This document shows positions 1-64,000 of a stretch of 64,000 nucleotides of DNA, piece by piece. The notes beneath the pieces were generated by a model. It ran no database searches. It had not been told where the DNA came from and saw only the letters and a program-made list of their open reading frames with translations. This DNA comes from Clostridia bacterium (GTDB lineage: Bacteria > Bacillota > Clostridia > Oscillospirales > CAG-272). The position numbers and the translations under genes are program-made. Position 1 is the stretch's first letter, and every line of letters begins with the position of its first letter. The stretch is from the NCBI GenBank assembly GCA_017452525.1, contig JAFTMG010000089.1:1-64000 (forward strand). The letters are read 5' to 3'.

Positions 1-392
1 AATGCCTTGATTTTGTTCGTGAGAACAGCGATCACGGCGGTGCGGATGTGGTGCTTGAGGTGGCAGGAGCCTCCACCGACGAAGTCGGTGGTATGAACAC
101 CTTCGAACTTGCATGGCAGTGTGCGCGCCCGAACGCGATCGTCACGGTGGTGGCGCTTTACGACAAGGCACAGTCACTGCCTTTGCCCGATATGTACGGC
201 AAGAATCTGACCTTCAAGACCGGCGGTGTTGACGGCTGCGACTGCGAGGAAACCCTCAAACTCATCGCCGAGGGCAAGCTCGATACCGAGCCATTGATCA
301 CGCATACCTATCCGCTTGCGAAGATCGACGAGGCGTATGAACTGTTTGAAAACAAACGCGACGGAGTTATTAAGGTCGCGGTGGAGTGTTGA
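1..392 (+). CDS. Zinc-type alcohol dehydrogenase, C-terminal part (5' end outside window)
   Basis: The reading frame is open from base 3, so the gene begins before the window and only about 129 C-terminal residues are visible. The frame reads GGADVVLEVAG, then a segment with LAWQCARPNAIVTVVALYD, then LPLPDMYGKNLTFKTGGVD, and ends in FENKRDGVIKVAVEC. This is the end of the Rossmann NAD(P)-binding domain and the closing catalytic-domain segment of the medium-chain, zinc-dependent alcohol/polyol dehydrogenase family, which interconverts alcohols and ketones or aldehydes. The zinc ligands lie outside the window, so substrate cannot be judged. Base composition matches the main chromosome, unlike the AT-rich DNA that starts right after its stop codon. 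Confidence 0.85.
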   Translation, partial: CLDFVRENSDHGGADVVLEVAGASTDEVGGMNTFELAWQCARPNAIVTVVALYDKAQSLPLPDMYGKNLTFKTGGVDGCDCEETLKLIAEGKLDTEPLITHTYPLAKIDEAYELFENKRDGVIKVAVEC

Positions 393-414
393 GTAAAATA
401 TTGGAGAAGAAATT

Positions 415-837
415 ATGACCGATGAGCAATTAGAGTAAGTATTAAAGGATATAGACTTACTGGATTGTCACCCTATAATAGAAGGTTACATTTTTTATAT
501 AAAAAAATCGATTAGGAGTCGTGTTAGCAGAGGTGATGGTACATACAGGTATTCTACTGATGAAAATGAGTTCTTGATTATTGCTGATGGAAGTGAAAAA
601 CAAGGAATTATTTTAAGGTGTGGAACATCAGATTTGCATTGGTTTATTCTTACAAAATGGCGTAATCGAGGTGTACTGAGCAAGGCTTTGCGTACGGGAG
701 TGATTGCACAGGTATGGCCCGAAAATAAAACTGTAACATGTTGCTATAGTTGGAGAGATAAAATGGTTGACAGACCTCAAAAGTATAGCATGACTAAATA
801 TTTGGCAGAACTTGCGGGGTTAAGAATTAAGGACTGA
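415..837 (+). pseudogene. Small gene interrupted by an early in-frame TAA
   Basis: A good ribosome binding site (GGAGAAG, 403-409) precedes the ATG at 415, but after only seven codons (MTDEQLE) an in-frame TAA stands at 436-438. The same frame then stays open for 132 further codons to the TGA at 835-837. There is no obvious alternative start with a ribosome binding site just after the stop; the first internal ATG is at 574. The downstream peptide contains HPIIEGYIFYIKKSI and SDLHWFILTKWRNRG and is not a family I recognise. The simplest reading is a gene killed by one nonsense mutation; a sequencing error or programmed readthrough are alternatives. The stretch is much more AT-rich than its neighbours on either side, which suggests transfer. 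Confidence 0.6.
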
Positions 838-889
838 TCGAGTATATAGATAAACCTTGATAATTGTATTGTTTATCTCTATAAAAATA

Positions 890-933
890 AAGCAATCAAG
901 GATGAAAAATAATCTTTTTCACCTTGATTGCTT
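890..933. terminator. Bidirectional terminator hairpin between convergent genes
   Basis: Twelve-base arms (AAGCAATCAAGG at 890-901 and its complement at 922-933) enclose a 20-base loop. T-rich DNA follows on the plus strand and A-rich DNA precedes it, so it can serve both the interrupted gene at 415-837 and the FRG gene that ends at 940. Confidence 0.75.
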
Positions 934-939
934 TTAATT

Positions 940-2220
940 TTAATAAATATTTTTGATGTAATCCGCAACACACTCTATTTCCGGGAAAAGCGTGGCACGA
1001 TTTATGGAGAAAGTTGAGAGTTGCTCTAAGATCTTTTTCTTGTTTGACACCAAAACAATTACGGTTTTGCCTTTCTTCTTATATCTAAACTTATTTAATG
1101 TTTTAGGGTCTTGTGATAAACCGCACAAAATAAAGGCTCCGTCTTGCTTGATAATTCTATTATTGTTTTTTGTTGCCAAAATAATAATGTTTCTTAAAAG
1201 ATCCATTTTGTTTATATCGGCCCCGAAAGCGGGTTTTTCCAATCTTATCTCGTGAATAAGGCGAGATACCTTTAAGTTGAAATCTTCTTTGGTTATTGAT
1301 GAATCAAGGGCCAATTCGGAATAAGATTGTTGAATATCGTAACTAAATGCGGGCAAACTGGCTAAAATGGAGGCAGTATCGCTTTGCGGATAATAAATAG
1401 AATCCTTAGTAGCTGAAATAAGAATTATTTCACCGTAGTTATTATGCTGTGACTCACAGGCAAAATACAATGCAACCAGAGCATTTTTTGTAATATCCAA
1501 GAGTCTGGTTGGTAAACCATAATGTTGCATTTTTACCAGTTTTTCAAGGTGGCTGTTGCATTTTTCGAAATCCGTTGGGCAATTTATCAACAACTCATTG
1601 TACATTTCCCGCTCATTATACAACCAAGACAATTTTCGAGAAATAGACGGTTGAAGCCGATAGTTGGCGTTTGAATGACCTCGGTAATATAGTACGCTGT
1701 CATCTTTTTGATATGCGCCCATTGCTCTGTTGAAATCTGCAATCGAAGAAATGATTCTCAACTCGATTGTTTTTGAGTTGTAGAAAACACCTTTTTCATA
1801 TTCGATAACACAATCAATCGAGTTAAGTTCTTTTACTTTGGAAAACAGTTCCATAGTAAATTTCTTTCGTTCTTCTTCGTTGGGGAATATCATATACACC
1901 CAATAAACTATGGCATTTGCTTCTTCAATCAACATATCTTCAGAAGAACCAGGTTCTTCTTTGAACATTTCGTGCCATTGTTGATACGCAGTTTCATAAT
2001 CGGGGTAAGGGTGTTGATATAATTCAATATATTTGGATTTGCAATTAGCAAGGCGATATAGCATTTCTTCCTGGGTAATTTGAGCATTCACGAAATAACT
2101 CATGTCGCAGTATCCGTCATGAAGCATCTTATCAACACATATTTTATTAAATGCATGAAATACAGCAGGTATATCATATAACCTGTCAAAAAAGAAGAAA
2201 AAGAAGATAATCACCTCCAT
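940..2220 (-). CDS. FRG-domain protein
   Basis: The central part carries the hallmarks of the FRG domain: YYRGHSNANYRLQPS, then KMQHYGLPTRLLDITKNALVALYFACES. FRG domains occur in bacterial proteins of unknown biochemical activity, often in variable or defence-associated regions. The first 150 residues look like a separate, acidic helical segment (YPDYETAYQQWHEMF). The start is doubtful. The ATG at 2220 begins a peptide with six consecutive phenylalanines, and the bases just after it (GGAGGTGA) are themselves a perfect ribosome binding site, which implies a later start. The next in-frame ATGs are at 2127 and 2103, neither with a good site. A sigma-A promoter lies directly upstream. The gene is AT-rich like the interrupted gene beside it and sits 3' of a tRNA gene. 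The family call is firm; the function is open. Confidence 0.75.
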   Translation of the reverse strand: MEVIIFFFFFFDRLYDIPAVFHAFNKICVDKMLHDGYCDMSYFVNAQITQEEMLYRLANCKSKYIELYQHPYPDYETAYQQWHEMFKEEPGSSEDMLIEEANAIVYWVYMIFPNEEERKKFTMELFSKVKELNSIDCVIEYEKGVFYNSKTIELRIISSIADFNRAMGAYQKDDSVLYYRGHSNANYRLQPSISRKLSWLYNEREMYNELLINCPTDFEKCNSHLEKLVKMQHYGLPTRLLDITKNALVALYFACESQHNNYGEIILISATKDSIYYPQSDTASILASLPAFSYDIQQSYSELALDSSITKEDFNLKVSRLIHEIRLEKPAFGADINKMDLLRNIIILATKNNNRIIKQDGAFILCGLSQDPKTLNKFRYKKKGKTVIVLVSNKKKILEQLSTFSINRATLFPEIECVADYIKNIY

Positions 2221-2237
2221 AATAATTTAACGCATAT

Positions 2238-2266
2238 ATTATATCACAAAATGCAAAAATTGTCAA
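2238..2266 (-). promoter_or_regulatory. Sigma-A promoter of the FRG gene
   Basis: On the minus strand, TTGACA (2266-2261) and TATAAT (2243-2238) are separated by 17 bases. Transcription should start near 2231, leaving only about ten bases before the first ATG at 2220, which further argues against that ATG as the start codon. Confidence 0.85.
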
Positions 2267-2310
2267 TTTATGAGTGAATATTTATCATAGATAAAAAGCG
2301 AAAAAATTAT

Positions 2311-2330
2311 ATGTGGTCAAACATGTGGTC
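2311..2330. repeat. Short direct repeat ATGTGGTC
   Basis: ATGTGGTC occurs at 2311-2318 and again at 2323-2330, between the FRG promoter and the tRNA-Pro terminators. On the minus strand this could encode a short DHMFDHI-like tail ending in a stop, so it may be the remnant end of a lost gene. It could equally be chance. Confidence 0.3.
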
Positions 2331-2341
2331 GTTACTTAAAA

Positions 2342-2383
2342 ACAGGCACATTCTACCCGATAAACAGGGAAGAATGTGCCTGT
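2342..2383 (-). terminator. Long hairpin with minus-strand T-run
   Basis: Thirteen-base arms (ACAGGCACATTCT at 2342-2354, complement at 2371-2383) enclose a 16-base loop. Read on the minus strand the stem is followed by five Ts, as in an intrinsic terminator. It lies 58 bases beyond the tRNA-Pro terminator, so it is either a second terminator or the end of a transcript now lost. Confidence 0.6.
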
Positions 2384-2440
2384 ATTTATTATTGCGAAAA
2401 CGCGAGATTTCAAGAGATTTTGCGAGGAAATAAAAGAAAA

Positions 2441-2465
2441 ACGAGGGTTCGTTATGAACCCTCGT
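2441..2465 (-). terminator. Intrinsic terminator of tRNA-Pro
   Basis: Perfect 10-base arms (ACGAGGGTTC at 2441-2450 and complement at 2456-2465) with a five-base loop, followed on the minus strand by TTTTTCTTTTATTT. It begins three bases after the tRNA CCA end. Confidence 0.9.
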
Positions 2466-2467
2466 TT

Positions 2468-2544
2468 TGGTCTGAGTGACAAGACTTGAACTTGCGGCCT
2501 CTACCACCCCAAGGTAGCGCGCTACCAGCTGCGCCACACCCAGA
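2468..2544 (-). tRNA. tRNA-Pro (anticodon GGG)
   Basis: A 77-base cloverleaf including an encoded 3' CCA (2470-2468). The acceptor arms are TCTGGGT and ACTCAGA with one G-T wobble; the D arm carries GCGCAGCTGGTAGCGC; the anticodon stem is CTACC/GGTAG around the loop TTGGGGT, giving anticodon GGG; the T arm has the standard TTCAAGT loop. It would read CCC and CCU proline codons. It has its own sigma-A promoter and terminator, so it is a single-gene unit. Confidence 0.93.
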
Positions 2545-2559
2545 TCTCCAACGGTGAAT

Positions 2560-2588
2560 ATTATAGCACAAAGTGCTTTTTTTGTCAA
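2560..2588 (-). promoter_or_regulatory. Sigma-A promoter of tRNA-Pro
   Basis: On the minus strand TTGACA (2588-2583) and TATAAT (2565-2560) match consensus exactly with a 17-base spacer, ending 15 bases before the mature tRNA 5' end. Confidence 0.92.
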
Positions 2589-2927
2589 TACCTTTTTTGA
2601 AAAAATAAAAACTTTTTTGCGGAAATTTTTCTTGGTGATTTTGAAGCAATTATGGTTTTTGTTTTTTTTTAGGTTGGGGGTGGTACAGGCGTCAGGAGAA
2701 GCGGGCGAGTGATCGTTTTTGGGGAGGACGGATGTCATCCGAAGAGCGGAGCGATCGGATGTGGAGCTTGTAAAAGGTGACTGGAATGGCATCGAAAGCG
2801 GTGCAGAAGAGAGCGTGCCTTTTGAGTGGGTTCCTGTATGGGGAACGGATATATTGACTGTGCATTGTGATTTGACGAAACGTGAGTGTGATCGGAGCTA
2901 TGACGGGATATCGCAAGAAAGGATTTA
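2589..2927. other. Intergenic stretch with no convincing gene
   Basis: No open frame here has a plausible start, ribosome binding site or recognisable protein. The first 90 bases are T/A homopolymer-rich. From about 2680 composition returns to the chromosomal average. It includes an inverted repeat, CATCCGA at 2736-2742 and TCGGATG at 2755-2761, whose 12-base loop repeats GAGCG; this could be one copy of a dispersed palindromic repeat, but only one copy is visible in the window. Confidence 0.5.
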
Positions 2928-2956
2928 TTGACTTTTTTGAAAAATTGTGGTATGAT
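2928..2956 (+). promoter_or_regulatory. Sigma-A promoter of the gene at 3055
   Basis: TTGACT (2928-2933) and TATGAT (2951-2956) with a 17-base spacer lie 99 bases before the chosen start codon. Confidence 0.8.
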
Positions 2957-3054
2957 GGGCTCGGATCAATCAAGTTTTTGCAGGGGAACGAGACTTTTTT
3001 GGTGATCTTTGGAATGGCATATGAAAAGTGCGGAGAGCATATGGGGGACTAAAG

Positions 3055-3891
3055 ATGGGGATCAAACGGTCATACTGTCAATATTCGAATGAACCTACCG
3101 ATGACGCGGGAGTGGAGTCGGTGAAGATTTATTTGCCGACAAAAAACGGTTATATTCGGTACAATCTGGTTCACTCCGTACTCCCAAACAAGCAATGCGA
3201 TACGTGGAGATTGGGACCTGCCTACCACTGCAACGATGAGTTTGCCGAAGATGAATTACTCACCCGTCCGCGTGCGGAATGGGAAATGGCGATACGTTTG
3301 CGAGACCGTTGTGATTTCATCGGCGGAGCCGCACATGGCGATGAGGTCTTCGAGAGTATTTCGGTTTGGATCAATGGCGCCGAACGGAGCTTATCGACAA
3401 TGTGTGGGCTGACGCCGTTTGAAACACTTATGATACGGGTAGACTCAGTCGGTTTTGATCCGGATGCACCCGGGGTGCAGGTGTTGGAGCACCGCAAAAC
3501 AGTCTCCGCTTGCGGCGATCGGCTTTGGGTGGATCAACGGGTCAGGTGGCTGGCAGACGCGCTTCTCGGGCAGTCATATCTTGCGATGATGCCGCCGCTG
3601 AAAACATTGACGAAACGATACAGGGCGGGGGATACCGCATACCGGCCGATCACTGTACGCAGTTTTACCGACAAGGGGCAATTATCCTCACTTACCTTGC
3701 AAGGGGATTCCGGGTATACCTTTACCATGAGCGTACCGAAATATTTGAGCGACGGTGAGAGGAACATCTTCATCATTACCGACAACGGCGGGGATCAATA
3801 CCACAAAATGTACTTTGTGTTGTGTCATAGCGGCGCGGCGCATGCGGGCGATTGTTGGGAGACGACCACGGTATATCGCATAGAAAAATGA
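3055..3891 (+). CDS. Unrecognised soluble protein next to a GH28 gene
   Basis: This is a 278-residue protein without signal peptide or membrane segment. I chose ATG 3055 because GGGGGAC lies at the right distance; a GTG at 3028 would add nine residues but has no good site. I do not recognise the family. Visible traits are a predominance of alternating polar/hydrophobic stretches typical of beta structure, a GGAAHGDE motif at about residues 90-97 followed by a W-containing strand, and TDNGGDQYHKMYF near the C terminus. His, Asp and Glu clusters of this kind occur in beta-jelly-roll lyases and hydrolases, so a role in sugar or uronide breakdown with the downstream GH28 enzyme is a reasonable guess, nothing more. 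It has its own promoter, and a second promoter precedes the next gene. Confidence 0.6.
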   Translation: MGIKRSYCQYSNEPTDDAGVESVKIYLPTKNGYIRYNLVHSVLPNKQCDTWRLGPAYHCNDEFAEDELLTRPRAEWEMAIRLRDRCDFIGGAAHGDEVFESISVWINGAERSLSTMCGLTPFETLMIRVDSVGFDPDAPGVQVLEHRKTVSACGDRLWVDQRVRWLADALLGQSYLAMMPPLKTLTKRYRAGDTAYRPITVRSFTDKGQLSSLTLQGDSGYTFTMSVPKYLSDGERNIFIITDNGGDQYHKMYFVLCHSGAAHAGDCWETTTVYRIEK

Positions 3892-3963
3892 TGCCGAACG
3901 TACAGAGACGGGACGATCTGCCCGGAAATATATCAATGATGGAATCGGAATTGCAGAACAGGC

Positions 3964-3992
3964 TTGCAATTATGGGATGTATGTATTATAAT
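3964..3992 (+). promoter_or_regulatory. Sigma-A-type promoter of the GH28 gene
   Basis: TTGCAA (3964-3969) and TATAAT (3987-3992) are 17 bases apart; the ATG at 4029 follows 36 bases later, with GGAGGG in between. Confidence 0.75.
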
Positions 3993-4028
3993 AATAGGTG
4001 GATTTTTTGATAAGCTCGGAGGGAAACC

Positions 4029-5390
4029 ATGAAAATTTCAGTATTGGATATGGGCGCTGTCGCGGGTATGCGCGAACTGCAAACCCAAGCCTTTCAAATG
4101 GCTTTGGATGAGGTGTGGCAGTCCGGAGGAGGCACCGTGGTGGTTCCCGCGGGAGAATATCATATCGGCGCGATCCGTTTGCGTTCTTATACCACGCTGT
4201 ATCTTTGTGCCGGTGCCAAGATATTCGGCAGCCGTGTTCCAGAGGATTACTATATTTTACAGAACGACACTTTGGAGCCCCTACCTGACGAAATGCGTAC
4301 GGAAAAGCTTTACGAGCGTCCGCCGAAGGATCAGAAGCGGGATTATTCCTTTATGCTTCCCGGAGGACGGTGGTCGAACGGTCTGATCCGCGCTTGCTGT
4401 GCTGAAAATATCGCCATCATCGGCGAGCCCGGATCGGTGATCGATGGACGGGATTGCTATGATGAGGTCGGTGAAGAGAGCTACCGCGGCCCCCACGGAA
4501 TCAGCGTGCATCACTGTAAGAACGTCTATATGTCCGGTTACACCATTCAAAATACCGGCAATTGGGCGCACAATATCCATTCCTCACAGAATATTTGCTG
4601 TGAGGGTGTGACGGTGCTGGCGGGACATGACGGCGTTCATTTTGGCAACTGTGAAAACATTACCGTGAAGGATTGCGAATTCTACACGGGTGACGACTGT
4701 GTCGCGGGGTTTGCCAATGTCAACACACACGTGTACCGTTGCGTTCTGAATACCGCTTGTTCGGGTCTTCGTTTGGGCGGCACCAACGTTCTTGTGGAGC
4801 AGTGCCGCTTTTACGGACCCGCGAAATACTTTTTCCGCGGTAGCTTGAGTGTGGAGGAAAAGAAAAACGGCGCTGCCGCAAATCGCCCGCATCGCACGAA
4901 CATGCTGTCTGTTTTTACCTATTATGCCGATTTTTCTATGCCGATTCCCGTAAAGCCGGGGAATATCATCATCAAGGATTGTACGGCGGATCACGTGGAC
5001 CGATTCCTGCATTATAATTATTCAGGCAATGAACGTTGGCAGGCAAACAAGCCGCTCTCCTCGTTGATGCTGGAAAATATTCAGGCGACGGGCATTTCCA
5101 TGCCGATCACGTTATACGGCTCGGAGCAGGCGCCGTTGGATTTCACCATGAAGGACGTTACAGTGGCGTTTGCCGACCGTGAGGATGGAGCCTCCGTGCC
5201 CGTGTTCCGTGTGGCTCATTGTCGCAAGATGGATCTGGAGCGCGTGTCCTTTATTAAGAATACCGATGGCGATCTGATCCGCTCCTGGTCCGCCCCCGGA
5301 GACATTCGTTATCAGAACGTGACATATCACGTGCCGCAGGAGAAATGGTTTGCGCTGGCAGATGAGCCGTTTGTCTGCAAAGCAATTTAA
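4029..5390 (+). CDS. GH28-type right-handed beta-helix glycosidase (polygalacturonase-like)
   Basis: The 453-residue protein has an N-terminal segment typical of the pectin-lyase/GH28 fold (a substrate-flanking region with GGTVVVPAGEYHIGAI), then many short beta-helix rungs. The GH28 active-site core is visible as TGDDCVAG with the paired aspartates at residues 222-223, preceded by HDGVHFGNCENITVKDC and followed by CSGLRLGG. Family members hydrolyse galacturonic-acid, rhamnogalacturonan or related linkages. The usual NTD motif is replaced by HDGVHF, so the exact substrate is uncertain. No signal peptide is present, which implies a cytoplasmic enzyme acting on imported oligosaccharides. A transporter gene follows 39 bases downstream, and the glycyl radical enzyme genes come after that. 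Confidence 0.8.
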   Translation: MKISVLDMGAVAGMRELQTQAFQMALDEVWQSGGGTVVVPAGEYHIGAIRLRSYTTLYLCAGAKIFGSRVPEDYYILQNDTLEPLPDEMRTEKLYERPPKDQKRDYSFMLPGGRWSNGLIRACCAENIAIIGEPGSVIDGRDCYDEVGEESYRGPHGISVHHCKNVYMSGYTIQNTGNWAHNIHSSQNICCEGVTVLAGHDGVHFGNCENITVKDCEFYTGDDCVAGFANVNTHVYRCVLNTACSGLRLGGTNVLVEQCRFYGPAKYFFRGSLSVEEKKNGAAANRPHRTNMLSVFTYYADFSMPIPVKPGNIIIKDCTADHVDRFLHYNYSGNERWQANKPLSSLMLENIQATGISMPITLYGSEQAPLDFTMKDVTVAFADREDGASVPVFRVAHCRKMDLERVSFIKNTDGDLIRSWSAPGDIRYQNVTYHVPQEKWFALADEPFVCKAI

Positions 5391-5429
5391 ATGACAGAAA
5401 AGTAGTAAGATCGTAAAGGAATTCAACGC

Positions 5430-6386
5430 ATGGTTTATTTGTTCGTTTTACTTACCTTGATTTTTTTGAGCATCAAGGGCTTTTGCGGGAAGAAAACGAG
5501 TACTTGTGTGCAGCAGGTAGGGGACGCTTTTCGCTTCAATATTTTACGGATGCTGCTGTGTTCACTGATCGGCTTCGTTGTCGTCTTCATGGAGGGGGCG
5601 CAGGGATCCTTTGCCATCGATCGGGGGATGTTGCTGATCTGCCTTCTGGCGGGCGTTTGCAACGCGATGTTCCTGATCGGCTGGATATTGGCGATCCGCA
5701 AAAATTCCATGGTCACCATGGACGTTTCTCTGACGCTCGGTTCGATCCTCCCCGCCGTACTGTGCGCGTGGCTGTTCGACGAGCCGATCTCGCTGACCAA
5801 AATGATCGGCTTTGTGCTGATCCTGGCAGCGGCAGGAATTTTGGCGGGGTACAATAAAAGCACCAAGGGAAGCTCTGGATTCGGAGGACTTCTGCTCGTC
5901 GTGATCGCCTCGGTGGGCGAGGGACTTGTCAGCTTTACACAGCAGCTGTATAAGCAGTACTATACCGAGGGTGGCAGCGTGGGCGCCGACACGTTTTACC
6001 CCAAGTCGATCTACAATTTCTATATCTACGTATTTGCCACCTTGGTGCTGATTTTGTGTCTCGTTGTGTATGATTTGATAAATCACATCAAAAAACCAAC
6101 GTTGCGTTGGACGGATGAAGTCAAGAGCGGTGCCCGCTCTCTGGTTGGTCCGCTGCCGTATATTGTTGTGATGGCAGTCAGTATGTTTGCCGCTACCTAT
6201 TTTCAAACCGTTGCCACGGGGGATTACGGTATGACCTCTCAGGTCCTCTATCCGCTGATCAAGGGCGGGTGTTTGATCACAGTCAACATCACCGCCATGC
6301 TGTTCTTTGGCGAAAAGATGACTAAGCGGAGCGTGTTGGGGTCTGCGGTAGCGCTGGTTGGCGTGGTCGTGATGAATGTATTTTAA
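5430..6386 (+). CDS. DMT/EamA-family transporter
   Basis: A 318-residue, very hydrophobic protein with about ten predicted membrane helices, the standard length and shape of a two-repeat EamA (drug/metabolite transporter) permease. The first repeat contains LLAGVCNAMFLIGWILAIRK and a DVSLTLGSILPAVLC helix; the second repeat ends in GSAVALVGVVVMNVF. Such permeases move small metabolites across the cytoplasmic membrane using ion gradients. It lies between the GH28 gene (39 bases) and the glycyl radical enzyme gene (11 bases), so it probably imports a sugar or exports a product of the same pathway. A ribosome binding site AAAGGA lies ten bases before the ATG. Confidence 0.8.
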   Translation: MVYLFVLLTLIFLSIKGFCGKKTSTCVQQVGDAFRFNILRMLLCSLIGFVVVFMEGAQGSFAIDRGMLLICLLAGVCNAMFLIGWILAIRKNSMVTMDVSLTLGSILPAVLCAWLFDEPISLTKMIGFVLILAAAGILAGYNKSTKGSSGFGGLLLVVIASVGEGLVSFTQQLYKQYYTEGGSVGADTFYPKSIYNFYIYVFATLVLILCLVVYDLINHIKKPTLRWTDEVKSGARSLVGPLPYIVVMAVSMFAATYFQTVATGDYGMTSQVLYPLIKGGCLITVNITAMLFFGEKMTKRSVLGSAVALVGVVVMNVF

Positions 6387-6397
6387 CGGAGAATATA

Positions 6398-8638
6398 ATG
6401 CATATGATGAATTTATCTGTCAATCTTTCTGAGGCTCGCTCGTCTCTTCGAGACAAGCCTCTTCTGGCGACTTCGGCAGAACGCCTGCTGATTTTGGATG
6501 AGCTGAAGTCTGCCCACAAAGAGCTTCCGCAGCCCGCGCGGTTTGCTAAGGCTTTGTCGGAGTTTCTGTCCCGCGTTTCCGTACCGCTCATGCCTCACGA
6601 TCTGATCGCGGGGCGGTGTGTGGATCGGGAACTGACCGAGGAGGAAGAGAAGATATTTCAGGCATTTGTTCGCCATCCGGATTATCCCTCCAAAATGCTC
6701 TTTCTCGGCTCGGGACATTGTACCTATTCCTGGGAGTCGGTAGTGGAGCTGGGATTGCCCGGCTTGCGTGCGCGGGCGGAAGAATCGCTTCGCCGGGTAG
6801 ACACCGAGGAGCAACGCGTGTTTTTGTCATCCATGGTTGCGGTATATGACGCGATCCGGGCGTATATGCTTCGCTATGCCGCCACAGCAAGAGAGCAGGG
6901 AATGGAGGAGCTTGCCGTGAGTCTGGAGAAGGGTGCCACAGAGAGCCCAAGAGATTTTCGGACTGCTCTTCAGCTCTTGTGGATCATCGCGCTGATCGAC
7001 TGCGCCTATATTACACCGAACCCGACGCTGACGCTGGGACGGCTGGATCAGATCCTGTATCCGCTGTATGAAGCGGATCTTGCCGCAGGCAGATTGACCC
7101 GTGAGATGGCGGGGGCGCTGATCACCGATTATTATTGCAAGCACAATCTGATCATGGGTCGCGGAGAGCATCAGGTGGGTGATGAAAGCAACAGTACCAC
7201 CTTTTTGCGCATTTGTAATTTCGACGCACCCCAATACCTGCTGTTGGCGGGAACGGACGGGCAGGGGAAGGACGCGGTCAACGATCTGACGCTGCTCTTT
7301 GCTGAATGTGTGGAGCCGTCCTTTAAAAATCCCGTTATCGTGGTGCGCTATTTCAAGGATATGAATACCGCGCACCCGAAGCTTTGGCGTGTGCTGATGG
7401 AAAAAGCGCTTGCAAGCGCCTCCATGATGTTTTATAACGACGACAACAGTCTCGCCACCTACCGCCGCTTGGGGATCCCGGAGGAGGACAGTAGGCAATA
7501 CTGCCATTTTGGCTGCAATTGGCCAACGCTTGGCGCGGACAGCGCGTGGGTACAAGGCGGACCGAAATCGTGGAAATACCACGCGTATACTTCTCTTGAG
7601 GAGGAGAAGCGGGTAAATATCCCGTATATGCGTATGGTGGGAGAACACGGTTTCCCGGGGGATTTTATGGATGTGCTTCGGGAATTTGCCGAGAAGGAAA
7701 GGGCGGGCGAGTCCTTTACGGTGGATGACTTGTACGACAAGTTTTTCGCTCACCTCTCGGATTTTACGGAGCAAAAGCTGGCGCACTGTGCCGAGGAGAT
7801 CTCGGTCCGCAAGCGCCGCCCTTCGGCCCTTATGACCTTTGGCGACTGCTTTATGGACCGCTCTGCCGTTGACGGAAAATGCTTCTCCGCCAATGCCAAA
7901 TACTTTTTTGAATTGCAGGCGTTCGGTATGTTTGGTACTGTGGCGGATTGCTTCATTACGGTGGACCGTTTGGTATTTCGCGAACGGAAGCTGACCGTAT
8001 GCCAACTGTTGGAGGCGGTGGATGCCAACTTTGAAGGAAACGCGCACGTATTGGCGCTTTGCCGCAACGTACCGAAGTACGGCAGCGATGACCCGATCGC
8101 CAACGCACATACCAAGCGGCTGGCGGAGGGCTTCTCCACCATTGTGATCGAAAGGAGCCGCCCTTATATTCAGAAGATGGGGCTGTATCTGACCCCGTGT
8201 CTGCAAAGTGACACGTGGCATTTGAAAAAGGGCGAGGAATACGGCGCGACCCCCAACGGTCGGCTTGCCAATACGCCGTTTTCGCAAAACGCGCGTCCTT
8301 CCAACGGCTCTTGCGTCAACGGGTTGACCGCCATGTTCAATTCCATGCTGAATATCCCCTCAGACGGGATTCTGTCCGGTGCGCTGAATCTGGACGTGTC
8401 CCCCGATCAATTCCGCGGCGAGCAGGGGCAGGCACTGTTCGGCGCATTGCTTGGTACCTATTTCAATCGGGGAGGCATGCACGCGCAGGTCAGCTGTGCC
8501 GACGTAAACGATCTGATCGATGCGCAAAAGCATCCCGAAGCCCATCGGGATCTGCGCGTGCGGGTAACGGGCTACAGCGGCATTTTTGTGGATATCTGCA
8601 AACGGTTGCAGGACGATATCATAGACCGATTTCAATGA
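6398..8638 (+). CDS. Glycyl radical enzyme (pyruvate formate-lyase-like), atypical active site
   Basis: This 746-residue protein has the size and architecture of a glycyl radical enzyme. The C terminus carries the radical site RVTGYSGIF with the glycine at residue 725; the classical form is RVxGYxA. The presumed thiyl-radical cysteine lies in YCHFGCNWPTLG, with cysteines at residues 369 and 373. Glycyl radical eliminases and decarboxylases carry GCxE, and pyruvate formate-lyase carries CC; neither is present here, so the glutamate base is missing. The enzyme would need the activase encoded at 9585. Dehydration, C-C cleavage or decarboxylation of a sugar-derived metabolite are all possible. 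Start: ATG 6398 follows ACGGAGA; ATGs at 6404 and 6407 are alternatives. It is followed without a gap by an aldo/keto reductase. Confidence 0.85.
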   Translation: MHMMNLSVNLSEARSSLRDKPLLATSAERLLILDELKSAHKELPQPARFAKALSEFLSRVSVPLMPHDLIAGRCVDRELTEEEEKIFQAFVRHPDYPSKMLFLGSGHCTYSWESVVELGLPGLRARAEESLRRVDTEEQRVFLSSMVAVYDAIRAYMLRYAATAREQGMEELAVSLEKGATESPRDFRTALQLLWIIALIDCAYITPNPTLTLGRLDQILYPLYEADLAAGRLTREMAGALITDYYCKHNLIMGRGEHQVGDESNSTTFLRICNFDAPQYLLLAGTDGQGKDAVNDLTLLFAECVEPSFKNPVIVVRYFKDMNTAHPKLWRVLMEKALASASMMFYNDDNSLATYRRLGIPEEDSRQYCHFGCNWPTLGADSAWVQGGPKSWKYHAYTSLEEEKRVNIPYMRMVGEHGFPGDFMDVLREFAEKERAGESFTVDDLYDKFFAHLSDFTEQKLAHCAEEISVRKRRPSALMTFGDCFMDRSAVDGKCFSANAKYFFELQAFGMFGTVADCFITVDRLVFRERKLTVCQLLEAVDANFEGNAHVLALCRNVPKYGSDDPIANAHTKRLAEGFSTIVIERSRPYIQKMGLYLTPCLQSDTWHLKKGEEYGATPNGRLANTPFSQNARPSNGSCVNGLTAMFNSMLNIPSDGILSGALNLDVSPDQFRGEQGQALFGALLGTYFNRGGMHAQVSCADVNDLIDAQKHPEAHRDLRVRVTGYSGIFVDICKRLQDDIIDRFQ

Positions 8639-8652
8639 AAAGGAGAATGACG

Positions 8653-9588
8653 ATGAATCACATTACTTTGTCCAACGGACTCCGGATCGCCCCCGTGGCG
8701 CTGGGTGCCATGAATTTTGGTACAACGACCTCCAAGGAGCAGGCGTATGCCGTTCTGGATGCGTATATCGATATGGGAGGTAACTTTATCGATACCTCCA
8801 ATAACTATGCTCACTGGGCAGGCACCGGTGATGAGAGCGAAACGGTGCTGGGCGAATGGCTGCGCGACCGCGGCTGCCGCGACCGTGTGGTGATCGCTAC
8901 CAAAGTCGGCTTTGACCGCCACGGCGAGGGCGCGGGGCTGAAAAAAGCGCAGATCGAATATTGGGTGGACGAGAGCCTGCGGAAGCTGGGAACCGATTAT
9001 ATCGATCTTTACTACGCCCACACCGATGAACCCACCACGCCGCTGGAGGAGACCATGGAGACCTTTGGCATGCTGGTGAAGAAGGGGAAGGTGCGTGTGC
9101 TTGGAGGAAGCAACTACGACACATGGCGTTTTTCCGAGGCAAATGCTTTGGCAAAGGCGAACGGCTGGACCCCTTATACTGTAATGCAGCAAAGATTTAC
9201 CTATCTGCATCCCCGCGCGGATATGGCACCCAAATATATTTTCAACGAATCTGTGAATCGGGAGCGACTGCGTTATTTGTGCGATAAGGACATTCCTCTC
9301 GTATCCTATTCCTGTCTCGCCAAGGGTGGCTATGAGGATACCTCTCGTATCCCCTCCGATTATATAGTCGGCGAGCGATTGGAGACTATCCGCAACATGG
9401 CGCAGGAAAAAGGTGTGAGCACCAGCGCGCTGGTTGTGGCTTGGATGGTTAATCTGTACCGTTGCGAGGGTTTCCCCCGTGTGATCCCGCTGTTTGCTTC
9501 CTCACGCGTCTCTCATTTTACGGACAATCTGAAGGGCGTGTCTTTGGCGCTTTCCGATGAAGAGATGGCAATTTTGAACCGCGCATGA
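8653..9588 (+). CDS. Aldo/keto reductase
   Basis: A 311-residue (beta/alpha)8-barrel oxidoreductase. The catalytic tetrad of the family is visible in order: the Asp and Tyr in GGNFIDTSNNYAHW, the Lys in VIATKVGF, and the His in DLYYAHTDEP. The cofactor-binding C-terminal part reads VIPLFASSRVSHFTDN. It reduces an aldehyde or ketone with NAD(P)H, or works in reverse. The start is ATG 8653, placed six bases after AGGAGA (8641-8646); earlier in-frame ATGs at 8635 and 8647 overlap or touch that site. Its stop overlaps the start of the activase gene (ATGA). Lying between a glycyl radical enzyme and its activase, it most likely handles the carbonyl product of the radical reaction or prepares its substrate. 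Confidence 0.88.
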   Translation: MNHITLSNGLRIAPVALGAMNFGTTTSKEQAYAVLDAYIDMGGNFIDTSNNYAHWAGTGDESETVLGEWLRDRGCRDRVVIATKVGFDRHGEGAGLKKAQIEYWVDESLRKLGTDYIDLYYAHTDEPTTPLEETMETFGMLVKKGKVRVLGGSNYDTWRFSEANALAKANGWTPYTVMQQRFTYLHPRADMAPKYIFNESVNRERLRYLCDKDIPLVSYSCLAKGGYEDTSRIPSDYIVGERLETIRNMAQEKGVSTSALVVAWMVNLYRCEGFPRVIPLFASSRVSHFTDNLKGVSLALSDEEMAILNRA

Positions 9589-10346
9589 CAGAACGCTATC
9601 CGCTGATTTTTGATGTTAAGCGCACCTCTACGGTCGATGGCCCCGGGGTGCGCACCGCGGTTTTTCTGAAGGGTTGCAACCTGGATTGCTTTTGGTGCCA
9701 TAATCCGGAGGGGAAGCGTGCGGAGATGGAATACGCATGGTTTGCCGAAAAGTGCCTTTCCTGTGGCGCGTGCCGCCGCGAAGGACTCAGCCCCGAGTTA
9801 TGTGTGGACCTCTGTCCCGCGCAGGCGCGCAAACGCTATGGGGCGCGGTACACACCGGATGAGCTGATGGCGGTCCTTGCGGCGGATCGGGATTTTTATC
9901 TTGCCACCGGAGGCGGTGTCACCTTCTCGGGCGGTGAGTGTATGCTGTATCCCGCATATCTGGCGGAGGTGGCGTCCCGATGCCAAGCGCAAGGGATCTC
10001 CGTTGCCATAGATACGGCGGGGAACGTTCCGTATTCCCATTTTGAACAGGTGCTTCCGTATACCGATCTGTTTTTGTATGATATCAAGTGTCTGGATCCC
10101 GCGCTTCATCGGCGCGGGACCGGATGCGGCAACGAATTGATCCTGGCAAATCTGGATCGCCTGATGCAGACGGGTAAGCAGATCCTGATCCGTGTTCCGC
10201 AGATCCCCGACTTCAATGAGGGTGAAGAGGTAACACGCATCTGCGCCTACTGTGCTGACCGTGGGCTTGCCTGTGAGGTGTTGCCTTATCATCGCTTTGG
10301 CGAGGATAAAAAGCAGGCACTGGGCAGAGAGATGCTACATGAATGA
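9585..10346 (+). CDS. Glycyl radical enzyme activating enzyme (radical SAM)
   Basis: The 253-residue protein begins with the signature of glycyl radical enzyme activases, RTSTVDGPGVRTAVFLKGC, followed by the radical SAM cluster motif C31-x3-C35-x2-C38 (CNLDCFWCHNPEG). An inserted cysteine-rich stretch, CLSCGAC and later CVDLCP, should hold one extra [4Fe-4S] cluster, fewer than the two found in many eliminase activases. GGGVTFSGGECMLYP matches the SAM-binding GGE motif. It cleaves S-adenosylmethionine to abstract hydrogen from Gly725 of the enzyme at 6398. Its ATG overlaps the stop of the aldo/keto reductase by four bases, so translation is coupled. Confidence 0.92.
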   Translation: MTERYPLIFDVKRTSTVDGPGVRTAVFLKGCNLDCFWCHNPEGKRAEMEYAWFAEKCLSCGACRREGLSPELCVDLCPAQARKRYGARYTPDELMAVLAADRDFYLATGGGVTFSGGECMLYPAYLAEVASRCQAQGISVAIDTAGNVPYSHFEQVLPYTDLFLYDIKCLDPALHRRGTGCGNELILANLDRLMQTGKQILIRVPQIPDFNEGEEVTRICAYCADRGLACEVLPYHRFGEDKKQALGREMLHE

Positions 10347-10389
10347 GTCGGTTTAAAACTTTTTCAGATGTCACTTGTATGAGGATTTT

Positions 10390-11721
10390 ATGAATATTCA
10401 ATTGTCTGACCACTTTACCTACAAAAAACTGATCCGATTTACCGTGCCGTCGGTGGCAATGATGGTTTTCTCCTCCATCTACGGCGTGGTTGACGGCTTT
10501 TTCGTGTCTCGCTTCGTAGGTAAAACGCCCTTTGCGGCGGTTAATTTTATTATGCCTTTTCTGATGATCCTCGGTGCCGTTGGCTTCATGATCGGAACGG
10601 GCGGCAGCGCGCTGATCGCAAAAACGTTGGGAGAGGGTGAGCGGGAGTACGCAAAAAAACTGTTTTCTTTCTTTATTTATGTTACTGCCGCAAGCGGTAT
10701 TGTGATCTCCGCTCTGGGAATCCTGCTTATCCGTCCCATCGCCGTTTGGTTGGGGGCGGAAGGGGAGATGCTGGGATATTGCGTGGTATACGGTCGTATC
10801 ATATTGGCGGCGCTTCCGTTCTTTATGCTGCAAATGGTGTTTCAGAGCTTTTTCGTAACCGCGGAAAAGCCTCAGCTTGGTTTTTGGATGACCGTTGCGG
10901 CAGGTGTTACCAATATGGTGCTGGACGCTTTGTTTATGGCGCTTTTTCAATGGGGCGTTGTAGGCGCCGCATTGGCAACGGCAATCAGCCAAACGGTTGG
11001 CGGTGTGGCTCCGATCTTGTATTTCAGCCGACCGAACAGCAGTCTGCTTGGTATCGGCAGAACGCGCTATTACGGCAGGGCATTGCTTCGTGCCTGTACC
11101 AATGGCTCTTCGGAGCTGATGTCCAATATCTCCATGTCGGTGGTTGGCATGCTCTATAATGCCCAATTGATGAAATTCGCGGGAGAGGACGGTGTAGCGG
11201 CATACGGCGTGCTGATGTACGTCAACTTCATTTTCATATCCATGTTTATCGGCTATGCGGTAGGGAGCGCACCCGTGGTGGGATACCATTACGGAGCGCA
11301 GAACCATAGTGAGATGCGATCACTTTTGCGAAAGAGTATGGTGATCATATCCATCGTATCTGTGACCATGCTGGGGCTAGGCTTGGCGCTGGCATATCCG
11401 CTGGCGGACCTGTACGTCGGCTATGATGCCGATCTGATGGCAATGACTCTGCGTGGCTTCTATTTCTGCTCCTTCTCCTTCCTGTTCTCGGGCTTTGCTA
11501 TTTACGGCTCGTCCTTTTTTACCGCGTTGAATAACGGTCCCATTTCGGCATTGATCTCCTTCCTCCGCACGTTGGTGTTTCAGGCCGCCGCAGTGCTGAT
11601 CTTACCGCTGATTTGGGGGATCGACGGTATCTGGATGTCTGTCGTGATCGCAGAGCTGATGGCGGCGGTGATCTCGGTACTGTTTATGATTGCCTTGCGA
11701 AAAAAATATCAATATGGATGA
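10390..11721 (+). CDS. MATE-family efflux transporter
   Basis: A 443-residue membrane protein with about twelve helices in two related halves. The N terminus LIRFTVPSVAMMVFSSIYGVVDG and the GTGGSALIAKTLGEG loop are typical of MATE (multi-antimicrobial and toxin extrusion) transporters, which export cationic compounds or metabolites by sodium or proton antiport. The start is ATG 10390 with GAGG five bases upstream. It follows the activase gene by 43 bases, and a strong terminator closes the transcript right at its stop codon, so it is probably the last gene of the GH28/glycyl radical operon. Its link to the pathway may be only positional. Confidence 0.88.
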   Translation: MNIQLSDHFTYKKLIRFTVPSVAMMVFSSIYGVVDGFFVSRFVGKTPFAAVNFIMPFLMILGAVGFMIGTGGSALIAKTLGEGEREYAKKLFSFFIYVTAASGIVISALGILLIRPIAVWLGAEGEMLGYCVVYGRIILAALPFFMLQMVFQSFFVTAEKPQLGFWMTVAAGVTNMVLDALFMALFQWGVVGAALATAISQTVGGVAPILYFSRPNSSLLGIGRTRYYGRALLRACTNGSSELMSNISMSVVGMLYNAQLMKFAGEDGVAAYGVLMYVNFIFISMFIGYAVGSAPVVGYHYGAQNHSEMRSLLRKSMVIISIVSVTMLGLGLALAYPLADLYVGYDADLMAMTLRGFYFCSFSFLFSGFAIYGSSFFTALNNGPISALISFLRTLVFQAAAVLILPLIWGIDGIWMSVVIAELMAAVISVLFMIALRKKYQYG

Positions 11722-11748
11722 AAAAGGAGTCCTCGCGGACTCCTTTTT
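11721..11748 (+). terminator. Intrinsic terminator of the glycyl radical locus
   Basis: Twelve-base arms (AAAAAGGAGTCC and complement) around a four-base loop, with a run of five Ts closing the stem. It overlaps the last base of the MATE stop codon. Confidence 0.9.
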
Positions 11749-11805
11749 GAAAAAATTCAAAAAAAAACACCTAACCAAACCGTCGGCAAATTGACTTAAT
11801 ATATG

Positions 11806-11817
11806 ACGGTGGCCACC
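11806..11817. promoter_or_regulatory. Perfect palindrome CGGTGGCCACCG upstream of the sigma-factor gene
   Basis: A 12-base perfect palindrome ends 26 bases before the start codon at 11844, just downstream of TTGACTTAATAT. It may be an operator or the base of a leader hairpin. No standard sigma-A promoter was found for this operon. Confidence 0.4.
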
Positions 11818-11843
11818 GAATGAAGAAGAGAGGAGGAAAGAAG

Positions 11844-13439
11844 ATGAGAGATGAGCTTGACCGATTGATCGAGCAGGAGCTTGACAGACTGTACCGATTT
11901 GTTTACCGCCGCGTGGGCGATCCGTATCGGGCAGAGGATATCACGCAGGAGATCGTATTGCAGGCATACCGATCCTATCCGCGTTTACGGGATGGAGACC
12001 GACTGATGCCGTGGCTGTGGAGCATTGCCAATCATATGGTCGCGCGGTCATACCGTGCCGTGCCCGAGATCTCGACCGACGAGATCACCATTGTGGATCT
12101 GGCGGGCGCGAGCTATGAAACGCCGGCAACGGAATATTTGCGGCGGCAGGATATCTTGCGCGTCCGGCGTGCGCTGTCGTATCTGGCGAAAACGTATCGG
12201 GACGTCTGTGTGCTATACTATCTGGAAAACAAGGATTACCGCACCATTGCGAGCGAATTGAACATCCCGCTTTCCTCTGTGAAATGGCGCTTGAATCAAT
12301 CCAAAAGTCAATTGCGAGAGGAGCTTGAAAAAATGGAATATATGGAACACGGTTACCGCCGGGCAAAGCCGCTGCTGCTCAATATGGGCGGCTGGTATGG
12401 AAAGCCGGATCCGGCAAAAGGCGCGTATGACAACGCCGATAAGGTGTTGCAAAACAGTCTGCTGGCACAGAATATCTGTCAGGTGGCGTACAGGGAGGCG
12501 AAAACCGTCTCCGAGATCGCGTCGGAGCTGGGTGTTGCCGCCGATTACGTTGAAGCGGAGCTGGAGCGGATCTTGCCGACGCAGGCGATGCGCCGCGTGG
12601 GAAATCGGTATCAGACCATGTTTCCCATCTGGGACGTGGCGGTCAATCGGGAAGTCTTTGTAGGGAATATATCCTTTGCCGAGCAGGTATGCGGGGAAGT
12701 GATCGATCTGTTACTTTCTTGTGCCGACCGAATCGCCCGCACGGGTTTTTACGGTTGCGAATGGGGCATGGATCGCTTGATCCTGTTTTTGGTGGGATAT
12801 ATGTGCATAAACGTGGAGCACAATACCTTCGAAACGGAAAACCTGCCCTTCCGCGGAACAGATAAGGCTTGGTATTTGCTGGGAACCACCGACAAGAGCT
12901 TTGGAGACAGAGGCTGTGTCGGTATCAATTCGGCAGGCAGTATGTTTGGCTTGCGTGAATACAGCTTTGTCGCTGAGGATCTGGAGGATCAGCGAAGCAT
13001 GAACTCCGCTTATCAAAGATGCTTTTATGACGTCTGCCTGGGCAAAACGCCCGCCAAGGAGGAGCCGCTTGCCGCTTTGCTGGAGAGTGGCAAGATCGTC
13101 CGCATGGGAGATGTGTACCGCCCCAATGTCCCCGTCCTGAATACGGAGGGAGGCGACGAGGAGCGCTTGAATCAAGCGATCGCACCTGCATTGGAGAAAC
13201 TGAACGCCATGCAGAAAAAGCTTTACATTCGGTCCATGGAGACGGTGAGCAAGCATATTCCCGCGCATATTGCCGATCAGCGTGAGTTTTTTGGCGGCTA
13301 TTGTTGCCACAGTGTGCCCGAATTGGTTCTTTACCGTGAGCTGCGGGCTCGCAATATTCCTCTGACCGATCTGATGGGTGTCTGGTTTACCATAAAGGAT
13401 ACCCCGAGCAATTTCGATCATCAGCGCGGGAAACTGTAA
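11844..13439 (+). CDS. ECF-like sigma factor with a long C-terminal extension
   Basis: The first 165 or so residues of this 531-residue protein are an ECF-type sigma-70 factor: region 2 contains LYRFVYRRVGDPYRAEDITQE and region 4 contains YRDVCVLYYLENKDYRTIASEL followed by a helix-turn-helix. Usual ECF factors stop there at 160-200 residues. Here about 350 more residues follow. They begin with another likely helix-turn-helix (AKTVSEIASELGVAADYVEAEL) and continue with a soluble segment (GFYGCEWGMDRLILF, YCCHSVPELVLYREL) that I do not recognise and that may sense a ligand. There are no membrane segments, so no classical anti-sigma partner is expected. AGGAGG precedes ATG 11844; the ATG at 11820 lies before that site. 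Two ABC exporter genes follow and are the probable targets. Confidence 0.8.
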   Translation: MRDELDRLIEQELDRLYRFVYRRVGDPYRAEDITQEIVLQAYRSYPRLRDGDRLMPWLWSIANHMVARSYRAVPEISTDEITIVDLAGASYETPATEYLRRQDILRVRRALSYLAKTYRDVCVLYYLENKDYRTIASELNIPLSSVKWRLNQSKSQLREELEKMEYMEHGYRRAKPLLLNMGGWYGKPDPAKGAYDNADKVLQNSLLAQNICQVAYREAKTVSEIASELGVAADYVEAELERILPTQAMRRVGNRYQTMFPIWDVAVNREVFVGNISFAEQVCGEVIDLLLSCADRIARTGFYGCEWGMDRLILFLVGYMCINVEHNTFETENLPFRGTDKAWYLLGTTDKSFGDRGCVGINSAGSMFGLREYSFVAEDLEDQRSMNSAYQRCFYDVCLGKTPAKEEPLAALLESGKIVRMGDVYRPNVPVLNTEGGDEERLNQAIAPALEKLNAMQKKLYIRSMETVSKHIPAHIADQREFFGGYCCHSVPELVLYRELRARNIPLTDLMGVWFTIKDTPSNFDHQRGKL

Positions 13440-13476
13440 ATACAGCGAGATCCTGTGTCGAAAGGAGAAATTGCTT

Positions 13477-15327
13477 ATGGCAGACCATGAGAAAAAGGAA
13501 CCGAGGCGCAAGCCAAAATACGGATTGCTATCTTGTGTTGCTTACGTATATCGCATTCTTTGGAAATACGAGCGAAGATTGGCATTTGTGGGGATCTTTA
13601 CCGTGCCGATCTCTCTGTGCCTTTCTGCATTGGCACTCTATCTTCCTTCTGAGATCATTTCCGCATTGGAAACCTCGGATCGATTTTCCTATGTCGCCCT
13701 GGTTATTGCGGGGTTGTTATTGGCGAAACTCTTGCTTGATACCTTTCACTGTATCATCCACACGAAAATCAGTTATTCAGAGCACTATGTTCTTTCCCGA
13801 CTCAGAGATATCCGAAGAACCAGAAAATACGACCGTGATTGGTATCTTCGTTATGATCCGGAAGTGGATAAAATGGATGACCGTGCGCTGGAGGCGCTCC
13901 AGAATTCACGCTCGTCAGGCGTTCATTTTCCGATGGAATTTTCGGGAATGCTTACGCAGATACTGAAGTTTTTCCTGTTTGGATCGGTAATCTCTCTACT
14001 GCATCCTGTGATCATTCTTTTGTTAGCCCTTGGAACAGCGATCAATGCCTGGATGAGCCGTTGGCAGAGAAATAAGGCGAGAGAACGTTTGGACATCCGT
14101 AATGCGCTCAACAAGAAAACGAGCTACTGTACGTTCAAAATGGCAAAGGATTTCAAATATGCGAAGGAGATCCGTATTTATCATATGGCGGATTCTATCA
14201 AAAAGCGGTTGAATGATCTCTTTGCTTTCAGTGAGCAGGAAAACCGAAAATTGGAGCATGCCGGTATTCTCACTTCTGTGATCAGCTTTCTTGTTGTATT
14301 ACTTCGAGATGGCGTGGCATATGCATTTTTGATTGAGAAAGCTGCGCGTGGAGAGGTGGATGCTTCTTCCTTTGTATTGTATTTTTCAGCGATCAGCGCT
14401 ATGTCCGGCTTGATGAGCGGGATCTTGGGAACGGTCAACCGTGTGTTGGATGGAGCGTTTCAAATTTCCGATTGCAGGGAAGAACTGGAGATCCCCGACC
14501 GCCTCAATCGCGGACAAGGTATTCCAATTCCGAAAAAGCCCTTTTCCATTGAGTTTAAGAACGTGTCTTATCAATATCCTCTGGGGGAGCGGAAGGTGAT
14601 TGACAATGTGTCCTTCCGCATTGAGGCAGGGGAAAGGATCGCACTTGTAGGTCTCAACGGTGCAGGGAAGACAACACTTACGATGCTGATGTGCGGGCTT
14701 CTTTTGCCGGATGAGGGGGAGGTGCTCCTCGACGGACATTCTTTGATGGAATATAATCGGGATGAGATGTACTCTTTGTTTGGTGTGGTGCCGCAAGCGT
14801 ACAACCTTTTACCGCTGTCTATTGCCCAAAATATTACCGCAGCGGCGAGTGACGGTGACATTGATGATGAGAAGCTGGATCACTGTCTCAAGCTTTCAGG
14901 ATTTGGAGCGAAGGTAGAAACGCTTGAGCGAGGGATTCACACGCCCCTGAACCGCAGAATGAATCCTGATGGAATTGAGCTTTCCGGCGGAGAGGCACAA
15001 AAGCTGCTGCTGGCAAGATTACTTTACAGAAATCCGCTTTGTATTATTTTGGACGAGCCCACGGCAGCACTTGATCCGATTGCGGAAGATCACATCTATC
15101 GCAAATATAACGAGGTCTCCTCCGGGGCAACTTCGGTATTTATTTCGCATCGTTTGGCATCGACGCGTTTTTGTGATCGGATCTTTTTACTTGATGGTGC
15201 GGCTCTGACCGAAAGAGGCACACACGAGGAGCTGATGCGGTTGAACGGAAAATACAGAGAGCTGTTTGATGTTCAGGCAAAATACTACCGTGAGAATGTT
15301 GACGGGACCGATGGGGAGGTGAGGTAA
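13477..15327 (+). CDS. ABC transporter half, fused permease and ATPase (first of pair)
   Basis: A 616-residue half-transporter with an N-terminal six-helix permease domain (roughly residues 25-320) and a C-terminal ATPase. Walker A is GLNGAGKTT at about 391-399, the signature is LSGGEAQK, Walker B is IILDEPTAALDP, and the switch histidine is in SVFISHRLAS. Such proteins export peptides, lipids or drugs, usually as dimers. With AAGGAG upstream, ATG 13477 is the better start over TTG 13471. It follows the extended sigma factor by 37 bases, and its stop overlaps the next ABC gene by one base. The pair therefore probably forms a heterodimeric exporter. Confidence 0.92.
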   Translation: MADHEKKEPRRKPKYGLLSCVAYVYRILWKYERRLAFVGIFTVPISLCLSALALYLPSEIISALETSDRFSYVALVIAGLLLAKLLLDTFHCIIHTKISYSEHYVLSRLRDIRRTRKYDRDWYLRYDPEVDKMDDRALEALQNSRSSGVHFPMEFSGMLTQILKFFLFGSVISLLHPVIILLLALGTAINAWMSRWQRNKARERLDIRNALNKKTSYCTFKMAKDFKYAKEIRIYHMADSIKKRLNDLFAFSEQENRKLEHAGILTSVISFLVVLLRDGVAYAFLIEKAARGEVDASSFVLYFSAISAMSGLMSGILGTVNRVLDGAFQISDCREELEIPDRLNRGQGIPIPKKPFSIEFKNVSYQYPLGERKVIDNVSFRIEAGERIALVGLNGAGKTTLTMLMCGLLLPDEGEVLLDGHSLMEYNRDEMYSLFGVVPQAYNLLPLSIAQNITAAASDGDIDDEKLDHCLKLSGFGAKVETLERGIHTPLNRRMNPDGIELSGGEAQKLLLARLLYRNPLCIILDEPTAALDPIAEDHIYRKYNEVSSGATSVFISHRLASTRFCDRIFLLDGAALTERGTHEELMRLNGKYRELFDVQAKYYRENVDGTDGEVR

Positions 15328-17210
15328 TGGAAGGGAACACGCAAAAACGTACTTTCCGACAAGACCTGCGCCTCATAAAACGAGCCGTTGAAATTTGGAA
15401 TCAAATCATGCCGCATTTTTGGTTTTGGCAAGTGATTTGTACCTTGATAGAGACTTTTTCTCCGTATTTTGGATTATATATGTCTGCGTTGATGATCAAT
15501 GAGCTTGCAGGTGCGTGTAGCTTGAAGAAGCTCTTTTTCTTTGCAGGTATCACGGTATTGGGCGGATTCCTGATATCCACTGTCACACGGCTGGTAAGAA
15601 GTAAATGTACCTTGCAAAAACAGTTGATACAGAGAAAGACAGAGGCATATTTTACGGATGTACAAAACGATCTGCAGTATGAACATTTGGAGAATGCCGA
15701 GGTCGTTTTAATGCGTTCCAAAATAGATTCGATGATGTCCTCGGGTAATGCGGGTCTGGAATTGGTAAAACAATCCGTTCAGCATGTATTGGCGCATGTT
15801 TTGAATATTATTTTTTCAGTTGCGCTTACCTTGTCTGTGTTTACAAGTGCTGCCGAAGGTGAATTCAAGGGCTTTTTTGCATGGATCAATTCTCCCGTTT
15901 CGGCGATTTTATTGATTGCCATCATTGCGTTGAATACCGTTTTGACCGTTCAGATCAATTTAAAGAAAACGGTTGCCGAAAGCCGCGTGGTGGAAGACCG
16001 CGCACGGACACATACCTTTGAGGTCGTTTGGGGTCCGATCGGTGGGCATGATATGACCATCAATGGGTTTAACGGTATTTTGATCAGGGAATTTCGTAAA
16101 TATCTGCTTCGCCCGACGTGGGTGGAAGAAGTGGAAAAGGTAAAAGTCAGATACGGTGTCCTGTCGATCGCCCTCCATGCGATATTGAGCTTGATCTTGT
16201 TTATATTTGTTGCCGCTAAGGCATTTATCGGTGCATTTGGCATCGGTAATTTTCTGCTGTATCAAGGTACGATCGGTCGGTTTATCGGGGCTGCTTCCGG
16301 GCTGGCGTCTGAGTTTGGTAAGCTCAGACATAACAATGTTTATCTGGAAGAGCTGTATGCCTTCCTTGATCTGCCAAACGACATGTATAAGGGGACACTT
16401 CCCGTGGAAAAGCGTGATGAGGGCGACTACGAAATCAAGTTCTGTGACGTCAGCTTCAAATATCCTCGCACAGAGAAGTGGGTGCTGCGCCATGTGAATA
16501 TGAAATTCAAAATCGGAGACAAGCTTGCAATTGTCGGCGAAAACGGATCCGGTAAGACGACCTTTATTAAGTTGCTTTGCCGTCTGTACGATCCGACAGA
16601 AGGTAAGATCCTCTTGAATGGAACCGATATTACGCAGTATCGGTATCACGAATATTTGGCGCTGTTCTCGGTCGTGTTTCAGGATTTTACCTTGTTTGCA
16701 TTCAGCCTCGGAGAAAATATAGCTGCCGATTGCACGTATGATCCCGATAAGGTGCGCGATTGTCTGATCCGTGTCGGTATGGGCGAAAAGCTTGCAAGCC
16801 TTGACAGTGACCCAAAATCGAAAGAAAAAAACGGCTTGAAACGGGCGATAGGCAAAGATTATGATAGCATGGGTGTTGATTTTTCCGGGGGAGAGAAACA
16901 GAAGATCGCACTGGCTCGGGCTTTGTATAAGGATGCACCGTTTCTGATCCTGGATGAGCCGACAGCATCGTTGGATCCGATTGCCGAAGCAGAGGTATAT
17001 GAGAACTTCAATTCGATCGTGAAAGACAAAACGGCAGTGTTTATCAGTCATCGCCTCTCGTCCTGCAGATTCTGCGATCATATCGCGGTATTCGATCATG
17101 GGCAGATCGTGCAGCACGGATCGCATGCTGCGCTCGTTTCGGAGAAAACCGGAAAGTATTATTCGCTGTGGCACGCACAGGCGCAATACTATTCAAACAG
17201 TACAGGATGA
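15327..17210 (+). CDS. ABC transporter half, fused permease and ATPase (second of pair)
   Basis: A 627-residue half-transporter built like its upstream partner: an N-terminal membrane domain of six helices with a longer inter-helix stretch (VWGPIGGHDMTINGFNG), then an ATPase with Walker A GENGSGKTT at about 404-412, signature FSGGEKQK, and Walker B LILDEPTASLDP. The two nucleotide-binding sites of the pair both look intact. The ATG at 15327 uses the last base of the previous stop codon (TAATG), which means tight translational coupling and presumably a 1:1 heterodimer. A terminator lies about 85 bases downstream. The exported substrate is unknown; no precursor-peptide gene is visible nearby. 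Confidence 0.92.
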   Translation: MEGNTQKRTFRQDLRLIKRAVEIWNQIMPHFWFWQVICTLIETFSPYFGLYMSALMINELAGACSLKKLFFFAGITVLGGFLISTVTRLVRSKCTLQKQLIQRKTEAYFTDVQNDLQYEHLENAEVVLMRSKIDSMMSSGNAGLELVKQSVQHVLAHVLNIIFSVALTLSVFTSAAEGEFKGFFAWINSPVSAILLIAIIALNTVLTVQINLKKTVAESRVVEDRARTHTFEVVWGPIGGHDMTINGFNGILIREFRKYLLRPTWVEEVEKVKVRYGVLSIALHAILSLILFIFVAAKAFIGAFGIGNFLLYQGTIGRFIGAASGLASEFGKLRHNNVYLEELYAFLDLPNDMYKGTLPVEKRDEGDYEIKFCDVSFKYPRTEKWVLRHVNMKFKIGDKLAIVGENGSGKTTFIKLLCRLYDPTEGKILLNGTDITQYRYHEYLALFSVVFQDFTLFAFSLGENIAADCTYDPDKVRDCLIRVGMGEKLASLDSDPKSKEKNGLKRAIGKDYDSMGVDFSGGEKQKIALARALYKDAPFLILDEPTASLDPIAEAEVYENFNSIVKDKTAVFISHRLSSCRFCDHIAVFDHGQIVQHGSHAALVSEKTGKYYSLWHAQAQYYSNSTG

Positions 17211-17293
17211 TACTTTACGTGTGACCGCTTAGTTTTTGTCCGGAAAACTAAGCAATAACCTTTATGCGATTAAGATACTTTCCGGACATTATG

Positions 17294-17332
17294 GCAGACG
17301 GATTGTTCTTTGCAATCTGTCTGCTGTTTTTT
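17294..17332 (+). terminator. Terminator after the ABC exporter pair
   Basis: Twelve-base arms (GCAGACGGATTG at 17294-17305, CAATCTGTCTGC at 17313-17324, one G-T pair), a seven-base loop, then a T-rich run. Confidence 0.85.
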
Positions 17333-17353
17333 GTTTGTGACCGTGTTTGATAC

Positions 17354-17382
17354 TTGACACCGCGTGCGAAATATGGTAGTAT
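17354..17382 (+). promoter_or_regulatory. Sigma-A promoter of the GH2 operon
   Basis: TTGACA (17354-17359), 17-base spacer, TAGTAT (17377-17382); the GH2 start codon follows 65 bases later. Confidence 0.8.
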
Positions 17383-17447
17383 AAGCATAACGAAATCCCC
17401 AGCCGTGCGGGTGAAAGGTACCTGTCTGCGGCGGGAAAGGAGAGCTT

Positions 17448-19205
17448 ATGAGTATGACAAATTCGATCCCTCGCCCCGAACATCCCCGCCCGCAGTTTGT
17501 GCGTGACCGCTGGATGAATCTCAACGGAGAGTGGGATTTTCTTTTTGATTTTGGTAATTCCGGTGTAGAACGTGAGCTTTTCCGCCCGGAGCGCTTCAAA
17601 AAAGCGGAGCCGAGAAAGATCACCGTGCCGTTCTGTCCTGAAAGCAGACTTTCGGGAATTGGATACGTGGACTGGATAGCGGCGGTATGGTACCGTCGCG
17701 CTGTAACGCTGACTGCCGAGCAGTTGGCGGGCAGAGTGATCCTTCATTTCGGCGCGGTCGACTACCATTCGATCCTTTGGATCAACGAGCGGAAGGTCGG
17801 TGAGCACCGCGGCGGATACTCCTCCTTTGAATACGACGTGACCGATTTTTTGTGTGAGGGCGACAACGAGATCATTCTGTATGCCGAGGATGACAACCGC
17901 ACCAAGAAGCAGCCCTTCGGCAAACAGTCGGATAAGTTTTACTCTCATGCCTGCTCCTACACCCGAACTACGGGTATCTGGCAGACGGTGTGGCTGGAGT
18001 TTGTGCCGAAGGAATACATTTGCTATGCCAAGATCACGCCCTTTGCCCGGGATGGGCGCGCCGTGGTGGACGTGGAGACCGTTGGCGGCGAGACGGTGAC
18101 GGCTGAAGCGTATTATGAGGGCAAGAAGGTAGGGCAGGCAACGGCGAAGATCGTTGGCGGCAAGGCATCCGTGAATCTTGCACTTTCCGAGCTACATTTG
18201 TGGGACGTGAGACAGCCCAACCTCTACGATCTGACCTTGAAACTGGACGGTGCGGATACCGTACAGAGCTATTTCGGTATGCGCTCAGTGGAGCTGAAGG
18301 CAGACGGTCTGTATCTCAACGGCAAGCCGCTCTTTATGCGCACCATTCTGGATCAGGGCTTCAATCCCGAGGGCATTTATACCGCACCCTCCGATGCGTT
18401 TTTGAAGCATGACATTGAGCTGACGATGGAGCTTGGCTTCAACGGCGCGCGGCTCCATCAGCGTGTCTTTGAGGAGCGCTCGCTCTATTGGGCAGACCAT
18501 CTCGGCTATATCGTCTGGGGCGAGTATGCCAACGGCACACCCATGAGCGATGCTCGCGGTATCGGTTATTTTCTGCCCGAGTGGATGGAGACGGTGCGCC
18601 GTGACTACAGCCACCCTGCCATCATCGGCTGGTGTCCGGAAAACGAGTCCTATTGGACCCACGATATTCACGAGATCTGCCAGACCACCTATTATCATGT
18701 CACCAAGCAAATGGACCCCTACCGTCCTGTCATCGACTCCTCGGGCGGTGTCCATTTCATCACCGACATGTATGATATTCACGAGTATACCCAAAGCCCG
18801 GAGCGGATGCAGGAGAAGCTGGCGCCCATGCTGGAGGATCCGAATTACGTGCATAATCCCATTCATCAGGAGCAGCTCAAGCTGAACCGCTTCAACGGTC
18901 AGCCCGTCTGGGTCAGTGAATACGGCGGAACCTATTGGAATCCCGATGAGCCGGGCGGCTGGGGCTACGGTAACGCGCCCAAGAGCGAGGAAGAATTTGC
19001 CGAGCGCTATGCGGGGCTGACGAAGGTTCTTTTGGACCATCCTCGCATTTGCGGCTTCTGCTATACACAACTGACCGATATTGAGCAGGAACAAAACGGA
19101 CTTTACAAATATGACCGCTCCCGCAAGTTCTCCGATATGGTATATGACCGCATCCGTGAGGCGAATTTGCAGACATCGTATTTTGAAAAACATCCCAAGA
19201 GGTGA
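17448..19205 (+). CDS. Glycoside hydrolase family 2 (beta-galactosidase/glucuronidase-like)
   Basis: The 585-residue protein has the GH2 layout: an N-terminal sugar-binding jelly roll (MNLNGEWDFLFDF), an immunoglobulin-like middle domain, and a catalytic TIM barrel from about residue 290. The acid/base glutamate is Glu400 in GWCPENESYW, preceded by the family Asn, and the nucleophile is Glu491 in VWVSEYGG. GH2 enzymes release beta-linked galactose, glucuronate, mannose or similar residues. At 585 residues it is a short member without extra C-terminal domains. It has no signal peptide, so it acts in the cytoplasm. AAGGAGAG precedes the ATG. It heads a five-gene operon of sugar-related proteins. 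Confidence 0.9.
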   Translation: MSMTNSIPRPEHPRPQFVRDRWMNLNGEWDFLFDFGNSGVERELFRPERFKKAEPRKITVPFCPESRLSGIGYVDWIAAVWYRRAVTLTAEQLAGRVILHFGAVDYHSILWINERKVGEHRGGYSSFEYDVTDFLCEGDNEIILYAEDDNRTKKQPFGKQSDKFYSHACSYTRTTGIWQTVWLEFVPKEYICYAKITPFARDGRAVVDVETVGGETVTAEAYYEGKKVGQATAKIVGGKASVNLALSELHLWDVRQPNLYDLTLKLDGADTVQSYFGMRSVELKADGLYLNGKPLFMRTILDQGFNPEGIYTAPSDAFLKHDIELTMELGFNGARLHQRVFEERSLYWADHLGYIVWGEYANGTPMSDARGIGYFLPEWMETVRRDYSHPAIIGWCPENESYWTHDIHEICQTTYYHVTKQMDPYRPVIDSSGGVHFITDMYDIHEYTQSPERMQEKLAPMLEDPNYVHNPIHQEQLKLNRFNGQPVWVSEYGGTYWNPDEPGGWGYGNAPKSEEEFAERYAGLTKVLLDHPRICGFCYTQLTDIEQEQNGLYKYDRSRKFSDMVYDRIREANLQTSYFEKHPKR

Positions 19206-19210
19206 GAGTT

Positions 19211-21385
19211 ATGGCATTATTACCGGAAGTGAGAAAAATCGTGCCGCAGGCAGAACAGTTTCCCTGTCGATGGCAAACGGTCATTTTCCGCAATTATCGC
19301 ATGGTGTCTGCCGAGCGTATTGCGCGCGTGCTGGAATGCACGGCAGAGGATGTTCACAGGGAGGCGGCGCGCCTCGGTTTGCGGACAGGGGAGCATGATC
19401 CCCGTTGGATGACGGAGGGCTATATTACCGTCATCCGAAACAATTGGTATCTTTTACCTTATGATCAATTATTGAACTTGCTGGATTTTACCGAGGAAAG
19501 ACTTGCGTTTTCCTTGGAAAAGGATGACTTTCTCAATGTCAAGCTGGGGCGGTATAAGCCGGAATGTGCGCGCGCTGTCTATCAGCCTCTGACCGAGGAT
19601 CAACTTGCTGAGACGACGCAGATCGCCAGGACCGTTCGCCAATGGGATATCTCGGGGCGCACCTATTTTGACTTTTTTCCGCCCGTCAAACGTACCGCAA
19701 AGCTTTTACCGAGGCAGGGAAAATCCCTACGTCTTGTGCATGGATATCTGACACCCTGCGGTGATGCCTTTATTGAGGATACGCGCTCCCATTTGTCCGA
19801 CGCGCTTCTGGATCGGTATGCCGAGTGTGGGATCAACGCGCTCTTTATTCACGGTGTGCTGTCCTCGCTCTCACCGTATCCCTTTGATCCGGAGCTGTCT
19901 CGCGATTATCCCACACGCCGTGCCCATCTGCGCGATCTGGTCGAGCGGGCAGGCGATCGGGGGATCCGGATATATCTCTATCTGAACGAGCCGCGCGCGC
20001 TTCCCGTGTCCTGGTTCGGCACCCGTGTGGACGCTTCGCTGATGGGGCACCGTCAGGGGGATTATGCGGCGCTTTGTCTCAATACCAAGGAGGGACGGGA
20101 TTATCTTTACACGGCGGTTCGCAGCCTGTTTGAGGCAATCCCCGATATTGGCGGTGTATTTACCATTACCAAGAGTGAAAATTTCACGCACTGTACCTAT
20201 GGTGGATATTCGTTGGATAAATGCACCTGCCCGCGATGCGCCAAGCTTCCCGTGGAGACCATGCCTGCCGTGACCAATAATATCATCATGGAAGCGATCC
20301 GCGATAGTGGCAGTAAAGCGGAGCTGATCGCCAATTTGTGGGGCTGGTCCCCAGCACTCGGCTGGTCGGATGAGCAGATCGCCCACGCGCTGGAGATATT
20401 GGACCGTGATATCGTCGCGCTCGGCATCAGTGATTACGACCTTGCCATCGAAAAGGGCGGCGTCAAGAGCCACGTGATTGATTATTCCATTTCCAATCCC
20501 GGTCCCAGCGAAGTAACACAGAAAGCGTTAACGCAGGCGGCAAAGCTTGGACATAAGACCTATGCTAAGGTTCAGATGAATTGCAGCTGGGAGCTCTCCT
20601 CGGTGCCGTATCTGCCCGTGTTCGATCTGGAGCTGGAGCATTTGCAGAACCTTCACGCCATCGGCGTGGATGATCTGATGCTGACGTGGACCTTAGGTGG
20701 TTACCCCTCCATTGCTTACGATATGGTGGCTGATTATCAGGAGGATCCCGACGGATTTTCCATGGACCGTTGGTATGAGAAGCACTTCGGGGAAAACGCC
20801 GGTGACGTTCATCGCGCGGTGGAGCTGTTTTGCCGCGGATTCCGCGAGTTTCCGTTCGGCGTGAGAGTGCTCTATTCCTCTCCCAAAAACCTTGGTCCTG
20901 CCAATCTTTGGAATCTTGTGCCTGAAGAGAAACACTCTACCATGGTCTGCTATTCCTTTGATGATTACGAGAAATGGATCTATCCTTATTCGCCGGAGAT
21001 CTATCTGTCGCAGTTTGAAAAGCTGATTGCGGACTGGCAGGCGGGATGCGATGCGTTGGCAACCGTTCGCGGCTTACCTCTGATCGAGGATATGCTTTTG
21101 TACGCCCACGTTGCGCTGGTGCATTTCAAATCGGATATAATTCATACCCGTTATGCGCTTGCCAAGAGGAAAGGGGATATGGAAACGCTGCTCGGACTGC
21201 TTGATGTGGAGCGGGAACTTGCGGAGGAGCTATTGATACTGTCTGCGCAGTCGCCGCTGATCGGCTATGAGACTTCGAATCATTATTTCTACACCGAACG
21301 AAATCTGATCGAGAAAATATTACAGATGGATCAGATGCATCAACGGATCGTAGATAATTCGGAACAAAACCGGAAAGGAAAATGA
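19211..21385 (+). CDS. Large unrecognised protein, probable glycosidase-type barrel
   Basis: A 724-residue soluble protein that I cannot assign to a named family. The N terminus (RIARVLECTAEDVHREAARLGL) looks like a small helical domain; the middle, about residues 170-480, alternates strands and helices like a TIM barrel (LDRYAECGINALFIHG, LVERAGDRGIRIYLYLNEP, GGVFTITKSENFTHC). It holds CTCPRCAK, a possible metal or structural cysteine motif, and a C-terminal helical part. Position between a GH2 enzyme and an oxidoreductase suggests a glycoside hydrolase, perhaps distantly like beta-hexosaminidases. GAGGTG upstream favours ATG 19211; the gene starts five bases after the GH2 stop codon. Confidence 0.7.
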   Translation: MALLPEVRKIVPQAEQFPCRWQTVIFRNYRMVSAERIARVLECTAEDVHREAARLGLRTGEHDPRWMTEGYITVIRNNWYLLPYDQLLNLLDFTEERLAFSLEKDDFLNVKLGRYKPECARAVYQPLTEDQLAETTQIARTVRQWDISGRTYFDFFPPVKRTAKLLPRQGKSLRLVHGYLTPCGDAFIEDTRSHLSDALLDRYAECGINALFIHGVLSSLSPYPFDPELSRDYPTRRAHLRDLVERAGDRGIRIYLYLNEPRALPVSWFGTRVDASLMGHRQGDYAALCLNTKEGRDYLYTAVRSLFEAIPDIGGVFTITKSENFTHCTYGGYSLDKCTCPRCAKLPVETMPAVTNNIIMEAIRDSGSKAELIANLWGWSPALGWSDEQIAHALEILDRDIVALGISDYDLAIEKGGVKSHVIDYSISNPGPSEVTQKALTQAAKLGHKTYAKVQMNCSWELSSVPYLPVFDLELEHLQNLHAIGVDDLMLTWTLGGYPSIAYDMVADYQEDPDGFSMDRWYEKHFGENAGDVHRAVELFCRGFREFPFGVRVLYSSPKNLGPANLWNLVPEEKHSTMVCYSFDDYEKWIYPYSPEIYLSQFEKLIADWQAGCDALATVRGLPLIEDMLLYAHVALVHFKSDIIHTRYALAKRKGDMETLLGLLDVERELAEELLILSAQSPLIGYETSNHYFYTERNLIEKILQMDQMHQRIVDNSEQNRKGK

Positions 21386-21389
21386 TAAA

Positions 21390-22412
21390 ATGTTGAAATT
21401 AGGTGTTATCGGCCTTGGTATCGGCAGATCGCATGCGCTGGCAATGATGCGTTCCGGCAAGGCAAAGGTCGTTGCAATTTGTGATATCGATGCTTCTCGT
21501 ATGGAGAAGGTCGCCGCAGAGCTTGGCGGTGACGTGGCAATGTATACCGACTACCGCGATCTCCTTCGTCATGAAGGTCTTGACGGTGTTTGTGTTGCCA
21601 GCCCCGACCATTATCACCGTGATATGGTGTGCGAGGCGTTGGATCTCGGTCTGCACGTTCTTTGTGAGAAGCCGCTTGCGCTCCATGCGGAGGAATGCCG
21701 TGAAATGATCGCCAAGGCAGAGCAGGTAGGAAGAAAGCTGATGGTCGGTCAGGTCTGCCGTGTAGCACCCGGCTTTGCGCTGGCGAAAAAGATCGTTGAC
21801 GAGGGGCTGATCGGAGATATTTTCTTCATCGAGTCTGAGTATGCGCACGATTATATCGATATCCGCGGCTGGCGCATGGATCCCGAGCTGAAGCGCCATC
21901 CCGTCACGGGCGGCGGCTGTCACGCGGTGGATCTGGTCCGTTTCCTGACGGGCAAAGAGCCGCTGGAGGCATTCTCCTACTCCAATCACAAGATGCTCGC
22001 CGACTGGCCCTGCGATGACACGACCATTGCCGTCCTCAAATTTGAGGATGACGTGATCGGCAAGGTCTACGTTTCGACGGGCTGCAAGCGCAATTATACC
22101 ATGCGTACCGTCGTTTACGGCTCGAAGGGGACAATCATCTGTGACAATACCACACCGCATCTCTCTCTGTTTGTGGATGAATTTGAAGGTGCAAACCGCT
22201 TCATGGGCAAGAAGATGCAGAACATCGAGCATCAGATCCCCGTCAGCCTGAGCAGTCACAATATTGAGGCAGAGGTCAGCGAGTTCTGCGATTGCATCGT
22301 TCAGAACCGAGAGCCCTCTATCGGTGCTGTCGAGGGCGCGATCGCCGTTGCCGTTTGTGAGGCGATCATTCGTTCCTCCGAGACGGGCAATCCCGAAAAG
22401 ATCGCATATTGA
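21390..22412 (+). CDS. Gfo/Idh/MocA-family oxidoreductase
   Basis: A 340-residue NAD(P)-dependent oxidoreductase. The N-terminal Rossmann fold has the GLGIGRSHALAM nucleotide-binding loop; the family motif EKP occurs in HVLCEKPLALHAEEC, where the lysine is catalytic; and the substrate domain contains DIRGWRMDPELKRHPVTGGGCHAVDLVRFL with the expected GGG-x-x-H-x-x-D pattern. These enzymes oxidise or reduce ring hydroxyls of sugars and inositols, and some take part in glycoside cleavage by an oxidation-elimination mechanism. It begins four bases after the previous stop, in the middle of the GH2 operon, so it most likely processes a sugar freed by the upstream glycosidases. Confidence 0.93.
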   Translation: MLKLGVIGLGIGRSHALAMMRSGKAKVVAICDIDASRMEKVAAELGGDVAMYTDYRDLLRHEGLDGVCVASPDHYHRDMVCEALDLGLHVLCEKPLALHAEECREMIAKAEQVGRKLMVGQVCRVAPGFALAKKIVDEGLIGDIFFIESEYAHDYIDIRGWRMDPELKRHPVTGGGCHAVDLVRFLTGKEPLEAFSYSNHKMLADWPCDDTTIAVLKFEDDVIGKVYVSTGCKRNYTMRTVVYGSKGTIICDNTTPHLSLFVDEFEGANRFMGKKMQNIEHQIPVSLSSHNIEAEVSEFCDCIVQNREPSIGAVEGAIAVAVCEAIIRSSETGNPEKIAY

Positions 22413-22423
22413 CGAGGTGTATG

Positions 22424-23044
22424 ATGAAGGAATTACATTTGCTGTTTAAAAAGGTAAAGCTGGACGATTGTCCCATTCTGCTGAAAAGCGATCCCGATGA
22501 AAATTGGGAAAAGGATTGGCAGGTCATGGCGGGAGAATGGAATCAGGAGAACGGTTGGTTGATCGGCGCTGAGAGAGGGAACAAGGGCGGTATTCTTTTC
22601 AGCCGTCAGAGCTTTGACTGCGACGTGATCTTTTCCTTTACCGCCAAAACGGTCCTGCCTGCGACCCGTGACGTCAACGCTGTTTTCTGCGCCCATTGGG
22701 ACCGTGAGATCGATTATCTCGGCAATGCCTACGTGATCGGTTTGAACGGTTGGTACGAGCATAAGAGCGGCATTGAGCGCAGTCCTGAGGTCGGTCTGCG
22801 CGCGCTGAGCGGCGCGTATACCTATACGCCCGGCAAGGAGGTGCGCATTACCACCGGTATCATTGAGGGGCAGAGCTTCCTCTATGCCGATGATGTTCTT
22901 GTCACCGAGCTGATCGACCCGCACTATATCAGTGGCGGTCACGTTGGTTTCTCACCCTATTGCACGATGCTTGCCATCAAGGATATTGAGGTCCGCCGCG
23001 CAGTCTGGGAGCCGCTGATCCAAAGCTATGATCCGGAATTTTAA
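22424..23044 (+). CDS. Lectin-like beta-sandwich protein (DUF1961-like)
   Basis: A 206-residue protein rich in alternating strands: QVMAGEWNQENGWLIGAERG, then KGGILFSRQSF, DYLGNAYVIGLNGWYEHKSG, and GGHVGFSPYCTMLAIKDIEVRR. This progression matches concanavalin-A-like sugar-binding or hydrolase folds and reminds me of DUF1961; the assignment is by pattern and uncertain. There is no signal peptide, so it would act in the cytoplasm. The ATG at 22424 sits four bases after GAGGTG, better than the ATG at 22421. It follows the Gfo/Idh/MocA gene by eleven bases and is followed by the CBM9-like gene. It may bind or cleave an oligosaccharide intermediate. Confidence 0.6.
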   Translation: MKELHLLFKKVKLDDCPILLKSDPDENWEKDWQVMAGEWNQENGWLIGAERGNKGGILFSRQSFDCDVIFSFTAKTVLPATRDVNAVFCAHWDREIDYLGNAYVIGLNGWYEHKSGIERSPEVGLRALSGAYTYTPGKEVRITTGIIEGQSFLYADDVLVTELIDPHYISGGHVGFSPYCTMLAIKDIEVRRAVWEPLIQSYDPEF

Positions 23045-23061
23045 CGGGGAGGACACCTGAG

Positions 23062-23607
23062 ATGCTTTACGAATTGAAAAATTGCCGTGATGGCGGCGCT
23101 GCTGCTTATCATACCACCGTGGATATCACTGAAAAGGATAACGTGGTCACGTTTCATTTTGAGGCGGAGCATAGTTCCTTTTATTGCCCGTATGATGAAT
23201 ATAACGGACTTCATTCCGACGGTGACGCCTGCGAGGTGCTGATCGGATCAGATCCCGAGCGCCGCGTGTATTACGAAATCGAGATCAGCGCCAAAGGCGA
23301 GCTGATGCTGGCGGAGATGGTCAATCACGGTGTGGATGAAAAGGGAGAACCGATTCTGGAGATCCACTTTGTGGAGGATTGCTTCCTGACAAGTAGCGTG
23401 ACCAAAAAGGGAGACGGATATACCGCCACCGTCAGCTTCGATAAGAGTAAGATCCTGAGTGGAGACGGTGAGATCTACTTCAACGCCTACCGCTTGGAGA
23501 CCGATGGCGGCGAGACGGATAAGCACCTTTTCTCGCTGATCCCGACCATGCGCCCCAAGTTCCACGCGCCTTCTTACTTTGTTTGGTTGAAGGACTATGT
23601 GGGATAA
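23062..23607 (+). CDS. CBM9-like sugar-binding domain protein
   Basis: This 181-residue protein is a single beta-sandwich domain. The order of motifs (DGDACEVLIGSDPERRVYYEIEIS, then GDGEIYFNAYRLETDGG, then PTMRPKFHAPSYF) agrees with the carbohydrate-binding module family 9-like domain, normally found attached to secreted xylanases or other glycosidases. Here it stands alone with no signal peptide, which is unusual and suggests a cytoplasmic role, perhaps as accessory subunit or sensor for the enzymes encoded upstream. GGGGAGGA lies upstream of the ATG at 23062. It is the last gene of the operon; a hairpin follows at once. Confidence 0.7.
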   Translation: MLYELKNCRDGGAAAYHTTVDITEKDNVVTFHFEAEHSSFYCPYDEYNGLHSDGDACEVLIGSDPERRVYYEIEISAKGELMLAEMVNHGVDEKGEPILEIHFVEDCFLTSSVTKKGDGYTATVSFDKSKILSGDGEIYFNAYRLETDGGETDKHLFSLIPTMRPKFHAPSYFVWLKDYVG

Positions 23608-23619
23608 AACGTAAAAATC

Positions 23620-23656
23620 GAGGGACTGAGTCGCTGAATAAGCGCCTCAGTCCCTC
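23620..23656. terminator. Bidirectional terminator between convergent operons
   Basis: Perfect eleven-base arms (GAGGGACTGAG and complement) with a 15-base loop, between the CBM9-like gene and the oppositely oriented PII gene. Confidence 0.8.
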
Positions 23657-23667
23657 TTGGCTTTAAA

Positions 23668-24021
23668 TTAGTCCTTTTTTTCCTCTGCGGGGGTGGTTGG
23701 CAGCGAGGTGCTGGTCAATCCCACCGCCTTGGTGACGGGCAGGGAGAAAGCGATTCCTTGTCCCTCGGATTTCAGTCCGGCGGATTGGTAGATCGCGTGG
23801 AGGACGCCGTCCTTGATGGAGACGGGGACCAGCAGCATGACAAGATCCTTGTCGGGCTGGATCGTGATGTGGAAGAAGGCTTCAGCCTCTTTATTGGCAG
23901 TCCCTCTGGCATGGATGACCGTGCCACCGCGGGCGCCTGCTTCACGGGCGGCATCCATGACCTCGTCCGAAAATCCTGCGTTGACCACGCAGAGTATCAT
24001 TTCATAGCTTTCGTTGCTCAT
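23668..24021 (-). CDS. PII-like regulatory protein (second of pair)
   Basis: A 117-residue protein of GlnB/PII type. Expected features are YEMILCVVNAGFSDEVMDAA as the first strand and helix, a short T-loop-like stretch GARGGTVIHARGTANKEAEAF, and DLVMLLVPVSIKDGVLHAIYQSAG for the second half of the ferredoxin-like fold. PII proteins form trimers that bind ATP, ADP and a small effector and control a partner transporter or enzyme. The canonical uridylylated T-loop tyrosine is not evident, so this is a divergent subgroup. It overlaps the upstream PII-like gene by four bases, downstream of a DUF1538 membrane protein, its likely partner. Confidence 0.8.
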   Translation of the reverse strand: MSNESYEMILCVVNAGFSDEVMDAAREAGARGGTVIHARGTANKEAEAFFHITIQPDKDLVMLLVPVSIKDGVLHAIYQSAGLKSEGQGIAFSLPVTKAVGLTSTSLPTTPAEEKKD

Positions 24022-24443
24022 TGATTGTTTGCTCCTTTCACCGTCATTCGGTTGTTGCTGAGGAAGCCGAAGATGGAAACTCCGATCACGCTGGTCAGAG
24101 GAATGGTGTAGGCAATTCCTTTTCCGTTTTTGATGGTACGGAACCGTTCTTCGATGGCGTTCAATGCCTGAACCGCCTGATTTTCACGGATCACGCTGAA
24201 GATGACGGTTTTGTCCGTTTCCACAAGACCGAGGATGCTCCGGATCTCCGCGTTTGCCGTACCCTGCGCGGGAATGGCAAGCTGCATATTCACGTCAAAG
24301 GATTGGATCAGATCCATGTAAAAATCCGCTTTGTTACGATTGACGATGGTGATCATCAGCTCCAGTTTTTCGGAAACCACGTGCTTTGGTTGGGCCGCTT
24401 CCGTTGGCATATTCTTTTTTGCTCTGAATTTTGTTCTGCTCAT
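24018..24443 (-). CDS. PII-like regulatory protein (first of pair)
   Basis: A 141-residue relative of the next gene: a basic N-terminal extension (MSRTKFRAKKNMP) of about 30 residues, then KLELMITIVNRNKADFYMDLIQ, NMQLAIPAQGTANAEIRSILGL where the T-loop should be, and KTVIFSVIRENQAVQALNAIEE. The fold matches PII, although it lacks the classic signature sequences. AAGGAG precedes the chosen ATG; an upstream in-frame ATG at 24491 would overlap the previous gene and is not used. It starts 13 bases after the DUF1538 gene and its stop overlaps the next ATG. Two unequal PII-like chains next to one membrane protein point to separate regulatory inputs or a mixed trimer. Confidence 0.7.
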   Translation of the reverse strand: MSRTKFRAKKNMPTEAAQPKHVVSEKLELMITIVNRNKADFYMDLIQSFDVNMQLAIPAQGTANAEIRSILGLVETDKTVIFSVIRENQAVQALNAIEERFRTIKNGKGIAYTIPLTSVIGVSIFGFLSNNRMTVKGANNQ

Positions 24444-24456
24444 ATGCGGTCTCCTT

Positions 24457-25983
24457 TCACGAGAAATAGATGATCTGCTCGTCATCGGCATCCAGAATAC
24501 GCTTCATGGCGATGCGCTGACGTACCTTGGCAGACATGATGGCACGGAAGCCAAGGATCTGGATGGTGATCAGAGGCGTCATGGCGACCATGGCGACCAC
24601 ACCAAAGGCATAGCTGAGGATAGCTGCCTCGCCCCGCAGTGCGAAGCACATACCCATTGCCATGGGGAGGATGAAGCTGGAGGTCAGAGGACCGCTGGCA
24701 ACTCCGCCGGAGTCAAAGGCGATCGCAGTATAAAGCTTGGGCACAAAGAAGGAAAGACCGAGGGAGAGCATGTAGCCGGGAATCATGTAGTACAGGATCG
24801 AGAAACCGAAAACGATTCGGATGGTGGAGAGGAAAATGGAGATACCGACACCGATCGAAAGCGCCAGAAGCATGGAACGCTTGGAAACGGTACCGCCGGT
24901 GATCTCTTCCACCTGCTTTTTCAATACGTGCACTGCCGGCTCTGCCATAACCACCACCGTACCGATGATAAAGCCGAAAATGATTACGTATAGCGCATTG
25001 TTCTGCGCCATTTCGGAGCCAAGCTTGAAGCCGATGGGCATGAACCCGATAGAAACGGCGGAGAGGAAAATAACGAGTCCTAAAAAAGTGTAGACGATGC
25101 CGACAAATATTTGTGCCAGCTTTTTACGGGGAAGCTTGAGCATGGAAAATTGGAGGATCAGGAAGAACGCAAGAATCAAACCGAGTGCCCGTGCGACCTC
25201 AAGAGAGGTGTGATAAATGATTCCGAAGAGATTTGCGCCCAATTTTGTTTCTATAGAGTAGTCGGGCAGGGCATAAGTCAACTCACCGTTGGATGTGAGT
25301 GTCAGGATCAAAACGGCAAGAATGGGACCGATGGAGCACATGGCAATCAGACCGAAGCTGTTTTCATTGGCATCCTTACCGCCGATAACTGTCGCGATAC
25401 CGACACCCATTGCCATGATGAAGGGGACCGTGATGGGACCGGTAGTAACACCACCGGAGTCAAAGGCGAGGGGCAGAAAGTCTGCCTTGCCGCTTGCCAA
25501 CAGCAGCGAGGAAATGGCGAACATGGTCATATAGAAGAACATCAAGAGCATGGACAGATTCTTTTTGAACACGATCTTGACGATCGAAAGCAAGAGAAAG
25601 AGCCCCACACCGACGCCGACGGTGAAGATCAGCAAGGTGCTGTTCATCACCGCGCTGACTTGCCCCGCAAGAACCGAAAGGTCAGGCTCCGCAATGGTGA
25701 TCAGCAAGCCCATAACAAAGCAAACGGAAAGCAGGATCTTCAGTTTGCCTGTTTTGGCAAGACCCGAGCCGACATGTTCTCCCATGGGGGTCATTGCAAG
25801 ATCCGCGCCGAGATTGAAAAGTCCGATTCCGAGGATGAGAAAGACGGCAGAGATCAGAAATACTGCCAATTCCTTCGGGGTGAACGCTACAAGCGGGGTA
25901 AAGTAGACAATCAGAACGAGACACACCACGGGCAGGACGGATATCATCGCTTCTTTTAGCTTTTCGTATAAAGATTTGAGCAT
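24457..25983 (-). CDS. DUF1538 membrane protein (putative transporter)
   Basis: The 508-residue protein has about twelve membrane helices arranged as two related halves. Each half carries the same motif: AFDSGGVTTGPIT at about residue 173 and AFDSGGVASGPLT at about 422. This internal repeat defines DUF1538, a family of presumed transporters with unknown substrate. Two-fold pseudo-symmetry with conserved polar residues inside the membrane is typical of secondary carriers. AAGGAGG lies directly before the ATG and a sigma-A promoter lies 40 bases upstream. It heads an operon with two PII-like genes, recalling AmtB-GlnK, so transport is probably gated by PII binding. Confidence 0.85.
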   Translation of the reverse strand: MLKSLYEKLKEAMISVLPVVCLVLIVYFTPLVAFTPKELAVFLISAVFLILGIGLFNLGADLAMTPMGEHVGSGLAKTGKLKILLSVCFVMGLLITIAEPDLSVLAGQVSAVMNSTLLIFTVGVGVGLFLLLSIVKIVFKKNLSMLLMFFYMTMFAISSLLLASGKADFLPLAFDSGGVTTGPITVPFIMAMGVGIATVIGGKDANENSFGLIAMCSIGPILAVLILTLTSNGELTYALPDYSIETKLGANLFGIIYHTSLEVARALGLILAFFLILQFSMLKLPRKKLAQIFVGIVYTFLGLVIFLSAVSIGFMPIGFKLGSEMAQNNALYVIIFGFIIGTVVVMAEPAVHVLKKQVEEITGGTVSKRSMLLALSIGVGISIFLSTIRIVFGFSILYYMIPGYMLSLGLSFFVPKLYTAIAFDSGGVASGPLTSSFILPMAMGMCFALRGEAAILSYAFGVVAMVAMTPLITIQILGFRAIMSAKVRQRIAMKRILDADDEQIIYFS

Positions 25984-26022
25984 TCCGGCCTCCTTATAAT
26001 AAATATGAAGATAACTGTATAT

Positions 26023-26051
26023 ATTCTATCATGCTTTGAAATGATTTGCAA
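26023..26051 (-). promoter_or_regulatory. Sigma-A promoter of the DUF1538-PII operon
   Basis: On the minus strand, TTGCAA (26051-26046) and TAGAAT (26028-26023) with a 17-base spacer. Confidence 0.7.
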
Positions 26052-26099
26052 GGGGAAAACGGTTTTTTGTGAAAGAATAAAATCGACAAGACATATATA

Positions 26100-26128
26100 T
26101 TGACAAAATTCAAGTCGCCTGCTATAAT
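26100..26128 (+). promoter_or_regulatory. Sigma-A promoter of the TraX-like gene
   Basis: Exact consensus TTGACA (26100-26105) and TATAAT (26123-26128) with a 17-base spacer. It is divergent from the DUF1538 promoter about 50 bases away. Confidence 0.9.
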
Positions 26129-26170
26129 GGGATCGAATAGCAGATCAAACCGTGGGAATGGAGGAATATG

Positions 26171-26917
26171 ATGGCTGACACGAAAAACGGATTTGGCGGT
26201 ATCAGCGCGTTTGCCCTCCATATACTGGCGATGGGGTTGATGCTGTGCGATCACCTTTGGGCAACGGTAGTGCCGTTACCTCTGTTGGGGTGGCTGGGGA
26301 GAATTGCTTTTCCGATATTTGCGTATATGCTGGTGGAAGGGTATTTTCATACGCGTAGCCTGCGAAGATATGCCCTTCGTCTGTTGCTGTTCGCGCTGCT
26401 CTCCGAGATCCCGTTCGATTTGTTTTACGGAGGAACCGTTTTTTATCCCTTTCATCAGAATGTGTTGTGGACTCTGTTGCTGTCCCTGCTGTGTATTTAT
26501 CTGATTGAAAGTACGCGTCGTTTGGGGAAGCGGTGGCTGACTGCGCTTGTCGTTCTTGCGGTTGCGTTGCTTGGTTTTCTTCTTGGTTTTCTCACCATGA
26601 TCGATTATTACGGTTACGGTGTGCTGACCGTTCTGGTATTTTACCTGTTCCGTGAGCGCAAATGGACTTGCCTGCTTGGGCAGATCCTGCTGCTCGGTTA
26701 TATCCATTGGGAAATGATGGGCGGACTGAGCGTTCCCATCAGGGTGTTCGGTACCACGGTCTATCTGGTACAGCAGGGAACTGCGTTGCTGGCGTTGATC
26801 CCCATATGGCTTTACCGCGGCAGACAAGGTCCTCACAACCGATGGACCCGCTTGATCTTTTATGCTTTTTATCCCCTTCATATGCTGATTCTGTTTTTAT
26901 TGCAATTGATATCTTAA
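26171..26917 (+). CDS. TraX-family membrane protein
   Basis: A 248-residue protein with about seven or eight membrane helices. The start HILAMGLMLCDHLWAT and the following GRIAFPIFAYMLVEGYFHT are characteristic of the TraX family, first known as an F-pilin N-acetylating membrane protein. Chromosomal homologues in Firmicutes have no conjugation genes nearby and probably act as membrane O- or N-acyltransferases on unknown substrates. Two adjacent ATGs exist (26168, 26171); the second is six bases from GGAGG and is preferred. A consensus promoter lies 43 bases upstream. The GNAT gene follows 33 bases later and may share the transcript. Confidence 0.85.
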   Translation: MADTKNGFGGISAFALHILAMGLMLCDHLWATVVPLPLLGWLGRIAFPIFAYMLVEGYFHTRSLRRYALRLLLFALLSEIPFDLFYGGTVFYPFHQNVLWTLLLSLLCIYLIESTRRLGKRWLTALVVLAVALLGFLLGFLTMIDYYGYGVLTVLVFYLFRERKWTCLLGQILLLGYIHWEMMGGLSVPIRVFGTTVYLVQQGTALLALIPIWLYRGRQGPHNRWTRLIFYAFYPLHMLILFLLQLIS

Positions 26918-26950
26918 CAACGATAGATTGAAAAATGGAGGTGTTTTGTC

Positions 26951-27508
26951 ATGAAACAGCTGAAAATGATCCGATATCGCGCTCCAATATGCAAACGCGC
27001 TTTGCCGGAGGGATGGAGGTATGAGCTTTATCACGGTACGCGTGAGGAGATAGCAGACTGGATCGAGATCTGTAAAAACGGGCTCTTCGGTCCCAATCTT
27101 AACGAGGAGGCCTTCGGTAAATACATTCTGCGGTGGCGGGATCTCGTGCCGGAGAAGGATCTGTTTTTTGTGGTGAACGCCGAGGGGATGCGTGTGGCTA
27201 CGATTGCCTACGTTCGGTACGCGGACGGTACAGGGTACGTACACTGTGTCGGATCACTCCCCGAAACGCGCGGCAAGGGCGTTGGTCACGCCATGATCTC
27301 GCATGCGCTGGAGATGGGTGAGGAAAGAGAGGTATCTCATACCGTATTAACGACAGACGATTTTCGTTTGGCTGCCATTAAAACATATCTGGATGCGGGA
27401 TTTTTGCCCGTGCTCTACCATGACCCCGACAGCGATATGGGGGCACGTTGGGACAAGGTACTTGCCGAGCTGCATTACCGTCAAGTGGAATATATCGTGG
27501 AAGAATAA
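26951..27508 (+). CDS. GNAT-family N-acetyltransferase
   Basis: A 185-residue acetyltransferase. The acetyl-CoA-binding core is visible as VHCVGSLPETRGKGVGHAMISHALEMG, with the family R/Q-x-x-G-x-G/A pattern as RGKGVG, preceded by the strand VATIAYVRY and followed by LTTDDFRLAAIKTYLDAGF, the usual helix near the end of the fold. The acceptor substrate cannot be inferred. GGAGGTG precedes the ATG. It lies behind the TraX-like gene, and a hairpin follows the stop codon, shared with the convergent aminotransferase gene. Confidence 0.85.
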   Translation: MKQLKMIRYRAPICKRALPEGWRYELYHGTREEIADWIEICKNGLFGPNLNEEAFGKYILRWRDLVPEKDLFFVVNAEGMRVATIAYVRYADGTGYVHCVGSLPETRGKGVGHAMISHALEMGEEREVSHTVLTTDDFRLAAIKTYLDAGFLPVLYHDPDSDMGARWDKVLAELHYRQVEYIVEE

Positions 27509-27512
27509 AACG

Positions 27513-27542
27513 GATCCCCGGCAGGAAATACTGTCGGGGATC
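27513..27542 (-). terminator. Terminator hairpin between GNAT and aminotransferase genes
   Basis: Arms GATCCCCGGCAG (27513-27524) and CTGTCGGGGATC (27531-27542) pair with one G-T wobble around a six-base loop. The T-run (TTTTATT) is on the minus-strand side, so it mainly serves the aminotransferase operon. Confidence 0.7.
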
Positions 27543-27554
27543 TGCTGTTGGATG

Positions 27555-28724
27555 TTATTTTATTTCGTTCAAAAATTCGCCTATTCTGTGCAGTGCTTCC
27601 TTGATATGCTCAGTGGAATAGCAATAGGATGCGCGGACAAAGCCTTCGCCGCCCTGCCCGAAAGCGGGACCGGGAACCACGGCAACGTGTTTGCTGTAAA
27701 GCAGCTGCTCGCAGAATTCCTCCGAGGTCAATCCCGTGCTTTGGATGCAGGGGAAGGCGTAGAAGGCACCCTTTGGCTCGCGGCAGGTCAGTCCCAACTT
27801 GTTGAAACCGTGAACGATCAGTCGGCGGCGCATGTCGTATTCCTCGCGCATCTGCTCCACCGCCTCATCGCAGGAGCGGAGCGCTTCGATCGCAGCATAC
27901 TGAGAGGTGGTCGGTGCGCACATGATGGCAAACTGGTGGATCTTAGTGATCTGAGCCATGATCGGTGCGGGACCGCAAGCGTAGCCGAGACGCCATCCCG
28001 TCATGGAGAAGGTCTTGGAGAAGCCGTTGACGACCACGGTGCGCTCCCACATGCCGTCGATGGCGGCAATAGAGACATGCTTTTCTCCGCCGAAGGTCAA
28101 CTCGGCGTAGATCTCATCGGAAAGGACAAGAATGTTTTTGTCACGCAGAACAGTAGCGATCTTTTCCAGATCCTCACGCTCCATAATGGCACCGGTCGGA
28201 TTGCAGGGGTAGGGGAGAACGAGGACCTTGGTGCGGGGCGTGATAGCAGCAAGCAGCTCCTCAGGGGTCAGCTTGAAGGCGTTTTCCGCTTTGGTCTCAA
28301 TGATGACGGGAACACCGCCCGCCAATTGTGTGATCGGCTCATAGCAGACATAGCTCGGCTGAGGGATGATGACCTCATCGCCGGGGGAAACAACGGCGCG
28401 GATGCAAGCATCGATCGCCTCACTGCCGCCGACAGTGATCAGCACCTCCTCCTCGGGGAGGTAGGAGAGCTGATATTTGCGGCGCATGTAGTTGGTGATC
28501 TCAAGACGCAACTTTTCAAGACCTCGGTTGGAGGTATAGCGGGTTTGGCTTTTCTCCAGTGAGGTAATGCCTGCTTTGCGGATCTGCCACGGTGTCGGAA
28601 AATCCGGCTCACCGACACCGAGGGAGATGACGTCCTCCATGGTGTTGGCAATATCAAAGAATTTACGAATGCCGGACGGCTTCATTTGTAAGACCGTCGG
28701 CGTTAAAAGCTTATTGTAGTCCAT
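27555..28724 (-). CDS. alaT: Class I/II PLP aminotransferase, AlaT-like
   Basis: A 389-residue fold-type I aminotransferase. Key motifs are SLGVGEPDFPTP, YTSNRGLEKLR, the Asn in PYPCNPTGAIM, the PLP-contact Asp-Tyr region in VLSDEIYAEL, the Schiff-base lysine in NGFSKTFSMTGWRLGY, and the C-terminal carboxylate-binding arginine in FVRASYC. Aspartate, alanine and aromatic aminotransferases share these, so motif alone does not fix the substrate. Three contextual points favour alanine: a T-box with a GCA specifier upstream, an Lrp-type regulator gene overlapping by one base (TGATG), and the known alaR-alaT pair in Bacillus subtilis. ATG 28724 is preferred over GTG 28727. Confidence 0.8.
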   Translation of the reverse strand: MDYNKLLTPTVLQMKPSGIRKFFDIANTMEDVISLGVGEPDFPTPWQIRKAGITSLEKSQTRYTSNRGLEKLRLEITNYMRRKYQLSYLPEEEVLITVGGSEAIDACIRAVVSPGDEVIIPQPSYVCYEPITQLAGGVPVIIETKAENAFKLTPEELLAAITPRTKVLVLPYPCNPTGAIMEREDLEKIATVLRDKNILVLSDEIYAELTFGGEKHVSIAAIDGMWERTVVVNGFSKTFSMTGWRLGYACGPAPIMAQITKIHQFAIMCAPTTSQYAAIEALRSCDEAVEQMREEYDMRRRLIVHGFNKLGLTCREPKGAFYAFPCIQSTGLTSEEFCEQLLYSKHVAVVPGPAFGQGGEGFVRASYCYSTEHIKEALHRIGEFLNEIK

Positions 28725-29206
28725 CACAGCGAGAAGTTCCCCCTGTCATCCGAAGGCTTGCCGATCAGCTCCACGTCCAGCTCCTTGTAGCGGCGCAGGA
28801 TAAAGTGGGTGGTGGTGGAAATGACCGAATCGATGGTGGAGAGCTCCTTTGCCACAAACATGGCGACCTCCTTGAAGGTCTTTCCCGTTACGGTCACGCT
28901 CAGATCGTAGCCGCCCGACATCAGATAGACAGACTCCACCTCGGGATATTGGGACACCTTCATGGCGACCTCTTCAAAGCCAAGCCCTGCCTTGGGGGTG
29001 ACCTTCAGCTCGATCAAAGCAGAGACGTGGGTGTTGTCGATCCGCTCCCAGTCAATGACTGCCTTGTAGCCGCGGATCAAGCCCTCTTTTTCCATCTCGG
29101 CAATATTATTGTGAACGTCTTTTTCTTCCGCGCCGGTCATTACGGCGAGTTCTTCATCCTTCAGGCGAGCATTTTTGCTCAGCAGCTTCAAAAGCTTCAA
29201 ATTCAT
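28724..29206 (-). CDS. alaR: Lrp/AsnC-family regulator, AlaR-like
   Basis: A 160-residue Lrp/AsnC protein: an N-terminal winged helix-turn-helix (LLSKNARLKDEELAVMTGAE) and a C-terminal RAM ligand-binding domain with VSQYPEVESVYLMSGGYDL. Members are octameric amino-acid-responsive regulators. The gene is the first behind the T-box and overlaps the aminotransferase gene, the same arrangement as alaR-alaT of B. subtilis, where the regulator activates the transaminase gene. GAGGA lies nine bases before the ATG. It may therefore add a second, ligand-based control over the tRNA-based one. Confidence 0.88.
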   Translation of the reverse strand: MNLKLLKLLSKNARLKDEELAVMTGAEEKDVHNNIAEMEKEGLIRGYKAVIDWERIDNTHVSALIELKVTPKAGLGFEEVAMKVSQYPEVESVYLMSGGYDLSVTVTGKTFKEVAMFVAKELSTIDSVISTTTHFILRRYKELDVELIGKPSDDRGNFSL

Positions 29207-29230
29207 GGGGAGTTCCTCACTTTCCTAATC

Positions 29231-29506
29231 AAAAATAGCCCTGATTGCACTGTATGCAATCAGGGCGAATGTGTGTCATCCGTGTTACCACCTAATTTCG
29301 GGGAGATGTCCCCGCACTCTGTCGGCACTCTGTCATGCCGCCTCCCGGATAACGGTGGGAAGCCGTTGAAGCCTACTTGGTACGTCCGTTCGGTTCAAAG
29401 CTCGGGGACTGCTTCACAGGCGGCACCGGAAGACTTGCACCAACCGTCTTCTCTCTGTACGTCCGCGTACCTGTTACTCCTTCCCGTCATGGCGTTTGGG
29501 AATATA
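29231..29506 (-). promoter_or_regulatory. T-box leader with alanine (GCA) specifier
   Basis: Reading the minus strand from about 29506: stem I begins with CGGGAAGGAGTAACAGG, carries the AGTA side of the specifier loop, and the distal part contains ACAGAGAG and GGTTGGTG. The returning strand reads CCTGT-GAAGCAG-TCCC: CCTGT pairs with ACAGG and TCCC with GGGA, leaving GAAGCAG as the specifier loop, so the codon is GCA at 29412-29410, alanine. The T-box sequence AGGTGGTAACACGG is at 29293-29280. The terminator has perfect 12-base arms at 29266-29255 and 29249-29238 followed by TATTTTT. Uncharged tRNA-Ala should stabilise the antiterminator and switch on the regulator-aminotransferase operon. Confidence 0.93.
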
Positions 29507-29512
29507 TAATAT

Positions 29513-29541
29513 ATTATAACCGAAAGCAGACAGAATGTCAA
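29513..29541 (-). promoter_or_regulatory. Sigma-A promoter of the T-box operon
   Basis: On the minus strand TTGACA (29541-29536) and TATAAT (29518-29513) with a 17-base spacer, both exact consensus, about ten bases before the T-box leader. Confidence 0.92.
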
Positions 29542-29585
29542 GTATTTTTTGAAAATTCCGGCAAGAGGAGTGGCACATGATGAAC

Positions 29586-29614
29586 TTGACACTGTTTTTG
29601 AGGTGTGGTATAAT
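29586..29614 (+). promoter_or_regulatory. Sigma-A promoter of the small membrane protein gene
   Basis: TTGACA (29586-29591), 17-base spacer, TATAAT (29609-29614), exact consensus, divergent from the T-box promoter. Confidence 0.9.
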
Positions 29615-29649
29615 GGACAACGTAAAGGGGATCTACGGAGGGATTAAGA

Positions 29650-30006
29650 ATGACCAAGAAAAAATCAATTATTACGATTGTTGTTATATTGCTTGCGTTT
29701 TGGACTGTATGCGGAATTGGTTACGCCGTGTTCAATGCGTATTTTGAAAAAATGGAGCGGCAAGAGATTTTGGCAATTGTATCTGATCATTTGATGTCTG
29801 ATGCAGTGTTTGCCGACAAATACGGATCTGTACAATCTGTAACATGGAACAACGATAAAGAATTTGTTAAAGTCCACGGACATGAATGCATTGTGCCGTG
29901 TTTGATTACTACATCAGATGATACCGTTTTTGAGGTCGATGTGCGTTTTAATTTTGAAAATGCAACTCACAGCTTCTATTATGATTCCGTAACATGCGCT
30001 CAATGA
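29650..30006 (+). CDS. Small membrane-anchored protein of unknown function
   Basis: A 118-residue protein with a lysine-rich start (MTKKK), one hydrophobic segment at about residues 6-28 (IITIVVILLAFWTVCGIGYAV), and an extracellular domain of about 90 residues with two cysteines (GHECIVPCLITT) and a third near the end. The segment could be a signal anchor; no lipobox is present. I do not recognise the family. CGGAGGGA precedes the ATG and the promoter is perfect, so it is probably expressed strongly. It is a single-gene unit closed by a strong hairpin. It has lower GC than its neighbours, as short membrane proteins often do. Confidence 0.75.
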   Translation: MTKKKSIITIVVILLAFWTVCGIGYAVFNAYFEKMERQEILAIVSDHLMSDAVFADKYGSVQSVTWNNDKEFVKVHGHECIVPCLITTSDDTVFEVDVRFNFENATHSFYYDSVTCAQ

Positions 30007-30011
30007 ATGAG

Positions 30012-30051
30012 AATCCCCATGCCGCTACATCGAAAATGCGGCATGGGGATT
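30012..30051. terminator. Bidirectional terminator between the small gene and argH
   Basis: Perfect 14-base arms (AATCCCCATGCCGC and complement) with a 12-base loop, followed by TTTCC on the plus strand and flanked by the argH stop at 30066. Confidence 0.85.
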
Positions 30052-30065
30052 TTCCGTCTTGCGAA

Positions 30066-31448
30066 TCAAATATTTCCTTTAAGGTACGCTGTCATGTCCG
30101 CGATCTGTGTTTCGACGGACTCGACGGACGTGCCGCCCTCGGAGATGCGCTTGGCGACACAGGTCTCCAGGCTGATCTCATTGTAGAGGTCCTCCTCAAA
30201 CAGCTCGCTGTAGGCGCGGTACTCGTCGAGGGGCAGGGCATCCAGCACGGTACGCTTTTCGATGCAGAGGGCAACGATCTGACCGACGATCTTATACGCG
30301 GCACGGAAGGGCATGCCTTTTTTGGTCAGATAGTCGGCGAGATCGGTGGCGTTGATGAAGCCGCCCTGTGCCGCACGGTACATGTTCTCGGGGATGGCTT
30401 TCATGGTGGCGATCATGGGGGTGAAAACGCCGAGGCACATCTTGACGGTCTCGATGCTGTCAAAGATCGCCTCCTTGTCCTCCTGCATGTCCTTGTTATA
30501 TGCGAGGGGGAGACCCTTGAGCGTGGTCAGCAGTGCCATCAGATCGCCGTAGACGCGGCCGGTCTTGCCGCGCACCAGCTCTGCCATGTCGGGATTCTTT
30601 TTCTGGGGCATGATGCTGGAGCCCGTTGTGTAGGAATCGTCCAGCTCAATGAATTTGAATTCCCAAGATGCCCAGAGGATGATCTCCTCGGAGAAGCGGG
30701 ATAGGTGCATCATCAGAATACTGAAGGCACTCATCAGCTCAACGCAGAAATCGCGGTCGGAAACACCATCCAGGCTGTTGAGGCAGATGCCGTCAAAGTC
30801 CAGCTTGGCAGCCTCCATGCGGCGGTCGGTGGGATATGTCGTACCTGCCAGCGCGCAGGAGCCGATGGGGGAGATATTCATGCGCGCGCGGGCATCCTCA
30901 ATGCGGGCAATGTCGCGGCGCAGCATATAAGCATATGCCATCAGATGGTGCCCGAAGGTGATGGGCTGGGCTCGTTGGAGATGCGTGTAGCCCGGCATGA
31001 TGGTCGCTTTATAAGTCTTAGCCTGATCGAGAATGGCGGCGATGAGATTTTTGAGCGCTTCGATGATGTCGCTCGTTTCATCGCGCAGATACATACGGAT
31101 GTCCAGCGCCACCTGATCGTTACGGGAACGGGCGGTGTGCAGTTTTTTGCCCACGTCACCGATGCGCTCGGTCAAGACCTGCTCGATGAACATGTGAATG
31201 TCCTCGCAGTCGTAGTCAAAGGTCAGCTTGCCGCTTTCCAGATCCTCAAGAATGGAGCCGAGGGCTTCGATGATGGTGTCGGCATCCTCCGGCGGAATGA
31301 TCTTCTGCGCGCCCAGCATGGCGGCGTGCGCCATCGAGCCGCGGATGTCCTGACGGAACATCTTGCAGTCAAAGTGAATAGAAGAATTGAAATCGTCAGC
31401 CGTTTTGTCCAGTTCCTTGGCGAAACGGCCGGCCCACATTTTTGCCAT
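30066..31448 (-). CDS. argH: Argininosuccinate lyase
   Basis: The 460-residue protein is a full-length member of the fumarase/aspartase superfamily. The family signature GSSIMPQKKNPD is at about residue 275-286, and the argininosuccinate-lyase N terminus KMWAGRFAKELDKTADDFNSS is clear. It splits argininosuccinate into arginine and fumarate, the last step of arginine synthesis, as a cytoplasmic tetramer. AAGGAG lies eleven bases before the ATG. argG is 79 bases upstream on the same strand; a hairpin in the gap may lower readthrough into argH. Confidence 0.97.
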   Translation of the reverse strand: MAKMWAGRFAKELDKTADDFNSSIHFDCKMFRQDIRGSMAHAAMLGAQKIIPPEDADTIIEALGSILEDLESGKLTFDYDCEDIHMFIEQVLTERIGDVGKKLHTARSRNDQVALDIRMYLRDETSDIIEALKNLIAAILDQAKTYKATIMPGYTHLQRAQPITFGHHLMAYAYMLRRDIARIEDARARMNISPIGSCALAGTTYPTDRRMEAAKLDFDGICLNSLDGVSDRDFCVELMSAFSILMMHLSRFSEEIILWASWEFKFIELDDSYTTGSSIMPQKKNPDMAELVRGKTGRVYGDLMALLTTLKGLPLAYNKDMQEDKEAIFDSIETVKMCLGVFTPMIATMKAIPENMYRAAQGGFINATDLADYLTKKGMPFRAAYKIVGQIVALCIEKRTVLDALPLDEYRAYSELFEEDLYNEISLETCVAKRISEGGTSVESVETQIADMTAYLKGNI

Positions 31449-31481
31449 GATATGTGAAGCTCCTTTATTTTAATAACAGGG

Positions 31482-31511
31482 AAAAGAGACGGCAAGGCTA
31501 CCGTCTCTTTT
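31482..31511 (-). terminator. Hairpin between argG and argH
   Basis: Perfect eleven-base arms (AAAAGAGACGG and complement) with an eight-base loop. On the minus strand the stem itself ends in TTTT but is followed by CCCTG, so it may be a weak terminator or an mRNA-processing or stability element within the argGH transcript. Confidence 0.65.
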
Positions 31512-31527
31512 CAAGTCGGGTGTAAAC

Positions 31528-32754
31528 TTACTGCTTATTCTTGGCGTCAACCTGAGCCTGAACCTTGATGGGCAGACCGAAGAGGTTGATAAAGCCGGTG
31601 GCATCGCTCTGGTCGTAAACGTGATCCTCACCGAAGGTTGCGATCTCCTCGGAGTAGAGGGAATACTTGGACCATGCGCCAGCCTTGATCATGTTGCCCT
31701 TGTAGAGCTTGATCTTAACGGTACCGGTGACCTTTTCCTGCGTCTTATCGACGAATGCGGACAGCGCCTCGCGCAGAGGGGTGAACCACTGACCGTTGTA
31801 AACGAGATCGGCGAAGGTGACAGCCAGCTCCTGCTTCTTGTGAGCCGTCATCTTGTCAAGGCAAAGGGTCTCGAGGTAGTTGTGAGCGAAGTAGAGGATC
31901 GCTCCGCCGGGAGTTTCGTAAACGCCGCGACACTTCATGCCGACCAGACGGTTCTCCACGATATCGAGCAGACCGATACCGTTTTCGCCGCCGACCTTGT
32001 TCAGAGCCAGCACGATGTTCTTTGCGCTCATCTTCTCACCGTTGAAGGCGACGGGCTTACCCTGCTCAAAGTCAAGGGTGATGTAGGTAGGTACGTCGGG
32101 AGCCTGCAGGGGAGAGACGCCCATTTCGAGGAAGCCTTCCTTCTCATACAGAGGCTCATTGCCCGCATCCTCCAGATCAAGACCCTCGTGAGACAGATGC
32201 CACAGATTCTTATCCTTGGAGTAGTTGGTTTCGCGGTTGATCTTCAGAGGAACGTTGTGTGCCTCGGCGTAATCAATCTCTTCCTCGCGGGATTTGATAT
32301 CCCACTCGCGCCAAGGAGCGATGATGGGCATATCGGGAGCGAAGTGCTTGATGGTCAGCTCAAAACGAACCTGGTCGTTGCCCTTACCGGTGCAGCCATG
32401 GCAGATGGCGTCAGCACCCTCAGCCAGCGCGATCTCAACGATACGCTTTGCGATGATGGGGCGGGCGAAGGAGGTACCGAGCATATATTCCTCGTACAGA
32501 GCGCCTGCCTGTACGGTGGGGATGATGTAATCGTCAACGAATTCATCGGTCAGATCCTCGATATAGAGCTTGGAAGCGCCGGTCTTGAGTGCCTTTTCTT
32601 CCAGACCCTCCAGCTCGTCAGCTTGACCGACGTTACCGGAAACGGCGATGACTTCGCAGTTGTTATAGTTTTCCTTCAGCCACGGAATGATGATAGAGGT
32701 ATCCAGACCTCCGGAATATGCGAGAACGACTTTTTTGATGTTTTTCTTATCCAT
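31528..32754 (-). CDS. argG: Argininosuccinate synthase
   Basis: A 408-residue enzyme joining citrulline and aspartate with ATP to form argininosuccinate. The N-terminal ATP pyrophosphatase P-loop is [18 protein letters not shown], and the downstream [15 protein letters not shown] and [15 protein letters not shown] stretches are family-specific. AAAGGAG precedes the ATG. It is first in the argGH unit. The promoter's -10 box overlaps a sequence close to the ArgR operator consensus, so repression by arginine is likely. Confidence 0.97.
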
Positions 32755-32798
32755 GGGGTTAATCTCCTTTGTGTTGCGTGGATCTTTTGTTAAATACG

Positions 32799-32812
32799 TG
32801 AATAATTATACA
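32799..32812. promoter_or_regulatory. Putative ArgR operator (ARG box)
   Basis: TGAATAATTATACA matches the palindromic ARG box consensus TGAATWWWWATTCA at 13 of 14 positions and overlaps the -10 box of the argG promoter, a placement that would block RNA polymerase. No argR gene is in the window. Confidence 0.6.
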
Positions 32813-32833
32813 ACAGTTTTCGAGAAAATGCAA
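32805..32833 (-). promoter_or_regulatory. Sigma-A promoter of argGH
   Basis: On the minus strand TTGCAT (32833-32828), 17-base spacer, TATAAT (32810-32805), 51 bases from the argG start. Confidence 0.8.
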
Positions 32834-32967
32834 GTGTTTTTCGATAAAATATGTGTAGAATTAGAGCAAATGAAATTTGAATTTTGTGTGGATTTTCACT
32901 AAAATGTCCCTGCGGAGTGAATGAATATACAAAAATATACGTGATGTTCGGATGTATATGCAAAAAA

Positions 32968-32996
32968 GCGGGCAGGAGCCAAAAGCTGCTGCCCGC
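32968..32996 (-). terminator. Terminator after the DUF4830 gene
   Basis: Arms GCGGGCAG (32968-32975) and CTGCCCGC (32989-32996), with three further inner pairs, followed on the minus strand by TTTTTTG. It starts seven bases beyond the stop codon. Confidence 0.88.
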
Positions 32997-33002
32997 GATC
33001 CA

Positions 33003-33503
33003 TCAATTCTGTTTTTCGAAGCCGTGGATAAAGCCGTCCGCATCCGCCGTGCAGATATCGCCGCCGATGACGCGGTTGCGGTAGAGAATGACGTTGGCGT
33101 GTACCGTACCGCTGTAGCCGGGGTAATTTTCCACCTCGTATGTATAGCGCGTTACCGTTTTCTTCTTGTATTTCCCAAGGTCCAGCCCCTGCGCCTTCTG
33201 GATCTCGTTATAGCCTGCGAAAACGGAGTCGAATTCCGCGGGGATCACCACCTCCACACATTCCAGCGGCTCATCGTCGACCTTCCAGCCAAACTGAGAT
33301 AGAAACTCGATCCGATCCTCGTTGTCCTTGACCTTTTCGTAATTGATGCTGACCGTCTGTGCTGAGGTGTCGGTGTCGGGAGGCATAGTGCCGTCTGCAC
33401 TGTAAGTGGGAATAAAGACAATGAGGGTGATCAGAGAGACGAGGGCAACGCATACCACACCGAAAAATTTCAAGGTGCTGGCGCGCAATGAATAGATAAA
33501 CAT
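33003..33503 (-). CDS. DUF4830-type membrane-anchored protein
   Basis: A 166-residue protein with a single N-terminal membrane segment (about residues 13-32, FFGVVCVALVSLITLIVFIP) and an extracellular domain. The domain contains NEDRIEFLSQFGWKVDDEPLECVEVVIP, which I associate with DUF4830, then FDSVFAGYNEIQKAQGLDL and YTYEVENYPGYSG. The function of the family is unknown; members are common near sigma factors and envelope genes in gut Clostridia. AGGAGG precedes the ATG. It lies 128 bases downstream of the membrane protein next to an ECF sigma factor, separated by a hairpin, so it may belong to that regulon. Confidence 0.75.
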   Translation of the reverse strand: MFIYSLRASTLKFFGVVCVALVSLITLIVFIPTYSADGTMPPDTDTSAQTVSINYEKVKDNEDRIEFLSQFGWKVDDEPLECVEVVIPAEFDSVFAGYNEIQKAQGLDLGKYKKKTVTRYTYEVENYPGYSGTVHANVILYRNRVIGGDICTADADGFIHGFEKQN

Positions 33504-33596
33504 AATGATCCTCCTGTTTTGTTCAGCCGAAACTGCTTGTTTGGTTCTATCCTATGCGGGCGTGAGTAGGTATATGACAATCAGAGCGATCAAATT

Positions 33597-33623
33597 GCCC
33601 CGATGCCTTGGGGGCATCGGGGC
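33597..33623 (-). terminator. GC-rich hairpin after the 33632 gene
   Basis: Eleven-base arms GCCCCGATGCC and complement with a five-base loop; the following minus-strand bases are AATTTG, so the T-run is weak and partial readthrough into the DUF4830 gene is possible. Confidence 0.6.
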
Positions 33624-33631
33624 GGGGGATA

Positions 33632-35257
33632 TCAATGCTCAAAGATCCTCAGATGGGGTTTACCGTCGCGGATGGTCCAAAGAGTTTCGAAGTCGAAGCC
33701 TGCCGCGTCGGTTTCTGAAACGATTTGATTGTCGGTGTAGCTGTAGCAGTAAAGTTGGCCAAGTATGATGTTTCGCTCAGCGCAGAACATTTTGTAAGCT
33801 TTTTCACTTTCAAAAGCGGCAAGAATATGGTCAACGATAACGGATGTGGTCGCTTGTGAGGCGCTCGGATCGTAAATGTAGATCACGTCATGGCTGATGT
33901 CATTCTGATTGGAAAATTTATTGAGAATACGATTCCATCGTTCGAAGAAGGGCTGATAGAGGTTTTCGTTTGTGCTCAGATCCTTGCGGGTAAAGTAGAC
34001 CAAAATCTTTTTATATTCAAAGGAATCCTCGCCGTACTTTGCGGCAAGCTTGGCTTTGAACTCGACGAACGCTTCTTCGGGGATGATATGGGGGATCATG
34101 GCATGGTGCAGTTCCGGAACGATATCGTCTGCAACGATCTCATCAAATCCACTGCCGGATGCATTGATCTTTGCCGATGCCCAAGAGGTGAGGCAGGTGG
34201 TAGCGTGTCCGGCGACTCCTCCGACGTAGAGCTCGCTGAAGGGTTCGCTGTTCACGGAGACGTTTATTTCGGCATTTTCCGCATAGCTGGCATCTACATA
34301 TTTGGCATATCCTACGAGAGCACCGATTCCGTAGGTATGATAATTGTTGATCACGTAATCATATATTTCTCCATGAATACCGCATATATAGCAGTTGTCG
34401 AATTCAACATTCAGTTTCAAATCCTTGACATAACAACCGCCTATATATTCCGCGCTGGCAGCTATGGCACCGACACAAATATCGTATGTGTCATCAGCAT
34501 TGGAAAATCCATAGAAAATAGGGAGGTCGTTTCCTTGGATATTGATCTCGCAGCCTTCGATCCCCAAATTGATGATCTGCAGATAGCGGCGCTCCATATT
34601 GGTAAAGAGACCGACAAACAGTACGTTTTTAGTTGTGATATGATCCAGGAAGTTATCCGGAGCAAGATATTCATTGGCATCTACATTTATTTTCAAATTA
34701 CGAATCACGTGGCCGTTGCCGTTGATAAAGCAGATCTGATCATCCCATGCCGTGGCATCCGGTTCATAGATCTGCATATGGGGATCGCTGGAATAACCGA
34801 CGCTGTTTACACCGTCCCATCCGCCTTCGCAAATGCCGCCCTTGGCATAATGCTCTTCTGTAAATGTCAGATCATTCATCAAAATGTAATGTGTGGCGAG
34901 AGTTGGGCTGTTTTCGTCCTTTTGAGAAAATTTTGATTTCATTGCTTCATTCAGGCGAACAAGGTCTTCAATGGTGTATATCCCCACATACCCCTCAGGC
35001 ACTTCGGTAAGTCGGAGATGATTATCCATGAGTATTTTGGCGTTACGGTGAGAGAGAATGATCCCTCCCGAAGCCGCGACACCGATGACAAGAAACATTG
35101 CCATGGCGATAGCCATCGGTGCGGTCATCCAGCGCTTTCTTGTTGTTTTGTGTACAGACGGTACAGTAGCAGTCATTGTTGTATGTGGAAAAAGTGCCTC
35201 TTTGGATGGGATTTCCAATTGCTCAAAATCCCTTTTCAGACGTTTGCGTGTGTTCAT
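33632..35257 (-). CDS. Large membrane-anchored protein beside an ECF sigma factor (possible anti-sigma)
   Basis: The 541-residue protein has a cytoplasmic N terminus of about 45 residues, one membrane segment at about residues 48-70 (MAIAMAMFLVIGVAASGG), and a large outer domain. The outer part contains IYTIEDLVRLNEAM, ATHYILMNDLTF, GNGHVIRNLKI and repeated VGAIAAS, IGALVGYA and VGGVAGHA units, as in GLUG-type beta-helix repeats. The topology (short inner part, single helix, long outer sensor) is that of many anti-sigma factors. The gene lies 19 bases behind the ECF sigma gene, and AAGGAGG precedes the ATG. I do not see a standard zinc-finger or RsgI domain, so the anti-sigma role is an inference from position and topology. 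Confidence 0.65.
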   Translation of the reverse strand: MNTRKRLKRDFEQLEIPSKEALFPHTTMTATVPSVHKTTRKRWMTAPMAIAMAMFLVIGVAASGGIILSHRNAKILMDNHLRLTEVPEGYVGIYTIEDLVRLNEAMKSKFSQKDENSPTLATHYILMNDLTFTEEHYAKGGICEGGWDGVNSVGYSSDPHMQIYEPDATAWDDQICFINGNGHVIRNLKINVDANEYLAPDNFLDHITTKNVLFVGLFTNMERRYLQIINLGIEGCEINIQGNDLPIFYGFSNADDTYDICVGAIAASAEYIGGCYVKDLKLNVEFDNCYICGIHGEIYDYVINNYHTYGIGALVGYAKYVDASYAENAEINVSVNSEPFSELYVGGVAGHATTCLTSWASAKINASGSGFDEIVADDIVPELHHAMIPHIIPEEAFVEFKAKLAAKYGEDSFEYKKILVYFTRKDLSTNENLYQPFFERWNRILNKFSNQNDISHDVIYIYDPSASQATTSVIVDHILAAFESEKAYKMFCAERNIILGQLYCYSYTDNQIVSETDAAGFDFETLWTIRDGKPHLRIFEH

Positions 35258-35276
35258 GATTGCCTCCTTTTCTCCG

Positions 35277-35807
35277 TTAACTTTCGTAGTAGCTTTTTAG
35301 CTTTTCCAATGCGCGGCGGTAGCGTTTTTCGCAAGCTGCCTGGCTGATGTCGAGCATGGGGGCGATCTCTCGGTGTTTCAGTCCGCCCTCAATTTTGAGT
35401 GTTACGATCTGTCGTTCCTCCTCGTCGAGAACACTCAACGCTTCCAATGCGGAAAAGGGCGTGGGAGGAATATCGGCGCTCCCGTCGTTGCCGGCACCGA
35501 GCACCTCCTCATGTGGAATCTCTCGGCGGCGTTTTCGCAGGGCATCGATCGAAAGATTGCGAGTCACAGTCAGAATATAGGCGATCGCATTGCCTCCCTC
35601 GCGGAGTGCATGAGCCCCCTCGCTGATCCTGACCAGCGTATCCTGCAGTACGTCCTCCGACGCGTGAGTATCGCCGAGAATGGAGTAGGCGAGCAGATAG
35701 ATGCGTTTGCCAAGCTTGTCATAGATAGTCTCGAGCCCATCCATGTCACCTTGGGCAATTCTTCGCAGAGCACGCTCGCATGCGGCGCGTGTTATGATAT
35801 CGTTCAT
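35277..35807 (-). CDS. ECF-family RNA polymerase sigma factor
   Basis: A 176-residue sigma factor with only regions 2 and 4. Region 2 reads LAYSILGDTHASEDVLQDTL and AYILTVTRNLSIDALRKRRR; region 4 reads LSVLDEEERQIVTLKIEGGLKHREIAPMLDI with the helix-turn-helix. Such factors direct RNA polymerase to extracytoplasmic-stress or envelope genes and are usually held by a membrane anti-sigma, for which the next gene is the candidate. ATG 35807, eight bases from GGAG, is preferred over GTG 35816. No sigma-A promoter is evident upstream, which fits autoregulation. Confidence 0.9.
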   Translation of the reverse strand: MNDIITRAACERALRRIAQGDMDGLETIYDKLGKRIYLLAYSILGDTHASEDVLQDTLVRISEGAHALREGGNAIAYILTVTRNLSIDALRKRRREIPHEEVLGAGNDGSADIPPTPFSALEALSVLDEEERQIVTLKIEGGLKHREIAPMLDISQAACEKRYRRALEKLKSYYES

Positions 35808-35881
35808 GTATTCCACTCCTTTCCGTATTGGCTTTCACTTGATATGACGGGGACCGGAGGCATTTTCGGACAAAAAAGATG

Positions 35882-35912
35882 AAAAAAGTGCGACAAAAAA
35901 TCGCACTTTTTT
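35882..35912 (-). terminator. Terminator of the hom-sdaA-MFS operon
   Basis: Perfect twelve-base arms (AAAAAAGTGCGA and complement) with a seven-base A-rich loop, right after the MFS stop codon. Confidence 0.88.
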
Positions 35913-35916
35913 ATGT

Positions 35917-37158
35917 TTACTGTTTTTCTTTCTGCTTACCCTTCCACATGCGGAGATACAGCGGAATGCCGACCAGCGGGAAGAGCATGCCGACAAGCAT
36001 ACCGATCTTCATACCGAGCTGTTCGGGGGCGAGAGAGAACTTGAGTGCCAGTTCGTTGGCCGCGGGGATGGCGATCGCCGCATCGGTGATGATACCGATC
36101 AGCTGCGGTGCTACCGAGGCACCGAGGTCACCGCCTGCCGCCATCATGGCGTAGATGAAGACACCGCCTTGGGGGAAACGGTCGGAAGCAACGATCAGGT
36201 TGCCGGGCCAGAGCATGGAGGTGCAGAATCCCGTAAAAGCGCATGCCGCAAGTCCGATCCACGGGGTGGGGGAAATGGCAGTCAGCAGGTAGCAAAGCGT
36301 GGCGCCGACCGCGCCGAGGAAGAGAACCCGCCCGATGTTTTTGCCCATCTTGGCGTACATCGTGCGTCCCAGACCAAGCATGAGAGAGAAGAGCGCCACG
36401 CCGAAAATGTCGCCCCAGATCTTGGGAATGCCAAGCGCCTGCTCAAGATATCCCGAGCTCCATTGCGCCATGGTACATTCGGCGGCACCGCCGAGAAAGA
36501 TGGCGAGAACACAAGCCCACAGTCCCTTGTTGCGGAGCAGCTGCAGGACACCGGAGACTCGCTCGGGGGTATCCATATGCGGGATCTTGGCGCCGGCAAA
36601 CAGCAGGGTAGAGGAGAGGGGAACCAGCATGAAGAGGAGTGCCAGCCATTGCCAGTACTCGTTTCCGACGAGCAGCAGAAACAGTGTGCTGATCAGGATC
36701 ACGCCGACCACGCCCCAGGCGTAAACGGAATGAAGCTTGCTCATTTCCCGATCGGGGTCATCTGCGGGAAGTGCCGCGATGACGGGACTGATCAAAACCT
36801 CGCAGAAGCCGCCGGACGCCGAGAAGATCAGCGTGCCGATCACCAGCCCCACGTAGACGTGGTCGGGCAGGAAAAAGGGCCAAAGCGCATAGATCCCCAG
36901 ACCGATCAACGTTAGCACAGGTGTCAGCTTGACTGCCTTCGGAATGTTGAATTTGTGAGAAAAGAAGGAAAAGATCAAATCAACGGTCAGTTGCGTTACG
37001 AAGTTGACCAGTACCAAAAAGCCTAAAAGAGAATACGAAATGCCGTATAAAGTACGAAACGTCAGGAAAAGAACGGGGGAGAGATTGCCGACGACAGACA
37101 TGGAAACGTTGGTCGTATAGCAAGCGTACTTTACTCGTTTGATCTGAGCGACCGTCAT
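35917..37158 (-). CDS. MFS transporter
   Basis: A 413-residue permease with twelve predicted helices in two halves. The loop after helix 2 reads FFSHKFNIPKAVK; the central part contains SASGGFCEVLISPVIAALP, and the second half YLTAISPTPWIGLAACAF and GIITDAAIAIPAANEL. The organisation resembles the FucP-like sugar-transporter branch of the major facilitator superfamily. Substrate is unknown. It is the last gene of a four-gene minus-strand operon and starts three bases after the FAD-enzyme stop codon. No typical ribosome binding site is visible in that gap, so translation is probably coupled. Confidence 0.85.
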   Translation of the reverse strand: MTVAQIKRVKYACYTTNVSMSVVGNLSPVLFLTFRTLYGISYSLLGFLVLVNFVTQLTVDLIFSFFSHKFNIPKAVKLTPVLTLIGLGIYALWPFFLPDHVYVGLVIGTLIFSASGGFCEVLISPVIAALPADDPDREMSKLHSVYAWGVVGVILISTLFLLLVGNEYWQWLALLFMLVPLSSTLLFAGAKIPHMDTPERVSGVLQLLRNKGLWACVLAIFLGGAAECTMAQWSSGYLEQALGIPKIWGDIFGVALFSLMLGLGRTMYAKMGKNIGRVLFLGAVGATLCYLLTAISPTPWIGLAACAFTGFCTSMLWPGNLIVASDRFPQGGVFIYAMMAAGGDLGASVAPQLIGIITDAAIAIPAANELALKFSLAPEQLGMKIGMLVGMLFPLVGIPLYLRMWKGKQKEKQ

Positions 37159-37161
37159 GAT

Positions 37162-38559
37162 TTACACCAGCTTTCGTCCCATCAGAACACCCATGACGGA
37201 TGCCATCATCAATCCGCGGGTCCAGCCCGAGGAGTCTCCGAGGCAATGAAGCCCCTGCACGGAGGTGTTGAAATCCTCGTCCATGGTGACGCGGTTGCTG
37301 TAGAATTTCAGCTCGGGGGAATAGAGCAGAGTCTCGGTGGAGGCAAAGCCGGGAACGACGTGATCCAGTGCCTGAATAAAGGAGATGATGTTGGTCATGG
37401 CACGGTAGGGAATGGCTGCCGTAATGTCACCTGCCACTGCGTCGGGCAGCGTGGGCTTGATGTTGGACTGTGCCAATTCCTTGGGCCACGTGCGCTTGCC
37501 GTCAAGAATATCGCCGAAGCGCTGGACGAGAATATGTCCCGCCCCCAGCATGTTGGAAAGCTCTCCGACCTTCTGCGCGTATGCGATGGGCTGATTGAAG
37601 GGAGTGTTGAAGTTGTGAGAGACGAGAATGGCGAGGTTGGTGTTATTGGATTTGAGCTCCTTGTAGGAGTGACCGTTGACGACCGCCAGATCGTTGTCGT
37701 AGTTCTCCTGGCTGACAAAGCCGCCCGGATTTTGACAGAAGGTGCGGACCTTGTTCTTGAAGGGCTGAGGATAGCCGATCAGCTTGGATTCATAAAGCAC
37801 CTTGTTGACCGTCTCCATCACCTCGTTGCGGACCTCCACGCGCACGCCGATATCGACGGTGCCGGGCTGGTGGGCGATTCCGTGATCGGAGCAGAGAGTC
37901 TCCAGCCATTCCGCGCCGCGGCGACCGGTGGCAACGACCACGTGCTCGGCATAGACGGTGCGCTTATCGTCCTTCTTGGCAATATACGCGCCGCGGCAGA
38001 TCTGATCCTCGATGATCACGTCGGTACACTCAAAGCCGAAGAGAATATCCACGCCGTGCTGCAGCAGATACTGCTCGATGGCATAGTAGATGTCCTGCGC
38101 TTTTTCGGTACCGAGATGGCGGATCGGACAGTCCACAAGCTTCAATCCCGCCTGAATGGCGCGCTTGCGGATCTCCTTGACCTCCTCGGGATTGGAAACG
38201 CCCTCCACATGCTCGTCCGCACCGAATTCCAGATAGATGCTGTCGGTATAGTGGATGGTCTCCTGTGCCAGATCGTCGCCGATCAAGCGAGGCAGGTCAC
38301 CGCCCACGTCCGAGCTGAGTGAGAGCTTACCGTCCGAAAAGGCACCCGCGCCGGAGAAACCGGTGGTGATGTGGCAGTAGGGCTTGCAGTTGACACATTG
38401 CTTGGTCTGATGCTTGGGGCAGCGGCGGTTTTCAATGGCGCTGCCTTTTTCTACGATCAGGATCTTTTTGTCGCTCCCCTTGCGAAGCATTTCCAGCGCT
38501 GTGAAAATGCCCGCGGGCCCCGCGCCTACGATCATGACGTCATATTTTTGTTCCATCAT
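37162..38559 (-). CDS. FAD-dependent dehydrogenase (COG2509-type)
   Basis: A 465-residue flavoprotein. The N terminus has the dinucleotide-binding motif DVMIVGAGPAGIFTALEML. A cysteine-rich stretch follows (RRCPKHQTKQCVNCKPYC, with GFSGAGAFSDGKLSL close behind) typical of the uncharacterised FAD-dependent dehydrogenase group COG2509. The four cysteines may hold a metal or cluster. The physiological substrate of this group is not known. The start at 38559 follows AGGAAGG by nine bases; an upstream in-frame ATG at 38682 would overlap the serine dehydratase gene. It lies 22 bases behind sdaA. Confidence 0.82.
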   Translation of the reverse strand: MMEQKYDVMIVGAGPAGIFTALEMLRKGSDKKILIVEKGSAIENRRCPKHQTKQCVNCKPYCHITTGFSGAGAFSDGKLSLSSDVGGDLPRLIGDDLAQETIHYTDSIYLEFGADEHVEGVSNPEEVKEIRKRAIQAGLKLVDCPIRHLGTEKAQDIYYAIEQYLLQHGVDILFGFECTDVIIEDQICRGAYIAKKDDKRTVYAEHVVVATGRRGAEWLETLCSDHGIAHQPGTVDIGVRVEVRNEVMETVNKVLYESKLIGYPQPFKNKVRTFCQNPGGFVSQENYDNDLAVVNGHSYKELKSNNTNLAILVSHNFNTPFNQPIAYAQKVGELSNMLGAGHILVQRFGDILDGKRTWPKELAQSNIKPTLPDAVAGDITAAIPYRAMTNIISFIQALDHVVPGFASTETLLYSPELKFYSNRVTMDEDFNTSVQGLHCLGDSSGWTRGLMMASVMGVLMGRKLV

Positions 38560-38581
38560 TGTCTGTTGCCTTCCTGTAGGG

Positions 38582-39781
38582 TCATACCCGATAAATTTTG
38601 GCGAGACCGCCTTCGCCGGTCTCACGGTAGAGGACAGAGAGGTCTTTACCGGTCTCATACATGGTCTGTACCACGGTGTCAAAGGGGATCTTACGTGTCT
38701 CGGAGAGGAAATTCGCCAAGCTCAGCGCGTTGATGGCGCGCATGGCGGCTACGGCGTTTCGCTCAATGCAGGGGATCTGCACCAGACCGCAAATGGGGTC
38801 GCAGGTGAGTCCCAGATGATGCTCCAGCGCGACCTCGGCGGCATATTCGATCTGATCGATGCCCATGCCGAACAGCTCGGCAAGACCTGCCGCCGCCATA
38901 GAGCATGCGGTGCCGATCTCCGCCTGACAGCCGCATTCCGCGCCGCTGATGGAGGCGTTTTGCTTGACGATATTGCCCACGAGTCCCGCCGTCATCAGCG
39001 CCTTGAGGATATCCTCATCCGAAAAGCCGCGGGCTTGCTGCATATATTTCAGCACGGAGGGGAGAACGGCGCACGCGCCGCAGGTGGGGGCGGTGACGAT
39101 GGTGCCGCAATCCGCGTTTTGCTCGCCGACGGCGAAGGCATAGGCGCATACGATGCGGTTTTCTCTCGTCATGGCGCTCTCGTCCATATGACGCTGGTTG
39201 TAGAGATACTGTGCTTTCTTTTCCACGTTCAGTCCGCCCGGAAGGGTTCCCGAGGTGGAGAGACCGCGATTGATCGCCTCCTGCATCGTCTGCCAGACGC
39301 GATTCATGTAGGTAAGGATCTCCTCCCCCTCATTTTCCAGCACGTATTCGTAAATACGGATGTTGCGGGATTTGCAGATCTGCGCGATCTCGGAGAAGGA
39401 GTTTTCACGGTAGACCTCGGGCAGCGTAATGTCGGGGCGCCCCTCAATGGAGATATCGCCGCCGCCGATGCTCATGGCGCGCATGGTGCCGGTCACCTGT
39501 CCGTCCTTCAGCGCCTCCAGTACCATGGTGTTGGGGTGCGGAAGCTCTTGTGTGTCATTATCCCAAACGATCTCGGTGCGCTCCTTGCCGAGCACCTCGC
39601 AGATGACGGTATCGGTGCCGTGTCCGCGTCCCGTTTTGGAAAGGGAACCGAGCAAGGTCACGCGAAAGGCAGTTGCCTCGGGATGCTCCTGCAGAAAAAT
39701 GGCAGACGCCTTCTCGGGTCCCATGGTGTGGGAGGAGGAGGGGCCTTTTCCGATTTTGTAGATGGCGGAAATGGATTTCAT
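38582..39781 (-). CDS. sdaA: L-serine ammonia-lyase, single-chain
   Basis: The 399-residue protein joins the beta and alpha parts of iron-sulfur L-serine dehydratase in one chain. The N-terminal part starts with SISAIYKIGKGPSSSHTMGP, the substrate-binding SSSHT motif. The catalytic part has APTCGACAVLPS, SGAECGCQAEIG and CDPICGLVQIPC, which carry the cysteines for the oxygen-sensitive [4Fe-4S] cluster. It deaminates serine to pyruvate and ammonia. It lies 29 bases downstream of homoserine dehydrogenase. A modest AGGAT ribosome binding site precedes the ATG. Confidence 0.95.
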   Translation of the reverse strand: MKSISAIYKIGKGPSSSHTMGPEKASAIFLQEHPEATAFRVTLLGSLSKTGRGHGTDTVICEVLGKERTEIVWDNDTQELPHPNTMVLEALKDGQVTGTMRAMSIGGGDISIEGRPDITLPEVYRENSFSEIAQICKSRNIRIYEYVLENEGEEILTYMNRVWQTMQEAINRGLSTSGTLPGGLNVEKKAQYLYNQRHMDESAMTRENRIVCAYAFAVGEQNADCGTIVTAPTCGACAVLPSVLKYMQQARGFSDEDILKALMTAGLVGNIVKQNASISGAECGCQAEIGTACSMAAAGLAELFGMGIDQIEYAAEVALEHHLGLTCDPICGLVQIPCIERNAVAAMRAINALSLANFLSETRKIPFDTVVQTMYETGKDLSVLYRETGEGGLAKIYRV

Positions 39782-39810
39782 GCAACAATCCTGCTTTCTT
39801 AATTTTTGAA

Positions 39811-41034
39811 TCAGCCGAGCAATCGGATGTGAGAGAATACGATGCGGTCAGTTTGTTCCAGCTTTTTTGCCAGTTCCTTCTCGCTCATGGCTCCCGTGAT
39901 GAAGGCGACCGTGCCGTCGGAGCAGATGACCTGCTTGATCTCACCGAATTGACCGCGGAGCACATCTCTGTCGATCTTGCCGTCGGGATTGGAGAGGATC
40001 AGAAAATGACCGCTGACGTAATCGTCCATAGGTGCCAGATCGTCAGCAGTGGCGGCGACCCAGCTGAGTGTGTTTTTCTCGGCGGGACGGCGCGCGATGT
40101 CAAGAATGTCTGCCACGACAGCGCCTGCGGTGGGGAGCTTGCCCGCGCCGCGACCGTAGAACATGGTGGTGCCCAGCATGTCGGTCTCCACCAGAATGCC
40201 GTTGAAAACGTCGGTGATATGAGAAAGGGGATTGGAGGGCGGGATCAGACGGGGGGATACCATTGCCAGCACGCGCCCGTCGGCAATACGCTCGGTGTGA
40301 CCGATCAGCTTGATGGAGTACCCCATTTGCGTTGCCAGCGTGGTTGCCATATCCGAGATCTCGGTGATACCCTCGGTGTAGATGTCCTCGGGAGAGATCA
40401 GCTTGCCGTATGCCAGCGCGGCGAGAATGACGATCTTGCGAGCGGCGTCCTTCCCCTTGATATCGGCGTCGGGATTGCGCTCTGCATAGCCCTTCTTCTG
40501 GGCGTCGCGCAGAACGGTGTCAAAGGCAAGCCCCTCGTCCTTCATTTTGGTCAGCATATAGTTGGTGGTGCCGTTGAGAATACCGTCGATGGCGAGGATG
40601 CTGTTGGAATTGAAGTCATTCATCAGCGGGCGGATGACGGGAATGCCGCCGCCCACGCTTGCCTCGAACAGATAGCGAACGCCGTGTGCCGTCGCGGTCT
40701 CCAAAAGCTCAATACCGAAGGTCGCCACGACCTCTTTGTTGGAGGTGACCACGTGCTTGCCTGCCTCCAGCGCCGCCTTGGAAAAATCGTAGGCGGGATG
40801 GGCACCGCCCATCATTTCCGCCACGAGAGAGACCTCGGGGTCGTTCAGAATGACGTTGAAATCGTGTACGATACGGTCCGCGAAGGGACTTTCGGGGAAG
40901 TCACGCAGATCGAGAATGTATTTGATATGGATCTGATCTCCGATATAGGATTCGATCATGGATTGATTGGCGGTAAGAACCTCAGCCGTGCCGCTGCCGA
41001 CCGTGCCGAAGCCAAGAAGGGCTACGTGTACCAT
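39811..41034 (-). CDS. hom: Homoserine dehydrogenase
   Basis: A 407-residue enzyme reducing aspartate semialdehyde to homoserine for threonine and methionine synthesis. It has the N-terminal Rossmann motif VALLGFGTVGSGTAEVL, the catalytic stretch GKHVVTSNKEVVA, the IDGILNGTTNYML substrate motif, and a C-terminal ACT-like segment (TVAFITGAMSEKELAKKL) that is the usual site of threonine inhibition. GGAGGT precedes the ATG. It is first in an operon with sdaA, an FAD enzyme and an MFS transporter, from a sigma-A-type promoter 55 bases upstream. Confidence 0.96.
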   Translation of the reverse strand: MVHVALLGFGTVGSGTAEVLTANQSMIESYIGDQIHIKYILDLRDFPESPFADRIVHDFNVILNDPEVSLVAEMMGGAHPAYDFSKAALEAGKHVVTSNKEVVATFGIELLETATAHGVRYLFEASVGGGIPVIRPLMNDFNSNSILAIDGILNGTTNYMLTKMKDEGLAFDTVLRDAQKKGYAERNPDADIKGKDAARKIVILAALAYGKLISPEDIYTEGITEISDMATTLATQMGYSIKLIGHTERIADGRVLAMVSPRLIPPSNPLSHITDVFNGILVETDMLGTTMFYGRGAGKLPTAGAVVADILDIARRPAEKNTLSWVAATADDLAPMDDYVSGHFLILSNPDGKIDRDVLRGQFGEIKQVICSDGTVAFITGAMSEKELAKKLEQTDRIVFSHIRLLG

Positions 41035-41088
41035 AAGAAACCTCCGATGTTAGATGGTGCTTTTTTGTGTTTTCGCACATATATTATT

Positions 41089-41117
41089 ATCATATCACAT
41101 CTTGGCACAAATTGCAA
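41089..41117 (-). promoter_or_regulatory. Sigma-A promoter of the hom operon
   Basis: On the minus strand TTGCAA (41117-41112), 17-base spacer, TATGAT (41094-41089). Confidence 0.75.
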
Positions 41118-41135
41118 ACAAAATATCAAAAAGCC

Positions 41136-41164
41136 TTGAAAAAAATAATAAAACATGATAAGAT
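41136..41164 (+). promoter_or_regulatory. Promoter of the DUF4364 gene
   Basis: TTGAAA (41136-41141), 17-base spacer, TAAGAT (41159-41164). The -35 boxes of this and the hom promoter are 18 bases apart, back to back. Confidence 0.65.
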
Positions 41165-41197
41165 ATAGTGCAAGTGAGAAAACAAGGAGAGTTGAAT

Positions 41198-41755
41198 ATG
41201 GCATCGCCGATCGGGAGCAAACGTGAAATCAAAATATTTGTACTTTATTTGATGGATAACATTCATTATCCGCTGAATTTTTCCGCCATCAACGATATCG
41301 TGATGCAGACGGATTACGTGGCATATCTGGATTTTGCCGAGAGCTTTCATGAGCTGTTGGACGGAGGGCTGGTAGCCCCCGTTGCCGACCGTGTTCCCGG
41401 GGAAGAGGATCGTTACGCCGTGACCGACAAGGGGCGCGCCGTGGCTGAGCAGTTGCATGGGGATATTGCCGAGGCAATTTTGGAGAAAAGCCTCAGCTGG
41501 GCGTATCGCTATCTGGATTTCAGCCGCCGGGGCGTAGAGGTGAAAACGGATGCGACGCCGATCGCGGACGGTCGCGCGAGCGTGACCTTTCGCCTGGTGG
41601 AAAACCGCAAGGACATTTTTTCGCTGACTTTGCAGGTGGAAAGCATGGCTCGCGCCGAGAAAATGCGGGAACGCTTTCGGGATCGCCCCGAGGTGATCTA
41701 CCGCGGCGTAAACGCGCTTCTGTCGGGTACCGTAGACTTTCTCCTGGATCCGTAA
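41198..41755 (+). CDS. DUF4364 winged-helix protein
   Basis: A 185-residue protein beginning KREIKIFVLYLMDNIHYPLNFSAIND, the hallmark of DUF4364. The first 85 residues form a winged helix (AESFHELLDGGLVAP, then ERYAVTDKGRAVAEQL-like wing), and the remainder is a mixed segment ending in a GTVDFLLDP tail. Family members are presumed DNA-binding regulators conserved in Clostridia, with unknown targets. AAGGAGAG places the start at ATG 41198; an earlier in-frame start has no site. It is a single-gene unit divergent from hom with a strong terminator. Confidence 0.82.
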   Translation: MASPIGSKREIKIFVLYLMDNIHYPLNFSAINDIVMQTDYVAYLDFAESFHELLDGGLVAPVADRVPGEEDRYAVTDKGRAVAEQLHGDIAEAILEKSLSWAYRYLDFSRRGVEVKTDATPIADGRASVTFRLVENRKDIFSLTLQVESMARAEKMRERFRDRPEVIYRGVNALLSGTVDFLLDP

Positions 41756-41761
41756 ATGCCT

Positions 41762-41799
41762 GTGACACACGCACCGCGAGGTGCGTGTGTCACTTTTTG
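41762..41799 (+). terminator. Terminator of the DUF4364 gene
   Basis: Perfect 14-base arms (GTGACACACGCACC and complement) with a GCGA tetraloop and five Ts. Confidence 0.93.
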
Positions 41800-41885
41800 C
41801 CAAATTGATGCTTCTGTTTTTGGGGAAAATCACAAGCGTCGACAAAATATGTGATATTTAAACAAAAATATTTTCGCCAAACCCC

Positions 41886-41913
41886 TTGACATTATATAAT
41901 TTTCTGATATAAT
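41886..41913 (+). promoter_or_regulatory. Sigma-A promoter of sigH
   Basis: TTGACA (41886-41891), 16-base spacer, TATAAT (41908-41913). The leader of about 115 bases before the start at 42035 holds a small hairpin (ATCCG-TGCG-CGGAT) with four Ts. Confidence 0.8.
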
Positions 41914-42034
41914 TGTTATATGCATATGCAGGAAAAGGGATCCGTGCGCGGATTTTTACCATAGATTTGTATGTGCGTTCCGGCTTTTTCTTTTCTGTGT
42001 GAGACACAATTTTCCCAGTATGGCGGTATGGTAC

Positions 42035-42625
42035 ATGATGAACAACGTCCCGAAAGACTTGATGTCCGTGCAGGATCTCCTGCTTGCGATCCGCGAAGGA
42101 GATCAGGATGCATTTGTCACATTGTTGTTGCGTTACCGTCCTTTGATCGACCGTGCGGTTGACCGCTTTTCGGCTGAGCTTTACAGTGAGGAGAGCAGGG
42201 AGGATCTGCGCCAGGAGGCGCTCGCTGCCTTTTATGACGCGGTGCGTTCTTATCGGATCGATCAGGAAAACGTGGAATTTGGTCTGTATGCCAAGGTTTG
42301 TATCGGAAACCGAGTGATCTCGCATATGCGGCGGGAACAGCGTCAGTTAGAGCTTGTTTCTTTGGATGAGGCAACTGCCGAGCGGGTTTTGGGTGCAGAC
42401 GGAGATCTGCTTTCCATGATCATTGAAGAGGAAGAGTGTAAGGTGCTTTCGCAGATGATCGAAAAGACCTTGTCCGCTTATGAGAACGAGGTGCTTTCCT
42501 ATTATTTGAGAGGCTACAGTGCCGCTGGGATCGCCGATGCTCTGCACAAGAGCGTCAAATCTATCGACAATGCCATTGCCCGAATCAGGAAGAAACTGAA
42601 AAACCTTTTGCAGGATCGACTCTGA
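42035..42625 (+). CDS. sigH: Sigma-H-type RNA polymerase sigma factor
   Basis: The protein (196 residues from ATG 42035) resembles B. subtilis sigma-H. Region 2 reads REDLRQEALAAFYDAVRSY, and region 4 ends in HKSVKSIDNAIARIRKKLKNLL, very close to the sigma-H recognition helix with its KSIDNA motif. Sigma-H drives entry into sporulation and stationary-phase genes. The start is uncertain: ATGs at 42020, 42035, 42038 and 42062 all lack a strong ribosome binding site, so translation may be weak or structured. Sporulation genes ylbJ, yqfC and yqfD lie a few kilobases downstream. Another sporulation-type or ECF-like factor remains possible. Confidence 0.78.
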   Translation: MMNNVPKDLMSVQDLLLAIREGDQDAFVTLLLRYRPLIDRAVDRFSAELYSEESREDLRQEALAAFYDAVRSYRIDQENVEFGLYAKVCIGNRVISHMRREQRQLELVSLDEATAERVLGADGDLLSMIIEEEECKVLSQMIEKTLSAYENEVLSYYLRGYSAAGIADALHKSVKSIDNAIARIRKKLKNLLQDRL

Positions 42626-42654
42626 AATAGCTTTGGTAAACAATCGTTAAATAT

Positions 42655-42725
42655 GCCCGTGTAGCTTAATTTCAGAGCGTTGAAGCAAAGATTCAAAGAT
42701 GTCGGTGAAACTCCGACTTGGGGCG
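42655..42725 (+). ncRNA. tRNA-like RNA upstream of the zinc-ribbon gene
   Basis: A 71-base sequence folds as a cloverleaf. Acceptor: GCCC pairs with GGGC at 42721-42724, then mismatches. D arm: GCTT/GAGC with a seven-base loop. Anticodon arm: TTGAA/TTCAA with a seven-base loop GCAAAGA. Variable loop of four bases. T arm: GTCGG/CCGAC with loop TGAAACT. It lacks T33, the GG of the D loop and the TTC of the T loop, and no CCA follows, so it is unlikely to decode. It lies 40 bases before the start codon at 42766 and may be a 5' UTR element or an independent RNA. Confidence 0.5.
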
Positions 42726-42765
42726 AAAAAATAATTAACCAATTTACAAAGCGAGGTAACATCCA

Positions 42766-43071
42766 ATGTACGAGAACGACGAGATGATCAGCGAAGTATT
42801 CGAAGACAAGACTCTTGTCTGCAAAGAGTGTGGCAACGAATTTACTTTCACTGCCGGTGAACAGGCCTTCTACAAGCAGAAGGGCTTCATGAACGAGCCT
42901 AAGTGCTGCAAGGCTTGCCGCGATGCAAGAAAGAACGCCGGCAAGGCACCCAAGGAATACTTCACTGCAGTCTGCGCAGAGTGCGGCGGTGAAGCAAAGG
43001 TCACCTTCCAGCCTTCCGGTGACAGACCGGTATACTGCTCTGCTTGCTTCGAGGCAAGAAGACAGAAATAA
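42766..43071 (+). CDS. Double zinc-ribbon protein
   Basis: A 101-residue protein with two zinc ribbons. The first reads CKECGNEFTFT followed by CCKACRDARK; the second reads CAECGGEAKVTF followed by YCSACFEARR. The eight ribbon cysteines form two CxxC-CxxC sets. The acidic N terminus (YENDEMISEVFED) and the KGFMNEP linker fit the small zinc-ribbon proteins of Clostridia, whose role is unknown but presumably involves binding nucleic acid or protein. GAGGT lies nine bases before the ATG. It sits just behind the tRNA-like RNA and before a strong terminator. Codon use looks like that of a well-expressed gene. Confidence 0.85.
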   Translation: MYENDEMISEVFEDKTLVCKECGNEFTFTAGEQAFYKQKGFMNEPKCCKACRDARKNAGKAPKEYFTAVCAECGGEAKVTFQPSGDRPVYCSACFEARRQK

Positions 43072-43110
43072 TCCGTCATCCATATCGTTTTTACAATATT
43101 GATCGACAGC

Positions 43111-43142
43111 AAAAACCCGACAACGTCTGTTGTCGGGTTTTT
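43111..43142. terminator. Bidirectional terminator between zinc-ribbon and TauE genes
   Basis: Perfect 14-base arms (AAAAACCCGACAAC and complement) with a GTCT loop; T-runs on both strands. Confidence 0.93.
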
Positions 43143-43148
43143 GTGTGC

Positions 43149-43928
43149 TCAGAATTTTGGAAGATACGTTACGATAATGATGGCAAGCCCGATGACGGTA
43201 AGCAGGAGACCGGTGGAGCGGTTGAGTACCTTGGGGGTAGAGCGGTTGGCGATTCTTGCACCGACCTCGGCAAAGACCAAGGTACTGACCACGCACACGA
43301 TCAGGTAGCCCCAATGGGCAACGCCGGCAATGGCAAAATGGCTGACGGCACCGGTCAGTGCGGTAAAGGCCATAATGAATACGCTGGTGCCGACAGCGGT
43401 CTTCAATTCGTATCCGAGGACGCTGGTCAGGATCAGGAGCATCATCATACCGCCGCCTGCGCCCACGAAGCCGCAAATGCAGCCGATCACAGCACCGGAG
43501 AAGATGGATTGGACGATGCGGCGTGTGCGACTGATATTGTCCATGGCTTCCTTGGTGGTCAGCACGGGGCGGACGAGAAATTTGACGCCTGTCAGAAAGG
43601 TCATGAAGGTGGAGAAGGCACCGATGGTGGTGCTGGGAAAATAGCTGGAGACCCAGCTGGAGAGCATGGTGAAGAAGAGCACCGATGCCATCATGATCAA
43701 GCCGTGGCGGATATCCAGATTTTTATTTCTGCCGTAGGTGATCGCAGAGGCGGTACTTGCCAGCACGTCACTCGCAAGGGCGATGCCGACCGCGGCGTAA
43801 GCGTCCACTCCGAGAAAGGCGATCAGCATGGGACCGATGACGGCGGCGGCGCTCAAGCCCGCAAATCCCGTTCCCAGTCCCGCACCGAGGCCTGCCGCGA
43901 TGCAGACGACCAGTTCGTATATGGTCAT
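43149..43928 (-). CDS. TauE/SafE-family sulfite exporter-like permease
   Basis: A 259-residue membrane protein with about seven or eight helices. The start LVVCIAAGLGAGLGTGFAGLSAAAVIGP and the repeated motif GCICGFVGAGGGMMMLLIL in the second half are typical of TauE/SafE permeases, which export sulfite, sulfoacetate or other organic anions. The glycine-rich repeats mark the two halves. The substrate is unknown. A strong promoter lies 46 bases upstream and the terminator follows the stop codon, so this is a single-gene unit. Confidence 0.88.
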   Translation of the reverse strand: MTIYELVVCIAAGLGAGLGTGFAGLSAAAVIGPMLIAFLGVDAYAAVGIALASDVLASTASAITYGRNKNLDIRHGLIMMASVLFFTMLSSWVSSYFPSTTIGAFSTFMTFLTGVKFLVRPVLTTKEAMDNISRTRRIVQSIFSGAVIGCICGFVGAGGGMMMLLILTSVLGYELKTAVGTSVFIMAFTALTGAVSHFAIAGVAHWGYLIVCVVSTLVFAEVGARIANRSTPKVLNRSTGLLLTVIGLAIIIVTYLPKF

Positions 43929-43973
43929 ATCAATACCTCATTTACAGGTGAATCATTATTTTGCATTTTTGCT

Positions 43974-44002
43974 ATTATACCAAACCGCAATCGTTTTGTC
44001 AA
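43974..44002 (-). promoter_or_regulatory. Sigma-A promoter of the TauE/SafE gene
   Basis: On the minus strand TTGACA (44002-43997), 17-base spacer, TATAAT (43979-43974), exact consensus. Confidence 0.9.
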
Positions 44003-44050
44003 GAAAAAGATATTTTTTTGCATGGATAATACGGAAAAAAGAAAAAGAAC

Positions 44051-44079
44051 TTGCAATATTGCGCAAAATGCAGTATAAT
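44051..44079 (+). promoter_or_regulatory. Sigma-A-type promoter of the gene at 44113
   Basis: TTGCAA (44051-44056), 17-base spacer, TATAAT (44074-44079). Confidence 0.78.
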
Positions 44080-44112
44080 AACAAAAAGAATAGATCATAC
44101 GGAGGAGTTTTC

Positions 44113-44700
44113 ATGAAGGAATTTTTCAAAAAGCATTCTTATGATATGATGAAGATGTTTCTCAATCAGTTTGCGGTCGCGATCTTCGGTCTTGTCCTGG
44201 CGCTCGCCACCGGCATGGCGGAGAAAAGTACGCTCCAAATCGCGTCCAGCGTCGCGGCGATCGTCTTCTATATGTTTTTGCTGTACGCCATGACCTTTGA
44301 GATCGGTCTGAAAGACAAAACATCGGTAGATTACGGTCGCAGTAAGGCGTCTCCCCTGACGGGACTCTACATTTCGCTGTGTGCCAATTCGCTGAATTTC
44401 CTGCTGGCAATCCTGATCACGGTCGGATATCTCAGTAGCAGTCAATTCCTCAGCAACGTGGGCGGCGGTGCCACCGTGGTTGCGCTTTTGGTGGAGGGAA
44501 TGTATACGGGACTGCTTGCCGTGAACGTTGGCGGTATACCGCTGAATTCTCTCGTTTGGCCCTTCTTCGCAATCATCATTCCCGCGCTTGTGATCTCTGC
44601 GGTCGGTTATTATTTCGGATTGAAGGGATGGCATCTGACAAAGATCCTGATTCCCAAGAACGCGGAGGAGATCGAACGCGCACGGCAAAAGAAAAAATAA
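44113..44700 (+). CDS. Four-helix membrane protein of unknown function
   Basis: A 195-residue protein with four or five predicted membrane helices: MMKMFLNQFAVAIFGLVLALA, SSVAAIVFYMFLLYAMTFEIG, CANSLNFLLAILITVGYLSS, and LVWPFFAIIIPALVISAVGYYFG. Between helices 2 and 3 is a charged loop with DKTSVDYGRSKASPLTG. The C terminus is basic and cytoplasmic (EIERARQKKK). I do not recognise the family. GGAGGAG precedes the ATG, and a good promoter lies 33 bases upstream. The HAD phosphatase gene follows 49 bases later and may be co-transcribed. Confidence 0.78.
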   Translation: MKEFFKKHSYDMMKMFLNQFAVAIFGLVLALATGMAEKSTLQIASSVAAIVFYMFLLYAMTFEIGLKDKTSVDYGRSKASPLTGLYISLCANSLNFLLAILITVGYLSSSQFLSNVGGGATVVALLVEGMYTGLLAVNVGGIPLNSLVWPFFAIIIPALVISAVGYYFGLKGWHLTKILIPKNAEEIERARQKKK

Positions 44701-44749
44701 GTTGCGACGGAAAATGGATAAAAACGCAAAATCTATGTGAGAGGTAAAC

Positions 44750-45367
44750 ATGTATCAAAATATTGTATATGATTTCGACGGAACGATCTCCGATACTTAT
44801 CCGATCTTTACCAAAGCGCTTCTGGAGCTTTTGAAGCGGCACGGGATCGCGTGTGACTATGATACCTGTTATGCGCTTCTTAAGGTGTCGGTGGGTGTGG
44901 CGATCCGTCATTTTGATTGGGGTGTGGAGGATATCAATGTGATCCAGCATGAGTTCCATGAGATCCACGACGCCATGGCAATGGAGGAGCAAAGACCCTA
45001 CGACGATGCCGAAGAGATCCTGCGCTATGCGGTCGAGCACGGGAAGAAGAATTATCTTTATACGCATACCGACACGCTGGCATACCGTCTGCTTGAAAAA
45101 TGGGGGCTTCGCCACTATTTTTCCGATGCCATCGACGGCAGTATGGATTTCCCCCGCAAGCCCGCGCCGGACGCATTGCTGTATCTGATGAAAAAGAACC
45201 AAATGGTTCCCGCGGAAACGCTGATGGTCGGTGACCGAGATATCGACGTGGATGCAGGTCACAATGCCGGTACTGCCGGATGTTTGTATGACTACGAGGG
45301 CTTTTACAAGGATGCGAGCGCAGATCATTTCGTACAGAAGCTGGCAGAGCTGAAGTCCATTCTGTAA
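44750..45367 (+). CDS. HAD-family phosphatase
   Basis: A 205-residue haloacid-dehalogenase-like hydrolase. Motif I is YDFDGTISDTYP with the two catalytic aspartates; motif II is the Thr in YLYTHTDTL; motif III is the lysine in FPRKPAPDALLYLM; motif IV is MVGDRDIDVDAGHNAG. Between motifs I and II lies a small helical cap, placing it with phosphoglycolate phosphatase-like enzymes. It probably hydrolyses a small phosphorylated metabolite; the exact one cannot be read from sequence. GAGAGG precedes the ATG. Confidence 0.9.
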   Translation: MYQNIVYDFDGTISDTYPIFTKALLELLKRHGIACDYDTCYALLKVSVGVAIRHFDWGVEDINVIQHEFHEIHDAMAMEEQRPYDDAEEILRYAVEHGKKNYLYTHTDTLAYRLLEKWGLRHYFSDAIDGSMDFPRKPAPDALLYLMKKNQMVPAETLMVGDRDIDVDAGHNAGTAGCLYDYEGFYKDASADHFVQKLAELKSIL

Positions 45368-45370
45368 TAT

Positions 45371-45418
45371 AAAAATCATCCCGTCCCGGGGCAAGTCTCC
45401 CGGGATGGGATGATTTTT
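45371..45418. terminator. Long bidirectional terminator
   Basis: Twenty-base arms with one G-T pair (45371-45390 and 45399-45418) around an eight-base loop, with T-runs on both strands. It touches the stop codon of the convergent desulfurase gene. Confidence 0.93.
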
Positions 45419-46583
45419 ATCGGTCTGCTTTTTGCGCTGTGCTCAGAATTTCCTTCAACGCGCGGTAGAACCGCTCCACCTCGGCAGGGCGGTTGAAATA
45501 ACCGAAGCTGGCACGAACGGCACCGCTCTCGGGGGTGCCGAGTGTGCGATGCCCCAAAGCCGAGCAATGAAAACCGCATCTCACACAGAAGCCGCGGGCA
45601 TCCAGCGCACGGCCCACCGCGTCGGACGGCATTCCATCCACCGAGAACAACAAGGTGGAGCCGACGAATTGCGGGGCATAAACCTTCACCCCCTGTGTGT
45701 TTGTCAGCAGTTCCCGTAAGCGACGGAAAAGCGCTTGCTCGTGCGTCATGATCGCCTCAGTACCTACTCGCTTGACGAAGCGGATACCCTCACAAAGTCC
45801 CGCGATGGCGGGCGTTGGAAGTGTGCCGCTTTCGTATCTCTCGGGGGAGAAGTCGGGCATGGCGGCATCCAAGGAGCGGACACCGTTCCCACCCTCGGTC
45901 AATGTGTCGAGAACGGTGCCCGGCGAGAGCAGGAGCATGCCGCTCCCCTGGATTCCGTAGAGCCCCTTGTGCCCGGGGACGCAGAGAACGTCGATCCCCA
46001 TCCGTGACATATCCAATGGAAGGATCCCGGCGGACTGCGCGCCGTCCACCACCAGATACAATCCATTGGTGTGACAAAAGGCGCCGATCTCTGCGATCGG
46101 AAGGGAAGCTGAGCAGATATTGGATGCGTGAGCGCAGACGACGGCGCGGGTCTCGGGACGAATTCGTTGTCCAATCCCGCGGCAGATATCCTCCGCCGTC
46201 GGTATACGTCCGCTCCCGCCGTGGGTGGGAAAGATATCGTAGGATATCCGTCCCTCTCGCGCGAGGCGGTCAATGGGGCGAAGCACGGAGTTGTGCTCCA
46301 TGTCGCTGATCAGGACGTGATCGCCCTGCTGCAAAAGCCCCTTGATCGCCATATTCAACGCGGCGGTGGTATTGACGGTGAAGACAATGTTTTCGGGCGC
46401 ATCCAGCCCGAAAAGGGAAGCCGCCTCCTCGCGGCATTCATAAATTTTTTCAGCGGCGGCACGGGAAAGGGTGTGGGAGCCGCGTCCCGGGTTGCCGCAG
46501 TAGGAGCGAATACAGCGTTCCACCTCGGCATAGACCGAAGGGGGCTTGGGGAAGGTGGTTGCCGCGTGATCAAAATATATCAT
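45417..46583 (-). CDS. Cysteine desulfurase-like class V aminotransferase
   Basis: The 388-residue PLP enzyme has the class V signature. IYFDHAATTFPKP opens the chain; DGAQSAG contains the PLP-binding aspartate; VPGHKGLYGIQGSG contains the Schiff-base lysine; and RCGFHCSALGHRTLGT carries the catalytic cysteine region of the desulfurase branch. It belongs to the EF2568-like subgroup rather than NifS/IscS. It should remove sulfur or selenium from cysteine or selenocysteine. Its ATG overlaps the stop of the DUF3343 gene by four bases (ATGA), so the two proteins are made together and probably act as donor and carrier. Confidence 0.9.
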   Translation of the reverse strand: MIYFDHAATTFPKPPSVYAEVERCIRSYCGNPGRGSHTLSRAAAEKIYECREEAASLFGLDAPENIVFTVNTTAALNMAIKGLLQQGDHVLISDMEHNSVLRPIDRLAREGRISYDIFPTHGGSGRIPTAEDICRGIGQRIRPETRAVVCAHASNICSASLPIAEIGAFCHTNGLYLVVDGAQSAGILPLDMSRMGIDVLCVPGHKGLYGIQGSGMLLLSPGTVLDTLTEGGNGVRSLDAAMPDFSPERYESGTLPTPAIAGLCEGIRFVKRVGTEAIMTHEQALFRRLRELLTNTQGVKVYAPQFVGSTLLFSVDGMPSDAVGRALDARGFCVRCGFHCSALGHRTLGTPESGAVRASFGYFNRPAEVERFYRALKEILSTAQKADR

Positions 46584-46819
46584 GGCATACCGCTCCCCTC
46601 AATATATTTTTTGACGGGAATATGGGCGTTGCCCAGAATGGTGCGGACGTTGCCTTCCTGCGCGCAGGAGAATTCCAATCCCCATGCGCAGCCGTGTCCG
46701 ACACGGGAGGAGTCCAGCTTAACGACCTCGGAGCGGATGGCGGCGTGAGAGAGCGCATGCTGCGCCTTTGTCGCCAGTGTCATCGACTCAAAGGTCGCTG
46801 TGCATGTTCCGAATCGCAT
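46580..46819 (-). CDS. DUF3343 protein, putative sulfur/selenium carrier
   Basis: A 79-residue protein matching DUF3343: TATFESMTLATKAQHALSHA, then SSRVGHGCAWGLEFSC, and NAHIPVKKYIEG. The two conserved cysteines in GHGCAWGLEFSC are the likely carrier residues. The family is described as a putative Se/S carrier found with cysteine-desulfurase-like enzymes. AAGGAGGTG six bases upstream defines the ATG at 46819; the upstream in-frame ATG at 46879 would overlap ylbJ. It lies 25 bases after ylbJ on the same strand. Confidence 0.82.
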   Translation of the reverse strand: MRFGTCTATFESMTLATKAQHALSHAAIRSEVVKLDSSRVGHGCAWGLEFSCAQEGNVRTILGNAHIPVKKYIEGSGMP

Positions 46820-46844
46820 ACCTTGCACCTCCTTCATGAATATC

Positions 46845-48065
46845 TTATGCACGAGGGGGGAACATGGTGTCTGCAACATGCCGATCTTGCCGTTTCTTTG
46901 AACAGATCCGCTGTTTGAGCATGATGAGACTTGCGACGGCCACTAAAACCGGAATCAACGTAAGATTGATTTTTTGCATTGAAATGAGCGAAAATGCGGA
47001 GGAAACGACAGATGAGGCGTGTGCGTCACCCGATGAAACACGTAGAGAGGGGACAAAGTACAGAAGCATTCCGCAAAAAAGGGCGCACAAAAGCCCTTGA
47101 AGCAGTTTGCAAAAAATATAGGGACGAGCGTGAGGCGAGATACCTTCGGGCAGACCGTCGCAAAGGGAGAGGATCTGCAAATGTACCGACATGCCCGACC
47201 AACCGCACAGCAGAGCGGTCATCCATTTTGCAAGAAGCCCGTTTTGAATCGCGGCTGCCTGCATGACGCCGCCCGAAAGCTCGAAGAAGCCAAACAGGGC
47301 GGCAATACCTGCCTGCCCGATGCGCCATCCGTGAAGTATTTTGCCCAGCGTGCCGACGAGTGCCGAAAAAAACACGACGTAGGCGCACACATAGAGCATG
47401 GCAATTGCCGCGGATGTGACGGCATGGGTAAAGGTGCTGACTCCCGTGGCGGATACCGTGTCAGCAGTGCGATCGGATGACGGCGGGAGGGGGCGGAGCA
47501 GATGAAGAAGCAGGGCGATCAGAAGTGAGGAGAGCAGGCAGATTCCGTAAAGTATGATGCCGAAGAGACGGTTGCCGAAAAGCGAAACACCAACGGCGTT
47601 GATGAGGAAAGCGGAGCTGGGAATATTACAGAAGCACAGCAGGCGGGAAAGCTCCCGTCCGTCGATCTGCCCGTGCCGGCAAAGAGAAACAGCAGTTTTG
47701 GCACCTACGGGAAAGCCGCAGATCAACCCCATCAGCAGGGCACATGCTCCGTTGCCCGAGATGCCGAATAGGCGACGCAGAGGGGCTTCGCACAGCTTAC
47801 CCAACAGCATTCCGCCCCCGCTTGCCACCAGCAGCTCCGAGAGGACCATGAAGGGGAACAGGGAGGGAATCACCGTTTGCGCGCACAGCCCAAGTCCCTG
47901 TTTCATATAGATGATGGCGACGTCCGAATGGGCAACCAGCAGAATGATACAAACCAGACTGAGTGCGAAAAAGCATATCTGTCCCGAAGAGACCCTGAGA
48001 GAGAAGGCGCGGTGACGGCGGGGTCTTGCTGCGGAAACGGCACGGATCTTGGCGTGATAAAGCAT
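46845..48065 (-). CDS. ylbJ: Sporulation integral membrane protein YlbJ
   Basis: A 406-residue membrane protein with eight to ten helices of the nucleoside-recognition/Gate superfamily. Diagnostic motifs are QTVIPSLFPFMVLSELLVASGG, GLICGFPVGAKTAV and LCFCNIPSSAFLI. YlbJ is needed for spore cortex formation in B. subtilis and is made in the mother cell under sigma-E. AAGGAG precedes the ATG. A weaker sigma-E-like element (GTATAGT, 14 bases, TATACTGT on the minus strand, 48114-48086) lies upstream. The gene is divergent from yqfC, so two sporulation units share a 72-base control region. Confidence 0.92.
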   Translation of the reverse strand: MLYHAKIRAVSAARPRRHRAFSLRVSSGQICFFALSLVCIILLVAHSDVAIIYMKQGLGLCAQTVIPSLFPFMVLSELLVASGGGMLLGKLCEAPLRRLFGISGNGACALLMGLICGFPVGAKTAVSLCRHGQIDGRELSRLLCFCNIPSSAFLINAVGVSLFGNRLFGIILYGICLLSSLLIALLLHLLRPLPPSSDRTADTVSATGVSTFTHAVTSAAIAMLYVCAYVVFFSALVGTLGKILHGWRIGQAGIAALFGFFELSGGVMQAAAIQNGLLAKWMTALLCGWSGMSVHLQILSLCDGLPEGISPHARPYIFCKLLQGLLCALFCGMLLYFVPSLRVSSGDAHASSVVSSAFSLISMQKINLTLIPVLVAVASLIMLKQRICSKKRQDRHVADTMFPPRA

Positions 48066-48090
48066 GTTCTACTCCTTGTTGTCATACAGT
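48062..48090 (+). promoter_or_regulatory. Sigma-E-like promoter of yqfC
   Basis: GCATGTT (48062-48068) and CATACAGT (48083-48090), 14 bases apart, match the sigma-E consensus (KMATATT, 13-15 bases, CATACAHT) at 6 of 7 and 7 of 8 positions. No sigma-A promoter is visible in this gap. In B. subtilis yqfC and yqfD are sigma-E genes. Confidence 0.6.
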
Positions 48091-48137
48091 ATATCGACGA
48101 AAGGGTCACTATACTATATCCAACGCGAGGTTGTATT

Positions 48138-48470
48138 ATGAACGAGAAAAGTGCCAAAAGAAATAATAAAACATCGGCAAGCGAGGAAAAATGTTCGTTA
48201 CCCGCGCGCGTCAGCCGATTTTTGGATGTGCCCTCGGATATGCTTCTCGGCGGCTGTTATCTGGAGATGCACGGGCAGAACCATCTGAGGCTGCAGGGAT
48301 GCAAGCGGATCCTCTGTTATACGTCGGAGGAGATCGTGTTGGGTCTGCGGCGGGGGCGCGTGAGGATCCGCGGCAGAGATCTGGTATGCATTTCTTACCA
48401 TGCGGGATGGGTGATCATCGAGGGCTGGGTCTGCGGTGTGGACCTTCAGGGAACGGAGGTCGGGCGGTGA
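48138..48470 (+). CDS. yqfC: Sporulation protein YqfC
   Basis: A 110-residue member of the YqfC/YabP family. The core is ARVSRFLDVPSDMLLGGCYLEMHG, then LRLQGCKRILCYTSEEIVLGLRRGRVRIRG, ending LVCISYHAGWVIIEG, a compact beta-rich fold. The N-terminal 20 residues are basic and variable. The protein is a mother-cell sporulation protein needed for forespore engulfment-stage events in Bacillus, with unknown biochemistry. The ATG at 48138 follows GCGAGG. It overlaps yqfD by four bases (GTGA), as in most Firmicutes. Confidence 0.93.
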   Translation: MNEKSAKRNNKTSASEEKCSLPARVSRFLDVPSDMLLGGCYLEMHGQNHLRLQGCKRILCYTSEEIVLGLRRGRVRIRGRDLVCISYHAGWVIIEGWVCGVDLQGTEVGR

Positions 48471-49648
48471 ATACAGATCTGTTTTTTTGCGGCTGGGTGC
48501 GGCTTTCGTGTGATATGAGTGACGCGGCGGCGATATTGGAGCTTTGCATGAGAGAGCATATCGCTTACCGTCATTGGTGCAACGATGCGGAAGGTAGACA
48601 TGTTTCCTTTGAAATGTCGGAGCGGACGGCGCGGATCTTTCTGCGCAAATGTTCTGAAGCGGAGATCCGTGTCAGGACCGTGCTTCACGGTGGCTTGCCC
48701 CATTTGCTTTACCGCTATCGCCGCCGCGTCGGACTATTGCTGGGTGCTTTTTTGGGTGCCGCGATCCTGATCGCCTCTACGCAGGTCCTCTGGGATATCC
48801 GTGTCAGTGGCAATGAGACTATGACGGTCCGCCGCGTGAAGGAGGAACTGCGTGAAAGCGGGCTGTACGTGGGAATGCCGCTGGCGCGCCTCAATACCGC
48901 CAAAGAAGAGATGCGGATCCAGCTGGAATCGGAGTGCTTCTCCTGGGTCTCCATCAACATGTCGGGAACGGTGGCATACGTGGAGGTGCGGGAACGCGTC
49001 CCCACGCCCGACGGCGAGCCGCTTTCTCCCGCCAATCTGATCGCCTCTGCCGAGGGGATCGTGGAAGGGGTGGAGATCTATACGGGAAAGTCGGTAGTCA
49101 AGGCGGGGCAGGCGGTGCAAAAGGGGGAGCTTTTGGTCAGCGGTGTTTACGACAGTCAGGCAGTCGGCTGGCGTGTCACCCGTGCCGCGGGGCACGTTCT
49201 GGCACGTACGGAGCATGAATTTGAGGTGGAGATTCCGTTGGTCTATCAGCAAAAGGTGTATTCCGGTGAACATTTGCAACAAAAAACGCTGTTTTTTTTC
49301 GAAAAAGAGATAAAACTTTTAAAAAACAGTAGAATTTTGGGTGTGAGTTGTGATAAAATAAGTAATATAAACTCCGCGGTCTTGGGGAAAGGGGTAAGTC
49401 TGCCGTTTTCCCTGCGCACAGATCGGTATCTGCCTTATGAATACCGCGAGGCAGTACGAAGCTATGAAAGCGCCCAGGCATTGGCGTATTATGAGCTGGA
49501 GAGGCAGATCGCGCAGGCGCTCCCCGACGCGACACTGCTGAGAAAAACGGTTGCCGTCACACTTGCAGAGGATGCATATCGGCTGCATTGCAAGGTGTGG
49601 TGTCTGGAAGATATCGCGCAGGTGCAGGAATTTTCGGTGAATGAGTGA
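48467..49648 (+). CDS. yqfD: Sporulation protein YqfD
   Basis: A 393-residue protein of the YqfD family: an N-terminal cytoplasmic domain, one membrane segment at about residues 85-105 (VGLLLGAFLGAAILIASTQVLW), then an outer POTRA-like domain (VKEELRESGLYVGMPLARLN, YVEVRERVPTP) with a mixed C-terminal part. It uses a GTG start (48467) that overlaps the yqfC stop codon; GGAGG lies seven bases before. YqfD acts with YqfC in the mother cell during sporulation. The gene is followed by phoH after 32 bases, in the arrangement conserved across Firmicutes. Confidence 0.95.
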   Translation: MNTDLFFCGWVRLSCDMSDAAAILELCMREHIAYRHWCNDAEGRHVSFEMSERTARIFLRKCSEAEIRVRTVLHGGLPHLLYRYRRRVGLLLGAFLGAAILIASTQVLWDIRVSGNETMTVRRVKEELRESGLYVGMPLARLNTAKEEMRIQLESECFSWVSINMSGTVAYVEVRERVPTPDGEPLSPANLIASAEGIVEGVEIYTGKSVVKAGQAVQKGELLVSGVYDSQAVGWRVTRAAGHVLARTEHEFEVEIPLVYQQKVYSGEHLQQKTLFFFEKEIKLLKNSRILGVSCDKISNINSAVLGKGVSLPFSLRTDRYLPYEYREAVRSYESAQALAYYELERQIAQALPDATLLRKTVAVTLAEDAYRLHCKVWCLEDIAQVQEFSVNE

Positions 49649-49680
49649 TATAGAATTTTAGAAAATATACGAGGAATTGC

Positions 49681-50706
49681 ATGGAACAAAAAACGATCAA
49701 ACTCGGCGCGGGCGAGATGACAGCCCGCATATTCGGCCCCTTTGACAGTAACATCCGTGCCATTGAGCACGCCTTCGCGGTGGATATCCAAAACCGCGTA
49801 GAGTCCGATGAGGACGGCGTGCTGATCAGCGGTCAGGATCGCGCCGCAGTAGAGCAAGCGGCGAAGGCAGTAACGTATCTGCGGGATATGGCGGCGTATC
49901 AGGACGTGCTTAGTGATCAGTCGGTCCGCTACGTGATCGATATGGTCAAGGCGGGGCGGGAAGAGGATCTGAGTGACCTTGGGGACGATTGCATCTGTCT
50001 GACCACCCGCGGCAAGCCCATCAAGGCAAAGACGGTGGGGCAGAAGCGATACGTGGATGCCATCAAGAAGAATACACTGACCTTCGGCATCGGTCCCGCG
50101 GGAACGGGTAAGACCTTTCTGGCGGTGGCAATGGCGGTCAAGGCGTTGCGGGAGAAGCAGGTCAACCGCATCATTCTGACACGCCCCGCCATTGAGGCGG
50201 GCGAAAAACTCGGCTTTCTGCCGGGAGATCTGCAGAGCAAGATCGACCCTTATCTGCGTCCGCTTTACGACGCACTGTATGAAATGATGGGCGCGGAAAA
50301 TTACCAGAAGCATCTGGAAAAGCAAACCATTGAGATCGCGCCGCTGGCATACATGCGAGGACGTACGCTGGACGACTCCTTCATCATCCTCGACGAGGCG
50401 CAGAATGCCACGCCGGAGCAGATGAAGATGTTTCTGACCCGTCTCGGTTTTCAATCCAAGGCGGTGGTCACGGGAGATCTGACACAGACCGACCTGCCCT
50501 CAGGACAGAAGAGCGGCCTTGCCTCGGCAGTTAAGATACTTGTGGGGATCGACGACATTGCCATTCATGCTTTTACCGAGCGTGATGTGGTTCGCCACAA
50601 GCTGGTGCAGGAGATCATTCTCGCCTACGACCGTTATGAAAAGGAGCAGAGTCGCGGTCGTGACGGACAGCGGAACGACAAAAACACAGAGAGGACGAAG
50701 AGATAA
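49681..50706 (+). CDS. phoH: PhoH-like ATPase
   Basis: A 341-residue cytoplasmic ATPase. An N-terminal KH-like part precedes the P-loop domain: Walker A GPAGTGKTFLA at about residues 139-149, Walker B FIILDEAQNATPEQM, and the sensor-like TRLGFQSKAVVTGDLTQTDLP. PhoH proteins hydrolyse ATP and are linked to RNA metabolism; the gene is almost always next to ybeY. GAGG lies upstream of the ATG. It is part of the yqfC-to-mutS2 run, one base before ybeY. Confidence 0.95.
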   Translation: MEQKTIKLGAGEMTARIFGPFDSNIRAIEHAFAVDIQNRVESDEDGVLISGQDRAAVEQAAKAVTYLRDMAAYQDVLSDQSVRYVIDMVKAGREEDLSDLGDDCICLTTRGKPIKAKTVGQKRYVDAIKKNTLTFGIGPAGTGKTFLAVAMAVKALREKQVNRIILTRPAIEAGEKLGFLPGDLQSKIDPYLRPLYDALYEMMGAENYQKHLEKQTIEIAPLAYMRGRTLDDSFIILDEAQNATPEQMKMFLTRLGFQSKAVVTGDLTQTDLPSGQKSGLASAVKILVGIDDIAIHAFTERDVVRHKLVQEIILAYDRYEKEQSRGRDGQRNDKNTERTKR

Positions 50707-50707
50707 T

Positions 50708-51190
50708 ATGGCCGGAAGAAAATTGATGGTCTATCTGGAAAATGAGCAGGACGTGATTGCGGTGACCTATAAGCTGAGAATGCTTTTGCGCCGCGCCATT
50801 CTGGAAACGTTGGATTATGAGGGTGTGGAGATCGATTCTCCGGAGGTCTCCATGACCTTTACCGACAACGAGGGGATCCGCGCGCTGAATCAGGAGCATC
50901 GCGGGATCGATAAGGCAACCGACGTGCTGTCCTTTCCCATGTTTGAGAGAGGGGAGAAGATCGAGGGAACGCTTGGCGATATCGTGATCTCGCTGGAGCG
51001 CGCCCGTGAGCAGGCGGAGCTTTACGGTCACAGCTTTGAGCGCGAGACCGCGTTTCTATGCGTTCACTCCGTTCTTCATCTGCTCGGCTATGATCATGAG
51101 CTCGGCGAGGAAGAGGATCGGGACATGCGCCGCCGCCAAAGAGAGATCATTGCGCGGCTGGGGCTCGGCATAGAAGCCGAAGAACAATAA
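50708..51190 (+). CDS. ybeY: Endoribonuclease YbeY
   Basis: A 160-residue rRNA-maturation endonuclease. The zinc-binding motif HSVLHLLGYDH is at residues 120-130 with histidines 120, 124 and 130, and GIDKATDVLSFPM precedes it. YbeY takes part in 16S rRNA 3'-end maturation and ribosome quality control. It starts one base after the phoH stop codon, so it should be translationally coupled; the ribosome binding site (GAAGAGAT) is only moderate. Era, its known partner in rRNA processing, is encoded next. Confidence 0.95.
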   Translation: MAGRKLMVYLENEQDVIAVTYKLRMLLRRAILETLDYEGVEIDSPEVSMTFTDNEGIRALNQEHRGIDKATDVLSFPMFERGEKIEGTLGDIVISLERAREQAELYGHSFERETAFLCVHSVLHLLGYDHELGEEEDRDMRRRQREIIARLGLGIEAEEQ

Positions 51191-51213
51191 TATAAAGGAC
51201 GATTGAGGATAAT

Positions 51214-52104
51214 ATGAAAAAAACAGGATTTATAGCCATTGTCGGCAGACCGAACGTAGGAAAATCGACCCTTCTGAACGCGATCTTGGGTGAGAAGGTC
51301 GCCATCGTCTCGTCCAAACCGCAGACAACGAGAAACAGAATCACGGGAATTCATACTGATGGGGAAAACCAGTTTGTTTTTCTGGATACGCCCGGTATCC
51401 ACGCGCCCAAGAACGCGCTGGGCGAATACATGGTCAAGACTGCCAATTCCACCATGCTGGACGGCGACGTGATCGTTTTTGTCGTAGACGCGGCACGCGA
51501 GCCGGGTCAGCTGGATCTCTCCATTGTGGAAAGCATCCGTGCCTCCCATATGCCCGCCGTTCTGGTGCTGAACAAGACCGACACCGCCAATGCGGAGGAG
51601 ATCGGCGCGAGACTGACCGAATACTCCAAGCTGTATGATTTCGCCGCCTACGTGCCGATCAGCGCCCGCCGCGGTGAAGGCATCGGAGCGGTGCTGGAGG
51701 AGTGCGCCAAATTCCTGCACGAGGAGGAATGGTTCTATCCGGACGATATCGTGACCGACCAGCCCGGTCGCCAGATGGCAGCGGAGATCATCCGCGAGAA
51801 GCTTTTGCGAACCCTGAACAAGGAGATCCCCCACGGGATCGCCGTTGTTATTGAAGAATTCAAGGACGAGGACACGCTGATCCGCATCAGCGCCAATATT
51901 TTCTGCGAGAAGGAATCCCATAAGGGGATCATCGTCGGAAAGCGCGGTGCCGAGCTGAAGATGGTAGGAACCTACGCCAGAGAGGATCTGGAAAAGCTGT
52001 TCGGCACCAAGGTGTACCTAAATCTTTGGGTCAAGGTCAAGGCGAATTGGCGCGAGAGCGAGCAGATCGTCAGCAATTTCGGATATCAGCAGGACGAAGA
52101 ATAA
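51214..52104 (+). CDS. era: GTPase Era
   Basis: A 296-residue GTPase with G1 GRPNVGKSTL, G2 switch around TTRNRITG, G3 DTPGIH, G4 NKTD, and a C-terminal KH domain including IIVGKRGAELKMVG. Era binds the 3' end of 16S rRNA and is essential for 30S subunit assembly. TTGAGGAT places the ATG at 51214, 23 bases after ybeY. The length and domain order are standard. Confidence 0.97.
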   Translation: MKKTGFIAIVGRPNVGKSTLLNAILGEKVAIVSSKPQTTRNRITGIHTDGENQFVFLDTPGIHAPKNALGEYMVKTANSTMLDGDVIVFVVDAAREPGQLDLSIVESIRASHMPAVLVLNKTDTANAEEIGARLTEYSKLYDFAAYVPISARRGEGIGAVLEECAKFLHEEEWFYPDDIVTDQPGRQMAAEIIREKLLRTLNKEIPHGIAVVIEEFKDEDTLIRISANIFCEKESHKGIIVGKRGAELKMVGTYAREDLEKLFGTKVYLNLWVKVKANWRESEQIVSNFGYQQDEE

Positions 52105-52140
52105 TTCGGGGGCGCTTTGCCTCGGAGAGGGGGAGAGAAT

Positions 52141-52980
52141 TTGCTCAGTACGACAGACGGACTTGTGCTCCGTGTGATGGACCGAGAGGATAACGATAAG
52201 TTTTTGACCGTTCTGACCCCCGACCGCGGGCAGATCTCCGTTATCGCCAAGGGTGCCCGCTCCGTTCACAGCAAGCTACTTCCGCTGGTGCAGCCGTATA
52301 CCTATGCCAATTTTGAGATCTACGAGAAAAACGGGTCGTTGGGATGGCTGCGGGGGGGATCGGTGATCGAGCCCTTCTACGGCGTTCGGAACGATCTGGA
52401 CAACCTCTCTCTTGCCGCCTATCTGGCGGAGGTCGGGATGGACGTGACGGGGGAGGGAGAACCGGGTGTGGAGATCCTGCGGCTCCTTCTCAACTCGCTG
52501 TACGCTCTTGCGAGCGGTCTTCGTCCCGCGTGGCAGATCAAGGGGACTTTTGAGTTGCGCGTCGCCGGCTTTTCGGGCTTCATGCCGGACCTTGAGGGCT
52601 GTGCCGAGTGTGGGAGGACGGTGTCGGATCCGATGTATCTGGACGTGATGAACGGCCACCTGCTTTGCGCGGAATGTGTCCGCATGGCGGGGAGGGTGCG
52701 CAGAACGGAGATGGAAATGGAGGATGCGGGCGAGATGACGCTCCTTCTCCCCATGTCGTCCTCGGTCACCGCCGCTTGCCGCTACGTTCTTTCCGCACGG
52801 ACGGAGCGGATGTTTGCTTTTTCCTTGGAGAAAAGCGAACGGGATTGCTTCTCCGCGGTATGTGAGAATTATTTGCTCCACCATCTGGAGCGGGGATTCG
52901 ATTCGCTGAATTTTTATAAGAGCCTGTCACAGACCTCTGTGACGGCACCGAACCGTAAATCAAAAACAGAACAGAATTAG
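52141..52980 (+). CDS. recO: DNA repair protein RecO
   Basis: A 279-residue RecO. An N-terminal OB-fold part (TDGLVLRVMDREDNDKFLTVLTP) is followed by a helical domain and a zinc-binding knuckle formed by CAECGRTVS and LLCAECVRM. RecO with RecR loads RecA during recombinational repair. It uses a TTG start at 52141, chosen because AGAGGGGGAGAG lies just upstream; the earlier in-frame TTG at 52117 precedes that site. It starts 36 bases after era and ends four bases before mutS2. Confidence 0.93.
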   Translation: MLSTTDGLVLRVMDREDNDKFLTVLTPDRGQISVIAKGARSVHSKLLPLVQPYTYANFEIYEKNGSLGWLRGGSVIEPFYGVRNDLDNLSLAAYLAEVGMDVTGEGEPGVEILRLLLNSLYALASGLRPAWQIKGTFELRVAGFSGFMPDLEGCAECGRTVSDPMYLDVMNGHLLCAECVRMAGRVRRTEMEMEDAGEMTLLLPMSSSVTAACRYVLSARTERMFAFSLEKSERDCFSAVCENYLLHHLERGFDSLNFYKSLSQTSVTAPNRKSKTEQN

Positions 52981-52984
52981 AAAT

Positions 52985-55387
52985 ATGCTATATACAGATA
53001 AAATAGGAAAAACACTTGAATTTGATAAGATCCGTCAGCTGCTCGCCGACTGTGCGTTGACGGAGGGCGCCAAGGAGCTGGCACTTCGCCTGACACCGAC
53101 GGATGACGCCGACGAGGTGATCCGCCGTCAGCGGTGGACGACCGATGCCTGCCGTCTGATCCGCGTCAAGGGCTTGCCCACCTTCGGCATGGTCAAGGAC
53201 GTGGGACCCGCGGGGGAGCGGGCAGAGAAGGGCGCTGTTCTCTCTCCCCGTGAGCTTCTGGATATCGCCAACGTTCTGCGCACCTGCCGTATGATGCTGG
53301 ATTATATTCACAGCAGAGCAACCGAGAACAGCGAGCCGCTGACCACCTCTCTTGACGAGATCTTTGAGCGTCTGATCCCTGACAGACCGCTGGAGGAGAA
53401 GATCACGCGCTCGATCATCGCGGAGGATATGATCGCCGATGAGGCGAGCCGCGAGCTTGCCGAGATCCGCCGCAAGATCCGCGCCGCCAACGCGCGTATC
53501 AAGGAGCTTTTGCAGAAATATACCGGTGGCGTTTCCTCCCGCTATTTGCAGGAAAATATCGTCACCATGCGAAACGGACGGTATGTCGTACCGGTCAAAT
53601 CCGAGTATAAGAATGAGGTCAAGGGCTTGATCCACGATACCTCCTCCTCGGGTGCGACTATGTTTATCGAGCCGATCGCGGTGGTGGATGCCAACAACGA
53701 GCTGCGTATGCTGGAATCCCGCGAGACCCATGAGATCGAGCGTATCCTTGCCGAGCTTTCGGCATCCGTCGCGGAGATGTCGCATGCGCTGTGGCTCAAT
53801 TATCTGAATATCACCGAGCTGGCGTTTATCTTTGCCTGCGGTCAGCTTTCCATTCGCTTGAACGCGGTGTCGCCCAGGATCTCCCGTGGGCGGGATATCC
53901 GCTTCATCCGCGCCCGTCACCCGCTGATCGACCCCGAAAAGGTCGTTCCGATCAACGTAACGATCGGGGACGGATACGACACGCTGATCATTACGGGTCC
54001 AAATACCGGCGGTAAGACCGTTACGCTGAAAACGCTGGGTCTGTTTGCGCTGATGACGCAATCGGGGCTTCATATTCCGGTGGACGGCGAGTCAACGATC
54101 TGCCTCTTCGACCGTGTGCTGGTGGACCTGGGTGACGATCAGAGCATTGAGCAATCGCTCTCCACCTTCAGCTCCCATATGGTCAATATCGTGTCCATGA
54201 TCGAACAGTTGAATGACCGCTCGCTGGTACTCTTTGACGAGCTTGGCGCGGGTACCGATCCCGTAGAGGGTGCGGCGCTTGCCATGTCCATCATTGAGGC
54301 GGTGCGGCATGCAGGGGCGATCTGTGCCGCCACGACCCACTACGCTGAGTTGAAGGCGTATGCGCTGAACACCGAGGGCGTTCAAAACGCATCCTGCGAG
54401 TTTGACGTGGAGACGTTGCGTCCTACCTATAAGCTGATCATCGGTACGCCCGGTAAATCCAATGCCTTTGCCATTTCTGAGAAGCTGGGCATCCCCTCCG
54501 AGATCATCCGCCGCGCACAGCACTACGTCAGCGCCGAGAACCGCAATTTCGAGAGCGTGATCGAAAAGCTGGAAAAGGCACGCGTGGAGATGGAGAAGAA
54601 TAAGGAAGAGAGTGCGCGTCTGCGCAAGGAATACGAGGCGTTCAAGGCGGAGTCCGAGCAGAAGATGACCCGCGCTCTCAAGCAGGCGGAAAAGGAGCTT
54701 GAGGTGGCAAAGGCGCGAGCCGTTGCCATGGTGGAGAGCGCGAAGGCTTCCTCTGATTTTATTCTGGAGCAGGCGGACAAGGTGCGCCGCGCACAGGAGA
54801 CTGCCCGTCTCGGTGAGCAGATGGAGGAATCCCGCCGTGCCATCCGTGCCCATCTGCGGGAGAACGAGGACAGCTACAATCCCGTGGAGGAGCGTCGCGT
54901 CAAGGATTACGTGCTGCCGCGTCCCCTGAAAAAGGGCGACGAGGTCTATATCGTCAACATTGATAAAAACGGTTTTCTGGTGGACGATCCCGATAAGAGC
55001 GGCAACGTCAATGTACAGGCCGGAATCATCCGCATGCGGACCAAGGTGAAAAATTTGCAGCTGATCGAAAACAAGACCACGGTGATCGATAAAAATAAGC
55101 AGAAGAAGAGTGTCAATGATTATAAGGCGTCCCTTGTCCGCGATTTTACCGACGAGATCGATCTGCGCGGAAAGACCGGCGAGGAGGCGTGGGCAATCGC
55201 GGATAAATATCTGGACGATGCAGCACTGGCGGGACTGAAGACGGTCCGCCTGATCCACGGAAAGGGAACGGGGGCGCTGAAGGCGGCGCTTTGGAAGATC
55301 CTGCAAAAGGACAAGCGCGTTGCTTCCTTCCGCATCGGTATGTACGGTGAGGGCGACGGCGGTGTGACGGTCGTTGAGCTGAAATAA
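52985..55387 (+). CDS. mutS2: Endonuclease MutS2
   Basis: An 800-residue MutS2 with the clamp/lever domains, the ATPase domain with Walker A GPNTGGKTVTLK at about residues 338-349 and the Walker B and dimer-interface segment LFDELGAGTDP, a long coiled-coil region at about 520-640 rich in Lys and Glu, and a C-terminal Smr nuclease domain (EIDLRGKTGEEAW, LIHGKGTGALKAAL) at about 720-800. MutS2 suppresses recombination and rescues collided ribosomes. It follows recO by four bases and is the end of the run; the ribosome binding site is weak, so coupling is likely. Confidence 0.96.
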   Translation: MLYTDKIGKTLEFDKIRQLLADCALTEGAKELALRLTPTDDADEVIRRQRWTTDACRLIRVKGLPTFGMVKDVGPAGERAEKGAVLSPRELLDIANVLRTCRMMLDYIHSRATENSEPLTTSLDEIFERLIPDRPLEEKITRSIIAEDMIADEASRELAEIRRKIRAANARIKELLQKYTGGVSSRYLQENIVTMRNGRYVVPVKSEYKNEVKGLIHDTSSSGATMFIEPIAVVDANNELRMLESRETHEIERILAELSASVAEMSHALWLNYLNITELAFIFACGQLSIRLNAVSPRISRGRDIRFIRARHPLIDPEKVVPINVTIGDGYDTLIITGPNTGGKTVTLKTLGLFALMTQSGLHIPVDGESTICLFDRVLVDLGDDQSIEQSLSTFSSHMVNIVSMIEQLNDRSLVLFDELGAGTDPVEGAALAMSIIEAVRHAGAICAATTHYAELKAYALNTEGVQNASCEFDVETLRPTYKLIIGTPGKSNAFAISEKLGIPSEIIRRAQHYVSAENRNFESVIEKLEKARVEMEKNKEESARLRKEYEAFKAESEQKMTRALKQAEKELEVAKARAVAMVESAKASSDFILEQADKVRRAQETARLGEQMEESRRAIRAHLRENEDSYNPVEERRVKDYVLPRPLKKGDEVYIVNIDKNGFLVDDPDKSGNVNVQAGIIRMRTKVKNLQLIENKTTVIDKNKQKKSVNDYKASLVRDFTDEIDLRGKTGEEAWAIADKYLDDAALAGLKTVRLIHGKGTGALKAALWKILQKDKRVASFRIGMYGEGDGGVTVVELK

Positions 55388-55503
55388 TCTATTCGCGTAT
55401 CTGATTTTTTGTCAAAATCGCTCGCATATTTGCGACAAAAAAACCAAAAAAACAGCGTTGCTTTGGGAAAAATACCGAAAAGAAGAAAAATCAAAAGAAC
55501 CTC

Positions 55504-55532
55504 TTGAAAAAGTGTCGGAATGGTGTTATGAT
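55504..55532 (+). promoter_or_regulatory. Sigma-A promoter of prs
   Basis: TTGAAA (55504-55509), 17-base spacer, TATGAT (55527-55532). The transcript would have a leader of about 108 bases with a small hairpin (GCAGAGCCTCTCTGC, 55543-55557). Confidence 0.7.
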
Positions 55533-55646
55533 TATGGAGAAGCAGAGCCTCTCTGCCTCCCCGGTCTCGTTCCGAAGGTCTGAAAAGTGTCAGTAAAAAG
55601 AGAATCCACTCTGCAAATTTTTATTTAAATCTTTGGAGGATGTGTA

Positions 55647-56771
55647 ATGAAAGAACCGTTGTTTGGAGATCTGTGTGTCATTGCGATGCCCGGCTGTGAG
55701 GAATTCGCTGAGCGAGTCGACAGTTATCTGAAGGAATGGCACCGCCGCAATGAGTCCTACCTGGTTCCCGTGTCCTGCCCCCGTTTCGGTACCGGTGAAG
55801 CCAAGGGTGTTATCAACCATTCCGTTCGCGGCTATGATATCTACATCATCTGCGATGTCTTCAACTATGGCGTGACCTACAAGATGTACGGTCAGACCGT
55901 TCCCATGAGCCCCGACGATCATTTTGCTGATCTGAAGCGTATTATCGCCGCAACCGCAGGCAAGGCAAAGAGACTCTCTTTGATCATGCCCATGTTGTAC
56001 GAGGGTCGTCAGCACAAGCGCTCCGGCCGTGAATCTCTCGACTGCTCGCTGATGCTGCAGGAGCTGGTTCAGATGGGAGTTTCCAACATTCTGACCTTCG
56101 ATGCTCACGATGCCCGCGTACAGAATGCTATCCCGTTGACCGGTTTTGATGACGTTCGTCCCGCTTATCAGATGATCAAGGCACTGGTTCGTCACGTCCC
56201 CGATATTACCATTGATAAGGATCACTTGATGATCATCTCTCCCGATGAGGGCGCTATGCCTCGCTGTATCTTCTACGGTCAGACGCTTGGCGTTGACATC
56301 GGTATGTTCTATAAGCGCCGCGACTTCTCTCAGGTCGTCAACGGCGTAAACCCCATCGTTGCGCACGAATACCTCGGACAGGATCTGAACGGTAAGGATG
56401 CCATCATCATCGACGATATGATCGCTTCCGGTACCTCCTTGCTGAAGGTTGCCGCTCACCTCAAGGAGAGGGGCGCTAAGCGCGTGTTCGCCTTCACCAC
56501 TTTCGGTCTTTTCACCTCCGGTCTGGAGCTGTTCGATAAAGCTGTCAGCGACGGTCTGATCGAAAAGATCTTCACCACCAACCTCGTTTACCGTCCCGCA
56601 GAGCTGCGCACCAGAGATTGGTACGTTGAGGTCAATATGTGCAAGTACGTTGCATATTTGGTTGAAAACCTGCACCACGATGAGTCGATCAGCAACCTGC
56701 TGAATCCCTCCGACCGTATCAGCAATTTGATGCAGAAGCATCTGGCTGAGGTCGCAAGCCGAGAGAAATAA
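55647..56771 (+). CDS. prs: Ribose-phosphate pyrophosphokinase
   Basis: A 374-residue PRPP synthase. The PRPP loop is IIIDDMIASGTSLLKVA, and YEGRQHKRSGRESLDCSLMLQEL corresponds to the ATP-binding flexible loop (KRKSGRxP region in other members). DAHDARVQNAIPL matches the ribose-5-phosphate side. The usual length is about 315; the extra residues lie mainly at the C terminus and between the two halves, a form common in Clostridia. It makes PRPP for purines, pyrimidines, histidine and tryptophan. GGAGGATG precedes the ATG. It is a single-gene unit. Confidence 0.92.
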   Translation: MKEPLFGDLCVIAMPGCEEFAERVDSYLKEWHRRNESYLVPVSCPRFGTGEAKGVINHSVRGYDIYIICDVFNYGVTYKMYGQTVPMSPDDHFADLKRIIAATAGKAKRLSLIMPMLYEGRQHKRSGRESLDCSLMLQELVQMGVSNILTFDAHDARVQNAIPLTGFDDVRPAYQMIKALVRHVPDITIDKDHLMIISPDEGAMPRCIFYGQTLGVDIGMFYKRRDFSQVVNGVNPIVAHEYLGQDLNGKDAIIIDDMIASGTSLLKVAAHLKERGAKRVFAFTTFGLFTSGLELFDKAVSDGLIEKIFTTNLVYRPAELRTRDWYVEVNMCKYVAYLVENLHHDESISNLLNPSDRISNLMQKHLAEVASREK

Positions 56772-56785
56772 TTTGCATACATGAG

Positions 56786-56815
56786 TCCGCCGCATCAAAA
56801 GATGCGGCGGATCTT
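56786..56815 (+). terminator. Terminator of prs
   Basis: Eleven-base arms (TCCGCCGCATC and complement) with an AAAA loop and a TCTTTT tail. Confidence 0.9.
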
Positions 56816-56855
56816 TTACCATAAGCGAAAAGTATTACAAAAATCGAGAAAAGTA

Positions 56856-56884
56856 TAGACAATTTATTGAATATGTTGTATAAT
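56856..56884 (+). promoter_or_regulatory. Sigma-A promoter of the DRTGG-HATPase-HydS unit
   Basis: TAGACA (56856-56861), 17-base spacer, TATAAT (56879-56884). The leader contains a TCCGAG-CAA-CTCGGA hairpin at 56912-56926. Confidence 0.78.
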
Positions 56885-56971
56885 GAAATAACTGGATCGA
56901 TGCGCGTGTTGCCTCCGAGCAACTCGGACGGCATCGTGCGTGAATTTCTAACATAAGAAGGGGTTACGCTT

Positions 56972-57328
56972 ATGAAGATCAAAACCATAATTGATCTGTT
57001 GGAGGCAGAGGTGCTTTGCGGAGAGGATATGCTGGAGGAGCATGTTTATTCTGCCTGCGGCAGTGATATGATGAGCGACGTTTTGGCGTATGTCAAGGAG
57101 CAGGCAGTTCTGCTGACCGGTCTGATCAATCTGCAGGTGGTGCGTACCGCGGTCATGATGGATATGAAATGCATCGTGTTTGTGCGCGGAAAGAATCCAC
57201 CTGAAGAGGTCATCGAATTGGCGAAGGAGTGCGGTATCGTAGTGCTTCGTTCGCCCGAGCGCATGTACGTGGCGTGCGGCAAGCTGTATGAAAACGGCTT
57301 GCGCGGCGGCGGTGTGGACGAAGAATGA
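56972..57328 (+). CDS. DRTGG-domain protein (first copy)
   Basis: A 118-residue single-domain protein with alternating strands and helices: KIKTIIDLLEAEVLCGEDMLE, then YVKEQAVLLTGLINLQVVRTAVMM, then IVFVRGKNPPEEVIELAKECGIVVLRSP. This is the DRTGG domain, found alone or next to phosphotransacetylase and CBS domains, with a presumed ligand- or nucleotide-binding role. It is first in a unit with an HATPase-type protein and a HydS-like protein. GAAGGGG lies upstream of the ATG. A second, related protein is encoded at 59132. Confidence 0.8.
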   Translation: MKIKTIIDLLEAEVLCGEDMLEEHVYSACGSDMMSDVLAYVKEQAVLLTGLINLQVVRTAVMMDMKCIVFVRGKNPPEEVIELAKECGIVVLRSPERMYVACGKLYENGLRGGGVDEE

Positions 57329-57346
57329 TCAGCGAGAGGTGAAGAG

Positions 57347-57778
57347 ATGAGCGAACCGATTCAATTCCATTTTAATATAGACGGAGAGGATTTTACCTCG
57401 GCGGGCAAGGCTTCCGTGCAGGTCAAAAAGCTGCTGCGCCAGTTGAGCTTTGACGCGGATACCATTCGTCGCGTTTCTGTCGCTATGTATGAGGGCGAGA
57501 TCAATATGGTCATCCACGCCAATGGAGGTCAGGCCGACGTCATCGTCTGGGACGAAAAGATCGAGGTCATTCTTGCTGATACAGGCCCCGGTATTCCAGA
57601 CGTATCACTCGCTATGCAGGAGGGCTTCTCCACGGCGAAGGAGAATATCCGCTCGCTGGGTTTTGGAGCCGGCATGGGTCTGCCGAATATGAAACGGTAT
57701 TCCGACGATATGAAGATCGATACCGTTGTCGGTGAGGGTACGACCGTCACCATGAGCTTCACGGTCCCCGAGGGCTGA
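57347..57778 (+). CDS. HATPase-type (anti-sigma kinase-like) ATP-binding protein
   Basis: A 143-residue protein with the Bergerat ATP-binding fold: N box YEGEINMVIHANGG, G1 box LADTGPGIPD, and G2 box GFGAGMGLPNMKRYSD. This is the RsbW/SpoIIAB-like serine kinase architecture without an attached histidine-kinase module. It may phosphorylate or bind an unidentified partner in a redox or sugar signalling pathway. No anti-anti-sigma (STAS) gene is visible nearby. GAGGTGAAGAG precedes the ATG, 18 bases after the DRTGG gene. The gap of 60 bases to the HydS-like gene is short enough for one transcript. Confidence 0.85.
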   Translation: MSEPIQFHFNIDGEDFTSAGKASVQVKKLLRQLSFDADTIRRVSVAMYEGEINMVIHANGGQADVIVWDEKIEVILADTGPGIPDVSLAMQEGFSTAKENIRSLGFGAGMGLPNMKRYSDDMKIDTVVGEGTTVTMSFTVPEG

Positions 57779-57838
57779 CGTGAGGCATTCAGAGAAACAT
57801 AGGGAAGACGTATTCCCGGAAAGGAAACCGAGATCCAA

Positions 57839-59128
57839 ATGAGTGAAGTAAAGCATTCCGTAACGCTGCAGGCGGATCTGTGCAAGGGATGTACCCATTG
57901 CATCAAACGATGTCCGACCGAAGCGATACGTGTCAGAGATGGCAAAGCGGTCATTCGCAGTGAGCGATGTATCGACTGCGGCGAATGTATTCGCCAATGT
58001 CCTTATCAGGCGAAGCGTGCCATGTATGACAAGCTGGAGAAATTTAAAGATTATAAATACAAGATCGCCTTGCCCGCACCGGCACTTTACGGTCAGTTCG
58101 ACAAGGTGGAGGATATCGACTATATTATCAGCGGTCTTTACCGCTGCGGCTTTGACGAGGTCTTTGAGGTAGCGCGCGCTGCCGAGCTTGTCTCGGAGTA
58201 TACACGACAGTATATGCACCGCAAGGATCTTCCCAAGCCTGTGATCAGCTCCGCGTGTCCCGTCGTAGTGCGTCTGATCAGCGTTCGCTTCCCGAGCCTG
58301 ATCGACAACGTGTTGCCCATTCTGCCCCCCGTTGAGCTGGCGGCGCGCATGGCAAAGCACAACGCGCTGAAAAAGCACCCCGAGCTGACGGAGGACGATA
58401 TCTGCGCGCTGTTTATCTCGCCCTGTCCCGCCAAGGTGTCCTATGCCAAGACCCCGATCGGAACGGAGAAGAGTGCCATTGACGGTGTGCTGGCGATCAA
58501 TGAAATGTATTTCCATCTCGTTTCTGAGATGAATAAGCTGAGCAATCCCAATATCGCGTCCGAATCCGGCTTGATCGGTATCAGCTGGGCGGGCACCGGC
58601 GGGGAGTCCTCCGCGCTGATGAACGATCATTATCTCGCGGCGGACGGCATTGAGAATGTCATCCACGTGCTGGATGAGATCGAAAAGGAAAACTTTGTCG
58701 GTCTTGAGTTTGTAGAGCTGAATGCCTGCAACGGCGGTTGTGTGGGCGGAACCCTGAACGTGGAGAATCCCTATATTGCCAAGGCACGACTGCAGAGCCT
58801 GCGCCGCTATCTGCCCGTTTCGCTGAACCATATACCGCAAATGGAACCCGGAGACGCACTGCCGACAGACGTTTTGTGGGATACAGAGGTCAGCTATACG
58901 CCGGTGACACGGTTGGCGACCAATCGCGCGGAGGCAATGAAGAAAATGGCGCAGATCCAGGAGATCCGCGAGAGCCTTTGCGATCTCGATTGCGGCTCCT
59001 GCGGCGCACCGACCTGTCAGGCATTGGCGGAGGATATCGTCAAAGGTGAGGCATCTCCCGATGACTGTATCATTCGCCTGCGTCAAAAGCTGCACTCAGG
59101 CAGCGAAACCGAAAATAAGGAGACCTGA
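57839..59128 (+). CDS. Sensory-type [FeFe]-hydrogenase homologue (HydS-like)
   Basis: A 429-residue protein. The N terminus has two [4Fe-4S] ferredoxin motifs, CKGCTHCIKRCP and CIDCGECIRQCP. The H-cluster domain follows with L1 SSACP (Cys140), L2 SPCPAKVSYA (Cys196) and L3 ACNGGCVGG (Cys297, Cys301). All four H-cluster ligands are present, but the proton-transfer cysteine of catalytic enzymes (TSCCP) is alanine 139, as in sensory HydS proteins. The C terminus adds another cluster motif (DLDCGSCGAPTC). It is therefore more likely a redox or H2 sensor than a turnover enzyme. It lies between an HATPase protein and a DRTGG protein, four bases before the latter. Confidence 0.82.
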   Translation: MSEVKHSVTLQADLCKGCTHCIKRCPTEAIRVRDGKAVIRSERCIDCGECIRQCPYQAKRAMYDKLEKFKDYKYKIALPAPALYGQFDKVEDIDYIISGLYRCGFDEVFEVARAAELVSEYTRQYMHRKDLPKPVISSACPVVVRLISVRFPSLIDNVLPILPPVELAARMAKHNALKKHPELTEDDICALFISPCPAKVSYAKTPIGTEKSAIDGVLAINEMYFHLVSEMNKLSNPNIASESGLIGISWAGTGGESSALMNDHYLAADGIENVIHVLDEIEKENFVGLEFVELNACNGGCVGGTLNVENPYIAKARLQSLRRYLPVSLNHIPQMEPGDALPTDVLWDTEVSYTPVTRLATNRAEAMKKMAQIQEIRESLCDLDCGSCGAPTCQALAEDIVKGEASPDDCIIRLRQKLHSGSETENKET

Positions 59129-59131
59129 TCT

Positions 59132-59464
59132 ATGAAAATATCGGAAATGGCTCAACAGCTCGGCTGGGAAACGCTGATCATGCCCGATCCCGATGTAGAG
59201 GTGACGGGTGGCTATGCGGGAGATCTGCTCAGCTGGGTCATGGGGCGCGCGCAAGCAGGAAACGTTTGGATGACCATCATGACCAACCGTAATATCATGG
59301 CGGTGGCAACGCTGGCAGGCGTAAGTGCCGTGGTCGTGACGGAGCACGCCGAGATCGACGGCGAGATCGTTAAGCTTGCCGAGGAGCAGGACATCAATCT
59401 GCTGCGGAGTGCACAGCCGACGTTCGAAACCGCGTACGCGGTGGGCAAATTGCTCGAAAAGTAA
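59132..59464 (+). CDS. DRTGG-domain protein (second copy)
   Basis: A 110-residue protein of the same DRTGG-type fold as the one at 56972: KISEMAQQLGWETLIM, then VTGGYAGDLLSWVMGRAQAGNVWMTIM, then VATLAGVSAVVVTEHAEIDG and VKLAEEQDINLLRSA. The GGYAGDLLSWVMG segment corresponds to the DRTGG signature. It probably binds a small ligand and regulates a partner, perhaps the HydS-like protein encoded just before it. AAGGAG precedes the ATG; the intergenic gap of three bases implies co-translation. Confidence 0.8.
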   Translation: MKISEMAQQLGWETLIMPDPDVEVTGGYAGDLLSWVMGRAQAGNVWMTIMTNRNIMAVATLAGVSAVVVTEHAEIDGEIVKLAEEQDINLLRSAQPTFETAYAVGKLLEK

Positions 59465-59504
59465 ATATATATTGGATCGCCGCAGGGCGGGGAAGGAGTT
59501 GCTT

Positions 59505-60272
59505 ATGAAAGAATATACCTATGAATTACATATGCATTCCTGCCTCTCGCCCTGCGGCGATGAAAATATGACCCCCAATAATATGGCAGCCATGTCTATG
59601 CTCAACGGTGTTCGGATCGCGGCGCTGACCGATCATAATACCTGCCGCAACTGTCCCGCCTTTTTCGAGGCGTGTGCCAAGGTAGGAGTTATTCCCGTGG
59701 CGGGGATGGAGCTGACCACGGCGGAGGAGATCCATATGGTCTGCCTGTTTCCGACCCTGGAGGAGGCTATGGCGTTCGACGAGGTCATTGCGGAGCATCG
59801 CATGAAGATCAAAAACAAGCCCATCATTTTCGGTCAACAGCAGATCCTGAACGGCGATGACGAGCTGATCGGTATCGAGGAGGATCTTCTGATCGTGGCG
59901 ACCGATCTGGATCTGGACCGTGCGGCGGAGCTGGCGTGGCAGATGGGAGGCGCTTGCTTCCCGGCGCATATCGACAAACAATCCAACGGCTTGATCGGCA
60001 TTTTGGGTATGCTCCCGCCGACGCCGGATTTCCCCGCGGTCGAGCTGCACGATATGGAAAATGCGGAGGAATATTGCAGGAAATATCCTCGCTTGAAGGA
60101 TATGATTCTCCTGCAAAATTCCGATGCACACGCGCTGGAGCAGATGAATCTCGACCCACCAAAGCTGACGCTTTCGCCGGAAAATGACAGTGATGAGGCT
60201 GTCAGAAGGTCGCTGATTGCACATTTACGTGCAAAAGATATGCGAAATTATCAGCAAACTCGTCAAAATTGA
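59505..60272 (+). CDS. PHP-domain metal-dependent phosphoesterase
   Basis: A 255-residue protein of the PHP (polymerase and histidinol phosphatase) superfamily. Metal-binding residues are in ELHMHSCLSPCGDENMTPN, ALTDHNTCRNC, and VAGMELTTAEEIH, then ACFPAHIDKQ and LQNSDAHALEQM near the end. These proteins hydrolyse phosphoesters or nucleotides with two or three metal ions. The substrate is unknown; placement in a hydrogenase-signalling cluster suggests a signal-nucleotide or cofactor role. AAGGAG lies 9 bases before ATG 59505. Confidence 0.85.
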   Translation: MKEYTYELHMHSCLSPCGDENMTPNNMAAMSMLNGVRIAALTDHNTCRNCPAFFEACAKVGVIPVAGMELTTAEEIHMVCLFPTLEEAMAFDEVIAEHRMKIKNKPIIFGQQQILNGDDELIGIEEDLLIVATDLDLDRAAELAWQMGGACFPAHIDKQSNGLIGILGMLPPTPDFPAVELHDMENAEEYCRKYPRLKDMILLQNSDAHALEQMNLDPPKLTLSPENDSDEAVRRSLIAHLRAKDMRNYQQTRQN

Positions 60273-60292
60273 GATTTTTTTGTCAATCTATA

Positions 60293-60306
60293 CAAAGTTA
60301 ACTTTG
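60293..60306. promoter_or_regulatory. Palindrome CAAAGTTAACTTTG at the hnd promoter
   Basis: A perfect 14-base palindrome ends five bases before the -35 box of the hydrogenase promoter, where an activator or repressor dimer would bind. It does not match the Rex operator. Confidence 0.55.
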
Positions 60307-60311
60307 GGGTA

Positions 60312-60340
60312 TGGACAACGGACGAATTATGTTATATAAT
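60312..60340 (+). promoter_or_regulatory. Sigma-A-type promoter of the hnd operon
   Basis: TGGACA (60312-60317), 17-base spacer, TATAAT (60335-60340). The leader holds a hairpin (GGGTATGGG at 60357-60365 with CCCATTCCC at 60375-60383, one mismatch). Confidence 0.75.
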
Positions 60341-60439
60341 ATATCCGTATGATTTTGGGTATGGGATAGTTATGCCCATTCCCGAAAATAAAAAGTGGTA
60401 TCATAATAATAATATACCAAAACAGGAGGAAAATCCGAA

Positions 60440-60937
60440 ATGAAAAAGTCATTGACCACCGTCACCTTCTGCGGAACTCCCGAGCAGGAAGCAAAGCTCG
60501 TTGAGATCATCGCAGGCTACAAGGATGTCCCCGGTAGCATGATGCCGATCATGCAGGAAGCACAGAGCATTTACGGCTACCTGCCCATCGAGGTTATGCA
60601 GATCATCGCAAGAGAGACCGGCGCACCCCTTGAGGAGATCTACGGTATCGCCACCTTCTACGCTCAGTTCAAGCTCAATCCCAACGGCAAGTATGCAATT
60701 GCAGTATGTCTTGGTACCGCTTGCTACGTTAAGGGCGCAGGCGCGCTGGTAGACAAGATCTCTCAGGAACTCAACCTGCCCGTTGACAGTACCACTCCCG
60801 ACGGTAAGTATTCTCTGGAAGCTACCCGTTGCATCGGTGCTTGCGGTCTTGCTCCCGTCATGACTGTAAACGGCGACGTTTACGGCCGTCTGGTTCCCGA
60901 GCAGATCCCCGGAATCCTGGCTAAGTATAAAGACTGA
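60440..60937 (+). CDS. hndA: NADP/NAD-reducing hydrogenase subunit A (NuoE-like)
   Basis: A 165-residue thioredoxin-like [2Fe-2S] protein. The four cluster cysteines fall in the pairs of CLGTACYVKGA and ATRCIGACGLAPV. The N-terminal helical part reads PGSMMPIMQEAQSIYGYLP, as in NuoE. It passes electrons between NAD(P)-binding and hydrogenase subunits. Its codon use (GCA, CTC, ACC preference) fits high expression. AGGAGGA precedes the ATG. It starts the hndA-hndB-hndC-hndD order known from Desulfovibrio, with one HATPase gene inserted. Confidence 0.93.
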   Translation: MKKSLTTVTFCGTPEQEAKLVEIIAGYKDVPGSMMPIMQEAQSIYGYLPIEVMQIIARETGAPLEEIYGIATFYAQFKLNPNGKYAIAVCLGTACYVKGAGALVDKISQELNLPVDSTTPDGKYSLEATRCIGACGLAPVMTVNGDVYGRLVPEQIPGILAKYKD

Positions 60938-60942
60938 TCGCC

Positions 60943-61503
60943 ATGAAAGAGTTGTCGCTGAACGTACTGGATATCACTCAAAATTCGATTACGGCCGGCG
61001 CCAAGCACATTGAAATTTCGCTGATCGAGAACGAAGAGGGAATTTTAACGCTGAGCATCGCCGACGACGGATGCGGTATGTCGCAGGAAACGGTGCGGCG
61101 CGTGATCGATCCTTTTTACACCACGCGGACAACGCGCAAGGTGGGAATGGGGATCCCGCTTCTGAAGCTGGCGGCAGAGCAGGCGGGCGGGGAAGTCAAG
61201 ATCGTTTCAAAGACGGTCGAGGACGATCCGGACGGCCACGGAACTGTCATCAGTGCCACTTTTGATACGGGAAGCATCGATTTCACCCCCGTGGGCGACA
61301 TGGTCTCCACCATGTGTACCATCATTCAGGGTCACCCTGAGGTGGACTACCTGTTCGTTCACAAAACCGCTTCGTTTGATGTCAGTCTGGATACGGCAGA
61401 GCTGCGCGCCGTGTTGGGAGAGGATGTTCCGCTCTCGGATTTCGCGGTGATCGGATGGATCTCCGATTATCTGCAGCAGCAATACCAAAACGAAAACCAA
61501 TAA
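60943..61503 (+). CDS. HATPase-domain protein inserted in the hydrogenase operon
   Basis: A 186-residue protein. The first 115 residues form a Bergerat ATP-binding fold: N box LDITQNSITAGA, G1 box IADDGCGMS, and G2 box TTRKVGMGIPLLKLAAEQAGG. The C-terminal part (GHPEVDYLFVHKTASFDVSLD) is a small domain I do not recognise. There is no dimerisation/phosphoacceptor domain, so it is not a classical histidine kinase. It is a second, distinct HATPase protein besides 57347. Its start, five bases after hndA, lacks a clear ribosome binding site. Confidence 0.85.
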   Translation: MKELSLNVLDITQNSITAGAKHIEISLIENEEGILTLSIADDGCGMSQETVRRVIDPFYTTRTTRKVGMGIPLLKLAAEQAGGEVKIVSKTVEDDPDGHGTVISATFDTGSIDFTPVGDMVSTMCTIIQGHPEVDYLFVHKTASFDVSLDTAELRAVLGEDVPLSDFAVIGWISDYLQQQYQNENQ

Positions 61504-61519
61504 CGGAGGTTATACAGCT

Positions 61520-61894
61520 ATGAAAGCAATGTCTATTGCAGAGCTTACTGCACTCAGAGACAAAATGAAGGATAGAGTCGCTATGCGCGAGGGCTCCGGT
61601 CAGATCCGTGTTGTTGTCGGTATGGCAACCTGCGGTATCGCAGCAGGCGCACGTCCCGTTCTCTCCGCTTTTGTTGAGAAGGTCGGCGAGGCAGGTCTGG
61701 GCGATAGAGTTATCGTTTCTCAGACCGGTTGTATCGGTATCTGCCAGTACGAGCCCGTTGTCGAGATCTTCGAGGATGGCAAGGAAAAGGTTACCTATGT
61801 CAAGATGGATGCAGCCAAGGCAGCAGAGGTCGTTGAGAAACATCTCAAGGGCGGCGTGGTTGTGGATGCGTACACCATCGGCCAGAATAAATAA
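61520..61894 (+). CDS. hndB: Hydrogenase [2Fe-2S] ferredoxin-like subunit B
   Basis: A 124-residue thioredoxin-like [2Fe-2S] protein: VVVGMATCGIAAGARPVLSAF supplies the first cysteine region and VSQTGCIGICQYEPVV the remaining ones. Three cysteines are clear and a fourth is not evident in the usual spacing, so the cluster ligand set is uncertain. It matches HndB in size and position, between hndA and hndC. GGAGGT precedes the ATG. High-expression codon use resembles that of hndA and hndC. Confidence 0.85.
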   Translation: MKAMSIAELTALRDKMKDRVAMREGSGQIRVVVGMATCGIAAGARPVLSAFVEKVGEAGLGDRVIVSQTGCIGICQYEPVVEIFEDGKEKVTYVKMDAAKAAEVVEKHLKGGVVVDAYTIGQNK

Positions 61895-61927
61895 TTCAGA
61901 TTCATTGAGAAAGGATTGGAAAATAAA

Positions 61928-63748
61928 ATGATTCGTTCACATGTTCTGATTTGTGGCGGTACCGGTTGTACTTCTTCCGGCAGCCCCGCACTGAAAACAG
62001 CGCTCGAAAAAGAACTGGCAGCCAAGGGGCTGACGGAAGAGATCAAGATCGTAATGACCGGTTGCTTCGGTCTTTGCGCTCTGGGTCCTGTCATGATCGT
62101 ATATCCCGACGGTACCTTCTACAGCATGGTTACCCCCGAGGATATTCCCGAGATCGTTGAGGAGCACCTGCTGAAGGGTCGTCCGGTTGAGAGACTGGAG
62201 TACCACGAGCAGGCAGCCGAGGACCATCACGTGGTCAACTCTCTGTCCGAGACCATGTTCTATAAGAAGCAGAAGCGCGTTGCTCTGCGTAACTGCGGTG
62301 TCATCAACCCCGAGGACATCAATGAGTATATCGCTACCGACGGTTATCAGGCTCTGGCTAAGGCTCTGACCGAAATGACCCCCGATGAGGTCATCCAGAC
62401 CGTTCTGGATTCCGGTCTGCGCGGTCGTGGCGGCGGCGGATTCCCCACCGGTCTGAAGTGGAAGTTCGCTTGCGCAAATCGCGGTCAGGTCAAGAAGTAT
62501 GTTGCATGTAACGCCGACGAGGGTGACCCGGGTGCGTTCATGGACCGTTCCATCCTGGAGGGCGACCCCCATGCAGTAATCGAGGCTATGGCACTTGCTG
62601 CATACGCCATCGGCGCTGACGAGGGTTACGTATACGTTCGTGCGGAGTATCCTATCGCGATCCACCGCCTGCAGATCGCTATCGATCAGGCTAAGGAAAT
62701 GGGTCTGCTGGGTGAGAACATCTTCGGCACCGGCTTTAACTTCGATCTGAAGATCCGCTTCGGTGCGGGTGCGTTCGTATGTGGTGAGGAGACCGCTCTG
62801 ATGACCTCTATCGAGGGTAATCGCGGTGAGCCCCGTCCGCGTCCTCCGTTCCCGGCTGTCAAGGGTCTGTTTGGTCAGCCCACCATCCTCAACAACGTTG
62901 AGACCTATGCAAACATTCCTCAGATCATCCTGAACGGCGCAAAGTGGTTCGCCGATATGGGTACTGAGAAATCCAAGGGTACCAAGGTATTCGCACTCGG
63001 CGGTAAGATCACCAATACCGGTCTTGTCGAGGTCCCCATGGGTACCACTCTGCGCGAGATCATCGAAGAGATCGGCGGCGGCATCCCGAACGGCAAGAAG
63101 TTCAAGGCTGCTCAGACCGGTGGTCCTTCCGGCGGTTGTATCCCCGCACATCTGATCGATACCCCCATCGACTATGACAACCTGCTCGCTATCGGCTCCA
63201 TGATGGGCTCCGGCGGTCTGATCGTCATGGACGAGGATACTTGTATGGTCGATATCGCTCGCTTCTTCCTGGAATTCACCGTTGATGAGTCCTGCGGTAA
63301 ATGTACTCCTTGCCGCGTAGGTACCAGAAGACTGCTTGAGATCCTCAACAAGATCATCGAGGGCAAGGGCGAGATGGAAGATCTCGACCGTATGGAAGAG
63401 CTCTGCAACTACATCAAGAGCGCATCTCTCTGCGGTCTGGGCCAGACTGCTCCTAACCCCGTTATCTCCACTCTCCGCTACTTCAAGGATGAGTATATTG
63501 CTCATATCGTGGACAAGACCTGTCCTGCGGGCGTCTGCAAGAGCCTGCTGAAGTTCACCATCGATGCCGACAAGTGTATCGGTTGCGGTCTGTGCGCTAA
63601 GAACTGTCCTGCTGATGCGATCGCTCGCACGACATACATCGCTCCCGGTCACAAGCTGGCTTCCTTCGCAATTGATTCTTCGAAGTGCGTGAAGTGCGGT
63701 GCATGTCTCGACAGCTGCAAGAAGATCAAGGCTATTTCCAAGAAGTAA
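61928..63748 (+). CDS. hndC: NAD(P)-linked hydrogenase subunit C (NuoF-like)
   Basis: A 606-residue flavoprotein. In order: an N-terminal thioredoxin-like [2Fe-2S] domain (CGGTGCTSSGS, GCFGLCALGP), the FMN/NADH-binding NuoF core (LRGRGGGGFPTGLKWKF, CNADEGDPGAFMDR), the [4Fe-4S] motif ESCGKCTPCRVGTRRL, and a C-terminal ferredoxin domain with CIGCGLCAKNCP and CVKCGACLDSC. It transfers electrons between NAD(P)H and the hydrogenase. ATG 61928 is preferred to TTG 61916, which lies on the ribosome binding site itself. Confidence 0.95.
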   Translation: MIRSHVLICGGTGCTSSGSPALKTALEKELAAKGLTEEIKIVMTGCFGLCALGPVMIVYPDGTFYSMVTPEDIPEIVEEHLLKGRPVERLEYHEQAAEDHHVVNSLSETMFYKKQKRVALRNCGVINPEDINEYIATDGYQALAKALTEMTPDEVIQTVLDSGLRGRGGGGFPTGLKWKFACANRGQVKKYVACNADEGDPGAFMDRSILEGDPHAVIEAMALAAYAIGADEGYVYVRAEYPIAIHRLQIAIDQAKEMGLLGENIFGTGFNFDLKIRFGAGAFVCGEETALMTSIEGNRGEPRPRPPFPAVKGLFGQPTILNNVETYANIPQIILNGAKWFADMGTEKSKGTKVFALGGKITNTGLVEVPMGTTLREIIEEIGGGIPNGKKFKAAQTGGPSGGCIPAHLIDTPIDYDNLLAIGSMMGSGGLIVMDEDTCMVDIARFFLEFTVDESCGKCTPCRVGTRRLLEILNKIIEGKGEMEDLDRMEELCNYIKSASLCGLGQTAPNPVISTLRYFKDEYIAHIVDKTCPAGVCKSLLKFTIDADKCIGCGLCAKNCPADAIARTTYIAPGHKLASFAIDSSKCVKCGACLDSCKKIKAISKK

Positions 63749-63767
63749 GAAAGGGGATCCGTGCAAC

Positions 63768-64000
63768 ATGGAAATGATTACTGTTACAATAAACGGCAAA
63801 AATTATACGGTGGAAAAGGGCTGCACTGTCCTCGAAGCTGCCAAAGCCGCTAAAATTGATATTCCTACTCTCTGCTATCTGAAAGACATCAACGAGATCG
63901 GCGCATGCCGTCTGTGTCTGGTAGAAGTGGCAGAGAAGAGAGGCGACGCTCTCGGTCCGTACCGTATGGTCACCGCTTGCGTATATCCCGCTACCGACGG
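63768..64000 (+). CDS. hndD: [FeFe]-hydrogenase large subunit, N-terminal part (cut by window end)
   Basis: The visible 77 codons encode a [2Fe-2S] ferredoxin domain: VTINGKNYTVEKGCTVLEAA, then TLCYLKDINEIGACRLCLVEV with the C-x10-C-x2-C pattern, and VTACVYPA with the fourth cysteine. This is the N terminus of NAD(P)-linked [FeFe]-hydrogenases (HndD/HydA) and of NuoG. The position after hndC favours hydrogenase; the H-cluster domain lies outside the window. AAGGGGA precedes the ATG at 63768, 19 bases after the hndC stop codon. Confidence 0.87.
   Translation, partial: MEMITVTINGKNYTVEKGCTVLEAAKAAKIDIPTLCYLKDINEIGACRLCLVEVAEKRGDALGPYRMVTACVYPATD

Follow-up and report, generated by a model that had tools for sequence, protein, structure and literature searches.

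A clade of glycyl radical enzymes from gut and rumen Clostridia with C-N-W in place of the Cys-x-Glu motif

Gene layout and features of the locus

The window, by which we mean the whole 64,000-nucleotide stretch of DNA analyzed, contains at 6398-8638 an open reading frame that an earlier note had picked out as a glycyl radical enzyme (GRE). The frame translates as that note stated, and its observation was confirmed. The GRE gene, its neighbors, and the codons and motif discussed below are as follows; counts refer to an alignment of 46 clade sequences and to 36 comparison GREs.

4029-5390, plus strand: GH28-like polygalacturonase/rhamnogalacturonidase (PF00295, 45.5 bits)
5430-6386, plus strand: EamA-type membrane protein of the drug/metabolite transporter superfamily (PF00892)
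6398-8638, plus strand: GRE gene of the C-N-W clade, 746 amino acids (PF02901, 206 bits; PF01228, 71 bits; AF2 model)
6716-6718, plus strand: codon of His107, the equivalent of HypD His160 (46/46 in the clade, 22/36 in comparison GREs)
7157-7174, plus strand: GRGEHQ, residues 254 to 259 (in 46/46 clade sequences but hardly any comparison GREs)
7514-7516, plus strand: codon of Cys373, the thiyl-radical position, aligned with HypD Cys434 (46/46 in the clade, 36/36 in comparison GREs)
7520-7522, plus strand: codon of Trp375, at the position of the catalytic CXE Glu, aligned with HypD Glu436
8210-8212, plus strand: codon of Asp605, at the position of substrate-binding HypD Thr645 (Asp in 46/46 of the clade and in none of the comparison GREs)
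8570-8572, plus strand: codon of Gly725, the glycyl-radical position in RVTGYSG, aligned with HypD Gly765 (46/46 in the clade)
8653-9588, plus strand: aldo-keto reductase (AKR), 311 amino acids, the conserved partner gene (PF00248, 194 bits; co-occurrence)
9585-10346, plus strand: GRE-activating radical SAM enzyme, 253 amino acids (TIGR02494, 263 bits against a cut-off of 174; CX3CX2C)

The GRE, AKR, and activase genes follow one another in that order, with a 14-bp gap between the first two and a 4-bp overlap between the last two, and form a tight operon. The activase had been described as adjacent to the GRE gene; a dedicated activase is indeed present, but it does not directly adjoin the GRE gene, since the AKR gene (8653-9588) lies between them. 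The activase has the radical SAM CX3CX2C motif and a ferredoxin-like Cys cluster, and the AKR has an intact D47-Y52-K84-H123 tetrad. Homologues of the EamA-type protein, which is probably an importer, are encoded directly 5′ of the GRE gene in several relatives. The GH28-like gene had no match near the GRE gene in the other loci tested, and hence its association with the GRE is not conserved. No PTS genes were seen adjoining the window's GRE gene. Its neighbors are the EamA, AKR, and activase genes, and no small iron-sulfur subunits like those of the X-succinate synthases (XSS) are encoded between or beside the GRE, AKR, and activase genes.

Both the PFL-like (PF02901) and the Gly_radical (PF01228) Pfam domains scored above their cut-offs. 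Cys373 lies within YCHFGCNWPTLG, and Gly725 lies within RVRVTGYSGIF (RVTGYSG). An AF2 model built from the clade alignment (pLDDT, 94.4; pTM, 0.94) has the GRE fold, with Cys373 and Gly725 in loops between short strands. The Cys-Cys pair of pyruvate formate-lyase (PFL) is absent, Cys373 being single, and TIGR01255 gave 57 bits against a cut-off of 994. The radical Gly is kept in all 46 clade sequences, with no Ala, Ser, or Thr swap of the kind found in aminoacyl radical enzymes. Judged by its RVxG[FWY] motif, domains, catalytic Cys, predicted fold, and nearby activase, the protein is a member of the GRE superfamily, in agreement with its earlier description as a true radical enzyme; enzymes of this kind are oxygen sensitive.

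Elsewhere in the window, a 426-amino-acid open reading frame at 940-2220 (minus strand) has consecutive Phe codons in its N-terminal part, along with a YRGHSNANYRLQPS stretch that may recall FRG-domain proteins. A tRNA-Pro (ggg) gene at 2468-2543 (minus strand) is overlapped by a probably spurious open reading frame on the same strand. A 727-amino-acid protein is encoded at 19202-21385 (plus strand); a relative of it, without a Pfam match, is encoded beside a GRE gene at another locus (L080, 6785-8986).

Conservation of the Cys loop and of the mapped pocket

The 46 clade sequences (30 to 66% identity, with one locus entered twice) were drawn both from public genomes and from the taxonomic family to which the window belongs; the comparison set consisted of 35 non-PFL GREs and the PFL encoded in the window's genome (CCVS). 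Where GRE eliminases have the CXE motif, the window's GRE has C-N-W. The residue two positions after the Cys is Trp in 44 of the 46 clade sequences and His in the other 2, whereas it is Glu in 35/35 non-PFL comparison GREs; the Cys and the Asn of the clade Cys loop are both invariant (46/46 each). The claim that the loop carries neither GCxE nor CC was thus borne out. Such conservation goes far beyond chance or sequencing error. Dozens of contigs carry the motif in an uninterrupted frame, and for this reason too sequencing error, as well as a pseudogene, was rejected. Clade hosts are uncultured gut and rumen Clostridia. Other families of the same class yielded four more members, which have GCNW or PCNW together with GRGEHQ, and among 398 sampled genomes across the phylum no clade member scored above 200 bits outside the window's own genome. 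A Cys loop without GCxE or CC is not unprecedented, because benzylsuccinate synthase (BSS) has Ser495 two residues past the catalytic Cys493 (PMC13298812) and PFL has its Cys-Cys pair.

The window's genome encodes eight GREs, and the six others besides PFL keep Cys-x-Glu. These six short non-PFL GREs (L008 to L012 and L014) have unusual motifs, combining ACWE with RVWGWS or RIWGWS, GCYE with RVCGWN, GCWE with RVSGWN, and GCTE with RVGGYS; they look like additional unassigned GRE subfamilies.

In known GRE eliminases, the CXE Glu is regarded as the catalytic base. The active site of HypD has been tested by mutagenesis, the Gln variant of its CXE Glu is inactive, and CXE is described as conserved among eliminases (PMC7077986). 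When HypD positions were mapped onto the window's GRE, Cys434, Gly765, and His160 corresponded to Cys373, Gly725, and His107, respectively; Glu436 corresponded to Trp375, Asp278 to Pro209, Ser334 to Ile272, Asp339/Phe340 to Ala277/Pro278, and Thr645 to Asp605. Most of the mappable HypD active-site positions are replaced in the clade. GRGEHQ is inserted immediately ahead of the short helix that lies between β2 and β3. A total of 27 residues are invariant in the clade and rare elsewhere, and 12 of these, including the whole of GRGEHQ, Arg271, Asp276, and Asp605, fall in the mapped active-site segments, which make up ~10% of the length; the hypergeometric P value for this enrichment (~1e-6) is indicative only, since the alignment was already known when the segments were picked.

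The earlier note had suggested that Cys369 or His370 might supply the base. Both are unlikely to do so because they are not conserved: position 369 is mostly Glu, Ala, Thr, His, or Ser in relatives, and His370 is kept in 31 of 46 sequences. On the basis of conservation, the invariant residues His107, Glu257/His258, Asp276, and Asp605 appear to be better candidates, and we infer a candidate acid-base set of Asp605, His107, and Glu257/His258. Of the fumarate-binding residues of BSS (Arg508 and Gln707), Gln707 lies 122 residues before the radical Gly; by position count, Gln603 sits at the same distance, and Gln is found there in only 24 of the 46 clade sequences.

Relationship to other GREs and to the aldo-keto reductase

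In a maximum likelihood tree of 65 rows, obtained with a short search and containing some long branches among the clade's neighbors, the C-N-W/H proteins were monophyletic (SH-aLRT, 100; stem, 1.15). They grouped (99) with the short CxE GREs encoded in the window's genome, and their nearest neighbors keep CXE; they stood apart from the YbiW, PflD, HypD, glycerol dehydratase-like, and CutC-like rows. All NCBIfam GRE models scored far below their cut-offs, those for HypD, CutC, HPAD, IAD, and HpsG/HpfG giving 129 to 205 bits against 1000 to 1150. Solved non-PFL GREs matched the model with VIA Z values mostly of 30 to 34 and 20 to 26% identity, with no closest one; some BSS and CutC entries gave Z values of 27 to 28, PFL gave 25, and NrdD gave 18, and identity to any solved GRE was at most about 26%. 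Since the non-PFL GREs are roughly equidistant by these values, we rejected the closest solved relative as a guide to the substrate. Plasmid records held only GREs ~24 to 35% identical over the matched part, and PHROGs matches were uninformative.

No clustering with a characterized GRE, a possibility that the earlier note had raised, was found in the tree, the families, or the structures, and no characterized enzyme with GCNW was found by family models, the tree, or structure comparison. The papers, protein-family libraries, and solved structures searched, with subscription journals mostly outside the literature search, gave no name for a group of short GREs that combine C-N-W/H and GRGEHQ with an AKR partner. 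The best reading is that the C-N-W clade is a new GRE subfamily. We file the gene product as a GRE and, having C-N-W in place of CXE, not as an eliminase, although it perhaps works in an eliminase-like manner.

Coupling of the GRE to the AKR is plain. Of 23 distinct close relatives, 22 have the AKR gene directly 3′ of the GRE gene, as do 4/4 members of the next subclade; in the close relatives the AKR is 65 to 83% identical to that of the window, mostly above the identity of the GREs. Among 395 same-family genomes, the AKR was present in 27/27 with AKR-bearing GRE subclades versus 3/368 of the others (Fisher P value of 9e-39, inflated by the relatedness of the genomes). The 27 include two genomes with the GCNH form, in which the AKR gene is not directly downstream of the GRE gene. 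No other AKR passed an E value of 1e-70 in 299 genomes of the phylum. In one of the 3 other genomes with the AKR, a C-N-W GRE gene beside it has a frame break between its halves (L135, about 7157-7163), which may be an assembly error. Two genomes carry the AKR in a shared context without a neighboring GRE and gave no substrate clue; the nearest solved relatives of the AKR (DepB, YghZ, and others) were rejected as a substrate guide because they are too distant. In one subclade (L046, L047, and L051), the operon is divergent to adjoining genes whose products match Rnf subunits (Complex1_51K/ferredoxin and NQR2_RnfD_RnfE domains), a possible link to the balance of NADH and ferredoxin. A tandem arrangement of two C-N-W GRE genes was also seen (L053, L054, and L057).

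Glycosidases of families GH28, GH78, GH36, GH42, GH2, GH32, GH38, and GH43 are encoded near different clade members; because they vary between loci, we rejected genome context as a source of the substrate. The AKR is absent from a distant subclade (30 to 35% identity), in which some loci encode a DeoC-type aldolase, an FGGY or PfkB kinase, or a GFO/IDH dehydrogenase. Given this subclade without the AKR, the clade probably covers several activities, apparently in carbohydrate use.

Proposed chemistry, alternatives, and comparison with known systems

GRE activation and formation of the Cys thiyl are standard across the family. Our best explanation, which is tentative and which we would place somewhat short of probable, is that the protein is an active GRE that works as a C-O lyase in the manner of the eliminases. 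Its substrate would be a sugar-derived polyol or sugar acid, its acid/base set a substituted one, and its activity coupled to that of the AKR. The activase would place the radical on Gly725, from which it would move to Cys373. The Cys373 thiyl would then abstract a hydrogen atom from this small substrate, which the EamA protein may import and which Arg271, GRGEHQ, and Trp375 would hold in place. The next step would be elimination of an α-hydroxyl, or cleavage of a ring oxygen as in the anhydrohexitol-6-phosphate lyases, with the acid-base work of the lost Glu taken over by His107 and Asp605 and/or Glu257/His258. The AKR would either reduce a carbonyl product or make the hydroxyl-bearing substrate. 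YbiW and PflD cleave anhydrohexitol-6-phosphates to 1-deoxyfructose-6-phosphate, and 1,5-anhydroglucitol is made by reductases that include AKRs (PMC12441222). YbiW and PflD are thus a precedent for sugar GREs, and the AKR could work on either side of the GRE step.

Elimination seems somewhat likelier than the alternatives, given the retention of His107, the CXE motif of the nearest tree neighbors, a reductase as partner, and a setting of carbohydrate breakdown. However, the inactivity of the HypD Gln variant (PMC7077986) means that loss of the Glu could equally point to a reaction that is not an elimination, for example cleavage of a C-C bond or an addition that needs no general base, as in the XSS enzymes, whose Cys loop likewise has no Glu, or sugar epimerization by hydrogen atom transfer. 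The AKR and GRE would then catalyze successive steps on a sugar carbon skeleton. Such chemistry is a serious but doubtful alternative. BSS, with Ser495, is a known case in which loss of the Glu goes with chemistry of this kind, PFL also works without the Glu, most of the mappable HypD pocket is replaced, and the clade is about as far from the eliminases as from other non-PFL GREs; on the other hand, a His common to many eliminases is strictly kept at position 107, the nearest tree neighbors have CXE, XSS-type small iron-sulfur subunits are missing in and next to the operon, and close coupling to a reductase fits a pathway of the eliminase type.

We consider it unlikely that the enzyme has a known GRE activity, such as that of an anhydrohexitol-phosphate lyase or a diol dehydratase, with the Glu functionally replaced and only that residue new. 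The fold and the catalytic Cys and Gly are those of glycerol/propanediol dehydratase and PflD/YbiW, and the surroundings are rich in sugar genes, but identity to any such enzyme is at most about 26%, all NCBIfam scores are below cut-off, the tree separates the clade from the YbiW, PflD, HypD, glycerol dehydratase-like, and CutC-like rows, and no PTS was seen beside the window's GRE. Although a residue essential in a characterized eliminase has been lost, a catalytically dead or regulatory homologue is highly improbable, since clade members retain Cys373, Gly725, RVTGYS, and an activase of their own, extra invariant polar residues have been gained, and the operon is tight.

It is possible, if distinctly uncertain, that the C-N-W/H proteins make up a new GRE class with a mechanism of its own, belonging with neither the CXE eliminases and decarboxylases, the Cys-Cys PFLs, the XSS enzymes, nor the ribonucleotide reductases. 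In a radical reaction on a sugar derived from plant polysaccharide, its members would rely on Asp605, His107, and Glu257/His258 of GRGEHQ as a new acid-base set, with coupling to an AKR, in gut anaerobes. The CXE Glu underlies mechanistic accounts of GRE eliminases and of some decarboxylases. A clade that has kept the radical machinery while the Glu and much of the mapped pocket were replaced is a natural test of the need for that base, and it points to an unassigned anaerobic pathway for sugars or polyols, made up of a GRE and a reductase, in Clostridia of the gut and rumen. Clade, partner gene, and candidate catalytic residues are defined specifically enough for tests by expression and mutagenesis.

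Compared with the GRE eliminases (glycerol/propanediol dehydratase, HypD, CutC, IslA, and HpsG), the window's GRE is alike in fold (best Z values of ~30.7 to 33.5, 23 to 26% identity), in its catalytic Cys and Gly, in its dedicated activase, and, for many of them, in the equivalent of His107; it differs in lacking the CXE Glu, in the GRGEHQ insert, and in having Asp605 for HypD Thr645 and Pro209 for HypD Asp278. YbiW and PflD share the fold (Z values of 32.5 to 33.9) and a setting in sugar metabolism, but they keep GCIE/GCVE and lie elsewhere in the tree, and no PTS was seen alongside the window's GRE. Like the window's GRE, the XSS enzymes BssA and MasD lack a Glu two residues after the catalytic Cys (Ser495 in BSS); in contrast, identity is 20 to 21%, and XSS enzymes have accessory subunits that the window's operon lacks. 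The short CxE GREs that the window's genome also encodes are similar in size (~670 to 760 amino acids) and group with the clade (99), whereas they keep GCWE, ACWE, GCYE, or GCTE and have other letters in the Gly loop. Aminoacyl radical enzymes are GRE homologues in which the radical Gly is replaced (JACS 2024, PMC11528403). Both they and the window's GRE depart from a supposedly universal residue, but the window's GRE keeps the Gly and has lost the Glu of the Cys loop.
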